Origin: Alphaproteobacteria bacterium
Lineage (GTDB): Bacteria; Pseudomonadota; Alphaproteobacteria; Rs-D84; CACZYB01
Assembly (NCBI GenBank): GCA_009785175.1
Contig: WQWV01000001.1
Span: 124,963-163,447 of the forward strand
Direction: 5' to 3'
Length of the DNA: 38,485 nucleotides
Shown here: piece by piece, positions 1 to 38,485 of the stretch
Position numbering within the stretch: the stretch's first letter is position 1
Layout: the number at the start of each line of letters is the position of its first letter
The notes under the pieces: generated by a model
Seen by the model: only the letters and a program-made list of their open reading frames with translations
Databases searched by the model: none
What the model was told of the DNA's origin: nothing
Made by a program: the position numbers and the translations under genes

Positions 1-292
1 ACAAATTCGAAATCATCTCGGCTCGCGCGAACGACACGCTAATCCCTTCGATTTTGAACACGCGCACCATCGAACCGTCAAGGCAGATTATGGTGCTTTT
101 GTCGTTATGCAAATGCTCGAACGGCAAATAATCGCTAAGCTTCGTATCGAACGGCCGCGCCAAAAACCACTTGGATTTCGAGCTTGCAAAGATTGCGGCC
201 AACACGGCAAGCCCGATTATACCGATCAAAAGCAACAGGCTCTCTTGGCTTGCGATTCCTTGCAAAAACACAATGTCTGGATTACGGAGCAA
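1..292 (-). CDS. virB4: VirB4-like T4SS ATPase, N-terminal fragment cut by the window edge
   Basis: Reverse strand reads ...RNPDIVFLQGIASQESLLLLIGIIGLAVLAAIFASSKSKWFLARPFDTKLSDYLPFEHLHNDKSTIICLDGSMVRVFKIEGISVSFARAEM; directly downstream of and overlapping the VirB3-like ORF; probable TTG start at 290-292. Confidence 0.6.
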   Translation of the reverse strand, partial: MLRNPDIVFLQGIASQESLLLLIGIIGLAVLAAIFASSKSKWFLARPFDTKLSDYLPFEHLHNDKSTIICLDGSMVRVFKIEGISVSFARAEMISNL

Positions 293-575
293 ACTTATCC
301 CCCTTTTCCCGGACGGCATTGCGCGTCTTGGCTAAAAAAGAAAGCTTCAAGAATATTATGTTGTCGATATGCGGCTCGGCCTGCGCCGCTATCATCAATA
401 TCAGGTGGATTACGAAAAAGTTCACGACCGGAATCCACATATACGCCCCGGCACCATAAACCAAGAATACAAGCATGGATAGCACGCACAAAACCGCGTT
501 CATGATAAAAAGCCTGAACGGCGCATAAAACAACCGGCTTGGCGCCGCGACCGATTTAAGGATTTCCTCCTTCAA
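282..575 (-). CDS. virB3: VirB3-like type IV secretion protein
   Basis: 97 aa with hydrophobic N-terminal segments and the VirB3-like pattern FxxHLILMIAAQAEPHIDNIIFLK; overlaps the virB4-like start. Confidence 0.7.
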   Translation of the reverse strand: MKEEILKSVAAPSRLFYAPFRLFIMNAVLCVLSMLVFLVYGAGAYMWIPVVNFFVIHLILMIAAQAEPHIDNIIFLKLSFLAKTRNAVREKGDKFAP

Positions 576-668
576 AACTTCCCCCTCTTACGAAGTAAGA
601 GTTTAACATGGGGGTTTTTGAAATGCAATGGGAATTAAGTAGGGAGGCAAAGCACCGAATCTTCGGTA

Positions 669-1676
669 TTACATTCTCAAACCGAAATGCTCTTCCGCCA
701 GTCGCCCGACCAGCCATCCGATTTTCCCGGCTTCCTTTTCGTGCGGCAGCATGTCGTAGTTTCCCTTCGGGTTATGCCGTTTTGCAAATTCCACAAGCTC
801 GTGCGGCATAGTCGTCTTTACCGCAATTTGCATGGCATGGACGATTTCGTGAGTGCTCTTGTCAAACATCTTGTAAAACGAGGCTGTTTCAAGCGCGTCC
901 GTGTTGAAGATAACCTTCCCAGTTCTTGGGCGATACACCACTTGGGGCGGCTCCTCTTTGCTGCCGGGTTTTACCAATTCCCACCCTGGCACGAACTCTA
1001 CCCCCTTGAACTTCTCGCCAACATCGGTCAGTTCGGCAAGGGTATTGACCAGATGGACCGCGAACTCCTTCTTCAAGCCCAAACTCTTCTTTTCCCAAGA
1101 AGCCTCGTTGTATTTCTTCCAGTCTATCTTGTCCCGAAGCCGGCACCACAAGTCATCACCTATTGCCTTAACCGCTTTGTTATCAAAATCGAATTCCTCC
1201 CAGAATAACCTAAGGGCGTGATAGCTTTCCTTTTCTCGGGCCGGAAAACCGAAATATTCGTCAATAGCTTTATTATAACGCGCATCAAGAACCAGATATT
1301 TTTCAAAAATTTTATATGCCTCGGGATACAAATTTTTGAATTGCGCAAAGATATCTTTATAATCTTTGAACAATTTATAGGTTTCGGGTTTTTCCCTCAC
1401 ATCTTCCAACCTTGACGAAGCGTCATAGAAGTGTTCCATACTTTTGAAACTATAATCTTTCCCGTCGATTATAAACTGTCGTTTTAGCCCTTCCTCTTCA
1501 CCTATAAAATTCTCTTTTTCTTTCTCCAACTCCTTCATTTTTTTCCCAAGCGGCTCCCGTTCCGCTTCGACAAACCGTCGGGCCCGCGCCTCGATAGAGT
1601 TAAGCCTTGCCTTCAAATCCCTCCGGTCATAGTCTCGGGAAATAATCTTCTTTTTCGCTTTCTTGAAATCTACCAT
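669..1676 (-). CDS. Uncharacterised protein with coiled-coil-like N-terminus and C-terminal zincin-like motif
   Basis: 335 aa; C-terminus has STHEIVHAMQ (HExxH) followed by MLPHEKEAGK, a possible third-ligand Glu. Confidence 0.7.
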   Translation of the reverse strand: MVDFKKAKKKIISRDYDRRDLKARLNSIEARARRFVEAEREPLGKKMKELEKEKENFIGEEEGLKRQFIIDGKDYSFKSMEHFYDASSRLEDVREKPETYKLFKDYKDIFAQFKNLYPEAYKIFEKYLVLDARYNKAIDEYFGFPAREKESYHALRLFWEEFDFDNKAVKAIGDDLWCRLRDKIDWKKYNEASWEKKSLGLKKEFAVHLVNTLAELTDVGEKFKGVEFVPGWELVKPGSKEEPPQVVYRPRTGKVIFNTDALETASFYKMFDKSTHEIVHAMQIAVKTTMPHELVEFAKRHNPKGNYDMLPHEKEAGKIGWLVGRLAEEHFGLRM

Positions 1677-1679
1677 AGT

Positions 1680-2432
1680 CTACCTGTTGTTGCTAAATAA
1701 TCTTTGAAACCAGCTCTCGGACTTTTTCTCTGCGACTGATGCCGGCGCAGGAATAGGCACCGGCTCGGGCTTCCGATCGGGCACATACCGGGTGTTGCTT
1801 CTATATTTTTTATCAAGAATCACGGTTTTCCCATCAAGAAGAGCTTTATATGCCTCATCCAAATTCACAACATCACTAAGTTTGACCTCCCCAGAATATT
1901 TCTTGCCCGAAAACTTTCCGGCCGAATCAACAAAGTCGCCGCCAATAACGCCGGGCAAGGCCTTCTTGCCATCTTCTATTATTTTATTAAGGTATTCCTT
2001 GACTTTCTTGCCGGCCGGATCAAACGAGATCTGCCCTCTTTTCTCGCCCGGTTTGGGCCAACCTTCGCCAACATAAGGATTTTTTACAAGCACCCCGCCC
2101 TCATAAATCCTTTTGAATTCCTCTTCGGCGAATTTCATCAAATTCGATAGGTTGGTAAGCATCAGATCTCCTGTGCCGACCGTAAAAGATATTGCGCTGC
2201 GCCGATTTCCCGATTCTTCCACAAGACACATGTCCTCGCCCAACTCGCTGCTCCTTGCAAAGGAATATACCAAGCCGCGCGAAGCGCTTGAAAATTTGAT
2301 TACAACGGTCCAACCCTTGTATTCGGCACACCTTGTATCCAGAGCCTCCGGCGCGTCCCCGGCCCATTTTTTCCAACCGTTGCTACTTCCGGTAATAGAG
2401 TATGTTAAGTCCGATGGCGCTAAAACAACCAT
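1680..2432 (-). CDS. Uncharacterised protein
   Basis: 250 aa ORF immediately upstream of 669..1676 on the same strand; no family recognised. Confidence 0.65.
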   Translation of the reverse strand: MVVLAPSDLTYSITGSSNGWKKWAGDAPEALDTRCAEYKGWTVVIKFSSASRGLVYSFARSSELGEDMCLVEESGNRRSAISFTVGTGDLMLTNLSNLMKFAEEEFKRIYEGGVLVKNPYVGEGWPKPGEKRGQISFDPAGKKVKEYLNKIIEDGKKALPGVIGGDFVDSAGKFSGKKYSGEVKLSDVVNLDEAYKALLDGKTVILDKKYRSNTRYVPDRKPEPVPIPAPASVAEKKSESWFQRLFSNNR

Positions 2433-2449
2433 GATTTTCCTACTTATAA

Positions 2450-2857
2450 CTAAATCTCTTCACAGGGTATTCTTTCCCCGGAAACAACCAAAGCAGCTCC
2501 AAACATATCAAGATAGAATAATATATTCCCGTTTTCCGCCGTGCTCCTTCCGGAATCGGAGTTCATTCTATATGCCGACTGCTTATACATTCTTCCCAAA
2601 GCCCCTTCATGCTTATTTACAGGTTCGGGCGCCGTCAAGGTCGAGCTCATAAAAAAGTTTAAGGTTATGCTTTCCCCCTCCTTTTTATCAAGTTGTATCG
2701 CCCGCATATTAACCCCTCCGTTTACCACATACTCCTCTGTGCATTGATAACTCCACTTCGGATCATCCTTCTTAACAAACCAACAAATAGGAAAGATTTT
2801 GAAACAACAAGCCGAAAGTAAAAACGAAACAAAAAACATCATTGCGAAATTTTTCAT
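2450..2857 (-). CDS. Small putative lipoprotein
   Basis: Start trimmed to MKNFAMMFFVSFLLSACCFKIF (lipobox-like LSAC) because the longer ORF runs into a tRNA. Confidence 0.55.
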   Translation of the reverse strand: MKNFAMMFFVSFLLSACCFKIFPICWFVKKDDPKWSYQCTEEYVVNGGVNMRAIQLDKKEGESITLNFFMSSTLTAPEPVNKHEGALGRMYKQSAYRMNSDSGRSTAENGNILFYLDMFGAALVVSGERIPCEEI

Positions 2858-2877
2858 TTTCAAGACCTCCTTCGAAA

Positions 2878-2951
2878 TGGCTGGGGTGCATGGATTCGAA
2901 CCACGATACACAGAACCAGAATCTGTAGTCCTACCGTTAGACGACACCCCA
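2878..2951 (-). tRNA. tRNA-Gln (anticodon CTG), CCA encoded
   Basis: Reverse strand TGGGGTGTCGTCTAACGGTAGGACTACAGATTCTGGTTCTGTGTATCGTGGTTCGAATCCATGCACCCCAGCCA; anticodon stem ACAGA/TCTGT, loop TTCTGGT, T-arm GGTTCGAATCC. Confidence 0.93.
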
Positions 2952-2974
2952 GCGGGCGCCACTATTATAAAAAA

Positions 2975-3243
2975 TCTTTAATATTTTACAAGATAAAAAC
3001 AGCGGTTGTTTACAAATTGTGGATAACTATACCGCAGCCGCCAATCCCAAGCGCGCGCCCTAACAATCCCACATTTCCATAAACAAGTGGACAACTATAA
3101 TAATAATATAAACAATGTTGATATACCAACATCGTCCCGCGGAACACAAGGGGTCGCGCCTTATCCCCCAATTTTATTTCGTGGATATCCCCGCGCATAA
3201 AAACCAATAAACACTTTCAACAACGTAATAGTAATAAAATATT
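2975..3243. other. Candidate chromosomal replication origin (oriC-like region)
   Basis: AT-rich intergenic DNA next to parB-parA-rsmG with a perfect DnaA box TGTGGATAA (3018-3026), near-box TTATCCCCA (3161-3169), degenerate AGTGGACAA and ATAATAATAATATAAAC runs. Confidence 0.5.
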
Positions 3244-4143
3244 TTAGAAGTTATTTATTTTACCAAGGTGCATAACAAGTTTGTCGAGTTCCTCAAGGTT
3301 ATTAAAACGTATGACGATCTCGCCCTTGCCATGCTTGTAGTTTATATTAACCCTGTCCTTGTATTTATTGTTAAGGTTGTCTTCTATGGAAATTATTGCT
3401 GGATCAAGGGTTTTCTCAATCACCCTACCCTTCTTTTTTGCGGCTATCTTTTCCGCCTCATGCGAAGTGGTGCCCCCGGACACGAATTTCCTCGCCATTT
3501 CGATGGAATTGTCTTGTCCGATAAGGGTTCTTGCTGTGGTATAGGGTATTTTACCTTCGTCGACCATTTTCTGAACCTCCACCGGTAAGGAAAGGAGGCG
3601 CAGGATATTAGCGATATACGAACGCGATTTCTTTATCAATCCGCCGATAGTTTCCTGGGTATACCCGAATTCTTTGATAAGACGAGCATAGCTTTGGGCT
3701 TCTTCGATAGGGCTAAGGTTTTCACGCTGAATATTTTCTATAATACCGATTTCAAAGGATTGACGGTCGTCGATGTTTTTTATAATAGTCGGAATTTCGG
3801 CAAGTTTGGCCAATCTCGCCGCGCGCCACCTGCGCTCGCCGGCGATGATTTCATATTTGTCTGCGCCGATTGAGCGCACAAGTATGGGTTGAAGCAATCC
3901 TGTTTCTTTTATCGAGCGGGCAAGATCGGACAGCGCTTGGTCGTCGAAATGCTTTCTAGGCTGACCGGCGCTTGGATATATTTTATTTATATCTATATAA
4001 ACGATTTCGCTGTTTCCCGGCTTTTTCTTGATGTTTTCCACAGGTTTGCTGGAAACAGGAGCTTCAAATACCGGAGCAACCTTAGCGTTGTTTTCGAAAA
4101 AGGCCTTAAGCCCCATGCCGAGTTTTTGGTCTTTAGCTTTCAT
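3244..4143 (-). CDS. parB: Chromosome partitioning protein ParB
   Basis: IDINKIYPSAGQPRKHFDDQALSDLARSIKETGLLQPILVR...YEIIAGERRWRAARLAKL...IGIIENIQRENLSPIEEAQSY. Confidence 0.96.
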   Translation of the reverse strand: MKAKDQKLGMGLKAFFENNAKVAPVFEAPVSSKPVENIKKKPGNSEIVYIDINKIYPSAGQPRKHFDDQALSDLARSIKETGLLQPILVRSIGADKYEIIAGERRWRAARLAKLAEIPTIIKNIDDRQSFEIGIIENIQRENLSPIEEAQSYARLIKEFGYTQETIGGLIKKSRSYIANILRLLSLPVEVQKMVDEGKIPYTTARTLIGQDNSIEMARKFVSGGTTSHEAEKIAAKKKGRVIEKTLDPAIISIEDNLNNKYKDRVNINYKHGKGEIVIRFNNLEELDKLVMHLGKINNF

Positions 4144-4152
4144 TTTATACTC

Positions 4153-4962
4153 CTATGCGGCTGCTGCAAGTTGGGTGTTGGCGCGCTTGTTTTCACGCGT
4201 AATGAATTCTGCGGCAAGCGAAATATAGGATTGGCTTCCGACGCAATTTATATCATAAAGGATCACCGGTTTACCATGCGACGGCGCCTCGCTTATACGC
4301 ACGTTCCTCGGGATCACGGTTTTGAAGACTGCCTCGCCGAAACATTCGCGCACATCATTTTCGACAAGCGAGGAGAGCGAGTTGCGCCTATCCGACATGG
4401 TAAGCACCACGCCCTCTATAACAAGCGCGGGATTAAGGTTTTCCTGCACAAGTTTGATCGTGTTGACAAGGTTGCTTACTCCCTCGAGGGCGAAAAATTC
4501 GCACTGAAGCGGGATAAGCACGGAATCGCTTGCTGCCAACGAGTTTACGGTCAAGAAGCCAAGCGCCGGAGGACAGTCGATGAAGATATAATCATACTTC
4601 GCGAATATATGTCCATCAAGGATTTTCTTAAGTTGGAAGTTTTTGCCATCTGTTTGGGCAAGTTCGACTTCGGCCGCCGAAAGGTTTATCGATGCGGGTA
4701 TGACGTCGAGGTTTTCTATTTTTGTCGCCTGTATGCACTCGCCGGCGACACTCTGGTCGAAAAGTAAAGTATAGATGTCTGTCGTGCGGTTGGTATGAAG
4801 GACGCCGACGCCGGTGCTTGCGTTCCCCTGGGGATCAAAGTCGATGATAAGGATTTTTTTGCCTATTGCGGCCAATGCGGTCGCAAGATTTATGGCGGTT
4901 GTGGTCTTTCCTACTCCGCCCTTTTGGTTTGTGATGGAAATGATTTTTGTTTTAAGATTCAT
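4153..4962 (-). CDS. parA: Chromosome partitioning ATPase ParA
   Basis: ISITNQKGGVGKTTTAINLATALA deviant Walker A; start trimmed to MNLKTKIISITNQKGG. Confidence 0.96.
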   Translation of the reverse strand: MNLKTKIISITNQKGGVGKTTTAINLATALAAIGKKILIIDFDPQGNASTGVGVLHTNRTTDIYTLLFDQSVAGECIQATKIENLDVIPASINLSAAEVELAQTDGKNFQLKKILDGHIFAKYDYIFIDCPPALGFLTVNSLAASDSVLIPLQCEFFALEGVSNLVNTIKLVQENLNPALVIEGVVLTMSDRRNSLSSLVENDVRECFGEAVFKTVIPRNVRISEAPSHGKPVILYDINCVGSQSYISLAAEFITRENKRANTQLAAAA

Positions 4963-5029
4963 TTTTCCGGCTCCTTTTAATATTATATTACCTTTTTCAA
5001 GGAATCTTTGCAAGCCCTATTTTACAAAG

Positions 5030-5038
5030 TTATCCACA
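5030..5038 (+). promoter_or_regulatory. Perfect DnaA box TTATCCACA
   Basis: Exact consensus in the parA-rsmG intergenic region. Confidence 0.6.
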
Positions 5039-5045
5039 GAACTTT

Positions 5046-5061
5046 TGTTTCGCGCGAAACA
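5046..5061. promoter_or_regulatory. parS-like palindrome TGTTTCGCGCGAAACA
   Basis: Perfect 16-bp palindrome matching parS TGTTTCACGTGAAACA except for the two central-flanking bases. Confidence 0.65.
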
Positions 5062-5103
5062 TTTCGGGAATTTGTGTGGTAAAAACGCTCAGGCGTATCC
5101 ATT

Positions 5104-5649
5104 TTATCCACGCCGCCTCACGTTGTATATATATAATATGGTCGCGCCGTCGTTGGTCAATGTTTCGTGGTCGAAGTCGTGCGTGCGCTTCGCTTCTTTA
5201 ATTTCCGCCCCCACTTCTTGTCCTTTAAGAAGGTAATATTCTGTTTCCGGTGTCGCGATGTTTTGTGTAAGGCGTAGGGTTTCTGCCACGCTGGCAAACG
5301 CGCGCGAGGTTATGGTTTCGGCATTAAAGCCCTCTAAATCCTCGATCCGCGAGTTTATAATTTCCAGTTCGTCAAGCCCAAGCTCTCGTTTTGCTGTTTC
5401 AAGGAAGGCGCATTTTCGCCCATCGGACTCCACAAGATGTTTCACGTGAATCTTTTCCATCGCCAATATCAGTCCCGGAAATCCCCCTCCGCTGCCTATG
5501 TCGGTGATTGATTTTTTGTTTTTAAGATATGGAAGAATGGCAAGCGAGTTTTTAATGTGTCGCCCGATAATGTCTTCGCCGCGCGCCACAAGGTTTATTT
5601 TGGTGTTCCATTTTTCGAACAGTTCTATGAATTTTTTATACTTTTCCAT
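5104..5649 (-). CDS. rsmG: 16S rRNA (guanine527-N7)-methyltransferase RsmG/GidB
   Basis: WNTKINLVARGEDIIGRHIKNSLAILPYL...ITDIGSGGGFPGLILAM; next to parA; start taken at MEKYKKF. Confidence 0.93.
   Translation of the reverse strand: MEKYKKFIELFEKWNTKINLVARGEDIIGRHIKNSLAILPYLKNKKSITDIGSGGGFPGLILAMEKIHVKHLVESDGRKCAFLETAKRELGLDELEIINSRIEDLEGFNAETITSRAFASVAETLRLTQNIATPETEYYLLKGQEVGAEIKEAKRTHDFDHETLTNDGATILYIYNVRRRG
5438..5453. promoter_or_regulatory. parS-like site TGTTTCACGTGAATCT inside rsmG
   Basis: First 13 bases identical to consensus parS. Confidence 0.65.
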
Positions 5650-5686
5650 CTCTTGCCTTTTTCGAACTCTTATATATAATAAACAC

Positions 5687-7384
5687 ATGCGCAAATTTTT
5701 CAATAGCGAAGTTTTCCAAGTCGGCCTTCTTTTGGTTTCTTTCTTTTTGGGCGTTTTTTATGCTATGGTCCCCGATCGTCAAATAATTCTAAACGAATCC
5801 TCGCGTAGTTTGCTGTCGACCGCCGCCGAGTTCGATGGCGATATTTATATGAAACGCTATCTTTATAATATAGATGGTCTGATTTTTGACTCCCTCCCGC
5901 CTTTCGATCGTTTTATTAATGTTGCATACGTCGAAGATGCGGCGAAAGCAACCGGGCTTGCAAAACACGAATTCGCGAATCATCCGGAAATTTTGATATA
6001 TCTTTTTTATATTGTCTCGCACCAATTTCAAATTGGTGATTTTCAAATCGAACCTTTTGATTTTAAAAAATTCAAAGGTGCTGACGCGTGGTTTTCGCGC
6101 GCTCTGCGTTCGATAATCCTAGCGTCGCAGGACAAGGTTGCACAGGCCTTCTCCGTTCTTGATTTTATGCCGCCCGAGCCGTTCGTAAGCGCCAACATCC
6201 AACAACGTTTCATAATCTCGCTTTTGGCAGACGATAAGAAAGCGCAGGAAAAATACGCGGCCCTACTTGAAAAAGAAGGAGCCGACTTCCTTTCGTTAAA
6301 GCTCCTTGTCGATTTCCACCTTAGAAACGATAACGCCGAGAAGGCAAAAGACCTCGTCGCCTCCCGCTTCGAGCAGAATAAAAACACCTTCGTCTACCTC
6401 TCGTTCAAAAACGCGATAGACAACGGCACATATAAACCGGGGGACAAAATGACGCCCAAGCGGGCCCTGGCGCTCCTTATATACACCTACACATTCGCGG
6501 CCTATGCCCCGAATCGCGAAGATGGCGAGCTATATGCCGTGCTTATGAACCAGGTCTTGGCGCTTGATCCCTCGTTCGATTTCGCGCGAATTGGCCTGAT
6601 CGGAGCATATTCCTCGCTTGGCGACCGACAAGGGGTTGAAAAAACACTGGCCGAGCTTGATAGCTCAAGCTTCCTTTATTCCTTCGCGATCCTTCAAAAT
6701 GCCAAATTCCTCGCCTCCCGCGGTCAGCATAGGAAAGCGGCAAGAGCCCTAACAAACCTACCCAAAGACGATTTCGGCGTCGGCAATGCCGAGATAATGC
6801 TTGGCGACATAGCGCTCGAGCGCAACAATTTTACCGCCGCCCGCCGCCATTATGAATCCGCCGTCGATAAAACTGTCGGAATTTTCAAGGCCGACGCGAT
6901 GTATAAGCTTATGTCCCTAGACGAGTTCGAAAACCGTCAGCGCGAGGATAGGCTTGCAACCCTTGAAAAAATCCTCGAGCTTGATCCGCAAAACCGCACA
7001 TATATGGCCGAATATGCCATAGAGTTGGCCACCACCGGCGAAAGGAAAGACCAGGATAGGGCGCTTCTTCTGGCTTCTCGCCTCTTGACGCATAGTCCTG
7101 GCTCGTCGCACGCGTTATATACCATGGGTTATATAATGAGGGTGCGCGGGGATTTAGAAGAAGCCGAGGGCTTTCTTAAGCTAGCCTATTCCCGCGAGCC
7201 GGAAAATTGGGTGATCCAAGACCTTCTGGCCGAAACTTTCGCGCTTCAAGGCAGGATCGAGGCGGCCATAACGCTTTGGACCGCGACGCTTAATAACCCC
7301 GATCCCTCGCTTCCTTTGCATAAAAGGCAGGAGATAAGACAAAACATCATGCACGCCACCCGTCATACTTCGCCCATAGATTAA
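5687..7384 (+). CDS. Membrane-anchored TPR-repeat protein
   Basis: N-terminal TM MRKFFNSEVFQVGLLLVSFFLGVFYAM; repeated TPR-like segments such as GSSHALYTMGYIMRVRGDLEEAEGFLKLAYSREPENW; longer ORF start trimmed. Confidence 0.75.
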   Translation: MRKFFNSEVFQVGLLLVSFFLGVFYAMVPDRQIILNESSRSLLSTAAEFDGDIYMKRYLYNIDGLIFDSLPPFDRFINVAYVEDAAKATGLAKHEFANHPEILIYLFYIVSHQFQIGDFQIEPFDFKKFKGADAWFSRALRSIILASQDKVAQAFSVLDFMPPEPFVSANIQQRFIISLLADDKKAQEKYAALLEKEGADFLSLKLLVDFHLRNDNAEKAKDLVASRFEQNKNTFVYLSFKNAIDNGTYKPGDKMTPKRALALLIYTYTFAAYAPNREDGELYAVLMNQVLALDPSFDFARIGLIGAYSSLGDRQGVEKTLAELDSSSFLYSFAILQNAKFLASRGQHRKAARALTNLPKDDFGVGNAEIMLGDIALERNNFTAARRHYESAVDKTVGIFKADAMYKLMSLDEFENRQREDRLATLEKILELDPQNRTYMAEYAIELATTGERKDQDRALLLASRLLTHSPGSSHALYTMGYIMRVRGDLEEAEGFLKLAYSREPENWVIQDLLAETFALQGRIEAAITLWTATLNNPDPSLPLHKRQEIRQNIMHATRHTSPID

Positions 7385-7396
7385 AGGATAAAAAAG

Positions 7397-8251
7397 ATGC
7401 AAAACCCGAAATTGTGCGTCTGCGGAAGTCATAGATATACCGACATAGACCAGCTTGCCTGCGCCGTTGCTTATGCCGAGCTATATGATTGCGCCACTTT
7501 TTTACCGGGCCCGTTCAACGCCACTATCCCGGATAGCGTCCGCAAATGGGATTTTATTATATCGACTACCCCCCCCCATGGGGCCGAGGAATTCGTGCTT
7601 GTTGATTACAGCTATCCCGAGGTCATTCCGCCCGAAATCCCGCTTGATAAGATAACCAAAGTCTATGACCACCACACCGAATTCGAGGAGTATTGGGGCC
7701 CCCGCGGGCAAATCGAATTCATAGGCGCCTGCGCGACCATGATTTACGAACTATATGAACAGGGCGGCAAAATTCCCCCCCCCACGATAGCAAACCTCCT
7801 CGCCACCGCGATTTTCGCGCAAACGCTTAATTTCAAGTGTTCCATTGCGACCGATCGCGACCGCCGGGCGTTTGAAAAGTTGCGAAAGTTCACGTCCCTA
7901 CCGCCGGATTGGGTAAAAATGTATTATACCGAGGTCGAGGCGGACGTCATGGCCGACCCGAACGGAGCGATTAAAAACGACATGAAGACATTCGAGGCCG
8001 GCGCAACCCAAATCGGCCAGCTTGAGTTATACAACGCCAAATCCGTGCTTAATAAGATTGAGCCGTTCGAAAACGGTTTCGTAATATTGGTCGACATAGG
8101 GGAGGGCGTCGATTACCTTTTAACTTCGAACCCCCGTTGGCAAAAACGTTTAAGCAATGAGTTGGGCGCAAAATTTACCGGTAGTATTGGCATTACGGAT
8201 AAACTATACCTTAGAAAAGAAATCATAAAAATCATGGATATCAAAAGATAA
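7397..8251 (+). CDS. DHH/DHHA2 phosphoesterase, divergent relative of Mn-dependent inorganic pyrophosphatase
   Basis: HRYTDID, KVYDHHTEFEEYWG, GACATMIYELYEQGGK, C-terminal KNDMKTFEAGATQIGQLEL; aligns by eye with the PpaC-like ORF 32663..33577. Confidence 0.8.
   Translation: MQNPKLCVCGSHRYTDIDQLACAVAYAELYDCATFLPGPFNATIPDSVRKWDFIISTTPPHGAEEFVLVDYSYPEVIPPEIPLDKITKVYDHHTEFEEYWGPRGQIEFIGACATMIYELYEQGGKIPPPTIANLLATAIFAQTLNFKCSIATDRDRRAFEKLRKFTSLPPDWVKMYYTEVEADVMADPNGAIKNDMKTFEAGATQIGQLELYNAKSVLNKIEPFENGFVILVDIGEGVDYLLTSNPRWQKRLSNELGAKFTGSIGITDKLYLRKEIIKIMDIKR
7569..7577 (+). repeat. C9 mononucleotide tract inside CDS 7397..8251
   Basis: actaCCCCCCCCCatgggg, encodes TTPPHG. Confidence 0.97.
7775..7783 (+). 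repeat. C9 mononucleotide tract inside CDS 7397..8251 (second tract)
   Basis: aaattCCCCCCCCCacgata, encodes KIPPPTI. Confidence 0.97.
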
Positions 8252-8267
8252 TTTTCACCCTCCACCC

Positions 8268-8293
8268 GTCATCCCGGGCTCGACCCGGGATCC
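8268..8293. repeat. Palindromic intergenic repeat GTCATCCCGGGCTCGACCCGGGATCC
   Basis: Related to 38265-38290 and a degenerate copy at 24097-24121. Confidence 0.75.
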
Positions 8294-8346
8294 GCTCGAA
8301 TAAAATAAATATTGCGTTTAAGCCGGGATTAATATATAGTTTTAAT

Positions 8347-8823
8347 ATGATGAAAAACCTAAAAGTGGTAAATCTAGCCGATTATCCCCAATATATCGAG
8401 GAGGTTTCAACCCTTGTTTGGAAAGAATGGAACGAACAGAACGGCATACCCCTTTCGGAAATAATCTATCGCACCAAGAATTGCATTCGCAAAGACCGGG
8501 CGGCGCAGACTTGGATTTTGCTTGACGGCGACACCCTTGTCGGCACAACTTCGATTTGGAATAATGATTTGAATGGACGACAGGATTTGACGCCCTGGAT
8601 AGCCTGTCTTTACATAAAACCCGAATACCGCCGCACCAAGCTTGTGTGGAAGCACATGACAGATTTGCAAACGACAATAATGTCCGCTATCAAAAAACTT
8701 GGATACGACAAGGCCTATTGCATAACCGATCACATCGGCCTTTATGAGAAACTAGGTTGGGAATTCCTTGAAATGGCTCCGCTCAAAGGCAAGACCACAC
8801 GCGTCTACGAATTTTCCATATAA
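8347..8823 (+). CDS. GNAT-family N-acetyltransferase
   Basis: ACLYIKPEYRRTKLVWKHMTDLQ...GLYEKLGWEFLE. Confidence 0.8.
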   Translation: MMKNLKVVNLADYPQYIEEVSTLVWKEWNEQNGIPLSEIIYRTKNCIRKDRAAQTWILLDGDTLVGTTSIWNNDLNGRQDLTPWIACLYIKPEYRRTKLVWKHMTDLQTTIMSAIKKLGYDKAYCITDHIGLYEKLGWEFLEMAPLKGKTTRVYEFSI

Positions 8824-9320
8824 TCGAAAAGCAAATGCCACGGCGCCAGGTTGACGATGTTGTTCGCCTGTAGCTCGTCCGGGCCCATGGCCGCAAGCTC
8901 TCGCCAAGGAACAAATTTGACCTCTGCGACCTCGTTTCCATCAAAAACGAAATCAGAAATGGCGAAATCGCCCCTTAAAACGAATCCTTCGACAAGATAG
9001 GGCGCCACAGTCGAAGCGCGACCCACGGCAATCAAATCTTTGGGGTTGATATCAATAGAAAGCTCTTCCCGCGCCTCGCGGACGATACAATCAATCCCGG
9101 TTTCGCCGGCGCCGACGTGTCCCGAAACCGAAACGTCAAGCATTCCGGGACGCAGCCGTTTGCCCATACTTCTTTTTTGAAGCAATACCTCGCCATGCGA
9201 ATTTACAATCCAAAGCACGACGACCTTGTGATATTTGCCAAGGCGCAAAGCCTCGGCCTTGTCCATGACCTCGCCCGTAGGGTTCCAATCAACATCGAAA
9301 ATGTCAACCAGTTCAGCCAT
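8805..9320 (-). CDS. NUDIX hydrolase
   Basis: VSVSGHVGAGETGIDCIVREAREELSIDI Nudix box; N-terminal VDIFDVDWNPTGEVMDKAEA. Confidence 0.88.
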   Translation of the reverse strand: MAELVDIFDVDWNPTGEVMDKAEALRLGKYHKVVVLWIVNSHGEVLLQKRSMGKRLRPGMLDVSVSGHVGAGETGIDCIVREAREELSIDINPKDLIAVGRASTVAPYLVEGFVLRGDFAISDFVFDGNEVAEVKFVPWRELAAMGPDELQANNIVNLAPWHLLFDYMENS

Positions 9321-10258
9321 TAATTCGAACCTATACGTTCCTCAAGCGCCTGGATTCCGGGCCGGGCCAAATTCTCTTTGATAATCAAATCGCGATCCAT
9401 GAACATCTTGACCACAAAAACCACTGTGATAAGCGCGATAAAAATCAAAAACGCTTTTTGGATTTTGGCATAGATGTTAAGACGCACATATTTGAACCGC
9501 CCCTTCGCCGCCAGCAATATGTTTTTCAAAGTAATCTTCTTCTTGCCCTCGCGGCTTGAACGCTCCATCGCGTCGTCGGCAAGGCGCAAAAGCTCCTCCA
9601 TGTTCCGGTTGGCGCAAAATGCTATGGTAAAGGCACCGACAAGCCCCAAAGGATTTCGCCTACGGGTCAACGTCAGATTGCTCCAAGATATAGCGCGAAG
9701 GAACGCCGTAGCCCGGAAAATCCCCTTGCGCTTAACTGTTGATATTTTGATCATGTTAAGGTTCAACCCGGTCTTTTTAAGCCAGTTTATGTGCTTTTTC
9801 TTTGACACGGTAAAAATCACGTTGGTTTTCGCGAACTTCTCTTTGATTTCGTTGATAAGGTTGTATTCTGTTTGCGGCAAGGCCATCAAGTCGTCGATTA
9901 TGAAAAGTATATTGTTGCCGCTTGCGTATTCGCTTGCAAGGTTGCGCATTATTTCTGGTCGCGAGCTCCTAAGGCTAAATCCAAGCGCGGCGGCGATTTC
10001 GCGTCCCACGTCGGTATTTTTGTTGGCCTCGAAAGCGATCATTGCGAATCCGCCGTTGGATAGGTTGTCGACTATGCGTGCCAGGACCGAGCTTTTGCCC
10101 GTCTTGTCCCGTCCTACAAGGGCTATGTCCCCGTTTTTGAAACGTGCCTCGACAACCGCGTTCCCTACGATTTTCCTTACTCGACCGTTTTCTATGAACT
10201 CCCCGCCGCCTATTGCGAAAGGGTTGCTAAGGTATCCTAGTTTTTCGTGCTCGCTCAT
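9320..10258 (-). CDS. AAA ATPase with C-terminal TM segment (ExeA/GspA-like)
   Basis: ALVGRDKTGKSSVLARI P-loop, ILFIIDDL Walker B, C-terminal FLIFIALITVVFVVKMF. Confidence 0.65.
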   Translation of the reverse strand: MSEHEKLGYLSNPFAIGGGEFIENGRVRKIVGNAVVEARFKNGDIALVGRDKTGKSSVLARIVDNLSNGGFAMIAFEANKNTDVGREIAAALGFSLRSSRPEIMRNLASEYASGNNILFIIDDLMALPQTEYNLINEIKEKFAKTNVIFTVSKKKHINWLKKTGLNLNMIKISTVKRKGIFRATAFLRAISWSNLTLTRRRNPLGLVGAFTIAFCANRNMEELLRLADDAMERSSREGKKKITLKNILLAAKGRFKYVRLNIYAKIQKAFLIFIALITVVFVVKMFMDRDLIIKENLARPGIQALEERIGSN

Positions 10259-10328
10259 GGCTTTTCCCTTGATTTTGTAAAATCATTATAGTAAAAGTAT
10301 CTCATAAATCAACATCAAAAGGTGTTTA

Positions 10329-10577
10329 ATGGAAAAAGAAGAATTATTGGAATTCAAAGGCACTATTACCGAGAAGTTGCCCAACGCGATGTTTCGCGTG
10401 AAATTGGAAAACGGGCACGAGATTCTGGCCATGACCGCCGGCAAGATGAGGAAATTCCGCATCTGGGTTGCCGTTGGCGACATGGTCAACGTCGAAATGA
10501 CCCCCTATGATTTAAGTAAGGGGCGCATTACCTTCAGATACAAGGACAAACAGGGCTTGAAAAAGGAAGAGTTATAG
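10329..10577 (+). CDS. infA: Translation initiation factor IF-1
   Basis: [72 protein letters not shown]. Confidence 0.95.
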
Positions 10578-10580
10578 TTT

Positions 10581-12551
10581 CTAAAGCCTAAGCTCGTCTA
10601 TATTTTCCTTGGCCCTATCTCTTAGGTTTCCTATGAATACCGAGGGCGTGCATCGCTCCTCTTGTGTAAAGATTATTCTCGAGGCTGCATATGATACGAA
10701 AGCCGCCTTCTTTGCGCGTGTAATTCCGACATAAGCAAGCCTGCGCTCCTCTTCCTCCTGCCCCTCGTCCATTGCTTTTTCGTTGGGGAATCTCCCCTGT
10801 TCCCATACCGGAAGGAAAACTATGTCGAATTCAAGCCCCTTTGCGGCATGAAGCGTCATGATCGAAAGATACTCCTCGCCTTCGATTTTGGCCTCGTTGT
10901 TTTCGGTAAATAACGAAGTATATTCTATGAATTCGGAAAGAGTTTCATACTCGGACAAGTCGCTTATAAGCTCCATAATGTTTTGTCGCCGCGCTTCGGC
11001 TTCTTCTTTCTTCGAGTTCCTCCACATGTCGATATATCCCGACTCTTCGAACACGCGCCTTGCCAATAGCGCAAGGTTGAACCTCTCGTTCTTCTCTGCG
11101 CCGTCAAGTTCGGCTTTCCAAGAATCGAAACTATCAATGAAGATTCGTAGCTGCTCAAGGGCCTTTCCTTTCAACACCCCGGTTGCGACGGCGATTTTGG
11201 TAGCCTCCAGCATTGATTTCCCCTCGCGGCGCGCTATGTTGTAAATATCGGCCAAGGCTTTGTCCCCAACCCCGCGCTTGGGCACGTTTATTATTCGCTC
11301 GAAACTCAAATCGTCCCGTGGGTATAGGAGTAGGCGCAAATAGGCGATCGAGTCCTTTATCTCTTGTCTCTCGTAAAAGCTGATATCCCCTATGATTTTA
11401 TATGTGATTCCCCTGCTTTTAAGCTTCTTTTCGAATTGACGGGTAAGATATCCGGCGCGCACAAGTATGGCCATTTCCGAAAGGGAGATTTTTTTCATCT
11501 GTCGCCATTCGATTTCGTTTAATATGTTTCTTACCTCGTCAAGTCCGTCCCCGTATCTTCGCACATAGACCTTCTCTGCAACGACGTCTTCGCCGGCCAA
11601 AGCCTCGCATGGGCGAAGCGTTTTTCCAAGCCGTCCTTGGTTGAACGAAATCAGCCCGCTTGCCGCAGCCAAGATATGCGGGGTCGAGCGGTAATTGGTT
11701 TCAAGCCTGATAATCTTGGCTTCCTTGAAATCCTGCTCGAACCGCAAGATATTATCGATGTCCGCACCGCGCCAGGAATAGATCGACTGGTCGTCGTCGC
11801 CTACGCACGCTATGTTTTTATGCCCTTCATAAAGTAGCTTAAGAAGCTGGTATTGCACCTTGTTAGTATCCTGGTATTCGTCGACAAGAATATATTTGAA
11901 CTTATCCTGGTATTCTTTCAAAACATCCGGGTTTTTATTGAATATTATAAGGGGATATAGGAGTAAATCCCCAAAATCCACCCCGTTCAATTCGATCAGT
12001 TTTTTTTGATATAGGCGATATATTTCCATAAGCCGCCCGCCGAATTGTTCCTTCTCTACAAGGCTAGCTTCGCCATCGATGCTAACCCCCTTGTCCTTCA
12101 ATCTGGCGATGCCCTCCATGACCGCGGTAGGGGGCCATTTTTTAATGTCGATGTCAAGATCGTCCTCCATGATTTTCTTGATAATATTCTTCTGATCGTC
12201 CTCGCCGTATATTAAAAAATTGGGTGCGATGCCGGCAAGCATCGGATACTTTTTCAAAATCTTAAGTCCTATAGAGTGGAACGTCCCCGCCCAAAGACTG
12301 TCCGCCTCCTCGCCTATCATATTTCGGGCTCGTGTCTTCATTTCGTTTGCTGCCTTGTTTGTGAAGGTAAGGGCAAGTATCTCCCACGGCCTCGCGCAAC
12401 CGTTTGCAATCAAATAGGCAATCTTTGAAACCAACACTCGCGTCTTGCCGGTGCCAGCGCCCGATAATATCAAAAGCGCGCCGTCGGTAGTTTCGACCGC
12501 CTCCCTCTGCTGGGGGTTCAATTTCAAAAGCCAATTCGGAAGGTTTTGCAT
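10581..12551 (-). CDS. UvrD/PcrA/Rep-family superfamily 1 helicase
   Basis: LNPQQREAVETTDGALLILSGAGTGKTRVLVSKI, VGDDDQSIYSWRGADIDNIL, YRSTPHIL, LMTLHAAKGLEFDIVFLPVWEQGRFP. Confidence 0.95.
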   Translation of the reverse strand: MQNLPNWLLKLNPQQREAVETTDGALLILSGAGTGKTRVLVSKIAYLIANGCARPWEILALTFTNKAANEMKTRARNMIGEEADSLWAGTFHSIGLKILKKYPMLAGIAPNFLIYGEDDQKNIIKKIMEDDLDIDIKKWPPTAVMEGIARLKDKGVSIDGEASLVEKEQFGGRLMEIYRLYQKKLIELNGVDFGDLLLYPLIIFNKNPDVLKEYQDKFKYILVDEYQDTNKVQYQLLKLLYEGHKNIACVGDDDQSIYSWRGADIDNILRFEQDFKEAKIIRLETNYRSTPHILAAASGLISFNQGRLGKTLRPCEALAGEDVVAEKVYVRRYGDGLDEVRNILNEIEWRQMKKISLSEMAILVRAGYLTRQFEKKLKSRGITYKIIGDISFYERQEIKDSIAYLRLLLYPRDDLSFERIINVPKRGVGDKALADIYNIARREGKSMLEATKIAVATGVLKGKALEQLRIFIDSFDSWKAELDGAEKNERFNLALLARRVFEESGYIDMWRNSKKEEAEARRQNIMELISDLSEYETLSEFIEYTSLFTENNEAKIEGEEYLSIMTLHAAKGLEFDIVFLPVWEQGRFPNEKAMDEGQEEEERRLAYVGITRAKKAAFVSYAASRIIFTQEERCTPSVFIGNLRDRAKENIDELRL

Positions 12552-12649
12552 TGGAAATCCGTGTAATTTCGTTCGCTAAAGATTCTACTTGAAAAACCGT
12601 CCTAAGTCAAATAAAATCGAACCGAAAAAACCAAGCAAAAGGAATTATT

Positions 12650-12895
12650 ATGTCCAGAACCAGAGGAAAAAACCCGCTAAAAACCCAACAGTTCAACAAC
12701 AGATATTACAATCCCTTGGGAAGCGATTTTGCTGCACGCGCTCCTGTGGGCGCCACCTATGCCGACATGAGCCTTCTTGAAATGCAAAAACTTCTGAAAA
12801 GCACGACCGGGGCCGCGCGCATAGACCTGCTTCTTGCAATCGATAACCGCAAGACCGAACGTGATATCGAGCAAGCCCGCAGAAATTCCCGCTGA
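12650..12895 (+). CDS. Small uncharacterised protein (81 aa)
   Basis: ORF upstream of frr on the same strand, divergent from the helicase gene. Confidence 0.55.
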   Translation: MSRTRGKNPLKTQQFNNRYYNPLGSDFAARAPVGATYADMSLLEMQKLLKSTTGAARIDLLLAIDNRKTERDIEQARRNSR

Positions 12896-12961
12896 TTATA
12901 AAACAATGCTTGAAAATTTGAAAGCCACCCGCTATCATTAACAGCCAGGGAGATACTGAAA

Positions 12962-13531
12962 ATGGCATATACGAACTATAATGAAATCAGAGCCGAAGCG
13001 GACGCCAAGATGGCCAAAGCCATCGACTCGCTTAAACATAACCTTTCTGGATTAAGAACGGGAAGGGCGTCGACCGCGCTTTTGGACGGCCTTATGGTTA
13101 TGGCATACGGGGCGCCGACTCCCATCAATCAAGTGGCATCGCTCTCAACTCCCGACGCGCGCACGATTTCCGTTTCCGTATGGGACAGGGGCAACATAGC
13201 GGCGGTCGAGAAGGCCATTAGGGACGCGAACCTTGGCCTAAATCCCGCAAGCGACGGCACGCTTATCCGCTGCCCGCTTCCGGTCTTGACCGAAGAACGC
13301 AGAAAGGAGCTTACCAAAATCGCTTCCGGCTATTGCGAGGACGCGAAACAGGCGATACGCCATATCAGGCAGGCCGCCAACGACGGCGTCGCCCAGCTTA
13401 AAAAAGACAAGCTTGCGACCGAGGACGACGAACGCAGCCACAAAGAAGACATTCAAAAGCTCACGGACAAATACACCGGCCTTGCCGACGAAAACCTGAA
13501 ATCCAAACAGGCCGATATAATGAGCATTTAA
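12962..13531 (+). CDS. frr: Ribosome recycling factor
   Basis: MAKAIDSLKHNLSGLRTGRASTALLDGLMV...LPVLTEERRKELTKIASGYCEDAKQAIRHIRQAAND. Confidence 0.96.
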   Translation: MAYTNYNEIRAEADAKMAKAIDSLKHNLSGLRTGRASTALLDGLMVMAYGAPTPINQVASLSTPDARTISVSVWDRGNIAAVEKAIRDANLGLNPASDGTLIRCPLPVLTEERRKELTKIASGYCEDAKQAIRHIRQAANDGVAQLKKDKLATEDDERSHKEDIQKLTDKYTGLADENLKSKQADIMSI

Positions 13532-13541
13532 GGCTTAACCC

Positions 13542-14243
13542 ATGCAACTCAAAATCCCCGAACATTTGGCGGTAATAGCCGACGGCAACGGCCGCTGGGC
13601 CCAAGCCCGTGGAAAATCGCGCATGTATGGGCATACTATGGCGGCTATCGCGCTTGCCCGCCTTCTGCGCGCATGCAGGAAGCATGGAGTAAAAACTTTG
13701 ACCGGCTGGTTCTTCTCGACCGAGAATTGGAATAGGCCTGGGGACGAGGTGGCGCACCTCTTCAAAATGTTCGAGCGCTTTCCAAACACCCAGAAAAAGA
13801 ATTTTATAAAACATAGGATCCGCTTCAGACTTTTGGGCGACCGGTCCTCATTCTCGCCCAAACTCAAAGCAGCCATAGCCGATGTCGAAGAAGCAACGAA
13901 ACGCTTCACCCAATTTCAATTCAACGCAGCCATCAACTATGGCGGCCGCCCGGAAATGGTCCAGGCGATCCAGAATATCATCAAGGCGGGCCTTAATCCC
14001 GAGGATATAACCCAAGACAGTATAAAGGATTTCCTCTATACCGCCGGGCTCCCCGATCCCGACCTTATAGTGCGCACGTCGGGCGAACAAAGACTTTCCG
14101 GCTTCATGCCGTATCAGGGCACATATTCCGAGTTCTACTTCCCGAAATTTCACTTTCCCGATTTTACTGAGGCGCGACTTCTCGAATGCCTGAACGAGTA
14201 TACCAAACGCGACCGCCGTTTCGGGGCGATAAAGGATAAATAA
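13542..14243 (+). CDS. uppS: Isoprenyl (undecaprenyl) diphosphate synthase
   Basis: PEHLAVIADGNGRWAQARG, FFSTENWNRP, INYGGRPEM, LPDPDLIVRTSGEQRLSGFMPYQ. Confidence 0.95.
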   Translation: MQLKIPEHLAVIADGNGRWAQARGKSRMYGHTMAAIALARLLRACRKHGVKTLTGWFFSTENWNRPGDEVAHLFKMFERFPNTQKKNFIKHRIRFRLLGDRSSFSPKLKAAIADVEEATKRFTQFQFNAAINYGGRPEMVQAIQNIIKAGLNPEDITQDSIKDFLYTAGLPDPDLIVRTSGEQRLSGFMPYQGTYSEFYFPKFHFPDFTEARLLECLNEYTKRDRRFGAIKDK

Positions 14244-14244
14244 A

Positions 14245-15021
14245 ATGTTTTCTATTTCCAAATCCCGCATAACTTCTATTGCGATCATGCTGACTATGGC
14301 CACCTGGGCGCTGGTGCTTGGCGGCTGGTGGCTAAAGGGTCTGGTGATGCTATTGGGCGCATTGATGTCATACGAATATAGCAAGATGTTCAAATCAAGC
14401 GTTATCCTCGACACGCTGGCGCTTGGCGCATTGTGGGCGTTCGCCGCGATGTATCCCGCCCGCATACTTGAAATCGCCGCAGGCTTCCTGATGCTCTTCG
14501 GCCTTACCATCATAAGGAACATGGGCAACAAGCACATGGTGCTAAGCTCGATAAGCCCGATATACATAGGCCTTCCGATACTGGCCACGCTGCATATTAT
14601 CGAAACACAGCCGCTTTATATGGTGATCTATATGTTCGTGATAACGATTTCCTCGGACACCGGCGGCATGATGTTCGGCAAGTTTTTCGAGGGGCCCAAG
14701 TTGGCGCCGAAAATAAGCCCCGGCAAGACCTGGAGCGGCTTCTTCGGCGGCATATTCCTGGCCTTCATCTTCGGCACTCTTTTCATGTTCGTGGTATTAT
14801 TCGAGAATAACGCGCATGTTCCCGTGGGCTCGCTCTGGTTCTGGATTTATACAAGCATAGGGCTAAGCGTGGCCTCGGCCGCCGGCGATTTGTTCGAAAG
14901 CAAGCTTAAGCGCGTTGCTGGGGTTAAGGACTCCTCGCGCCTTATCCCCGGCCACGGCGGCGTGCTTGACCGTTTCGACAGCCTATTGGGTGTCGTAAGC
15001 GTCTTCATATTTCTAGTATAG
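14245..15021 (+). CDS. cdsA: Phosphatidate cytidylyltransferase
   Basis: SDTGGMMFGKFFEGPKLAPKISPGKTWSGFFGG...AAGDLFESKLKRVAGVKDSSRLIPGHGGVLDRFDSLL. Confidence 0.96.
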   Translation: MFSISKSRITSIAIMLTMATWALVLGGWWLKGLVMLLGALMSYEYSKMFKSSVILDTLALGALWAFAAMYPARILEIAAGFLMLFGLTIIRNMGNKHMVLSSISPIYIGLPILATLHIIETQPLYMVIYMFVITISSDTGGMMFGKFFEGPKLAPKISPGKTWSGFFGGIFLAFIFGTLFMFVVLFENNAHVPVGSLWFWIYTSIGLSVASAAGDLFESKLKRVAGVKDSSRLIPGHGGVLDRFDSLLGVVSVFIFLV

Positions 15022-15083
15022 GGGCGGACGGTTTCATAAGCGGCGCGCATCTTGGGCACTCGCTTATCGAAATGTTGAAGTAT

Positions 15084-15713
15084 CTATAACCCCTTGCACA
15101 ATCCCCTATGCCAAAGTGGACAGGCTTCGCATTTGGGCTTTTTCGCCATACATGTATACCGCCCGAAAAGCACCAACAGGTGCCCTGCGTAAGGGAGCCA
15201 TTTTTTCGGCACGATTTTAAGAAGCTCCTCTTCGATCTTAATAGGATTTTTCGATCCCTTTGGCACGAACCCAAGCCGCCCGGCGACCCTCATCACATGG
15301 GTGTCGACCCCTATGTATGGTGCATCGTAAAGTTCGTTCATAATGACATTAGCCGACTTGCGTCCAAGGCCCGGAAGGGTTTCGATAAGATCCCGCGTCG
15401 CCGGCAATTCGCCCTCAAAATCCCGCTCCAAAATCTCGGACATAGCAATGATATGTTTCGATTTCATATTGAAAAACCCGGTTCTTTTTATGAGTTTTTT
15501 CAACTTTTCTTCACCTAAATCAAGCATTTTCCCGGGCGTATCGGCCACCTTAAAAAGCTCTACCGTAGCAATATTTACGCCCTTGTCAGTAGATTGCGCC
15601 GACAATAAAACCGCTACTGCGAAGGTGTAAGGATTGAAATAATTCAATTCGGATTTGCGATGCCCTATAAAATCGAACAGCGCCTCTAAAATCAAATTTA
15701 CACGATTTTTCAT
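15084..15713 (-). CDS. nth: Endonuclease III
   Basis: LLSAQSTDKGVNIAT, LPGLGRKSANVIMNELY, VDTHVMRVAGRLG, 4Fe-4S motif CMAKKPKCEACPLWHRGLC; start trimmed to MKNRVNL behind GGAGG. Confidence 0.95.
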   Translation of the reverse strand: MKNRVNLILEALFDFIGHRKSELNYFNPYTFAVAVLLSAQSTDKGVNIATVELFKVADTPGKMLDLGEEKLKKLIKRTGFFNMKSKHIIAMSEILERDFEGELPATRDLIETLPGLGRKSANVIMNELYDAPYIGVDTHVMRVAGRLGFVPKGSKNPIKIEEELLKIVPKKWLPYAGHLLVLFGRYTCMAKKPKCEACPLWHRGLCKGL

Positions 15714-15789
15714 GCCTCCATTATAACCTTCCACAAATCGGTTTACAACCATTTTCAGGTGCCCTATAATAGTCCCAAAGGAGCACTAA

Positions 15790-16368
15790 ATGGCACACGA
15801 AAATATCGAAATCGAAGTAAAATTCGCACTGACAAATCCCGACACAGTCATCGCCTGGCTTGAGAAAAACGCCAAGTTCGAATACGAGTCCCGTCAAATC
15901 GACGAATACTTCAACGCACCGCACCGCAACTTTTTCGGCCGCCCGACGGTCGACGATTGGTTAAGGATCCGCGAGGAATCGAACGGCAAAAAATCCGTAA
16001 ACTACAAACACTGGCACCAAACGGTAGGCAATTCAAGCTGGGCCGACGAATGGGAAACCGAAATCGCATCGCCCGCCGACATGCGAAATATCCTCCTTCA
16101 ACTTCAATTCGAGCCGGTAATCAAGGTGGACAAGCGCCGCAAGACGTTCAAACTCGGCGCCACCGAATTCTCGATCGACCAGGTCGAGGGACTAGGCTTT
16201 TTCATCGAGGCCGAATATTGCGGCCCCGCCGCCGACAAGGACGCCATCAAAGTCGAACTGATTGAAAAAATCAAATCCATCGGCGCGGCAATCGGCGAAC
16301 CCGACACCCGCGGCTATCCATACTGGCTTCTTGAACGCAAAGGATATATAAAGCAACAGGAAGGATAG
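15790..16368 (+). CDS. CYTH-domain protein (class IV adenylate cyclase/CyaB-like)
   Basis: ENIEIEVKFAL N-terminal ExExK, DYxxxP-like DEYFNAP, DQVEGLGFFIEAEY. Confidence 0.85.
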   Translation: MAHENIEIEVKFALTNPDTVIAWLEKNAKFEYESRQIDEYFNAPHRNFFGRPTVDDWLRIREESNGKKSVNYKHWHQTVGNSSWADEWETEIASPADMRNILLQLQFEPVIKVDKRRKTFKLGATEFSIDQVEGLGFFIEAEYCGPAADKDAIKVELIEKIKSIGAAIGEPDTRGYPYWLLERKGYIKQQEG

Positions 16369-16385
16369 GGCGCTTGAATAATTCC

Positions 16386-17282
16386 CTACCGCACCAACAT
16401 CACAAGCCCCGCGCACATCAAAATAAAACAGGCAATCTTTTTAATAACCGCCCACCCGCGCAGGTCTTCCTTCGCCCCGCCGAACCCGAACTTTGAAAAC
16501 GCCCATGCGAAGAAAAGGACGAACAGCGGCTGCACGCTCGATATTCCCTCTTTTATGATAAGGGGCAGGGCGCCAAGCGCGAATATGCCCGAAAAGAACG
16601 AGGCGGTCGCCACAAACCCGTAAACCATGAAAAGCCCGATATTGCGCCGAAACCCGTCCCAATTTTCCCGCGCTAACCGCCCGCCGTATGGCGTGGTAAA
16701 GGATATTCCGGACAATAGCAGAAGCAGTGCTTGGTAATAAAACACCGTATTGAACCAGCCTATGTCCCGGACAATCGTCGCGTTAAGCAATACCCATGTC
16801 GAATAAATCGCCGCCACCCCCATCATAAGCCAGAACCCCTGCCCGAACTTGACCTTTCCGACCTCGTCTGTTTCAAGCGCGATTGAGGACGCCACGATGA
16901 TTAAAAACCCGGCCACCGCGGCCATGGACAACGACTCGTTGAACACGATGGCTCCGACGAAAGGTATGCTTGCCGCGCCAAGGTTCCAAAACGCCTGGGA
17001 TATGGACGCGTCGATGAAGCGCAAAGCCCTAAGGAATAACATCATGATTGCTATGTCAAGCGCTATGGCGAGCAGCATCAGTCCGATATAGACGAAGTCG
17101 ATTGCGTCCGGCCGCCCGAATATTATCAATAATATGGGAAGCGTTATAATGGTCAATGCCTTGGTGTATAGTAATTGCGCAAGCCTGCTTTTGAATATTC
17201 CGTTGGTAAGCCGGCTGTGGAACACGTCGCAGAACGCGCTTGCGAATGGTTGGATAAATGCGATGAATATAGCGGTGAACAT
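16386..17282 (-). CDS. EamA/DMT-family transporter
   Basis: About ten hydrophobic segments, internal EamA-like repeats; start trimmed to MFTAIFIAFIQPFASAFCDVF. Confidence 0.7.
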   Translation of the reverse strand: MFTAIFIAFIQPFASAFCDVFHSRLTNGIFKSRLAQLLYTKALTIITLPILLIIFGRPDAIDFVYIGLMLLAIALDIAIMMLFLRALRFIDASISQAFWNLGAASIPFVGAIVFNESLSMAAVAGFLIIVASSIALETDEVGKVKFGQGFWLMMGVAAIYSTWVLLNATIVRDIGWFNTVFYYQALLLLLSGISFTTPYGGRLARENWDGFRRNIGLFMVYGFVATASFFSGIFALGALPLIIKEGISSVQPLFVLFFAWAFSKFGFGGAKEDLRGWAVIKKIACFILMCAGLVMLVR

Positions 17283-17357
17283 TGTTTGAATATACCCCGC
17301 GTATAAGCATATTGCAATAGGGTAGTTTTTGTCCTTCAGCGAGCGTAGCGAGCCAAA

Positions 17358-17380
17358 GCGCGCACAACGCCGCCCCACGC
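17358..17380 (+). repeat. Degenerate partial copy of the 65-70 bp GC-rich intergenic repeat
   Basis: gcgcgcacaacgccgccccacgc versus gcgcgcaccacgccgcccccacgc in the 38416-38485 copy. Confidence 0.6.
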
Positions 17381-17461
17381 CGCAAGTCCGCCGTAGCCTT
17401 GGCGGGTGTGGAAGGTGGGCACGCTACTTTGCAGAGCGCAGCGAGGGACTTTCGGTTGAGT

Positions 17462-19213
17462 TTATACTACTATCTCCGCAATCGCGGCCTCTACCTTCTC
17501 GATCTCGGCGCGTAGCACCTTTATGCGGGCGTTAAGTTCCGACTGTTCCCCCTCGCATGACGCGGCTACCATCTTGCGGCTAAGCTCCTCGATTTCGGCG
17601 CGCAACACTTCGCGGGAAATAGCAAGCGCCTTTTCGCGTATTATGTTCTCGGCAGTTTCGGGTTTAGCCACAAGTGCTCCGTATTCGAACGCCAAAGCCT
17701 CCGCCGGCACGAAACCCTTCGCCGCCAAAAGCTCGCTAAGCGTGTCCCGCGTATGAGGTCGCGCCCGGGTTTCGCCCACAATAAAATCCAAAATCTTCTT
17801 GAATTTTGCATCGCAGAGCACAATGGAAAATCCATCTTCGACCAGTTTTGCAAGCTTCATGGGATAGGCGCACGCGAAGGCAAGCACCATTCGCTCGTTC
17901 GCATTTTCCGGGGTCTTCTTGGGCGCTATGACCGGCGCGGCTACGGCAATCCTACCGAACTCTTTCTTCATGCGTTTTTTGAAATCGTCAAGATAAAGAG
18001 CTCGCACCGACTCGTCCCTAATTCCACCCAAAATTTTCAAAACATCTGCGTTTAAGCCGGCTTTTTGCTCGGGCGTTTTAACAATTCGACCCTCAAGCAA
18101 CGAGTTCCATACCACATCGGACAACGGCAAAGCCCGTCCGAATTCTTCATTCAACTTCTCCGCCCCGAACATATTCAAAAACTCGTCCGGGTCCTTCGCA
18201 CCCGACAATAGGCAGAAGCGAAGCGACTTCCCGGCCTTCAAAATCGGAAGCGCCCGCATGGCGGCACGAACGGCGGCACCCCGACCGGCGGTATCGTTGT
18301 CCATACACAAAATCGGCTCGTCGCAGATGCGCCACAACATCTCGATCTGAGTTTCGGTCATGGCGGTGCCCAATGGGGCGACCGCACTATCGAACCCGAA
18401 CTTGTGCAAAGATATTGTATCCATATACCCCTCGCACGCGATTATGGGCTTGTCCACCGAAACGTTCGCGCGCGCAATCGCCAAAGCGTAAAGATTCGCC
18501 CCCTTGTTGAACACTATGCTCTCTGGCGAGTTAAGATACTTCGGTTCGCCCTGATCAAGAACGCGCCCGCCGAACGCCACCACACGCCCGCGCGGGTCGG
18601 TGATCGAAAACATAACGCGTCCGCGGAAATAGTCGTAAATCGAGCCGTCCTTCTCTGACTTCTTACAAAGCCCCGCGGCAAGCATCTGTTCTGGCGCCAC
18701 TCCCTTGTTAAGCAAGGATTTATATAGGCGATTTCCCGCCGGGGCGAACCCAAGCTTGAACCGAGCGATGATTTCGTCGTCAAGCCCGCGCCGACGCAAA
18801 TAGCTAAGCGCCTCTGCCCCCTCGTCCTCGAACAAAACCTTCTGGTAAAACTCGCCGGCCATAGCAAGCACGTCGTAAATCGTCTTCGATTGCTCCGCCC
18901 GCTTCGCCTCCGCCGCGCTGAATTTGGGCATTTCAAGCCCCGCCTCGGCGGCAAGCTTTTCGATGGCTTCGGGAAAGCTCATGCGCTGGTGCTGCATTAC
19001 GAAGTCGATCGCCGTGCCGTGCGCGCCGCAACCGAAGCAGTGATAGAACCCCTTGGCCTCGCTAACCGAAAACGACGGAGTCTTCTCTTTGTGGAACGGA
19101 CAGCAGCCCCAATGGGTCGCACCTTTTTGGTGCAAAGGCACGTATCGTGAAACAACTTCCACGACCGAAAGCTTGGCCTTGAGTAAATCGATGAATTCGC
19201 GCGAGATTGCCAT
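17462..19213 (-). CDS. dnaG: DNA primase
   Basis: FIDLLKAKLSVVEVVSRYVPLHQKGATHWGCCPFHKEKTPSFSVSEAKGFYHCFGCGAHG zinc finger; Toprim EGYMDTISLHKFG. Confidence 0.96.
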   Translation of the reverse strand: MAISREFIDLLKAKLSVVEVVSRYVPLHQKGATHWGCCPFHKEKTPSFSVSEAKGFYHCFGCGAHGTAIDFVMQHQRMSFPEAIEKLAAEAGLEMPKFSAAEAKRAEQSKTIYDVLAMAGEFYQKVLFEDEGAEALSYLRRRGLDDEIIARFKLGFAPAGNRLYKSLLNKGVAPEQMLAAGLCKKSEKDGSIYDYFRGRVMFSITDPRGRVVAFGGRVLDQGEPKYLNSPESIVFNKGANLYALAIARANVSVDKPIIACEGYMDTISLHKFGFDSAVAPLGTAMTETQIEMLWRICDEPILCMDNDTAGRGAAVRAAMRALPILKAGKSLRFCLLSGAKDPDEFLNMFGAEKLNEEFGRALPLSDVVWNSLLEGRIVKTPEQKAGLNADVLKILGGIRDESVRALYLDDFKKRMKKEFGRIAVAAPVIAPKKTPENANERMVLAFACAYPMKLAKLVEDGFSIVLCDAKFKKILDFIVGETRARPHTRDTLSELLAAKGFVPAEALAFEYGALVAKPETAENIIREKALAISREVLRAEIEELSRKMVAASCEGEQSELNARIKVLRAEIEKVEAAIAEIVV

Positions 19214-19315
19214 GCGGCAACGATACAACCCCATCGCGTGTTTTTCAACTAAAATACGCTTGACAAATATAACATTAAGACTATAATCACCCCAATCTTA
19301 AATATAAGGATTAAT

Positions 19316-19612
19316 ATGAATACTATGGACAGCGCGCAAGCCTTAAGAAATCTTAACAACGCTAAGAAAGATTTCGACGCAATAGAAGCTCTTTTGTTTG
19401 TTTCTATTCTAAAAGGCCAGGAAGCGCAAATTGCAAAAGAGAAAACGAATTCTGTAAAATCAGCGTTAGCCTGCGCCGCGATAGATGTGGAAATTGCAGG
19501 GCTAAGAAAAGGGTTTAACCTTGCCGAGGATCGTGTTCGCACGGCTCGCAATGAATACTTGGCGATCATCGACCCTTTTTACGCACCCAATGTAAAATCG
19601 AAAAAGCGCTAA
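19316..19612 (+). CDS. Small uncharacterised protein (98 aa), predicted helical
   Basis: Intact ORF in a dnaG-divergent interval; no family recognised. Confidence 0.5.
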   Translation: MNTMDSAQALRNLNNAKKDFDAIEALLFVSILKGQEAQIAKEKTNSVKSALACAAIDVEIAGLRKGFNLAEDRVRTARNEYLAIIDPFYAPNVKSKKR

Positions 19613-19630
19613 TCGCAACCACGGCCCGCC

Positions 19631-20497
19631 ATGAAAGCCGATTTCATTCATTTCAATTCCACGCCCGGCGAAAAGCTTAATGCCGGCTCTGTAAAGCTTG
19701 ATGACTGCTCCCACGACTTCGTTTATCCGGACGGCTATACGCCCGTGGAAAACTCCCTCCTTGGACGCCCCGGCGGCACTTCCGCGGTAAGCGTCGTGAT
19801 AAACAATTCCGACGGCCGGGAGTATGCCATAAAAACTCCGCATAGGGATATGTTATTCGGCATGGGGGAGGGTAGAAGCCTAAGTTGGAATCTTGCCCAA
19901 TCCGCCGAAATTTTCGCCTCGATGTGTCTTGCCGATTTCAAGGGCGACGCGCGCATAGCCCGCATTCACAAGGCCGGCGAAAATTATATTATCAAGGACA
20001 AGTTCGATAATCTGCGCCCGTTCAACGATTTCTCGTTTTCGGCGGATGTCCTGCGCTCGATATGTCGCCAACTTGCCGAATACCTTTGCTTCATACATTT
20101 CCCAAGCGGCGACAAGGGCCCGCTGCTTGCCGATTACGCGGCTCGTATTAAACATAGTCCCGAGGCGAAGAATCCCAACTGCTGCGCCGAGGGATTTTAT
20201 TGTATCCTCGACATGCATTTGGAAACCATGGATCCGGGGTCGGTCAAAGCCCTTGCCGAGATCCTGGATTTCGAGGAAACGAACCCCTGCGTTTCGCATA
20301 ACGATTGGGATCCCGTCAATATCAAGGTATCGCCCGATGACAAGGCCTGCCTTTACGACTTCGGCACGACCAAGCTCGGCGGCCGCCTCTACGACATCAC
20401 CGAATTTTGCGAAGACCAAAGCCATCATGTGAAAAGGCTTACGCTTCATAACTATATCGACATCTATAACGAAAAATACAAGGGCAGGGCGGTTTAG
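19631..20497 (+). CDS. APH/choline-kinase-like phosphotransferase
   Basis: CVSHNDWDPVNIKVSPDDKACLYDFGTTKLGGRLYDITEF: HNDxxxxN and DFG-like motifs. Confidence 0.8.
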   Translation: MKADFIHFNSTPGEKLNAGSVKLDDCSHDFVYPDGYTPVENSLLGRPGGTSAVSVVINNSDGREYAIKTPHRDMLFGMGEGRSLSWNLAQSAEIFASMCLADFKGDARIARIHKAGENYIIKDKFDNLRPFNDFSFSADVLRSICRQLAEYLCFIHFPSGDKGPLLADYAARIKHSPEAKNPNCCAEGFYCILDMHLETMDPGSVKALAEILDFEETNPCVSHNDWDPVNIKVSPDDKACLYDFGTTKLGGRLYDITEFCEDQSHHVKRLTLHNYIDIYNEKYKGRAV

Positions 20498-20501
20498 CCG
20501 A

Positions 20502-20708
20502 CTACCTTCTCACCGTCGGCCGCGTCTGCTCGAGTTTTGCCACGACTTCGGTCTGTTTCACCGGCATCTGCCATACGGCAAGGAATACTAGAAGCGCGCC
20601 GCCAAGCACCATTAAAATCTTGCGTCGCGTTGCCGCAGAATGCCGTTTGGAGCCGCTTGACCCAAGCGTTCCCATAAGACCTGTCCTAACTCCCATGAAC
20701 CTTGCCAT
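20502..20708 (-). CDS. Small single-TM protein
   Basis: 67 aa, RKILMVLGGALLVFLAVWQMPV. Confidence 0.45.
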   Translation of the reverse strand: MARFMGVRTGLMGTLGSSGSKRHSAATRRKILMVLGGALLVFLAVWQMPVKQTEVVAKLEQTRPTVRR

Positions 20709-20716
20709 TTGCTCTC

Positions 20717-21145
20717 CTATACCTTTGATAAGTCTTGCGCGTTGAAATCTATCGTCTGCAACACTATAGGGCTGATCCCGGACGCCGCTGTCATCTGCAT
20801 AACAAAAACCCGCACAAATGGGAATATCTGCTCGGGCACGCGCTTGAAAAGGATTTCCTTCTCGCGCTCGCCCGCGGCCGCACCAAGCGATACAAGCGCG
20901 CGGTAGTCGATTTCCAGGATATAGATCACCTTGTCGTTTTTCTTGCGCGTAATTTTTATTATCATACCCACAAGCCGCACTCCCTGGTCATTAAGGCGGT
21001 TCGCACTTATCGAGAAGCCCACGTCGATATCGCTTCCGGTCTCGGGGTTATCGGCGAATATTCCTGGAGCGTTCGGCATTTCGAACGACGAGTCGGCGAC
21101 ATATTGCGCAAGTATGGTGAAATCCTGACCTTTTATTTCTGGCAT
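20717..21145 (-). CDS. secB: Protein-export chaperone SecB
   Basis: ILAQYVADSSFEMPNAP...YILEIDYRALVSL...LFKRVPEQIFPFVRVFVMQMTAASGISPIVLQTIDF. Confidence 0.93.
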   Translation of the reverse strand: MPEIKGQDFTILAQYVADSSFEMPNAPGIFADNPETGSDIDVGFSISANRLNDQGVRLVGMIIKITRKKNDKVIYILEIDYRALVSLGAAAGEREKEILFKRVPEQIFPFVRVFVMQMTAASGISPIVLQTIDFNAQDLSKV

Positions 21146-21228
21146 TTGCCTTTTCCCTTGAAATTCCTATCGATACGATATTATAATGGGGCGCGAAGGA
21201 TATCAAGTTTTATTTTAAGGGGGAGCCG

Positions 21229-21888
21229 ATGAGCGCTGCTACATTTTTCATGCTTTTGATTTTCGGCCTGGTTCTTTACGCCGCCTATAAGACGTTCAAG
21301 GACGATCCGCCCGAACCTATGCCCTCGGCCGGAGCCAAGAAGTGCGCTTATGCCAAGCCTATCTCGAACCTTGCGGCCGACAAGCCCGAGCCTGGGCCCG
21401 CAGGAATCAACATGGGGGCCCGTATAACGGACAATATGGTCGAGGTTATGAGGCACGACGCGAACTTTGCCCCGCAACGATTCCTTGAGGACGCGCGCGA
21501 CACCTTCGCGAAAACCTTGGCTGCGTTCGAGGCCGGCAAGATCGATACTATGTCCGATCGCCTTTCGGCAAGCATACTTGCACACCTCGAGGCATCGTAT
21601 GCTGCCGCAGCGAAATCCAAAAAATTCCCCAAAACCGAAATCGTCCGGTTCAAGCGGGTTTCGATCAAGGATACCCGGACGGACAAGAACTTTGCGGATA
21701 TCGATGTGCTTTTTGAAACCGAGCAGACGGCGGTGATTACGGACGCCAAGGGCAAGATCATAGAAGGCGACGAAAACCAAATTCTTATGATGTCCGATAT
21801 CTGGACATTTTCGCGCGACCTGCGTTCGAACGCCCCCTGGGTGCTAAGCGCTATTAAAGCAGAAGAGATTAAGGAAGAAAAGAAATGA
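21229..21888 (+). CDS. Tim44-domain protein
   Basis: N-terminal TM; FAPQRFLEDARDTFAKTLAAFEAGKIDTMSDRLSASILAHLEASY...DIWTFSRDLRSNAPWVLSAI; divergent from secB. Confidence 0.88.
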   Translation: MSAATFFMLLIFGLVLYAAYKTFKDDPPEPMPSAGAKKCAYAKPISNLAADKPEPGPAGINMGARITDNMVEVMRHDANFAPQRFLEDARDTFAKTLAAFEAGKIDTMSDRLSASILAHLEASYAAAAKSKKFPKTEIVRFKRVSIKDTRTDKNFADIDVLFETEQTAVITDAKGKIIEGDENQILMMSDIWTFSRDLRSNAPWVLSAIKAEEIKEEKK

Positions 21889-23840
21889 GTCAAAGCTATT
21901 CGGCAAAAGACATAGAAATCCTCGAGGGCCTCGACCCCGTCCGCAAACGCCCGGGCATGTATATCGGCGGCACGGATTCGACGGCGATGCACCACCTGGC
22001 AAGCGAGATTTTGGACAACTCCATGGACGAGGTAGGCGCCGGCTTCGCACGCGAAATAAGGGTCGAATTGTTGCAAAACAACCGGGTTCGCATCTCGGAC
22101 GACGGTCGCGGCATACCTGTTGACGAGCACCCGAAATACCCAGGCAAGTCGGCTTTGGAAATCATCTTCACAACCCTTCATTCGGGCGGAAAGTTCAGCG
22201 GCAAGGCATATCAGACTTCGGGCGGTCTGCACGGCGTAGGATCATCCGTAGTCAACGCGCTTTCCATAGACATGTCGGTAGAGGTCGCCCGCGGCGGAAA
22301 AATATATCGTCAAACCTTCAGCCGTGGCAAGCCTACCTCGAAACTCCAGGTCATAGGCACCACGAAAAAAACCGGCACCACGGTCGAGTTCACTCCCGAT
22401 CCTGAAATCTTCGGCAACGTTGGGTTCGACCCGCAAAAGCTTTACCGCATCGCCCGCTCGAAGGCATTCCTGTTCAAAAACGTGCTTATCAAATGGCGCA
22501 CGGAGGTCGAGAAGGAAAACGTGCCCGCCTCCGCCGATTTGCTTTTCCCCGAGGGTATAAAGGACTTCCTTAGGAACACGATCAAGAACCGCCCGCTTGT
22601 CATCAAGGATATATTCTATGCCGAATCCGACCTACTTGATGAAAAGGGTAGGGTCGAGGTCGCGCTCTCCTGGGTCGACACCACGCGTGAAGAAGGGCTC
22701 ACCAGCGGCTTCATAAGCTCGTATGTGAACACCATTCCCACACCCGAGGGCGGCACTCACGAGTCCGGCATGAAATCCGCGATTCTCCGCGGGCTGAAAT
22801 CGTTTGCCGATACCGTGGGCGACAAGAAGTTCGGGCAAGCGCTTACCGAGGACGTGTTCGACGACGCGGTATGCGTCTTATCCCTTTTCTACCGCGACCC
22901 GCAGTTCCAGGGGCAAACCAAGGATAAGTTCTCAAGCGCCGATGCCACGCGCCTTGTCGATAACGCGATAAAGAATTACTTCGACTTCTTCCTTGCCCAG
23001 AATCCGGCGGCTGGCAAAGACCTGCTTGCCTATATCACCGAAAAATGCGAAGCCAGGAACAAGCTCAAGAAATTCAAGGAAACGCTCCGAAAAACACCCA
23101 CAAAACGCCTCAAACTCCCCGGCAAGCTTGCCGATTGCTCGAACAAAGACCGCACAGGCACGGAATTGTTTATTGTCGAGGGCGATTCCGCGGGCGGCTC
23201 GGCTAAACAAGCCCGCGACCGCGCGACGCAAGCCATTCTACCCCTCAGGGGAAAAATCCTCAACGTCGCAAGCGCGTCCAAAGACAAGCTTGCCGCGAAC
23301 AAGGAAATCCAGGATTTGATAGAGGCCATCGGCGCCGGCACCGGCCGCGAATTCGATGTCGCCAAACTAAGATACGACAAGATCGTGATCATGACCGACG
23401 CCGATGTCGACGGCGCGCACATAGCCACGCTCTTGATGACCTTCTTCTTCGAGTGCATGCCCAAACTTATCGAGGGCGGCCACCTCTTCATCGCCTGCCC
23501 GCCGCTTTACCGCATAACGGACAACAAGACGTATGCCTATGCCATGACGGACGAGGAAAAGGCGACCATCATAGAAAAGAAATTCAAAAGCAAAAAAGTA
23601 GACGTTTCCCGGTTCAAGGGCTTGGGCGAAATGATGCCGGCCCAGCTAAAGGAAACGACTATGAATCCGAAAACCCGCATGCTACTCCGCGTGGAACTGC
23701 CGCTTGCTACCGAAGAGGGGCAAGAGGACTACCGCGATACGAAACAGCTTGTCGAATCCCTTATGGGCAAAAACGCCTCCGAACGCTTCAGGTTTATCCA
23801 AGAAGGCGCCAAGTTCGGCATCGGGAATTTGGATATCTAA
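21885..23840 (+). CDS. parE: DNA topoisomerase IV subunit B
   Basis: [81 protein letters not shown]; 651 aa. Confidence 0.93.
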   Translation: MSQSYSAKDIEILEGLDPVRKRPGMYIGGTDSTAMHHLASEILDNSMDEVGAGFAREIRVELLQNNRVRISDDGRGIPVDEHPKYPGKSALEIIFTTLHSGGKFSGKAYQTSGGLHGVGSSVVNALSIDMSVEVARGGKIYRQTFSRGKPTSKLQVIGTTKKTGTTVEFTPDPEIFGNVGFDPQKLYRIARSKAFLFKNVLIKWRTEVEKENVPASADLLFPEGIKDFLRNTIKNRPLVIKDIFYAESDLLDEKGRVEVALSWVDTTREEGLTSGFISSYVNTIPTPEGGTHESGMKSAILRGLKSFADTVGDKKFGQALTEDVFDDAVCVLSLFYRDPQFQGQTKDKFSSADATRLVDNAIKNYFDFFLAQNPAAGKDLLAYITEKCEARNKLKKFKETLRKTPTKRLKLPGKLADCSNKDRTGTELFIVEGDSAGGSAKQARDRATQAILPLRGKILNVASASKDKLAANKEIQDLIEAIGAGTGREFDVAKLRYDKIVIMTDADVDGAHIATLLMTFFFECMPKLIEGGHLFIACPPLYRITDNKTYAYAMTDEEKATIIEKKFKSKKVDVSRFKGLGEMMPAQLKETTMNPKTRMLLRVELPLATEEGQEDYRDTKQLVESLMGKNASERFRFIQEGAKFGIGNLDI

Positions 23841-23877
23841 ATTCCTCGCGAACTGTGTCAGCATTCGCGCGCATCAC

Positions 23878-23900
23878 AAACGCCAACGATTTGGCGTTTT
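23878..23900 (+). terminator. Rho-independent-type terminator after parE
   Basis: AAACGCCAA-CGAT-TTGGCGTTT then T: perfect 9-bp stem, 4-nt loop. Confidence 0.75.
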
Positions 23901-23932
23901 GAGGCAAATTAAACCTATGTTATAAAATGCGC

Positions 23933-23941
23933 GGGGGGGGG
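23933..23941 (+). repeat. G9 mononucleotide tract, intergenic
   Basis: tataaaatgcgcGGGGGGGGGtgcgcc, just downstream of a TTGAGG-16 bp-TATAAA promoter-like sequence. Confidence 0.97.
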
Positions 23942-23962
23942 TGCGCCTAAAGGCGTAGCTAT

Positions 23963-24032
23963 AAATCTCCTACAACGGGTCCCGGCTGGCACTTCGGCTA
24001 CGCCTCGTCCAGCTGCCCGTTATAGAAGATTT
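23963..24032 (+). other. Long imperfect hairpin, possible structured RNA
   Basis: AAATCT..AACGGG..GCTGG - loop - CCAGC..CCCGTT..AGATTT. Confidence 0.4.
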
Positions 24033-24096
24033 GGATAATGCTTTGTTGACAGGTCGATAACCTTGTGGGCGCCATCGGTCATTCCGGCCCCTCATT

Positions 24097-24121
24097 GTCA
24101 TTCTGGGCTTGACTGGAAATC
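24097..24121. repeat. Degenerate copy of the CCGGGCTTGACCCGG palindromic repeat
   Basis: gtcattctgggcttgactggaaatc. Confidence 0.5.
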
Positions 24122-24164
24122 TAATTATTATAATATTTGACAAGGGGAGCGAGGAGAATAACTT

Positions 24165-24794
24165 TTGATTAATAACGAACTCATCGACATCTACGACGGC
24201 AATCGGAAACATATAGGAGTTGCAGACCGCAAAGTCGCGCACACCTTCGCGCTTTGGCATAAAACGGTTCATTGCTGGATAGTCCTGTCGGACGGGCGCC
24301 TAGTCTTCCAACGCCGCGGCCCTGCCGCCACAAGTCCAGGCAAGTTATACACCACCGCCTCGGGCCACCTCTCGGCCGGCGATACTATTGAACAGGCCTT
24401 CGCGCGCGAGGTCAAAGAAGAGGTCGGCATCAAAATAGACATCGCCTCCGCCCGCGAAATCTTCAATACCGTATGGGTCGCCGACATCAAGTATCCCGAC
24501 GGTTCGCCGTTCAACGATAGGGCGTTCGCATACGGATACGCAGCCCGTTATGACGGCAAGCTGACCGATTTCAAATTCCAAGACGGCGAAGTCGACGCGG
24601 TTGCCGCGATTGATCCAAAAGCATACCTAAGGCTTGCGAACGGCGAAGTCGCAAAAATCCCCGCCAAGCTTTTCGACGGCAAAACGACCAGGGAAATAGA
24701 ATTGACCTCCGCCGACTTCTGTCTTGTCGGCGCGGATACGTTGTATTCCAAATTCGGGACTGTTTGCGAAGCTGTGATGAGGGTCTTCGCCTAG
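24165..24794 (+). CDS. NUDIX hydrolase (IPP-isomerase-like Nudix subgroup)
   Basis: ASGHLSAGDTIEQAFAREVKEEVGIKI Nudix box; TTG start. Confidence 0.87.
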   Translation: MINNELIDIYDGNRKHIGVADRKVAHTFALWHKTVHCWIVLSDGRLVFQRRGPAATSPGKLYTTASGHLSAGDTIEQAFAREVKEEVGIKIDIASAREIFNTVWVADIKYPDGSPFNDRAFAYGYAARYDGKLTDFKFQDGEVDAVAAIDPKAYLRLANGEVAKIPAKLFDGKTTREIELTSADFCLVGADTLYSKFGTVCEAVMRVFA

Positions 24795-25255
24795 TTCTTG
24801 CTGATGTTTGTTGAGATGGCCTTGACAAGGGCCGCCCAGCGCGGATCGTCCTCGCCCATTTTGTTTTGCCTTAACCTTATGCTTTTCGTATTCGGTATGT
24901 TGTATTTGATTACGGTATTGCCGCCGGCGCCCTTGTCTATGGTAAAGTTCGGTATATTCTCTTCGCGTATTATGCACGGAATATTTTTCATGACCTCTCC
25001 GGCCTCTTCTTCGATATTCGCGACCTGCGTGCAGTTGGGAAACATCGTGGCAAGGCGCCGCGCGTCGGGGACGAAGTTCACGCCCTGTCCGGCCTGCGCA
25101 CAGTTGTCGAAGTTCGGGCATGATCCGCTGGCGCATTCAAGGTCGCGTCGGAATAGCCGCTCGACGCTACGGCTTGTTTCTATCACCCGAAACGAGAAGG
25201 TTGTGGTTTTATCCTTTGTAAAGAAGTTTTTGCGCCCGGGTATATACATTCTCAT
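24791..25255 (-). CDS. Cys-rich uncharacterised protein, paralogue of 25282..25761
   Basis: DLECASGSCPNFDNC...RRLATMFPNCTQVANIEE; start trimmed to MRMYIPGRKN. Confidence 0.7.
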   Translation of the reverse strand: MRMYIPGRKNFFTKDKTTTFSFRVIETSRSVERLFRRDLECASGSCPNFDNCAQAGQGVNFVPDARRLATMFPNCTQVANIEEEAGEVMKNIPCIIREENIPNFTIDKGAGGNTVIKYNIPNTKSIRLRQNKMGEDDPRWAALVKAISTNISKN

Positions 25256-25281
25256 AATAACCGTCTCCCTTTGCGTTGGAT

Positions 25282-25761
25282 CTAGGATCCCTTGATTAAA
25301 ATATTTTCCCGGAAAGCTTTCAAAAGCGCCGTATATCGCTTGTCCTGATAGCAATCGCCTTTGCTCACATTGTTGTTGTGGCTTTTAGAATTCATTATGA
25401 AATATACAAGAGAAATATAATCTTGCCTGTTGTCGATTATAAGTTGCGGGATATCGACGTCGTTTAAGTTTAATTCTCCGATGGCCAAGGCCGCGGTATC
25501 TTCTATTTCGGCAAGCTGTTTGCAATCGGGAAACATCGTGGCAAGGTCGCGCCCGGCCTCGGGCTTAAATCTTGTGCTCTTCGTTGTGCAGGTATCGAAT
25601 CTTGGGCAGGATTCTTTGGTGCATTTAAGGTCTATCCTGGTTTCCCGTTCGATGCTTGTGCTAAGCTCTTTTATTACCAAGGCGACAGTTGCCACCGGCT
25701 TGCCCAAGTGAAAATTTACGCGGGATCTTTCGCCGCTTCCGGTTTTGACTTTCATCCGCAT
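25282..25761 (-). CDS. Cys-rich uncharacterised protein, paralogue of 24791..25255
   Basis: DLKCTKESCPRFDTC...RDLATMFPDCKQLAEIED. Confidence 0.7.
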   Translation of the reverse strand: MRMKVKTGSGERSRVNFHLGKPVATVALVIKELSTSIERETRIDLKCTKESCPRFDTCTTKSTRFKPEAGRDLATMFPDCKQLAEIEDTAALAIGELNLNDVDIPQLIIDNRQDYISLVYFIMNSKSHNNNVSKGDCYQDKRYTALLKAFRENILIKGS

Positions 25762-25791
25762 GGTATGCGCCCTTTCATACCCCTCGACCGG

Positions 25792-25822
25792 ATTATAGAC
25801 AGAACGGGGGGGGGTATGTCAA
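25792..25822 (-). promoter_or_regulatory. Sigma70-type promoter with a C9/G9 tract in its spacer
   Basis: Reverse strand TTGACA(25822-25817)-taCCCCCCCCCgttctgtc (19 bp)-TATAAT(25797-25792), 30 bp upstream of the ATG at 25761. Confidence 0.8.
25806..25814 (+). repeat. G9 tract (C9 on the transcribed gene's sense strand) in promoter spacer
   Basis: agaacGGGGGGGGGtatgtc. Confidence 0.97.
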
Positions 25823-25826
25823 GCTT

Positions 25827-27413
25827 TTATTGTATAAATTCCTTTATAGTATTTATCAAAAGCGTGGTAGACGGATCATGCGCGCCGACCGTGCCTGCAA
25901 GCTCCTTTTCAATTCCCATGGCAAGCTTTTTACCAAGCTCGACACCGAACTGATCGAACGCGTTTATACCCATAAGGAGCGCCGTCGCATACGTCCTATG
26001 TTCGTATAAAGCGATCAGCATTCCAAGCGTTTTCGGGGTCAGTTTCCGCATAAGGATCGTGTTGCTCGGCCTGTCGCCTACGAACGTTCTGAAAGCGGCG
26101 TTTGGTTCGGTTTCAGCCGGCTTTTGCCCGATCATAAGCGCTTCGGCCTGTGCCACCATATTTGCCAGAAGCTTGCGCTGCGACCTGGTGTCTCCAGTCG
26201 AAGAAATCACCGGCGCGATAAAGTCGCACGCGATTTTTTTACTCCCCTGGTGAAGCATTTGGTAAAAGCTGTGCTGGCCACAGGTGCCTTCTTGTCCGAA
26301 AAGCAAAGGCGAAGTCGCGAAGTCAATCGGCTCTCCGTCCGCGCCCACCGACTTGCCCAAACTTTCCATGACAAGCTGTTGCAGATACGCGGGCAATAAC
26401 GCAAGCTCTGTGGAATACGGGAGCACCGCCAAATCCCCAATATTCAAAAATTCTATGTTCCATAGGTCAACCAAAGCCATTACAACAGGCAGGTTTTTCT
26501 CGAACGGAGTATCCGCAAAATGCCTATCCACCACCGCCGCGCCGGCAAGTAGTTCCAAAAAGTTTTTCTCTCCAATAGCGATAAGCAAAGGCAGCCCTAC
26601 CGGCCCCCACATGCTATAGCGCCCGCCGACATAATCTCCGAACCCGAACACGTTTGCGCTCAACAATCCGAAGTCGTTAGCCGCCGGCACGTTGGACGAT
26701 GCGGCGACGAAATGTGCGCCAACCGCCTCGACGCCAAGACGTTCTACAAGCCATTCCCGGCACACTGCCGCGTTGGTAAGCGTTTCGTCCGTAGTCCACG
26801 ACTTCGAATTGACGATAAACAAAGTCGTCTCCGCGTCAAGCCGCTTCAAAACCCGCTCGGCCGACACCGGGTCAACGTTTGCGATAAAGTGGAAATTGAT
26901 AAGCGGCGTTTTGAATTTATCAAGCGCGCGTATGGCCATTTTTGGACCAAGATACGAGCCGCCGATACCGATATTCACCACGTCCATAATCCGCTTGCCG
27001 GTATATCCGGTGGTCATGCCGTTCCGAACTCCCTCGGCCAGCTTGCACATCGCATTCAACGTGTCGCGTATACCAAGGGATATGTTGACGCCGTCGACAT
27101 GGAAGTCCTTGTCAAGATTACGCAAGGCGGTGTGCAGCACGGCACGCTTTTCGGTAGAGTTTATTTTACGGCCATTTAGCATGTCCTGCACGCCCTTCTT
27201 GATGTCGACCTCTTCGGCCATGCGGCATAGAAGCTCGAGCGCCCGCTTATCGATTTTATTTTTGGAAAAATCGATGATAAAATCGTCAAGCGTAAGCACT
27301 AACTTGTCCATGCGGTCGGCTTCGGCCGCGAACAAATCGGCTGTGCGCTGATCGGTCAAAAGCTCGTGGTGCTTTTTGAGTTTAAGGAACGCGTCGGTCT
27401 TGGTATAGTTCAT
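25827..27413 (-). CDS. pgi: Glucose-6-phosphate isomerase
   Basis: VVNIGIGGSYLGPKMAIRAL, FIVNSKSWTTDETLTNA, GGRYSMWGPVGLP, GQEGTCGQHSFYQMLHQGSK. Confidence 0.97.
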   Translation of the reverse strand: MNYTKTDAFLKLKKHHELLTDQRTADLFAAEADRMDKLVLTLDDFIIDFSKNKIDKRALELLCRMAEEVDIKKGVQDMLNGRKINSTEKRAVLHTALRNLDKDFHVDGVNISLGIRDTLNAMCKLAEGVRNGMTTGYTGKRIMDVVNIGIGGSYLGPKMAIRALDKFKTPLINFHFIANVDPVSAERVLKRLDAETTLFIVNSKSWTTDETLTNAAVCREWLVERLGVEAVGAHFVAASSNVPAANDFGLLSANVFGFGDYVGGRYSMWGPVGLPLLIAIGEKNFLELLAGAAVVDRHFADTPFEKNLPVVMALVDLWNIEFLNIGDLAVLPYSTELALLPAYLQQLVMESLGKSVGADGEPIDFATSPLLFGQEGTCGQHSFYQMLHQGSKKIACDFIAPVISSTGDTRSQRKLLANMVAQAEALMIGQKPAETEPNAAFRTFVGDRPSNTILMRKLTPKTLGMLIALYEHRTYATALLMGINAFDQFGVELGKKLAMGIEKELAGTVGAHDPSTTLLINTIKEFIQ

Positions 27414-27429
27414 CTAATCCTCCGCAGGC

Positions 27430-27458
27430 ATTATAGCAGAGGCGTCCGGCGAAGGCAA
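27430..27458 (-). promoter_or_regulatory. Promoter upstream of pgi
   Basis: TTGCCT-17 bp-TATAAT on the reverse strand; near-duplicate of 28504-28532. Confidence 0.65.
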
Positions 27459-27501
27459 ACAAATATCAACTCCCCAGCGAGCTCGCCTCGCTCGGCGCAA
27501 C

Positions 27502-27549
27502 ACCGCCAGCGGGTGTGCGCGATTGACATCGCTTTCGCCCGCTGGCGGT
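27502..27549. repeat. Inverted repeat ACCGCCAGCGGG-24 nt-CCCGCTGGCGGT
   Basis: 12-bp perfect arms between a TupA-like gene and pgi. Confidence 0.7.
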
Positions 27550-27559
27550 ATTGGCTTGC

Positions 27560-28486
27560 TCATAAACCAAGCGCGTGGCGCCCATCACGCGAAAACCCGT
27601 CCGCATCGCGCTGGGGCAGTTGGAATAACGATCCCAGCCGTAGCTCGGCTTCTTCCGTATTATAACGCTCCCACCCGGCATGATTGGAAAATGTCATCTC
27701 CGAGAACATGATATCGTCGTTAGCAAGTTCGTAAAAATCGACCCGCACATGGTTTATGCCGGCCGCCAGCTTTTCGGCCAGCTCTATCATTAAATCTAAT
27801 TTTTTAGGTTTCGGCGCCACAGGCGCAAGAGGAGAGCTTATCTGCTGAAATCCGGCATCGCCCCAATCGCGCGAATAATATCGTTCGCCCATGCTTTGTT
27901 TTGCGCCGAACGAGTGCTGCCATGAGGCGGTGCGAATGAATTCTACCCGTCCGTTAAAACACATCATCATAACCTCTATATCTGTGCGTATGTCAAGAAG
28001 CTCGCGCGCTATGATCTTTTGCGGGATAAGCGAGTAATGCATTTCTCCGTCCGCACGCCCGTATACATGGCCAAGCCAGCCGGACATTACCCGTGCGGCT
28101 TCGCCCTTATCAAGCCTTGACTTACCCCCCCCCACGACTATATTGCGGCCCGAGCTGGCGTTGTGCTGTAGTATGAATCTTTCAGGAAGCGCGTCCCAAT
28201 CTATGTCTTCCGGCTTGTCGTATGCGCCGTATATCGCCGGCAGATATTGCTCGCCTATTTTATCGGCCACGTATTCGCGAACGGCAAGCTTGTCTGTGCA
28301 TTTGCATTTAAGCAAGGTAGGGTCGAACATCATCGCCCAGCGTATTTTGTCGTTGAAGCGGGCAAGCTCTTCGGTCGGTCTCCGTCCTGTTTTGTGAAAA
28401 AATAGATCGGACAGAAGCTCGGCCTTAGCCCTATTGCCCATCTGGTCCCATAGCGTCATTCTGATATTAAGGAACATTTCGTTCAT
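27560..28486 (-). CDS. TupA-like ATP-grasp protein (copy 1), probable surface-polysaccharide modification
   Basis: RFNDKIRWAMMFDPTLLKCKCTDKLAVREYVADKIGEQYLPAIYGAYDKPEDIDWDALPERFILQHNASSGRNIVV...VDFYELANDDIMFSEMTFSNHAGWE. Confidence 0.8.
   Translation of the reverse strand: MNEMFLNIRMTLWDQMGNRAKAELLSDLFFHKTGRRPTEELARFNDKIRWAMMFDPTLLKCKCTDKLAVREYVADKIGEQYLPAIYGAYDKPEDIDWDALPERFILQHNASSGRNIVVGGGKSRLDKGEAARVMSGWLGHVYGRADGEMHYSLIPQKIIARELLDIRTDIEVMMMCFNGRVEFIRTASWQHSFGAKQSMGERYYSRDWGDAGFQQISSPLAPVAPKPKKLDLMIELAEKLAAGINHVRVDFYELANDDIMFSEMTFSNHAGWERYNTEEAELRLGSLFQLPQRDADGFSRDGRHALGL
28125..28133 (+). repeat. C9 tract (G9 on coding strand) inside TupA-like copy 1
   Basis: Encodes VVGGGKSRLD. Confidence 0.97.
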
Positions 28487-28503
28487 CTGATTCTCCGGGC
28501 GGG

Positions 28504-28532
28504 ATTATAGCAGAGGCAAATACCGAAGGCAA
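28504..28532 (-). promoter_or_regulatory. Promoter upstream of TupA-like copy 1
   Basis: TTGCCT-17 bp-TATAAT on the reverse strand. Confidence 0.65.
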
Positions 28533-28617
28533 ACAAATATCACCTGTCATACTGCGGCCACTCCGCGCTGCGGTCTACGACCTAGCTTGCTGACCCACAA
28601 GGTTAGATTTGGATTTA

Positions 28618-29566
28618 TTACAAACCAAGCGTCCGCCGTCCCTCCTCCGAAAACCCGTCCGCATCGCGCGGGGGCAGTCGGAACAATAGCCCAAGCTTGT
28701 AATCCGCGCCGACCGGCTCATACACTTCGCCACCCGTCCAGTTATAAAAGGTCATCTCGGCAAACCGAACCTCGCCATTTACCAATTCAAAAAAATCGAC
28801 CCGCACATGGTTGAATCCGGCCGCCAACTTCTCCGCAAGCCCTATCATCAAATCAAGCTTTTCCGGCCGAGGCGTAGACGGCGCAAGCGGCGTGTTCACC
28901 TTCTGAAACCCTGCATCTCCCCATTCGCGCGAGTAATACCTCTCTCCCGCGCACTTCTTGTGCCCCAACGTATGCGAGTATATGACGGTGCGTATATATT
29001 CCACTCGGCCGGCAAAACACATGAAAAGCACTTCCCGGTCGGCGCGGATATCCATCAACTCGCGCGCTATGATTTTCTTCGGCATAAGGCTATAGGCCAT
29101 CTCGCCCTTGTTTCGGCCATAAACCGATCGCGCCCACCGCCGCATAGCGCGCATCGCCGCCCGCTGGTCGAGTTGGCGTCTGTCTTCTACTATTATCTGC
29201 CGCCCGGAACTGGCGTTGCACTGTAAAATAAATTTATTGGGAAGCCCCGCGAAATCGACATCTTCGGGCCGCTCGAACACACCGTATAATTTCGCAAGAT
29301 ACTTTTCCCCGATCCGCTCCGCTACGTATTCCCGCACCGCGAACTTGTCCGCGCACTTGATCTTAAGGGGTGTGTTGTCGAACATCATGGACCAGCGAAT
29401 CTTGTCGTTGAAACACCAAAGCTCGTCGGTGGAACGCTTTCCCGTCTTTTGCCCAAATACGTTTTTAAGAAGCCAAATCTTTAATTTTACGGGCAAATAC
29501 CCCCCCCCATAGGGACATTTTTACGTTTATGACTTCGTTTGCGATCTTGCTTAAAACCTTTGACAT
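28618..29566 (-). pseudogene. TupA-like ATP-grasp protein (copy 2), frame interrupted at a G9 tract: phase-OFF gene or assembly indel
   Basis: SD-led ATG at 29566 gives MSKVLSKIANEVINVKMSLWGG and shifts frame at G9 (29500-29508); the downstream frame PVKLKIWLLKNVFGQKTGKRSTDELWCFNDKIRW... is intact to 28618. Confidence 0.75.
29500..29508 (+). repeat. C9 tract (G9 on coding strand) near the 5' end of TupA-like copy 2
   Basis: gcaaataCCCCCCCCCataggg. Confidence 0.97.
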
Positions 29567-29692
29567 TCCGAATTCCTCTTTTGGTGATTTTACCCCAATC
29601 GCCGCTTAAAATCCACTATAAAATAAGGCGTTTTTTTCTTGCCTTTGCCCATGCGATTTGCTAGGATTTCTCCGAATAAAACGAAGGAGTAA

Positions 29693-32125
<2,433 letters not shown>

Positions 32126-32134
32126 GAGTTGAAA

Positions 32135-32653
32135 ATGAAACCGAGCAGAAAGATCTATTACTCCGGCTCGATGTCAGGTGCTAAAGAGGTCAACATACAG
32201 CTCCCTATCGACATAGTCGAATACCTCGAGGGGCAGGGGCATAACGTGCTTTCTCGCCACGTCGCGTTTATGCACCAACCGAACGTGGAAACCCCCGACG
32301 GTCAGAAATTCCACGTGCGCGAAAGCATGCTCGCCGATTTTGCGAAAATGACCCGCGCCGAAATCGACCTTGCGATCCGCGCCTATGACTTGGCCGATGT
32401 CGAGGCCGCGGAGTATTTCATCGCGCTTGTCAACGCTCCGTCGCACGGTGTAGGCATGGAGATACAGCACGCGCTCCTACGCCCGCGCCTTGGCCTCTCT
32501 CCCGTCCCGATGCTGCTTTTGATCGACGCCGAGAAATCGGCAAAAATCTCGCCCATGCTTGGCGGTATATGTAAGAAAGCCCACCCTATCGAGATATACC
32601 CCTACCGCGACCTCGCCGACATAAAACAAAAACTCAAAAACTTTATAAAATAG
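32135..32653 (+). CDS. Nucleoside 2-deoxyribosyltransferase-like protein
   Basis: KIYYSGSMSGAKE..., YDLADVEAAEYFIALVNAPSHGVGMEIQHAL; start trimmed to the ATG after TAGGAG. Confidence 0.65.
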   Translation: MKPSRKIYYSGSMSGAKEVNIQLPIDIVEYLEGQGHNVLSRHVAFMHQPNVETPDGQKFHVRESMLADFAKMTRAEIDLAIRAYDLADVEAAEYFIALVNAPSHGVGMEIQHALLRPRLGLSPVPMLLLIDAEKSAKISPMLGGICKKAHPIEIYPYRDLADIKQKLKNFIK

Positions 32654-32662
32654 GAAATAGCC

Positions 32663-33577
32663 ATGCCAATGATTGCCCTAGGCCATAAATCTCCCGACAC
32701 CGATACGGTTGTGTCCGCCATTGCTGCATCTTATATACTCACAAAGGCGGGTTTCCCGTGCGAACCGGGGATGCAAGGCGAGGCTAGCGCCGAAACCAAA
32801 TTCGTGCTTTCTAAATTCGGCCTCCAGGTCCCAGAGCAGATAACCTCCGTCGCCGGTCGCGAGCTTTGCATAGTCGATACCGCGAATCCCATGGAGCTGC
32901 CAAGCGACCTTGCCGAGGCCAAGATAAAATTCATCTTTGACCACCACGCGCTTAAGGGAATAACGACGCTCGAGCCGTTCAACGGATTTTTCACCACCGC
33001 CGGCTGCACCTGCACAGTCCTTGTCATGGTGGCCAGGGTATATAACGTGGCAATTCCGGCCAACATAGCGGGCGCGATGGCGCTTGCAATCGTGTCCGAC
33101 ACGGTGATGTTCAAATCGCCGACTACTACGGATTATGACAAGCACGCACTCTTAGAGCTTGCCAAAACCGCGGGCATAGATTACGAGAAAGTCGGCATGG
33201 AAATGCTGCGCGAGAAGTCCAAGCTTACCGGCGAGACGGCCGAGTCGCTTGTCCACCGCGATTACAAGGAATTCGACATGAATGGCAAGAAGGTCGCCAT
33301 AGCCCAGCTCGAGCTTATCGACGCGACCGTTGCGGACGAATTCGTTCCGGCGATCCGTGAATATCTACAAACGCACAAAGAGGCCAACAAATTCCACAGC
33401 GTGATTTTCTTTATAACGGATATAATGAAAGAGGGCTCGCACCTTTATGTATATTCGGATTCGGACGGCAAGGTCGCCGAAATCATGGGTTGCGATCTGA
33501 ATAATAATTGCGCTTGGGTTCCTGGATTGATGTCCCGTAAGAAGCAGGTCGTGCCGCCGCTGGCCGAGAAGTTATAG
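32663..33577 (+). CDS. ppaC: Manganese-dependent inorganic pyrophosphatase
   Basis: LGHKSPDTDTVVSAIAA, FIFDHHALKGI, LAIVSDTVMFKSPTTTDYD, C-terminal DYKEFDMNGKKVAIAQLEL. Confidence 0.92.
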   Translation: MPMIALGHKSPDTDTVVSAIAASYILTKAGFPCEPGMQGEASAETKFVLSKFGLQVPEQITSVAGRELCIVDTANPMELPSDLAEAKIKFIFDHHALKGITTLEPFNGFFTTAGCTCTVLVMVARVYNVAIPANIAGAMALAIVSDTVMFKSPTTTDYDKHALLELAKTAGIDYEKVGMEMLREKSKLTGETAESLVHRDYKEFDMNGKKVAIAQLELIDATVADEFVPAIREYLQTHKEANKFHSVIFFITDIMKEGSHLYVYSDSDGKVAEIMGCDLNNNCAWVPGLMSRKKQVVPPLAEKL

Positions 33578-33596
33578 TCAATCTCAAGCAAACCAC

Positions 33597-33661
33597 GCCG
33601 AGCAGGGCGGAAGCGCCTTGGGCGCGCACGCACAGCGTGGGGGCGGCGTGGTGCGCGCAGC
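33597..33661 (+). repeat. GC-rich intergenic repeat, left copy
   Basis: GCCGAGCAGGGCGG...GGGCGCGCACGCACAGCGTGGGGGCGGCGTGGTGCGCGCAGC; inverted copy at 38416-38485. Confidence 0.85.
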
Positions 33662-33703
33662 TTCGCGTAAACGCTCGCTAAAATTAGATATATTTTTTGG
33701 TTA

Positions 33704-34474
33704 TTACGCAATAGCCGCCCGCACCGCCGCTCTGAACTTCGCCTCGTTTTCCGGCGTTCCGGCAAGCTCATGCCCGACCCCCGGCAGTATCACAAGCTCC
33801 TTCTCGCACTTCAACAATTCGAACAGCCGTTCATTATCGTCAAGACGGATTTGCGACTCCATATCCCCGATGATTAATATTGTCCTAGCCGTTATATTCC
33901 GGGCCTTTGGCGCGAAGTCGTATCTTGCCAAATCCACGAAATAGGCGTATGGCACGCGAAGAGGATTTCCGCTTGTCTTGTCATAATATCCGTCCGCTTT
34001 GAATTTCTCCATGCACGCGGGGCCGAATCTTTCGACATACTGCGCGTCGCTCGACTTCCAGCTTATCCATGGAAGCGAGGCAAGGACAAGAAGGTTCACA
34101 TCCGCCGGATTCTCCTCGGCATAATATAAAATAATGGAAGCACCGAGCGATTGCCCCGCAAGCGCGAACGGCTCGCCGCGAAACCACTCTTGCCCGCGCG
34201 CCCATTCGATTGTGTCAAGCAGATCGTTATACATCCCGGTAAAGGTCAACCCTATCGGCGATGATTCGGCTTCGTTGTGCCCGTCAAGCGTATCGAGATT
34301 CACAACGGTATAACCGCGCCGCGCAAATTCTTGCTCAAGCACGAGCATGTGCGTCTGATCCTTGTTTCCAGACATTCCGTGGAGAAGAAATACAAGGTTC
34401 CCTCCGCCGATTGTCAAACGAATGGACATACGAAGCCCATCGCGGTTTTTGATAAAAAATGTTTCCTGATTCAT
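33704..34474 (-). CDS. Alpha/beta hydrolase
   Basis: FLLHGMSGNKDQTHMLVLEQEFARRGYTVVNLD, GQSLGASIIL nucleophile elbow, GVGHEL. Confidence 0.85.
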   Translation of the reverse strand: MNQETFFIKNRDGLRMSIRLTIGGGNLVFLLHGMSGNKDQTHMLVLEQEFARRGYTVVNLDTLDGHNEAESSPIGLTFTGMYNDLLDTIEWARGQEWFRGEPFALAGQSLGASIILYYAEENPADVNLLVLASLPWISWKSSDAQYVERFGPACMEKFKADGYYDKTSGNPLRVPYAYFVDLARYDFAPKARNITARTILIIGDMESQIRLDDNERLFELLKCEKELVILPGVGHELAGTPENEAKFRAAVRAAIA

Positions 34475-35469
34475 CTGGGCGCGCCTTCCGATATGTTCTT
34501 CAACTCTTCAAACATATCAGAAAACTTTTTTATTTCAAGCTTGTCGAAGGTCGCATACCCGCGCGAGATCCCGTTGTCGGGCATATCGACCATCAAAAAG
34601 TTGTCTCCTATACCCAACAAACCCCAGCCAAGGGCAGCCAGCACGACTGGCATTTTTTCGCGCACAGCCGCCCGTCGCACGAAAAGCGTTTCGATTCGCC
34701 CGTCCGCAATCAACGTCCTAAGCTTCTCGTTCGATGCAAACCGCGGCAAATCGGCCTCCTCATAGATAAAGATTCGCACGATCTTAGCGCCCCGTTCGGC
34801 CGCCGCCATATTATCGGCGAAGAAGGCGTTCTCTTCCTCTGTGTCAAGCCATTCTGATTCCATCATTCCCGATACGGCCCAGATGACGCCGCCCGCCCGC
34901 ACCTCGGCGACAAGGTTGTGCATAAGGCTATAGAAGCTGTCCGCGCCGATACCGGTAATGATCTTGCCGCTCATGTTATAGTTCATGAGGAAGCCGCGCA
35001 GGCGTTTCGATTGCAGCTTGAGAAGCACATCGTCGATCTGTCCCGACACGACCGTAAGCGATTGGTTTTGTTCGACCCCGGCGCGTGCATACATGGAAAG
35101 CAAGGGCGCCTCGTCCGCGAACACAAGACCCTCGATAGCGGTCGCGCCAAGGGTTTTCGCACGCTCGAGCGCCACGGCGGCAAGCGACATTCCCACGATT
35201 CCGTTCTGATATTTCGGTGCCACGAAAAATTCGATTTCGGTAATCCTAAGGCCGTCCCACCACGGACGCAGCTTGGCAAAGAACCCTCCTATGGGCGCGC
35301 CGTTCATGACGGCTACGGAACAGATCTCGCGTCCGAATCCGGCCATGAAATGCTCAAGCAAACCGAAGGCGGCAAGCTCCGTCCAGCGCTCTTCCGCGGT
35401 GGCAAAACATTCGACGTATACTTTGGCAAGCTGGGCCAAGTCGGCGATTTGTGCTTGGCGTATGTCCAT
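34471..35469 (-). CDS. GNAT acetyltransferase domain fused to a C-terminal PLD-like (HKD-lacking) domain
   Basis: N-terminal MDIRQAQIADLAQLAKVYVECF...VAPKYQNGIVGMSLAAVALERAKTLG; C-terminal VRAGGVIWAVSGMMESEWLDTEEENAFFADNMAAAERGAKIVRIFIYEE. Confidence 0.65.
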   Translation of the reverse strand: MDIRQAQIADLAQLAKVYVECFATAEERWTELAAFGLLEHFMAGFGREICSVAVMNGAPIGGFFAKLRPWWDGLRITEIEFFVAPKYQNGIVGMSLAAVALERAKTLGATAIEGLVFADEAPLLSMYARAGVEQNQSLTVVSGQIDDVLLKLQSKRLRGFLMNYNMSGKIITGIGADSFYSLMHNLVAEVRAGGVIWAVSGMMESEWLDTEEENAFFADNMAAAERGAKIVRIFIYEEADLPRFASNEKLRTLIADGRIETLFVRRAAVREKMPVVLAALGWGLLGIGDNFLMVDMPDNGISRGYATFDKLEIKKFSDMFEELKNISEGAPR

Positions 35470-35478
35470 GCCCGCCTC

Positions 35479-36225
35479 CTATGCCCGCCCGCCGTCGGCG
35501 ACGATGGTTATGGCGTTAAGATAGCTTGCGTCCTCGCTTGCAAGGAATCGGACGATTTTCGCGATTTCTGCCGGCTGGGCGATACGTTTTAGCGCGACTT
35601 TCTCGATAACTCCGGCCATGTATTCCGGCGCAAGGTCCTTGTTCATGTCGGTGTCGACCCAATCGGGCGCCACGGAGTTTACGCGAACCGACGGCGCGAA
35701 TTGCCGCGCAAGGTTTTTCGTAAGGTTTATTATGCCTGCCTTCGATGCGTCGTATCCGACCGAGAAAGGGGACACGGCGTCGATTCCGTTGGTCGAGCTT
35801 ATATTGACTATGCTACCCCCCCCCATCGCGGCCATGTGTCCGCCGAAATATTTGGAGACAAGCCACGTGCCGATAAGGTTGTTGTCAAGCGACCTGCGCC
35901 AATCCTCGACCGTGTGGTCGTCCCAGTCCTTGTCTATTGCTATGCCCGCGTTGTTGACGACGATATCTATGCGCCCGAACTCGGCGACCGACTGCGCGAA
36001 CAGGTCCCGCACCGAAGCCTCGACGCTTATGTCCGCGGGCACGGCAAGGACTCGGACGCCATATTTGGATTCCAACATCTCCTTGACTTCGTGCAGAAGC
36101 CGCACGGATTGCTCGTCCGGCAAATCGTCGATTATGACGTTTGCGCCAAGTGAAGCGAATTCAACCGCGCAAGCCCGCCCAATTCCGCGGGCAGCTCCGG
36201 TGATAAGCGCTACTTTGCCCTTCAT
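35479..36225 (-). CDS. Short-chain dehydrogenase/reductase
   Basis: MKGKVALITGAARGIGRACAVEFASLGANVIID, VVNNAGIA, GGGSIVNISSTNG, YDASKAGIINLTKNLA. Confidence 0.95.
   Translation of the reverse strand: MKGKVALITGAARGIGRACAVEFASLGANVIIDDLPDEQSVRLLHEVKEMLESKYGVRVLAVPADISVEASVRDLFAQSVAEFGRIDIVVNNAGIAIDKDWDDHTVEDWRRSLDNNLIGTWLVSKYFGGHMAAMGGGSIVNISSTNGIDAVSPFSVGYDASKAGIINLTKNLARQFAPSVRVNSVAPDWVDTDMNKDLAPEYMAGVIEKVALKRIAQPAEIAKIVRFLASEDASYLNAITIVADGGRA
35816..35824 (+). repeat. C9 tract (G9 on coding strand) inside the SDR gene
   Basis: Encodes AAMGGGSIVNISS. Confidence 0.97.
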
Positions 36226-37181
36226 TGCTCGTCCTCGAAGTAAAGTTTCAACGCCGTGCGGCCAAGCTCGATATAGTCCTCGTTCTCGCTGTTGTTCTGA
36301 CTCGAAAGGTGCTTCCAGCGGATAGACCCGACCATCTCCATACAGGCACAGCCCAGCGCGAACTTGGCAAGGTATTCAAGTTCGATTGGCTCGAGTGTTC
36401 CGTATTTTTGGTACATCTCGGCCACGACCTTGGAAATCTTCTGCATGCTTGTGCGGCCGTCGAAGCAAAGGTGATAGATGATAACGGCAAGGTCGTATAT
36501 GCGGGGATATATGTTTCCGGCCGAGAAGTCGATAAGGAAAATCTTGCCGTCGCGCCCGCGCATGACGTTGGTTTTTATGATGTCGCGATGGCAGAAGCAG
36601 GTCGGAAGCGCCTCGACCGGCACGGTGTCGAACTCCTCCATGGCAAGCGTTGCAAGCGCGCGGTCCTCTGGGCTCAGGAAGGACAGGGCCTCCTCGAACG
36701 TCTTGTGCATGTTCCGCACGTCGTAATAATTGAAGTCGATTTCAGGGTATTTTTTGCCAAGCTTTATGCGGTTGATTTTCGCCGTCTGCTCGCAAATGAA
36801 TTCAAGCACTTTGTTGGTGGGAGCGGCGCCCAACTGGTAAAACGTCATACCGTCGACGAAGTCCATCATTACCATAGAAAGGCCGGAATCCGAAAACATT
36901 ATCCCGTCCTCGGTGTGATAAAGGGTAGGGCTTGCGATGTCGGATTCGATGACTTTGTTAAGCACGGCGATATATCGCTCGATATCGATTGCCGAACGGA
37001 AGCTGGCGAAGATCTTAAGGACATATTTACCCCCCCCCATGGTGGAAACCTTGAGGTTATAGTCCTCGTATCCCGCCTCGATAAGCTTGAACTTCATCAT
37101 CTCGCCGACGCCGTATGCGGCGCACGCCCGGCGTATTACCGGGGCAAGATCGCCTTTGAAGTTCAGTCGGGCTTCATACAT
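36222..37181 (-). CDS. APH/homoserine-kinase-II-like phosphotransferase
   Basis: MGGGKYVLKIF, CFCHRDIIKTNVMRGRDGKIFLIDFSAGNIYPRIYDLAVIIYHL. Confidence 0.87.
   Translation of the reverse strand: MYEARLNFKGDLAPVIRRACAAYGVGEMMKFKLIEAGYEDYNLKVSTMGGGKYVLKIFASFRSAIDIERYIAVLNKVIESDIASPTLYHTEDGIMFSDSGLSMVMMDFVDGMTFYQLGAAPTNKVLEFICEQTAKINRIKLGKKYPEIDFNYYDVRNMHKTFEEALSFLSPEDRALATLAMEEFDTVPVEALPTCFCHRDIIKTNVMRGRDGKIFLIDFSAGNIYPRIYDLAVIIYHLCFDGRTSMQKISKVVAEMYQKYGTLEPIELEYLAKFALGCACMEMVGSIRWKHLSSQNNSENEDYIELGRTALKLYFEDEQ
37030..37038 (+). repeat. C9 tract (G9 on coding strand) inside the APH-type kinase gene
   Basis: Encodes STMGGGKYVLKIF. Confidence 0.97.
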
Positions 37182-37189
37182 TTTGTCTT

Positions 37190-38077
37190 TTACCGTTTTT
37201 TCTCGAGAAGCTTTTTGCGCGCTTCTTCGGACGTATGGGCGGGGGTATTTTTACTTTTGTATCCAAGTGCGGCAAGAGCTTCGGCGGCCGATACTTTCTT
37301 TTCGCTCTCGAATCCCTCGGGCCAGTATTCGCGGAACACCTTGCGTATTGCATGCTCGCCGTTTTCATCAAGCATCTTATATCCGTTATTTTGGAATTCG
37401 ACCGCGAACCCTGCGATAATTTCGCGTTTGGAGTGGAAGGTGGCCTCGTTGTCCTTTCCGTCCTTGTATTTGAAATCGTATATCGCTCCGTTCGAGTCGA
37501 ACCAAACGCTGTGGAGCTTGTTGTTTACGACAAGGTTTTCCCATCCGTATTTCATGCGAAGTTGCGAAGGCGATCCGATCTCGGGGTGCTCTGACAATAG
37601 CGCGTCAAGCGCTTCCTTGTCCATCGACATGATTTTCGCACCGCGGTAGCGTTCGGGATTGATGCTGCCCGGATTTTTACCTCCGTTTATGTGCATGTCG
37701 ACCATAGTGGGAACCCTATGACGGTTGTCGCCATAACCATAGCGTATATAGGCCTCGGTGTTTGGCGTCAACACTCCGCGCCCGTCGTCAAGGACAATGA
37801 TAAGCGTTTCTGCTTTCTCTGCCTCTTTCTCCATAGTGCTTGTCCCCAGAAGATATCTAAGCTCCGGCAGGTCATGATTTTCATCATTAATATTGAATTC
37901 CTTGTTGCCAAGGCGGTTTTTTTGCATGCTTTCATTATTATGGAAACTCTCTACGACCGCGTCCATCATATCAAGCGAATTCCTATCTCCGGTTGTTTGG
38001 GCCATGCCCTGTTGAAGCCAGCTTAGGTCTTTAAGGCGCTTGTGGTCTTTGTTATAGGTCGATTGCACATATATCAT
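37190..38077 (-). CDS. Uncharacterised protein, first gene of a five-gene operon
   Basis: 295 aa ORF with AAGGAG before the ATG; 8-bp gap to the kinase gene. Confidence 0.75.
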   Translation of the reverse strand: MIYVQSTYNKDHKRLKDLSWLQQGMAQTTGDRNSLDMMDAVVESFHNNESMQKNRLGNKEFNINDENHDLPELRYLLGTSTMEKEAEKAETLIIVLDDGRGVLTPNTEAYIRYGYGDNRHRVPTMVDMHINGGKNPGSINPERYRGAKIMSMDKEALDALLSEHPEIGSPSQLRMKYGWENLVVNNKLHSVWFDSNGAIYDFKYKDGKDNEATFHSKREIIAGFAVEFQNNGYKMLDENGEHAIRKVFREYWPEGFESEKKVSAAEALAALGYKSKNTPAHTSEEARKKLLEKKR

Positions 38078-38111
38078 TTTTTAACTCCTTGGTTAGATTG
38101 CTATGAATATA

Positions 38112-38137
38112 TTGACAGATAAAATTTCATTTGTCAA
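38112..38137. promoter_or_regulatory. 26-bp imperfect palindrome overlapping the -35 of the operon promoter
   Basis: TTGACAGATAAAATTTCATTTGTCAA: 11 of 13 dyad pairs match; reverse strand begins with TTGACA. Confidence 0.55.
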
Positions 38138-38235
38138 CTATTTATTCCGAGTTAAGTATAGTATATCACAAAAACCCGCATTTTCAAAGATAAATCCTTA
38201 AAAATCGACCGTATCGTTCCTTATTTTCCTATATA

Positions 38236-38244
38236 CCCCCCCCC
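38236..38244 (+). repeat. C9 tract, intergenic, upstream of the five-gene operon
   Basis: cctataTACCCCCCCCCgcgag. Confidence 0.97.
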
Positions 38245-38264
38245 GCGAGCCGCGCCCCTCTCAT

Positions 38265-38290
38265 GTCATACCGGGCTTGACCCGGTATCC
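38265..38290. repeat. Palindromic intergenic repeat GTCATACCGGGCTTGACCCGGTATCC
   Basis: Same family as 8268-8293. Confidence 0.75.
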
Positions 38291-38415
38291 AGTGAAGTAT
38301 ATAGAAGCTCCCCCGCAAGCCCAAGGCAAGCTCGCCCACACAAACGCCAAATGCTCTTGGCGTCCCGCCTTCGCCACAACCTTTCTATACCTTTAGCTCT
38401 CCAGCGAGCTTGCTC

Positions 38416-38485
38416 GCTGCGCGCACCACGCCGCCCCCACGCTGTGCGTGCGCGCCCCAGGAGGGGACACGCCGCCCTGCTCGGC
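38416..38485 (-). repeat. GC-rich intergenic repeat, right copy, inverted relative to 33597-33661
   Basis: Reverse complement GCCGAGCAGGGCGGcgtgtcccctcctGGGCGCGCACGCACAGCGTGGGGGCGGCGTGGTGCGCGCAGC; reaches the window end. Confidence 0.85.

What the first reader, a model, noticed from the sequence alone, without database searches (positions are those of the whole stretch)
25761..25822. C9 tract in the -35/-10 spacer of a near-consensus promoter
Seen: reverse strand TTGACA-[ta C9 gttctgtc, 19 bp]-TATAAT, with the ATG of a Cys-rich protein about 30 bp downstream. Both hexamers are perfect consensus and the spacer is 2 bp over the 17-bp optimum, so tract changes of 1-2 bases would retune promoter strength. 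Established: this is the architecture of phase-variable porA in Neisseria meningitidis. Inference: volume-control phase variation of the Cys-rich pair 25761-24791.
Basis: partly seen in the sequence, partly recalled or inferred. Interest (0 to 1): 0.8.

Follow-up and report, generated by a model that had tools for sequence, protein, structure and literature searches.

The report
C9 tract inside a gene promoter
A run of nine Cs sits between the two RNA-polymerase contact boxes of a promoter; about 55 promoters of this small bacterial genome carry such a run, usually leaving the boxes one or two bases off their best spacing, which fits a genome-wide set of slippery expression switches, though switching itself has not been seen.

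Summary
It lies in the 65-bp gap between pgi and two paralogous proteins of unknown family. The tract is not isolated. The genome (1.14 Mb, 58 contigs) holds 121 exact C9/G9 runs; in 308 kb I counted 45 runs of 8 or more against about 7 expected, peaked at 9. Fifty sites read TTGACA-n-G8..10-TA, all intergenic and nearly all just upstream of a gene; a few more, including this one, have C on the sense strand. Tract-driven genes mostly lack Pfam hits (28/40 versus 4/20 controls). Tract-less promoters use spacers of 16-17 bp (22/27); tract promoters avoid them (5/45; p=2e-9) and sit at 15 or 18-19. The same avoidance of 17 bp appears in unrelated bacteria. In the same genome, tracts inside genes leave some frames broken (an alpha/beta-hydrolase, a TupA-like ATP-grasp). 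Best explanation: slippage-driven (phase-variable) promoter, like porA or tp0126, one of a large transcriptional set whose usual tract length is detuned. Length variation and its effect on expression were not testable here.

The parts
25817..25822 (-). -35 hexamer TTGACA (perfect)
25806..25814 (-). C9 tract in the -35/-10 spacer (G9 on the + strand)
   Evidence: one of 121 exact C9/G9 runs in the genome
25792..25797 (-). -10 hexamer TATAAT (perfect), preceded by TGTC; spacer 19 bp
   Evidence: GTC before the -10 box recurs in tract-less promoters of this genome
25770..25775 (-). Shine-Dalgarno-like AAAGGG, in the loop of a small hairpin GGTATG/CATACC (about 25781-25762)
   Evidence: fold not better than shuffles, z -1.06
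25282..25761 (-). gene 1 of the pair, 159 aa, no Pfam or PHROG match, no relative in 95 related genomes; its only relative is its neighbour
24791..25255 (-). gene 2 of the pair, 154 aa, 38% identical to gene 1, conserved C-x4-C-x5-C plus a later Cys
25827..27413 (-). pgi (phosphoglucose isomerase), upstream gene; its stop codon ends 4 bp before the -35 box
29500..29508 (+). C9 run (G9 on the gene strand) near codon 4 of a TupA-like ATP-grasp gene; frame is broken at G9 (19 + 293 aa would join at G8)
28125..28133 (+). C9 run (G9 on the gene strand) in frame inside the paralogous gene
23933..23941 (+). G9 run in a dispersed intergenic repeat next to a GC hairpin

Best explanation
The C9 run is a slippage-prone (phase-variable) spacer of a sigma-70-type promoter for the two-gene unit 25761-24791. 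Replication slippage adds or removes single C:G pairs, changing the distance between -35 and -10. At C9 the spacer is 19 bp, two above the 17-bp optimum, so the usual state should be weak; C8 and C7 (18 and 17 bp) should raise transcription and C10 lower it. It is one of about 55 promoters of this genome built this way, most of which at nine residues sit just outside the 16-17 bp range of normal promoters, so the default is detuned and rare slipped cells express more. Shown: sequence, architecture, genome-wide recurrence, purity of tracts, gene position, spacer bias, frame-breaking tracts in the same genome. Inferred: slippage rate, direction and size of the expression effect, benefit.
For: Exact promoter with the C9 run in the spacer. 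45 C/G runs of 8 or more in 308 kb against 6.7 expected, lengths 8:3, 9:34, 10:7, 12:1 and none of 7, like Campylobacter poly-G tracts (9: 53%, 10: 26%; PMC6321876). 50 sites TTGACA-n-G8..10-TA, reversed-pattern control 0; all 50 intergenic, usually 30-50 bp before a co-directed gene; C-strand versions too. Runs are pure: 34 exact 9-mers against 16 with one interruption, and 8 against 0 in promoters. Tract promoters at 16-17 bp 5/45, tract-less 22/27, p=2e-9; sister genome 2/14 against 4/4. Downstream genes without Pfam match 28/40 against 4/20, p=3e-4. Coding tracts break frames of otherwise intact genes (relatives). Literature: homopolymers of 8 or more are mostly variable in Neisseria (PMC5084427); in T. 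pallidum tp0126 a poly-G in the spacer gives best transcription at 17 bp, and the tprL poly-G is mostly 9 with 7-11 seen in vivo (PMC7864442).
Against: No reads or second isolate: length variation not seen. Tract length in promoters is very uniform (45/50 are 9), more than in other intergenic tracts (18/30, p=0.004), which could mean stabilising selection rather than switching. In 47 of 47 G-oriented promoters the run touches the -10 box, which a pure spacer model does not need. Many in-gene tracts lie in frame in ordinary metabolic enzymes, where high slippage would be costly. The encoded pair shows no surface signature.
Confidence: 0.7

Rival explanations
1. Fixed structural spacer: the G/C run is stable and simply belongs to a promoter class. 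G-tract DNA is shorter and underwound, so the best spacer length differs and 15 or 18-19 bp is the tuned state.
For: Uniform length 9 in promoters; run touches the -10 in all G-oriented cases; 18-19 bp is the most common class also elsewhere.
Against: Two separated classes (15 and 18) with a gap at 16-17 cannot both be one shifted optimum; tp0126 with a poly-G spacer is best at 17 bp (PMC7864442); interrupted G-rich spacers, which should also do structurally, are absent; coding tracts break frames.
Confidence: 0.15
2. The G9TA (or TAC9) word is a binding site for a regulator or nucleoid protein that controls these promoters; spacing is secondary.
For: G9 is followed by TA beyond promoters too: in coding tracts T at +1 in 17 of 23 and A at +2 in 15 of 23, and TA in 23 of 23 sites of two relatives; fixed contact with the -10 box.
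Against: Single-mismatch versions are not enriched, unlike protein sites; C-oriented promoters carry the word at variable positions and on the other strand; tracts are nearly absent from most relatives.
Confidence: 0.1
3. Mutational by-product: a polymerase or repair bias grows G/C runs to nine anywhere, and promoters tolerate them; no regulatory role.
For: Tracts also occur in dispersed intergenic repeats and inside genes; counts differ sharply between related genomes.
Against: 50 sites follow a perfect TTGACA and all lie between genes, nearly all just upstream of one; a promoter-like frame surrounds random intergenic positions in only 1.6%; strong bias to genes of unknown family and non-random spacer lengths.
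Confidence: 0.05

Closest known systems
porA promoter of Neisseria meningitidis (poly-G in the -35/-10 spacer)
   Same: Homopolymer inside the spacer of a sigma-70 promoter; one-base changes move the spacing around 17 bp (described in PMC7864442).
   Different: Here the run is C on the sense strand, the gene is a pair of unknown family, and about 55 promoters of one 1.14-Mb genome share the design.
tp0126 promoter of Treponema pallidum (poly-G spacer)
   Same: Poly-G between -35 and -10, best expression at 17 bp (PMC7864442).
   Different: The T. pallidum cases described there are a few outer-membrane-protein genes; the genes here are mostly of unknown family.
opc promoter of Neisseria meningitidis (poly-C)
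   Same: Poly-C on the sense strand in the promoter region.
   Different: The opc run spans the -35 region and is thought to act through a regulator (PMC7864442); here both hexamers are intact and flank the run.
Campylobacter poly-G phasome
   Same: G/C runs peaked at 9 and 10, many per genome (PMC6321876).
   Different: There 82% of poly-G tracts are in reading frames and C. jejuni strains have 18-39 phase-variable genes; here 27 of 45 tracts in the unbiased sample are intergenic and about 55 sit in promoters.

Membership tests
Phase-variable promoter with a homopolymer in the -35/-10 spacer (porA/tp0126 type) | Pure homopolymer of 8 or more | tested here: met
   C9; purity statistics
Phase-variable promoter with a homopolymer in the -35/-10 spacer (porA/tp0126 type) | Run lies between recognisable -35 and -10 boxes upstream of a co-directed gene | tested here: met
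   TTGACA-19-TATAAT, ATG 30 bp downstream; genome-wide
Phase-variable promoter with a homopolymer in the -35/-10 spacer (porA/tp0126 type) | Spacer length near 17 bp so that single-base changes retune it | tested here: met
   19 bp here; 15 and 18-19 genome-wide against 16-17 in tract-less promoters
Phase-variable promoter with a homopolymer in the -35/-10 spacer (porA/tp0126 type) | Tract length varies within a population by slippage | not testable with these tools
   No reads or sister isolate held; flank search of viral contigs found nothing
Phase-variable promoter with a homopolymer in the -35/-10 spacer (porA/tp0126 type) | Transcription changes with tract length | not testable with these tools
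   Needs reporter fusions and start-site mapping
Phase-variable promoter with a homopolymer in the -35/-10 spacer (porA/tp0126 type) | Drives a surface or host-interaction gene | tested here: inconclusive
   No Pfam, PHROG or fold match; no signal peptide seen by eye

The most novel reading that the evidence does not exclude
Poly-G/C promoter switches are as a rule stored off-optimum: at the usual tract length the spacer is one or two bases away from the best spacing, so most cells express little and single slips turn individual genes up in rare cells. This genome carries about 55 such switches in front of mostly unique genes, and the same avoidance of 17 bp is seen in poly-G promoters of unrelated bacteria (10 of 103 against 19 of 33 tract-less promoters in the same loci).
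Probability: 0.4. Interest if true: 0.75.

Novelty: new variant of a known kind. Interest (0 to 1): 0.6.

Why it matters
Phase-variable promoters are known mostly one by one, from human pathogens. A small-genome, probably host-associated alphaproteobacterium with dozens of them in front of genes of unknown family would be an extreme case of a transcriptional phasome, and would show which genes such a bacterium varies. The spacer statistics give a simple testable rule, default detuned and one slip from optimal, that can be checked in any metagenome with reads and may flag phase-variable promoters across phyla.

Tried and rejected
Degenerate protein-binding motif: rejected, interrupted runs are not enriched. 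Mismatch-repair loss as the cause: mutS is intact in the sister genome, which also has 106 C9 runs; in this assembly mutS is split over two contig ends, so undecided. Conserved regulon: tract-driven genes of this genome and the sampled ones of its sister are not orthologous apart from one weak match. Identity of the pair: no Pfam, no PHROG, no relative in 95 related genomes; a model of moderate confidence (pLDDT 65) has no fold match below E = 0.001. Leader RNA switch: hairpin not better than shuffles. Length variants of this locus in viral contigs: none. Uptake-sequence idea: considered, set aside because most near relatives have almost no such runs.

Full report
The observation. The minus strand reads TTGACA (25822-25817), TA, nine C (25814-25806), GTTCTGTC, TATAAT (25797-25792), then 30 bases to the ATG at 25761. 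The spacer is 19 bp. The promoter fills the 65-bp gap between the stop of pgi and a pair of paralogous genes, 159 and 154 aa, 38% identical, with a conserved C-x4-C-x5-C motif and one later Cys. Neither protein matches Pfam or PHROGs, and none of 95 related genomes has a relative.

It is not alone. The window has nine C9/G9 runs and no C/G run of 7, 8 or above 9. In 308 kb of the genome, C/G runs fall off steeply to length 6 (16 cases), are absent at 7, then number 3, 34, 7, 0 and 1 at lengths 8 to 12; A/T runs show no second peak. A first-order model expects 6.7 runs of 8 or more; 45 are seen. The whole assembly has 121 exact nines, the sister genome G001 106, two genomes of another genus of the family 22 and 31, most others of the order 0 to 3. 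G001 has a contig of the same length (38817) as JAISGI010000001.1, a 'Rickettsiales bacterium' assembly in which the same sites occur, so the window probably comes from a related host-associated alphaproteobacterium; this naming is inference.

A promoter set. Fifty sites in the assembly read TTGACA-n-G8..10-TA (reversed-pattern control 0). I fetched all of them. All 50 are intergenic and nearly all have the next gene in the same direction, usually 30-50 bp from the tract and often with a visible Shine-Dalgarno sequence. In the unbiased 308 kb, 27 of 45 tracts are intergenic although intergenic DNA is 10% (p=6e-16). In 47 of these promoters, all those with a TAnnnT -10 box, the G run abuts the box directly. 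A smaller group has C on the sense strand, with the run at varying positions: the focus (19 bp), C1:39767 (C12, 19 bp), L206:95 (18), L232:2012 (15), L233:2001 (C11, 16). A promoter-like frame surrounds random intergenic positions in 1.6%.

Spacing. Tract-less TTGACA promoters of the genome use 16-17 bp in 22 of 27 cases; tract promoters do so in 5 of 45 (p=2e-9) and cluster at 15 and 18-19; the sister genome repeats this with 2 of 14 against 4 of 4, on non-orthologous genes. The 15-bp class has better -10 boxes than the 18-bp class (4.6 against 3.8 matches).

Why slippage. Runs are pure: 34 exact nine-mers against 16 carrying one interruption, and in promoters 8 against 0. Tri-glycine codons GGGGGGGGT occur 8 times among 89 where codon use (same call) predicts about 0.2. 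Inside genes some tracts leave frames broken: an alpha/beta-hydrolase (L220:2951; only its downstream part matches the family), a TupA-like ATP-grasp gene in this window (29500), an orphan gene under a tract promoter (L213:2279), and a secreted-protein start (C1:89043). In two relatives six tracts before signal-peptide-like starts are out of frame. Other tracts are in frame in enzymes. Tract-driven genes lack Pfam matches in 28 of 40 cases against 4 of 20 control genes; in G001 8 of 10 have none, the other two only weak ones below cut-off.

Comparison. Spacer homopolymers act as phase switches in porA and tp0126, with 17 bp best; tprL runs are mostly 9 and vary from 7 to 11 in vivo (PMC7864442). 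Neisseria runs of 8 or more are mostly variable (PMC5084427). Campylobacter poly-G peaks at 9 but lies in reading frames in 82% (PMC6321876). The focus meets every sequence criterion of the porA/tp0126 type; variation and expression effect are untested. What is different is the number, the genes and the spacing rule.

Open points. The run touching the -10 box in every G-oriented case, and the TA after G9 also outside promoters, are not explained by spacing alone. The uniform length 9 in promoters (45 of 50) against 18 of 30 in other intergenic tracts could reflect selection on the spacer.

Limits. Gene calls outside the window are from my own script. The assembly is a draft with no reads. The model of the 159-aa protein is of moderate confidence and matches nothing.

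Noticed in passing
window 29500-29508 and 28618-29496: TupA-like ATP-grasp gene whose 5' end is out of frame at a G9 run; a similar gene at 27560-28486 has an in-frame G9 run.
   Followed up: partly
window 23933-23941; L215:1850, L216:2251, L217:931, L218:4825, L231:2871: Dispersed intergenic repeat with a GC hairpin next to a G8-G10 run and a TAGCTATAAATC-like end; several contig ends lie in similar repeats.
   Followed up: partly
G000 contigs C9:1 and C25:1 (L243, L220): mutS is split at its Walker A codons over two contig ends that share the 9 bases ATGGCGGGT; insertion with target duplication or plain assembly break, undecided.
   Followed up: partly
L253, L259, L247, L250, L257 (genomes G005 and G006): G9 runs a few codons after the start of genes with signal-peptide-like starts, several followed by a shared PVNSxxY-like stretch; all six are out of frame at G9.
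   Followed up: partly
L050:15168, L218:3817, L218:4361: Small proteins starting MKC or MRC with spaced Cys, two of them (related to each other) directly behind tract promoters.
   Followed up: no
tracts of G000, G005, G006: G9 is followed by TA in coding and some non-coding tracts as well as in promoters; no reason found.
   Followed up: partly
window 25783-25762: Leader hairpin GGTATG-AAAGGGCG-CATACC with the Shine-Dalgarno in its loop; the GGGGTATG arm could also pair with CATACCCC at the tract in read-through RNA.
   Followed up: partly

Follow-up and report, generated by a model that had tools for sequence, protein, structure and literature searches.

Within the 38,485-nucleotide stretch analysed here (the window), the minus strand carries a gene, TupA1, whose body (28618..29496) matches the TupA-like ATP-grasp family PF14305 over the whole domain (E 6e-23; 82 bits versus a curated cut-off of 25; profile positions 2-240 of 241). 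Gene callers would start TupA1 at a TTG (29494..29496, minus strand), from which a body frame of 292 aa is open and which lies 3 nt past a run of nine Gs (29500..29508, minus strand; C9 on the plus strand). The preliminary description had placed the true start further upstream, at an ATG (29564..29566, minus strand) preceded by AAGAGGA, and had read the gene as out of frame at the assembled tract length. Both points held: coordinates, peptides and lengths were all as described, the tract begins 58 nt after the ATG, and the Shine-Dalgarno-like AAGAGGA (29574..29580, minus strand) stands 7 nt upstream of it. TAAAAT (29587..29592, minus strand), directly upstream of this ribosome-binding site, may be a -10 element; no good -35 for it was seen in the upstream sequence. 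A role of the tract itself as promoter spacer was considered and rejected, TTGACA being absent at the right distance.

Translated in silico from the ATG at the assembled G9, TupA1 yields MSKVLSKIANEVINVKMSLWGGVFARKIKDLAS-stop, a putative OFF product of 33 codons and a stop (29465..29566, minus strand). The body frame is rejoined at G8 or G11, as had been predicted, with products of 315 aa and 316 aa, respectively, and also at G5 (314 aa). In contrast, G6, G7, G10 and G12 lead to an early stop (25-34 aa; 32 aa for G6, 25 aa for G7 and 26 aa for G10), so that a change of one G toggles the predicted product between 315 aa at G8, 33 aa at G9 and 26 aa at G10.

The TupA1 start and its relatives

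TupA1 has an intact paralogue, TupA2 (27560..28486, minus strand; 59% identical), whose alignment begins at TupA1 query residue 11 (MNEMFLNIRMTLWDQ...) and whose N-terminus, NIRMTLWDQ..., agrees with the quotation in the earlier work. Contig C15 carries a third copy (48% identical), with the equivalent N-terminus MFEFYKILLKLKFRML..., and a relative from the same order, L202 (51% identical; MNKIIGRIRFRLL..., MNKIIGRIRFRLLQRR...), likewise has an equivalent N-terminus. All three carry roughly 17-27 residues ahead of the point that matches the TTG start, and these homologous N-termini support the upstream start of TupA1. A close orthologue for comparison of the tract was found in none of 201 genomes of the order (best match approximately 52% identical), and the congener G001 and G002 yielded none either.

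A TTG-initiated TupA1 would lose the N-terminal segment only and keep the entire Pfam domain. Some enzyme may thus still be made at G9, and "OFF" would then be a leaky rather than a null state. As TupA2 has a promoter-like element of its own (TTGCCT-17-TATAAT, 28504-28509), its expression could survive premature termination in TupA1. From its family name, TupA1 may be a ligase of cell-surface polymer synthesis, with a putative role in the modification of a surface polysaccharide or peptide.

Poly-G tracts as a genome-wide class

Each G/C run in the window is either 1-5 or exactly 9 nucleotides long. On the minus strand, G9 tracts lie in frame in TupA2 (VVGGGKS, 28125..28133), in an SDR gene (MGGGSIVNISS, 35816..35824) and in an APH-family kinase gene (MGGGKYVLKIF, 37030..37038); a further G9, followed by TATATA, is found upstream of gene 37190-38077 (38236..38244), and a C9 occupies the spacer of a TTGACA-19-TATAAT promoter upstream of ORF 25282-25761 (25806..25814). 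The plus strand has two C9 tracts in frame in one DHH-family gene, both encoding Pro runs (7569..7577 and 7775..7783), and a G9 in a short intergenic dispersed repeat (23933..23941), which recurs in identical form on contig C50. Intergenic repeats dispersed over the window (23933) and C6 6778, C21 15925, C22 931 and C23 7208 follow the pattern ttaa-G9-cgc...gcg-tagctataaat and have the tract at one edge.

The window also encodes two GyrB-type proteins (21885-23840 and 29699-32125). One, of 808 aa and with the GyrB insert/hook, is likely GyrB, and the other, of 651 aa, is probably ParE. At 65-70% identity, the relatives of the 651-aa protein belong to Alphaproteobacteria-type MAGs; two of these carry the label Rickettsiales, and at least one was recovered from the gut of an animal.

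Over the whole genome (1,135,683 bp), G/C runs of 5, 6, 7, 8, 9, 10, 11 and 12 nucleotides numbered 755, 70, 5, 11, 121, 25, 2 and 1, respectively, while A/T runs decayed smoothly with length. The 149 G/C runs of at least 9 compare with approximately 0.06 expected by geometric extrapolation, which excludes a chance origin. The same peak was seen in 613,513 bp of G001, a genome of the same genus (321, 16, 1, 1, 66 and 8 runs at lengths 5 to 10, and one at 12). Two members of the family, G005 and G006, had 22 and 31 tracts of exactly G9 versus 0 in others of their genus, which suggests rapid gain and loss of the trait. Where coding signal is strong on both flanks (12 tracts), the assembled length keeps the frame in 11, so that a tract does not always mark an OFF gene. 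A fixed motif G9T was rejected: a T follows 105 of the 149 tracts, but many G001 tracts have a C in this place. We are inclined to attribute the preference for T chiefly to TAnnnT -10 elements and codon context. Loss of mismatch repair as the cause of tract instability was likewise rejected, since MutS and MutL are both present in the genome.

Many tracts stand in promoters. Approximately 57 of 160 (all tracts of at least 8) lie between TTGACA-like and TAnnnT elements of sigma-70-like type, as at 25806-25814 in the window and at sites on contigs C2-C55, and 32 of 49 examined G-strand promoter tracts have a start codon 26-74 nt further on that is preceded by a ribosome-binding site. The pattern TTGACA-N(0-11)-G9 occurred 49 times in the genome versus 0 for a reversed-pattern control; G001 has 18 such sites, and two genomes from other genera of the order, G192 and G197, have 22 and 12. 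Such promoters are enriched separately in these latter two, and most members of the order have none. A 17-bp spacer was found in 2 of 54 tract promoters versus 60 of 172 tract-free TTGACA promoters (p ~1e-6), and in G001 in 0 of 18 versus 62 of 121 (p ~1e-5). The modal spacer of tract promoters is 18 bp in both species, from which the loss of one G gives 17; either these promoters are mostly in a low state, or the optimum for a poly-G spacer is 18. Just past the -10, many tract promoters carry TGTC(t/a)A (e.g. C5 12844, C36 5547 and C4 51099), which matches TTGACA imperfectly in inverted orientation and might be an operator for one common regulator. We tentatively propose, with rather less than even confidence, that poly-G length serves this lineage as a stochastic regulator across the genome: of approximately 150 tracts, a third would sit in -35/-10 spacers, including those of metabolic-looking genes. 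Nearly all of these would be kept 1-2 bases away from the 17-bp optimum, and slippage by a single base would then turn promoters up despite the mismatch-repair genes.

Copies with open and closed frames, and the predicted state of TupA1

Related genes were caught in different states. Two similar signal-peptide genes of the genome differ by one G, C1 110575 being open at G10 (344 aa) and C1 89043 closed at G9 (18 aa); in silico, the latter frame is rejoined at G10. In G001, several copies (L194 on C35, L148 on C4, L145 on C2 and L167 on C14) represent a family of small, probably secreted proteins that contain Cys (NYYTCTACA...) and have signal-peptide-like starts; the tract directly follows the start (ATG AAC AAA AAG TGT AC-Gn), and one copy is ON at G8, one ON at G10 and the rest OFF at G9. 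The G8 copy, C35 5153, is open (181 aa), and others have G9 and stop after approximately 10 codons. In a sister group, C21 3719 is open at G10 (220 aa), and C2 7532, C14 21623 and C5 13587 are closed at G9. Repeats with near-identical flanks also differ in length, with 9 versus 10 Gs for C18 12447 and C24 8114 and 9 versus 8 Gs for C49 56 and C55 2871. TupA1, closed at G9 and open at G8 or G11, fits this set of switched copies. Given copies that differ by tract length, and sisters that are ON at G8 or G10 and OFF at G9, the G9 of TupA1 would be one phase of a reversible switch.

We thus regard TupA1 as a translationally phase-variable gene, one of approximately 150 probably hypermutable poly-G loci, coding and promoter, and give this reading a probability of roughly 0.72. 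Replication slippage would add or remove a G in the tract, which lies 58 nt into the reading frame. A ribosome starting at the ATG (29566) would read through into the ATP-grasp enzyme if the tract is G8 or G11; at G9, the assembled length, or at G10, translation would stop after approximately 26-33 codons, and the enzyme would be absent or made only weakly from the downstream TTG. Slippage at this tract and loss of activity at G9 are both inferred.

That downstream TTG (29496) could itself be the true start, or a leaky one, with the G9 pairing with the anti-Shine-Dalgarno sequence, in which case the tract would tune expression rather than switch it. The 292-aa frame that opens at the TTG covers positions 2-240 of the PF14305 profile, and the tract ends just 3 nt ahead of it; this very proximity would leave only part of the G run at the normal distance, and the upstream ATG has both a good ribosome-binding site and N-terminal residues homologous to those of TupA2, the C15 copy and L202. 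We consider internal initiation unlikely. The assembly bears on a different reading, according to which the true tract is 8 and TupA1 simply intact. The genome is a metagenome-type assembly in 58 contigs, and poly-G lengths are prone to assembly or consensus error, but the 11 of 12 strongly coding interior tracts that are in frame indicate that lengths are mostly right, the peak at 9 recurs in a second genome, and it is limited to G/C runs. We consider a length error improbable. As the earlier work had suggested, phase variation is favoured over an isolated assembly indel by the spectrum peak at 9, its presence in the congener, the ON/OFF sisters and the repeat copies of differing length.

Two further readings leave the assembled sequence as it is. 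With the G9 run inside the reading frame and the frame off by one base, transcriptional slippage might yield some in-frame transcripts from unchanged DNA; sister genes fixed at an in-frame G8 or G10 point instead to change at the DNA level, and we hold slippage by the polymerase to be very improbable as the explanation. Decay of TupA1 into a pseudogene, frameshifted by chance in a homopolymer, would accord with the intact paralogue TupA2 that adjoins it. Against this, the rest of TupA1 is an open frame that shows coding signal and encodes a complete domain, and the sole lesion falls in a tract of the kind found throughout the genome, which makes decay scarcely credible.

Relation to known poly-G systems

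Phase-variable poly-G tracts of Campylobacter are mostly 9 (53%) or 10 (26%) long (PhasomeIt, PMC6321876), with 5-81 phase-variable genes per strain and 77% of tracts in ORFs (PMC6321876). The system described here resembles the Campylobacter LOS/capsule contingency loci in its poly-G tracts within reading frames, the peak at 9-10, the surface-structure genes and the mixture of ON and OFF states. It differs in belonging to an alphaproteobacterium with MutS and MutL and a GC content of approximately 52%, and in its 149 runs of at least 9 in 1.14 Mb, about a third of them in promoter context. In Treponema pallidum, the poly-G of tprL is mostly 9 and varies from 7 to 11 in vivo (PMC7864442); in Neisseria porA and T. 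pallidum tp0126, a poly-G between -35 and -10 alters spacer length, with 17 bp being optimal for the tp0126 promoter (PMC7864442). While porA, tp0126 and tprL are few loci, approximately 57 tracts stand in promoter context within this one genome, and TupA1 has a coding-type tract, unlike the promoter type of porA and tp0126. A literature search on the name TupA found no phase-variable member, and nothing relevant was found on poly-G phase variation in Alphaproteobacteria in the literature searched. The mechanism is known; apparently unreported in that literature are the lineage, the tract number and the promoter bias.

Together, these observations suggest that random gain or loss of a G probably switches many genes of this organism ON and OFF. 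With a genome of approximately 1.1 Mb, it would have one of the denser repertoires of poly-G switches known to us, and TupA1 adds a likely phase-variable surface-sugar gene from a barely studied, gut-type alphaproteobacterial order. In two species, moreover, tract promoters are consistently displaced from the 17-bp optimum, and this provides a simple, testable prediction on how promoters switch outside the classic mucosal pathogens.
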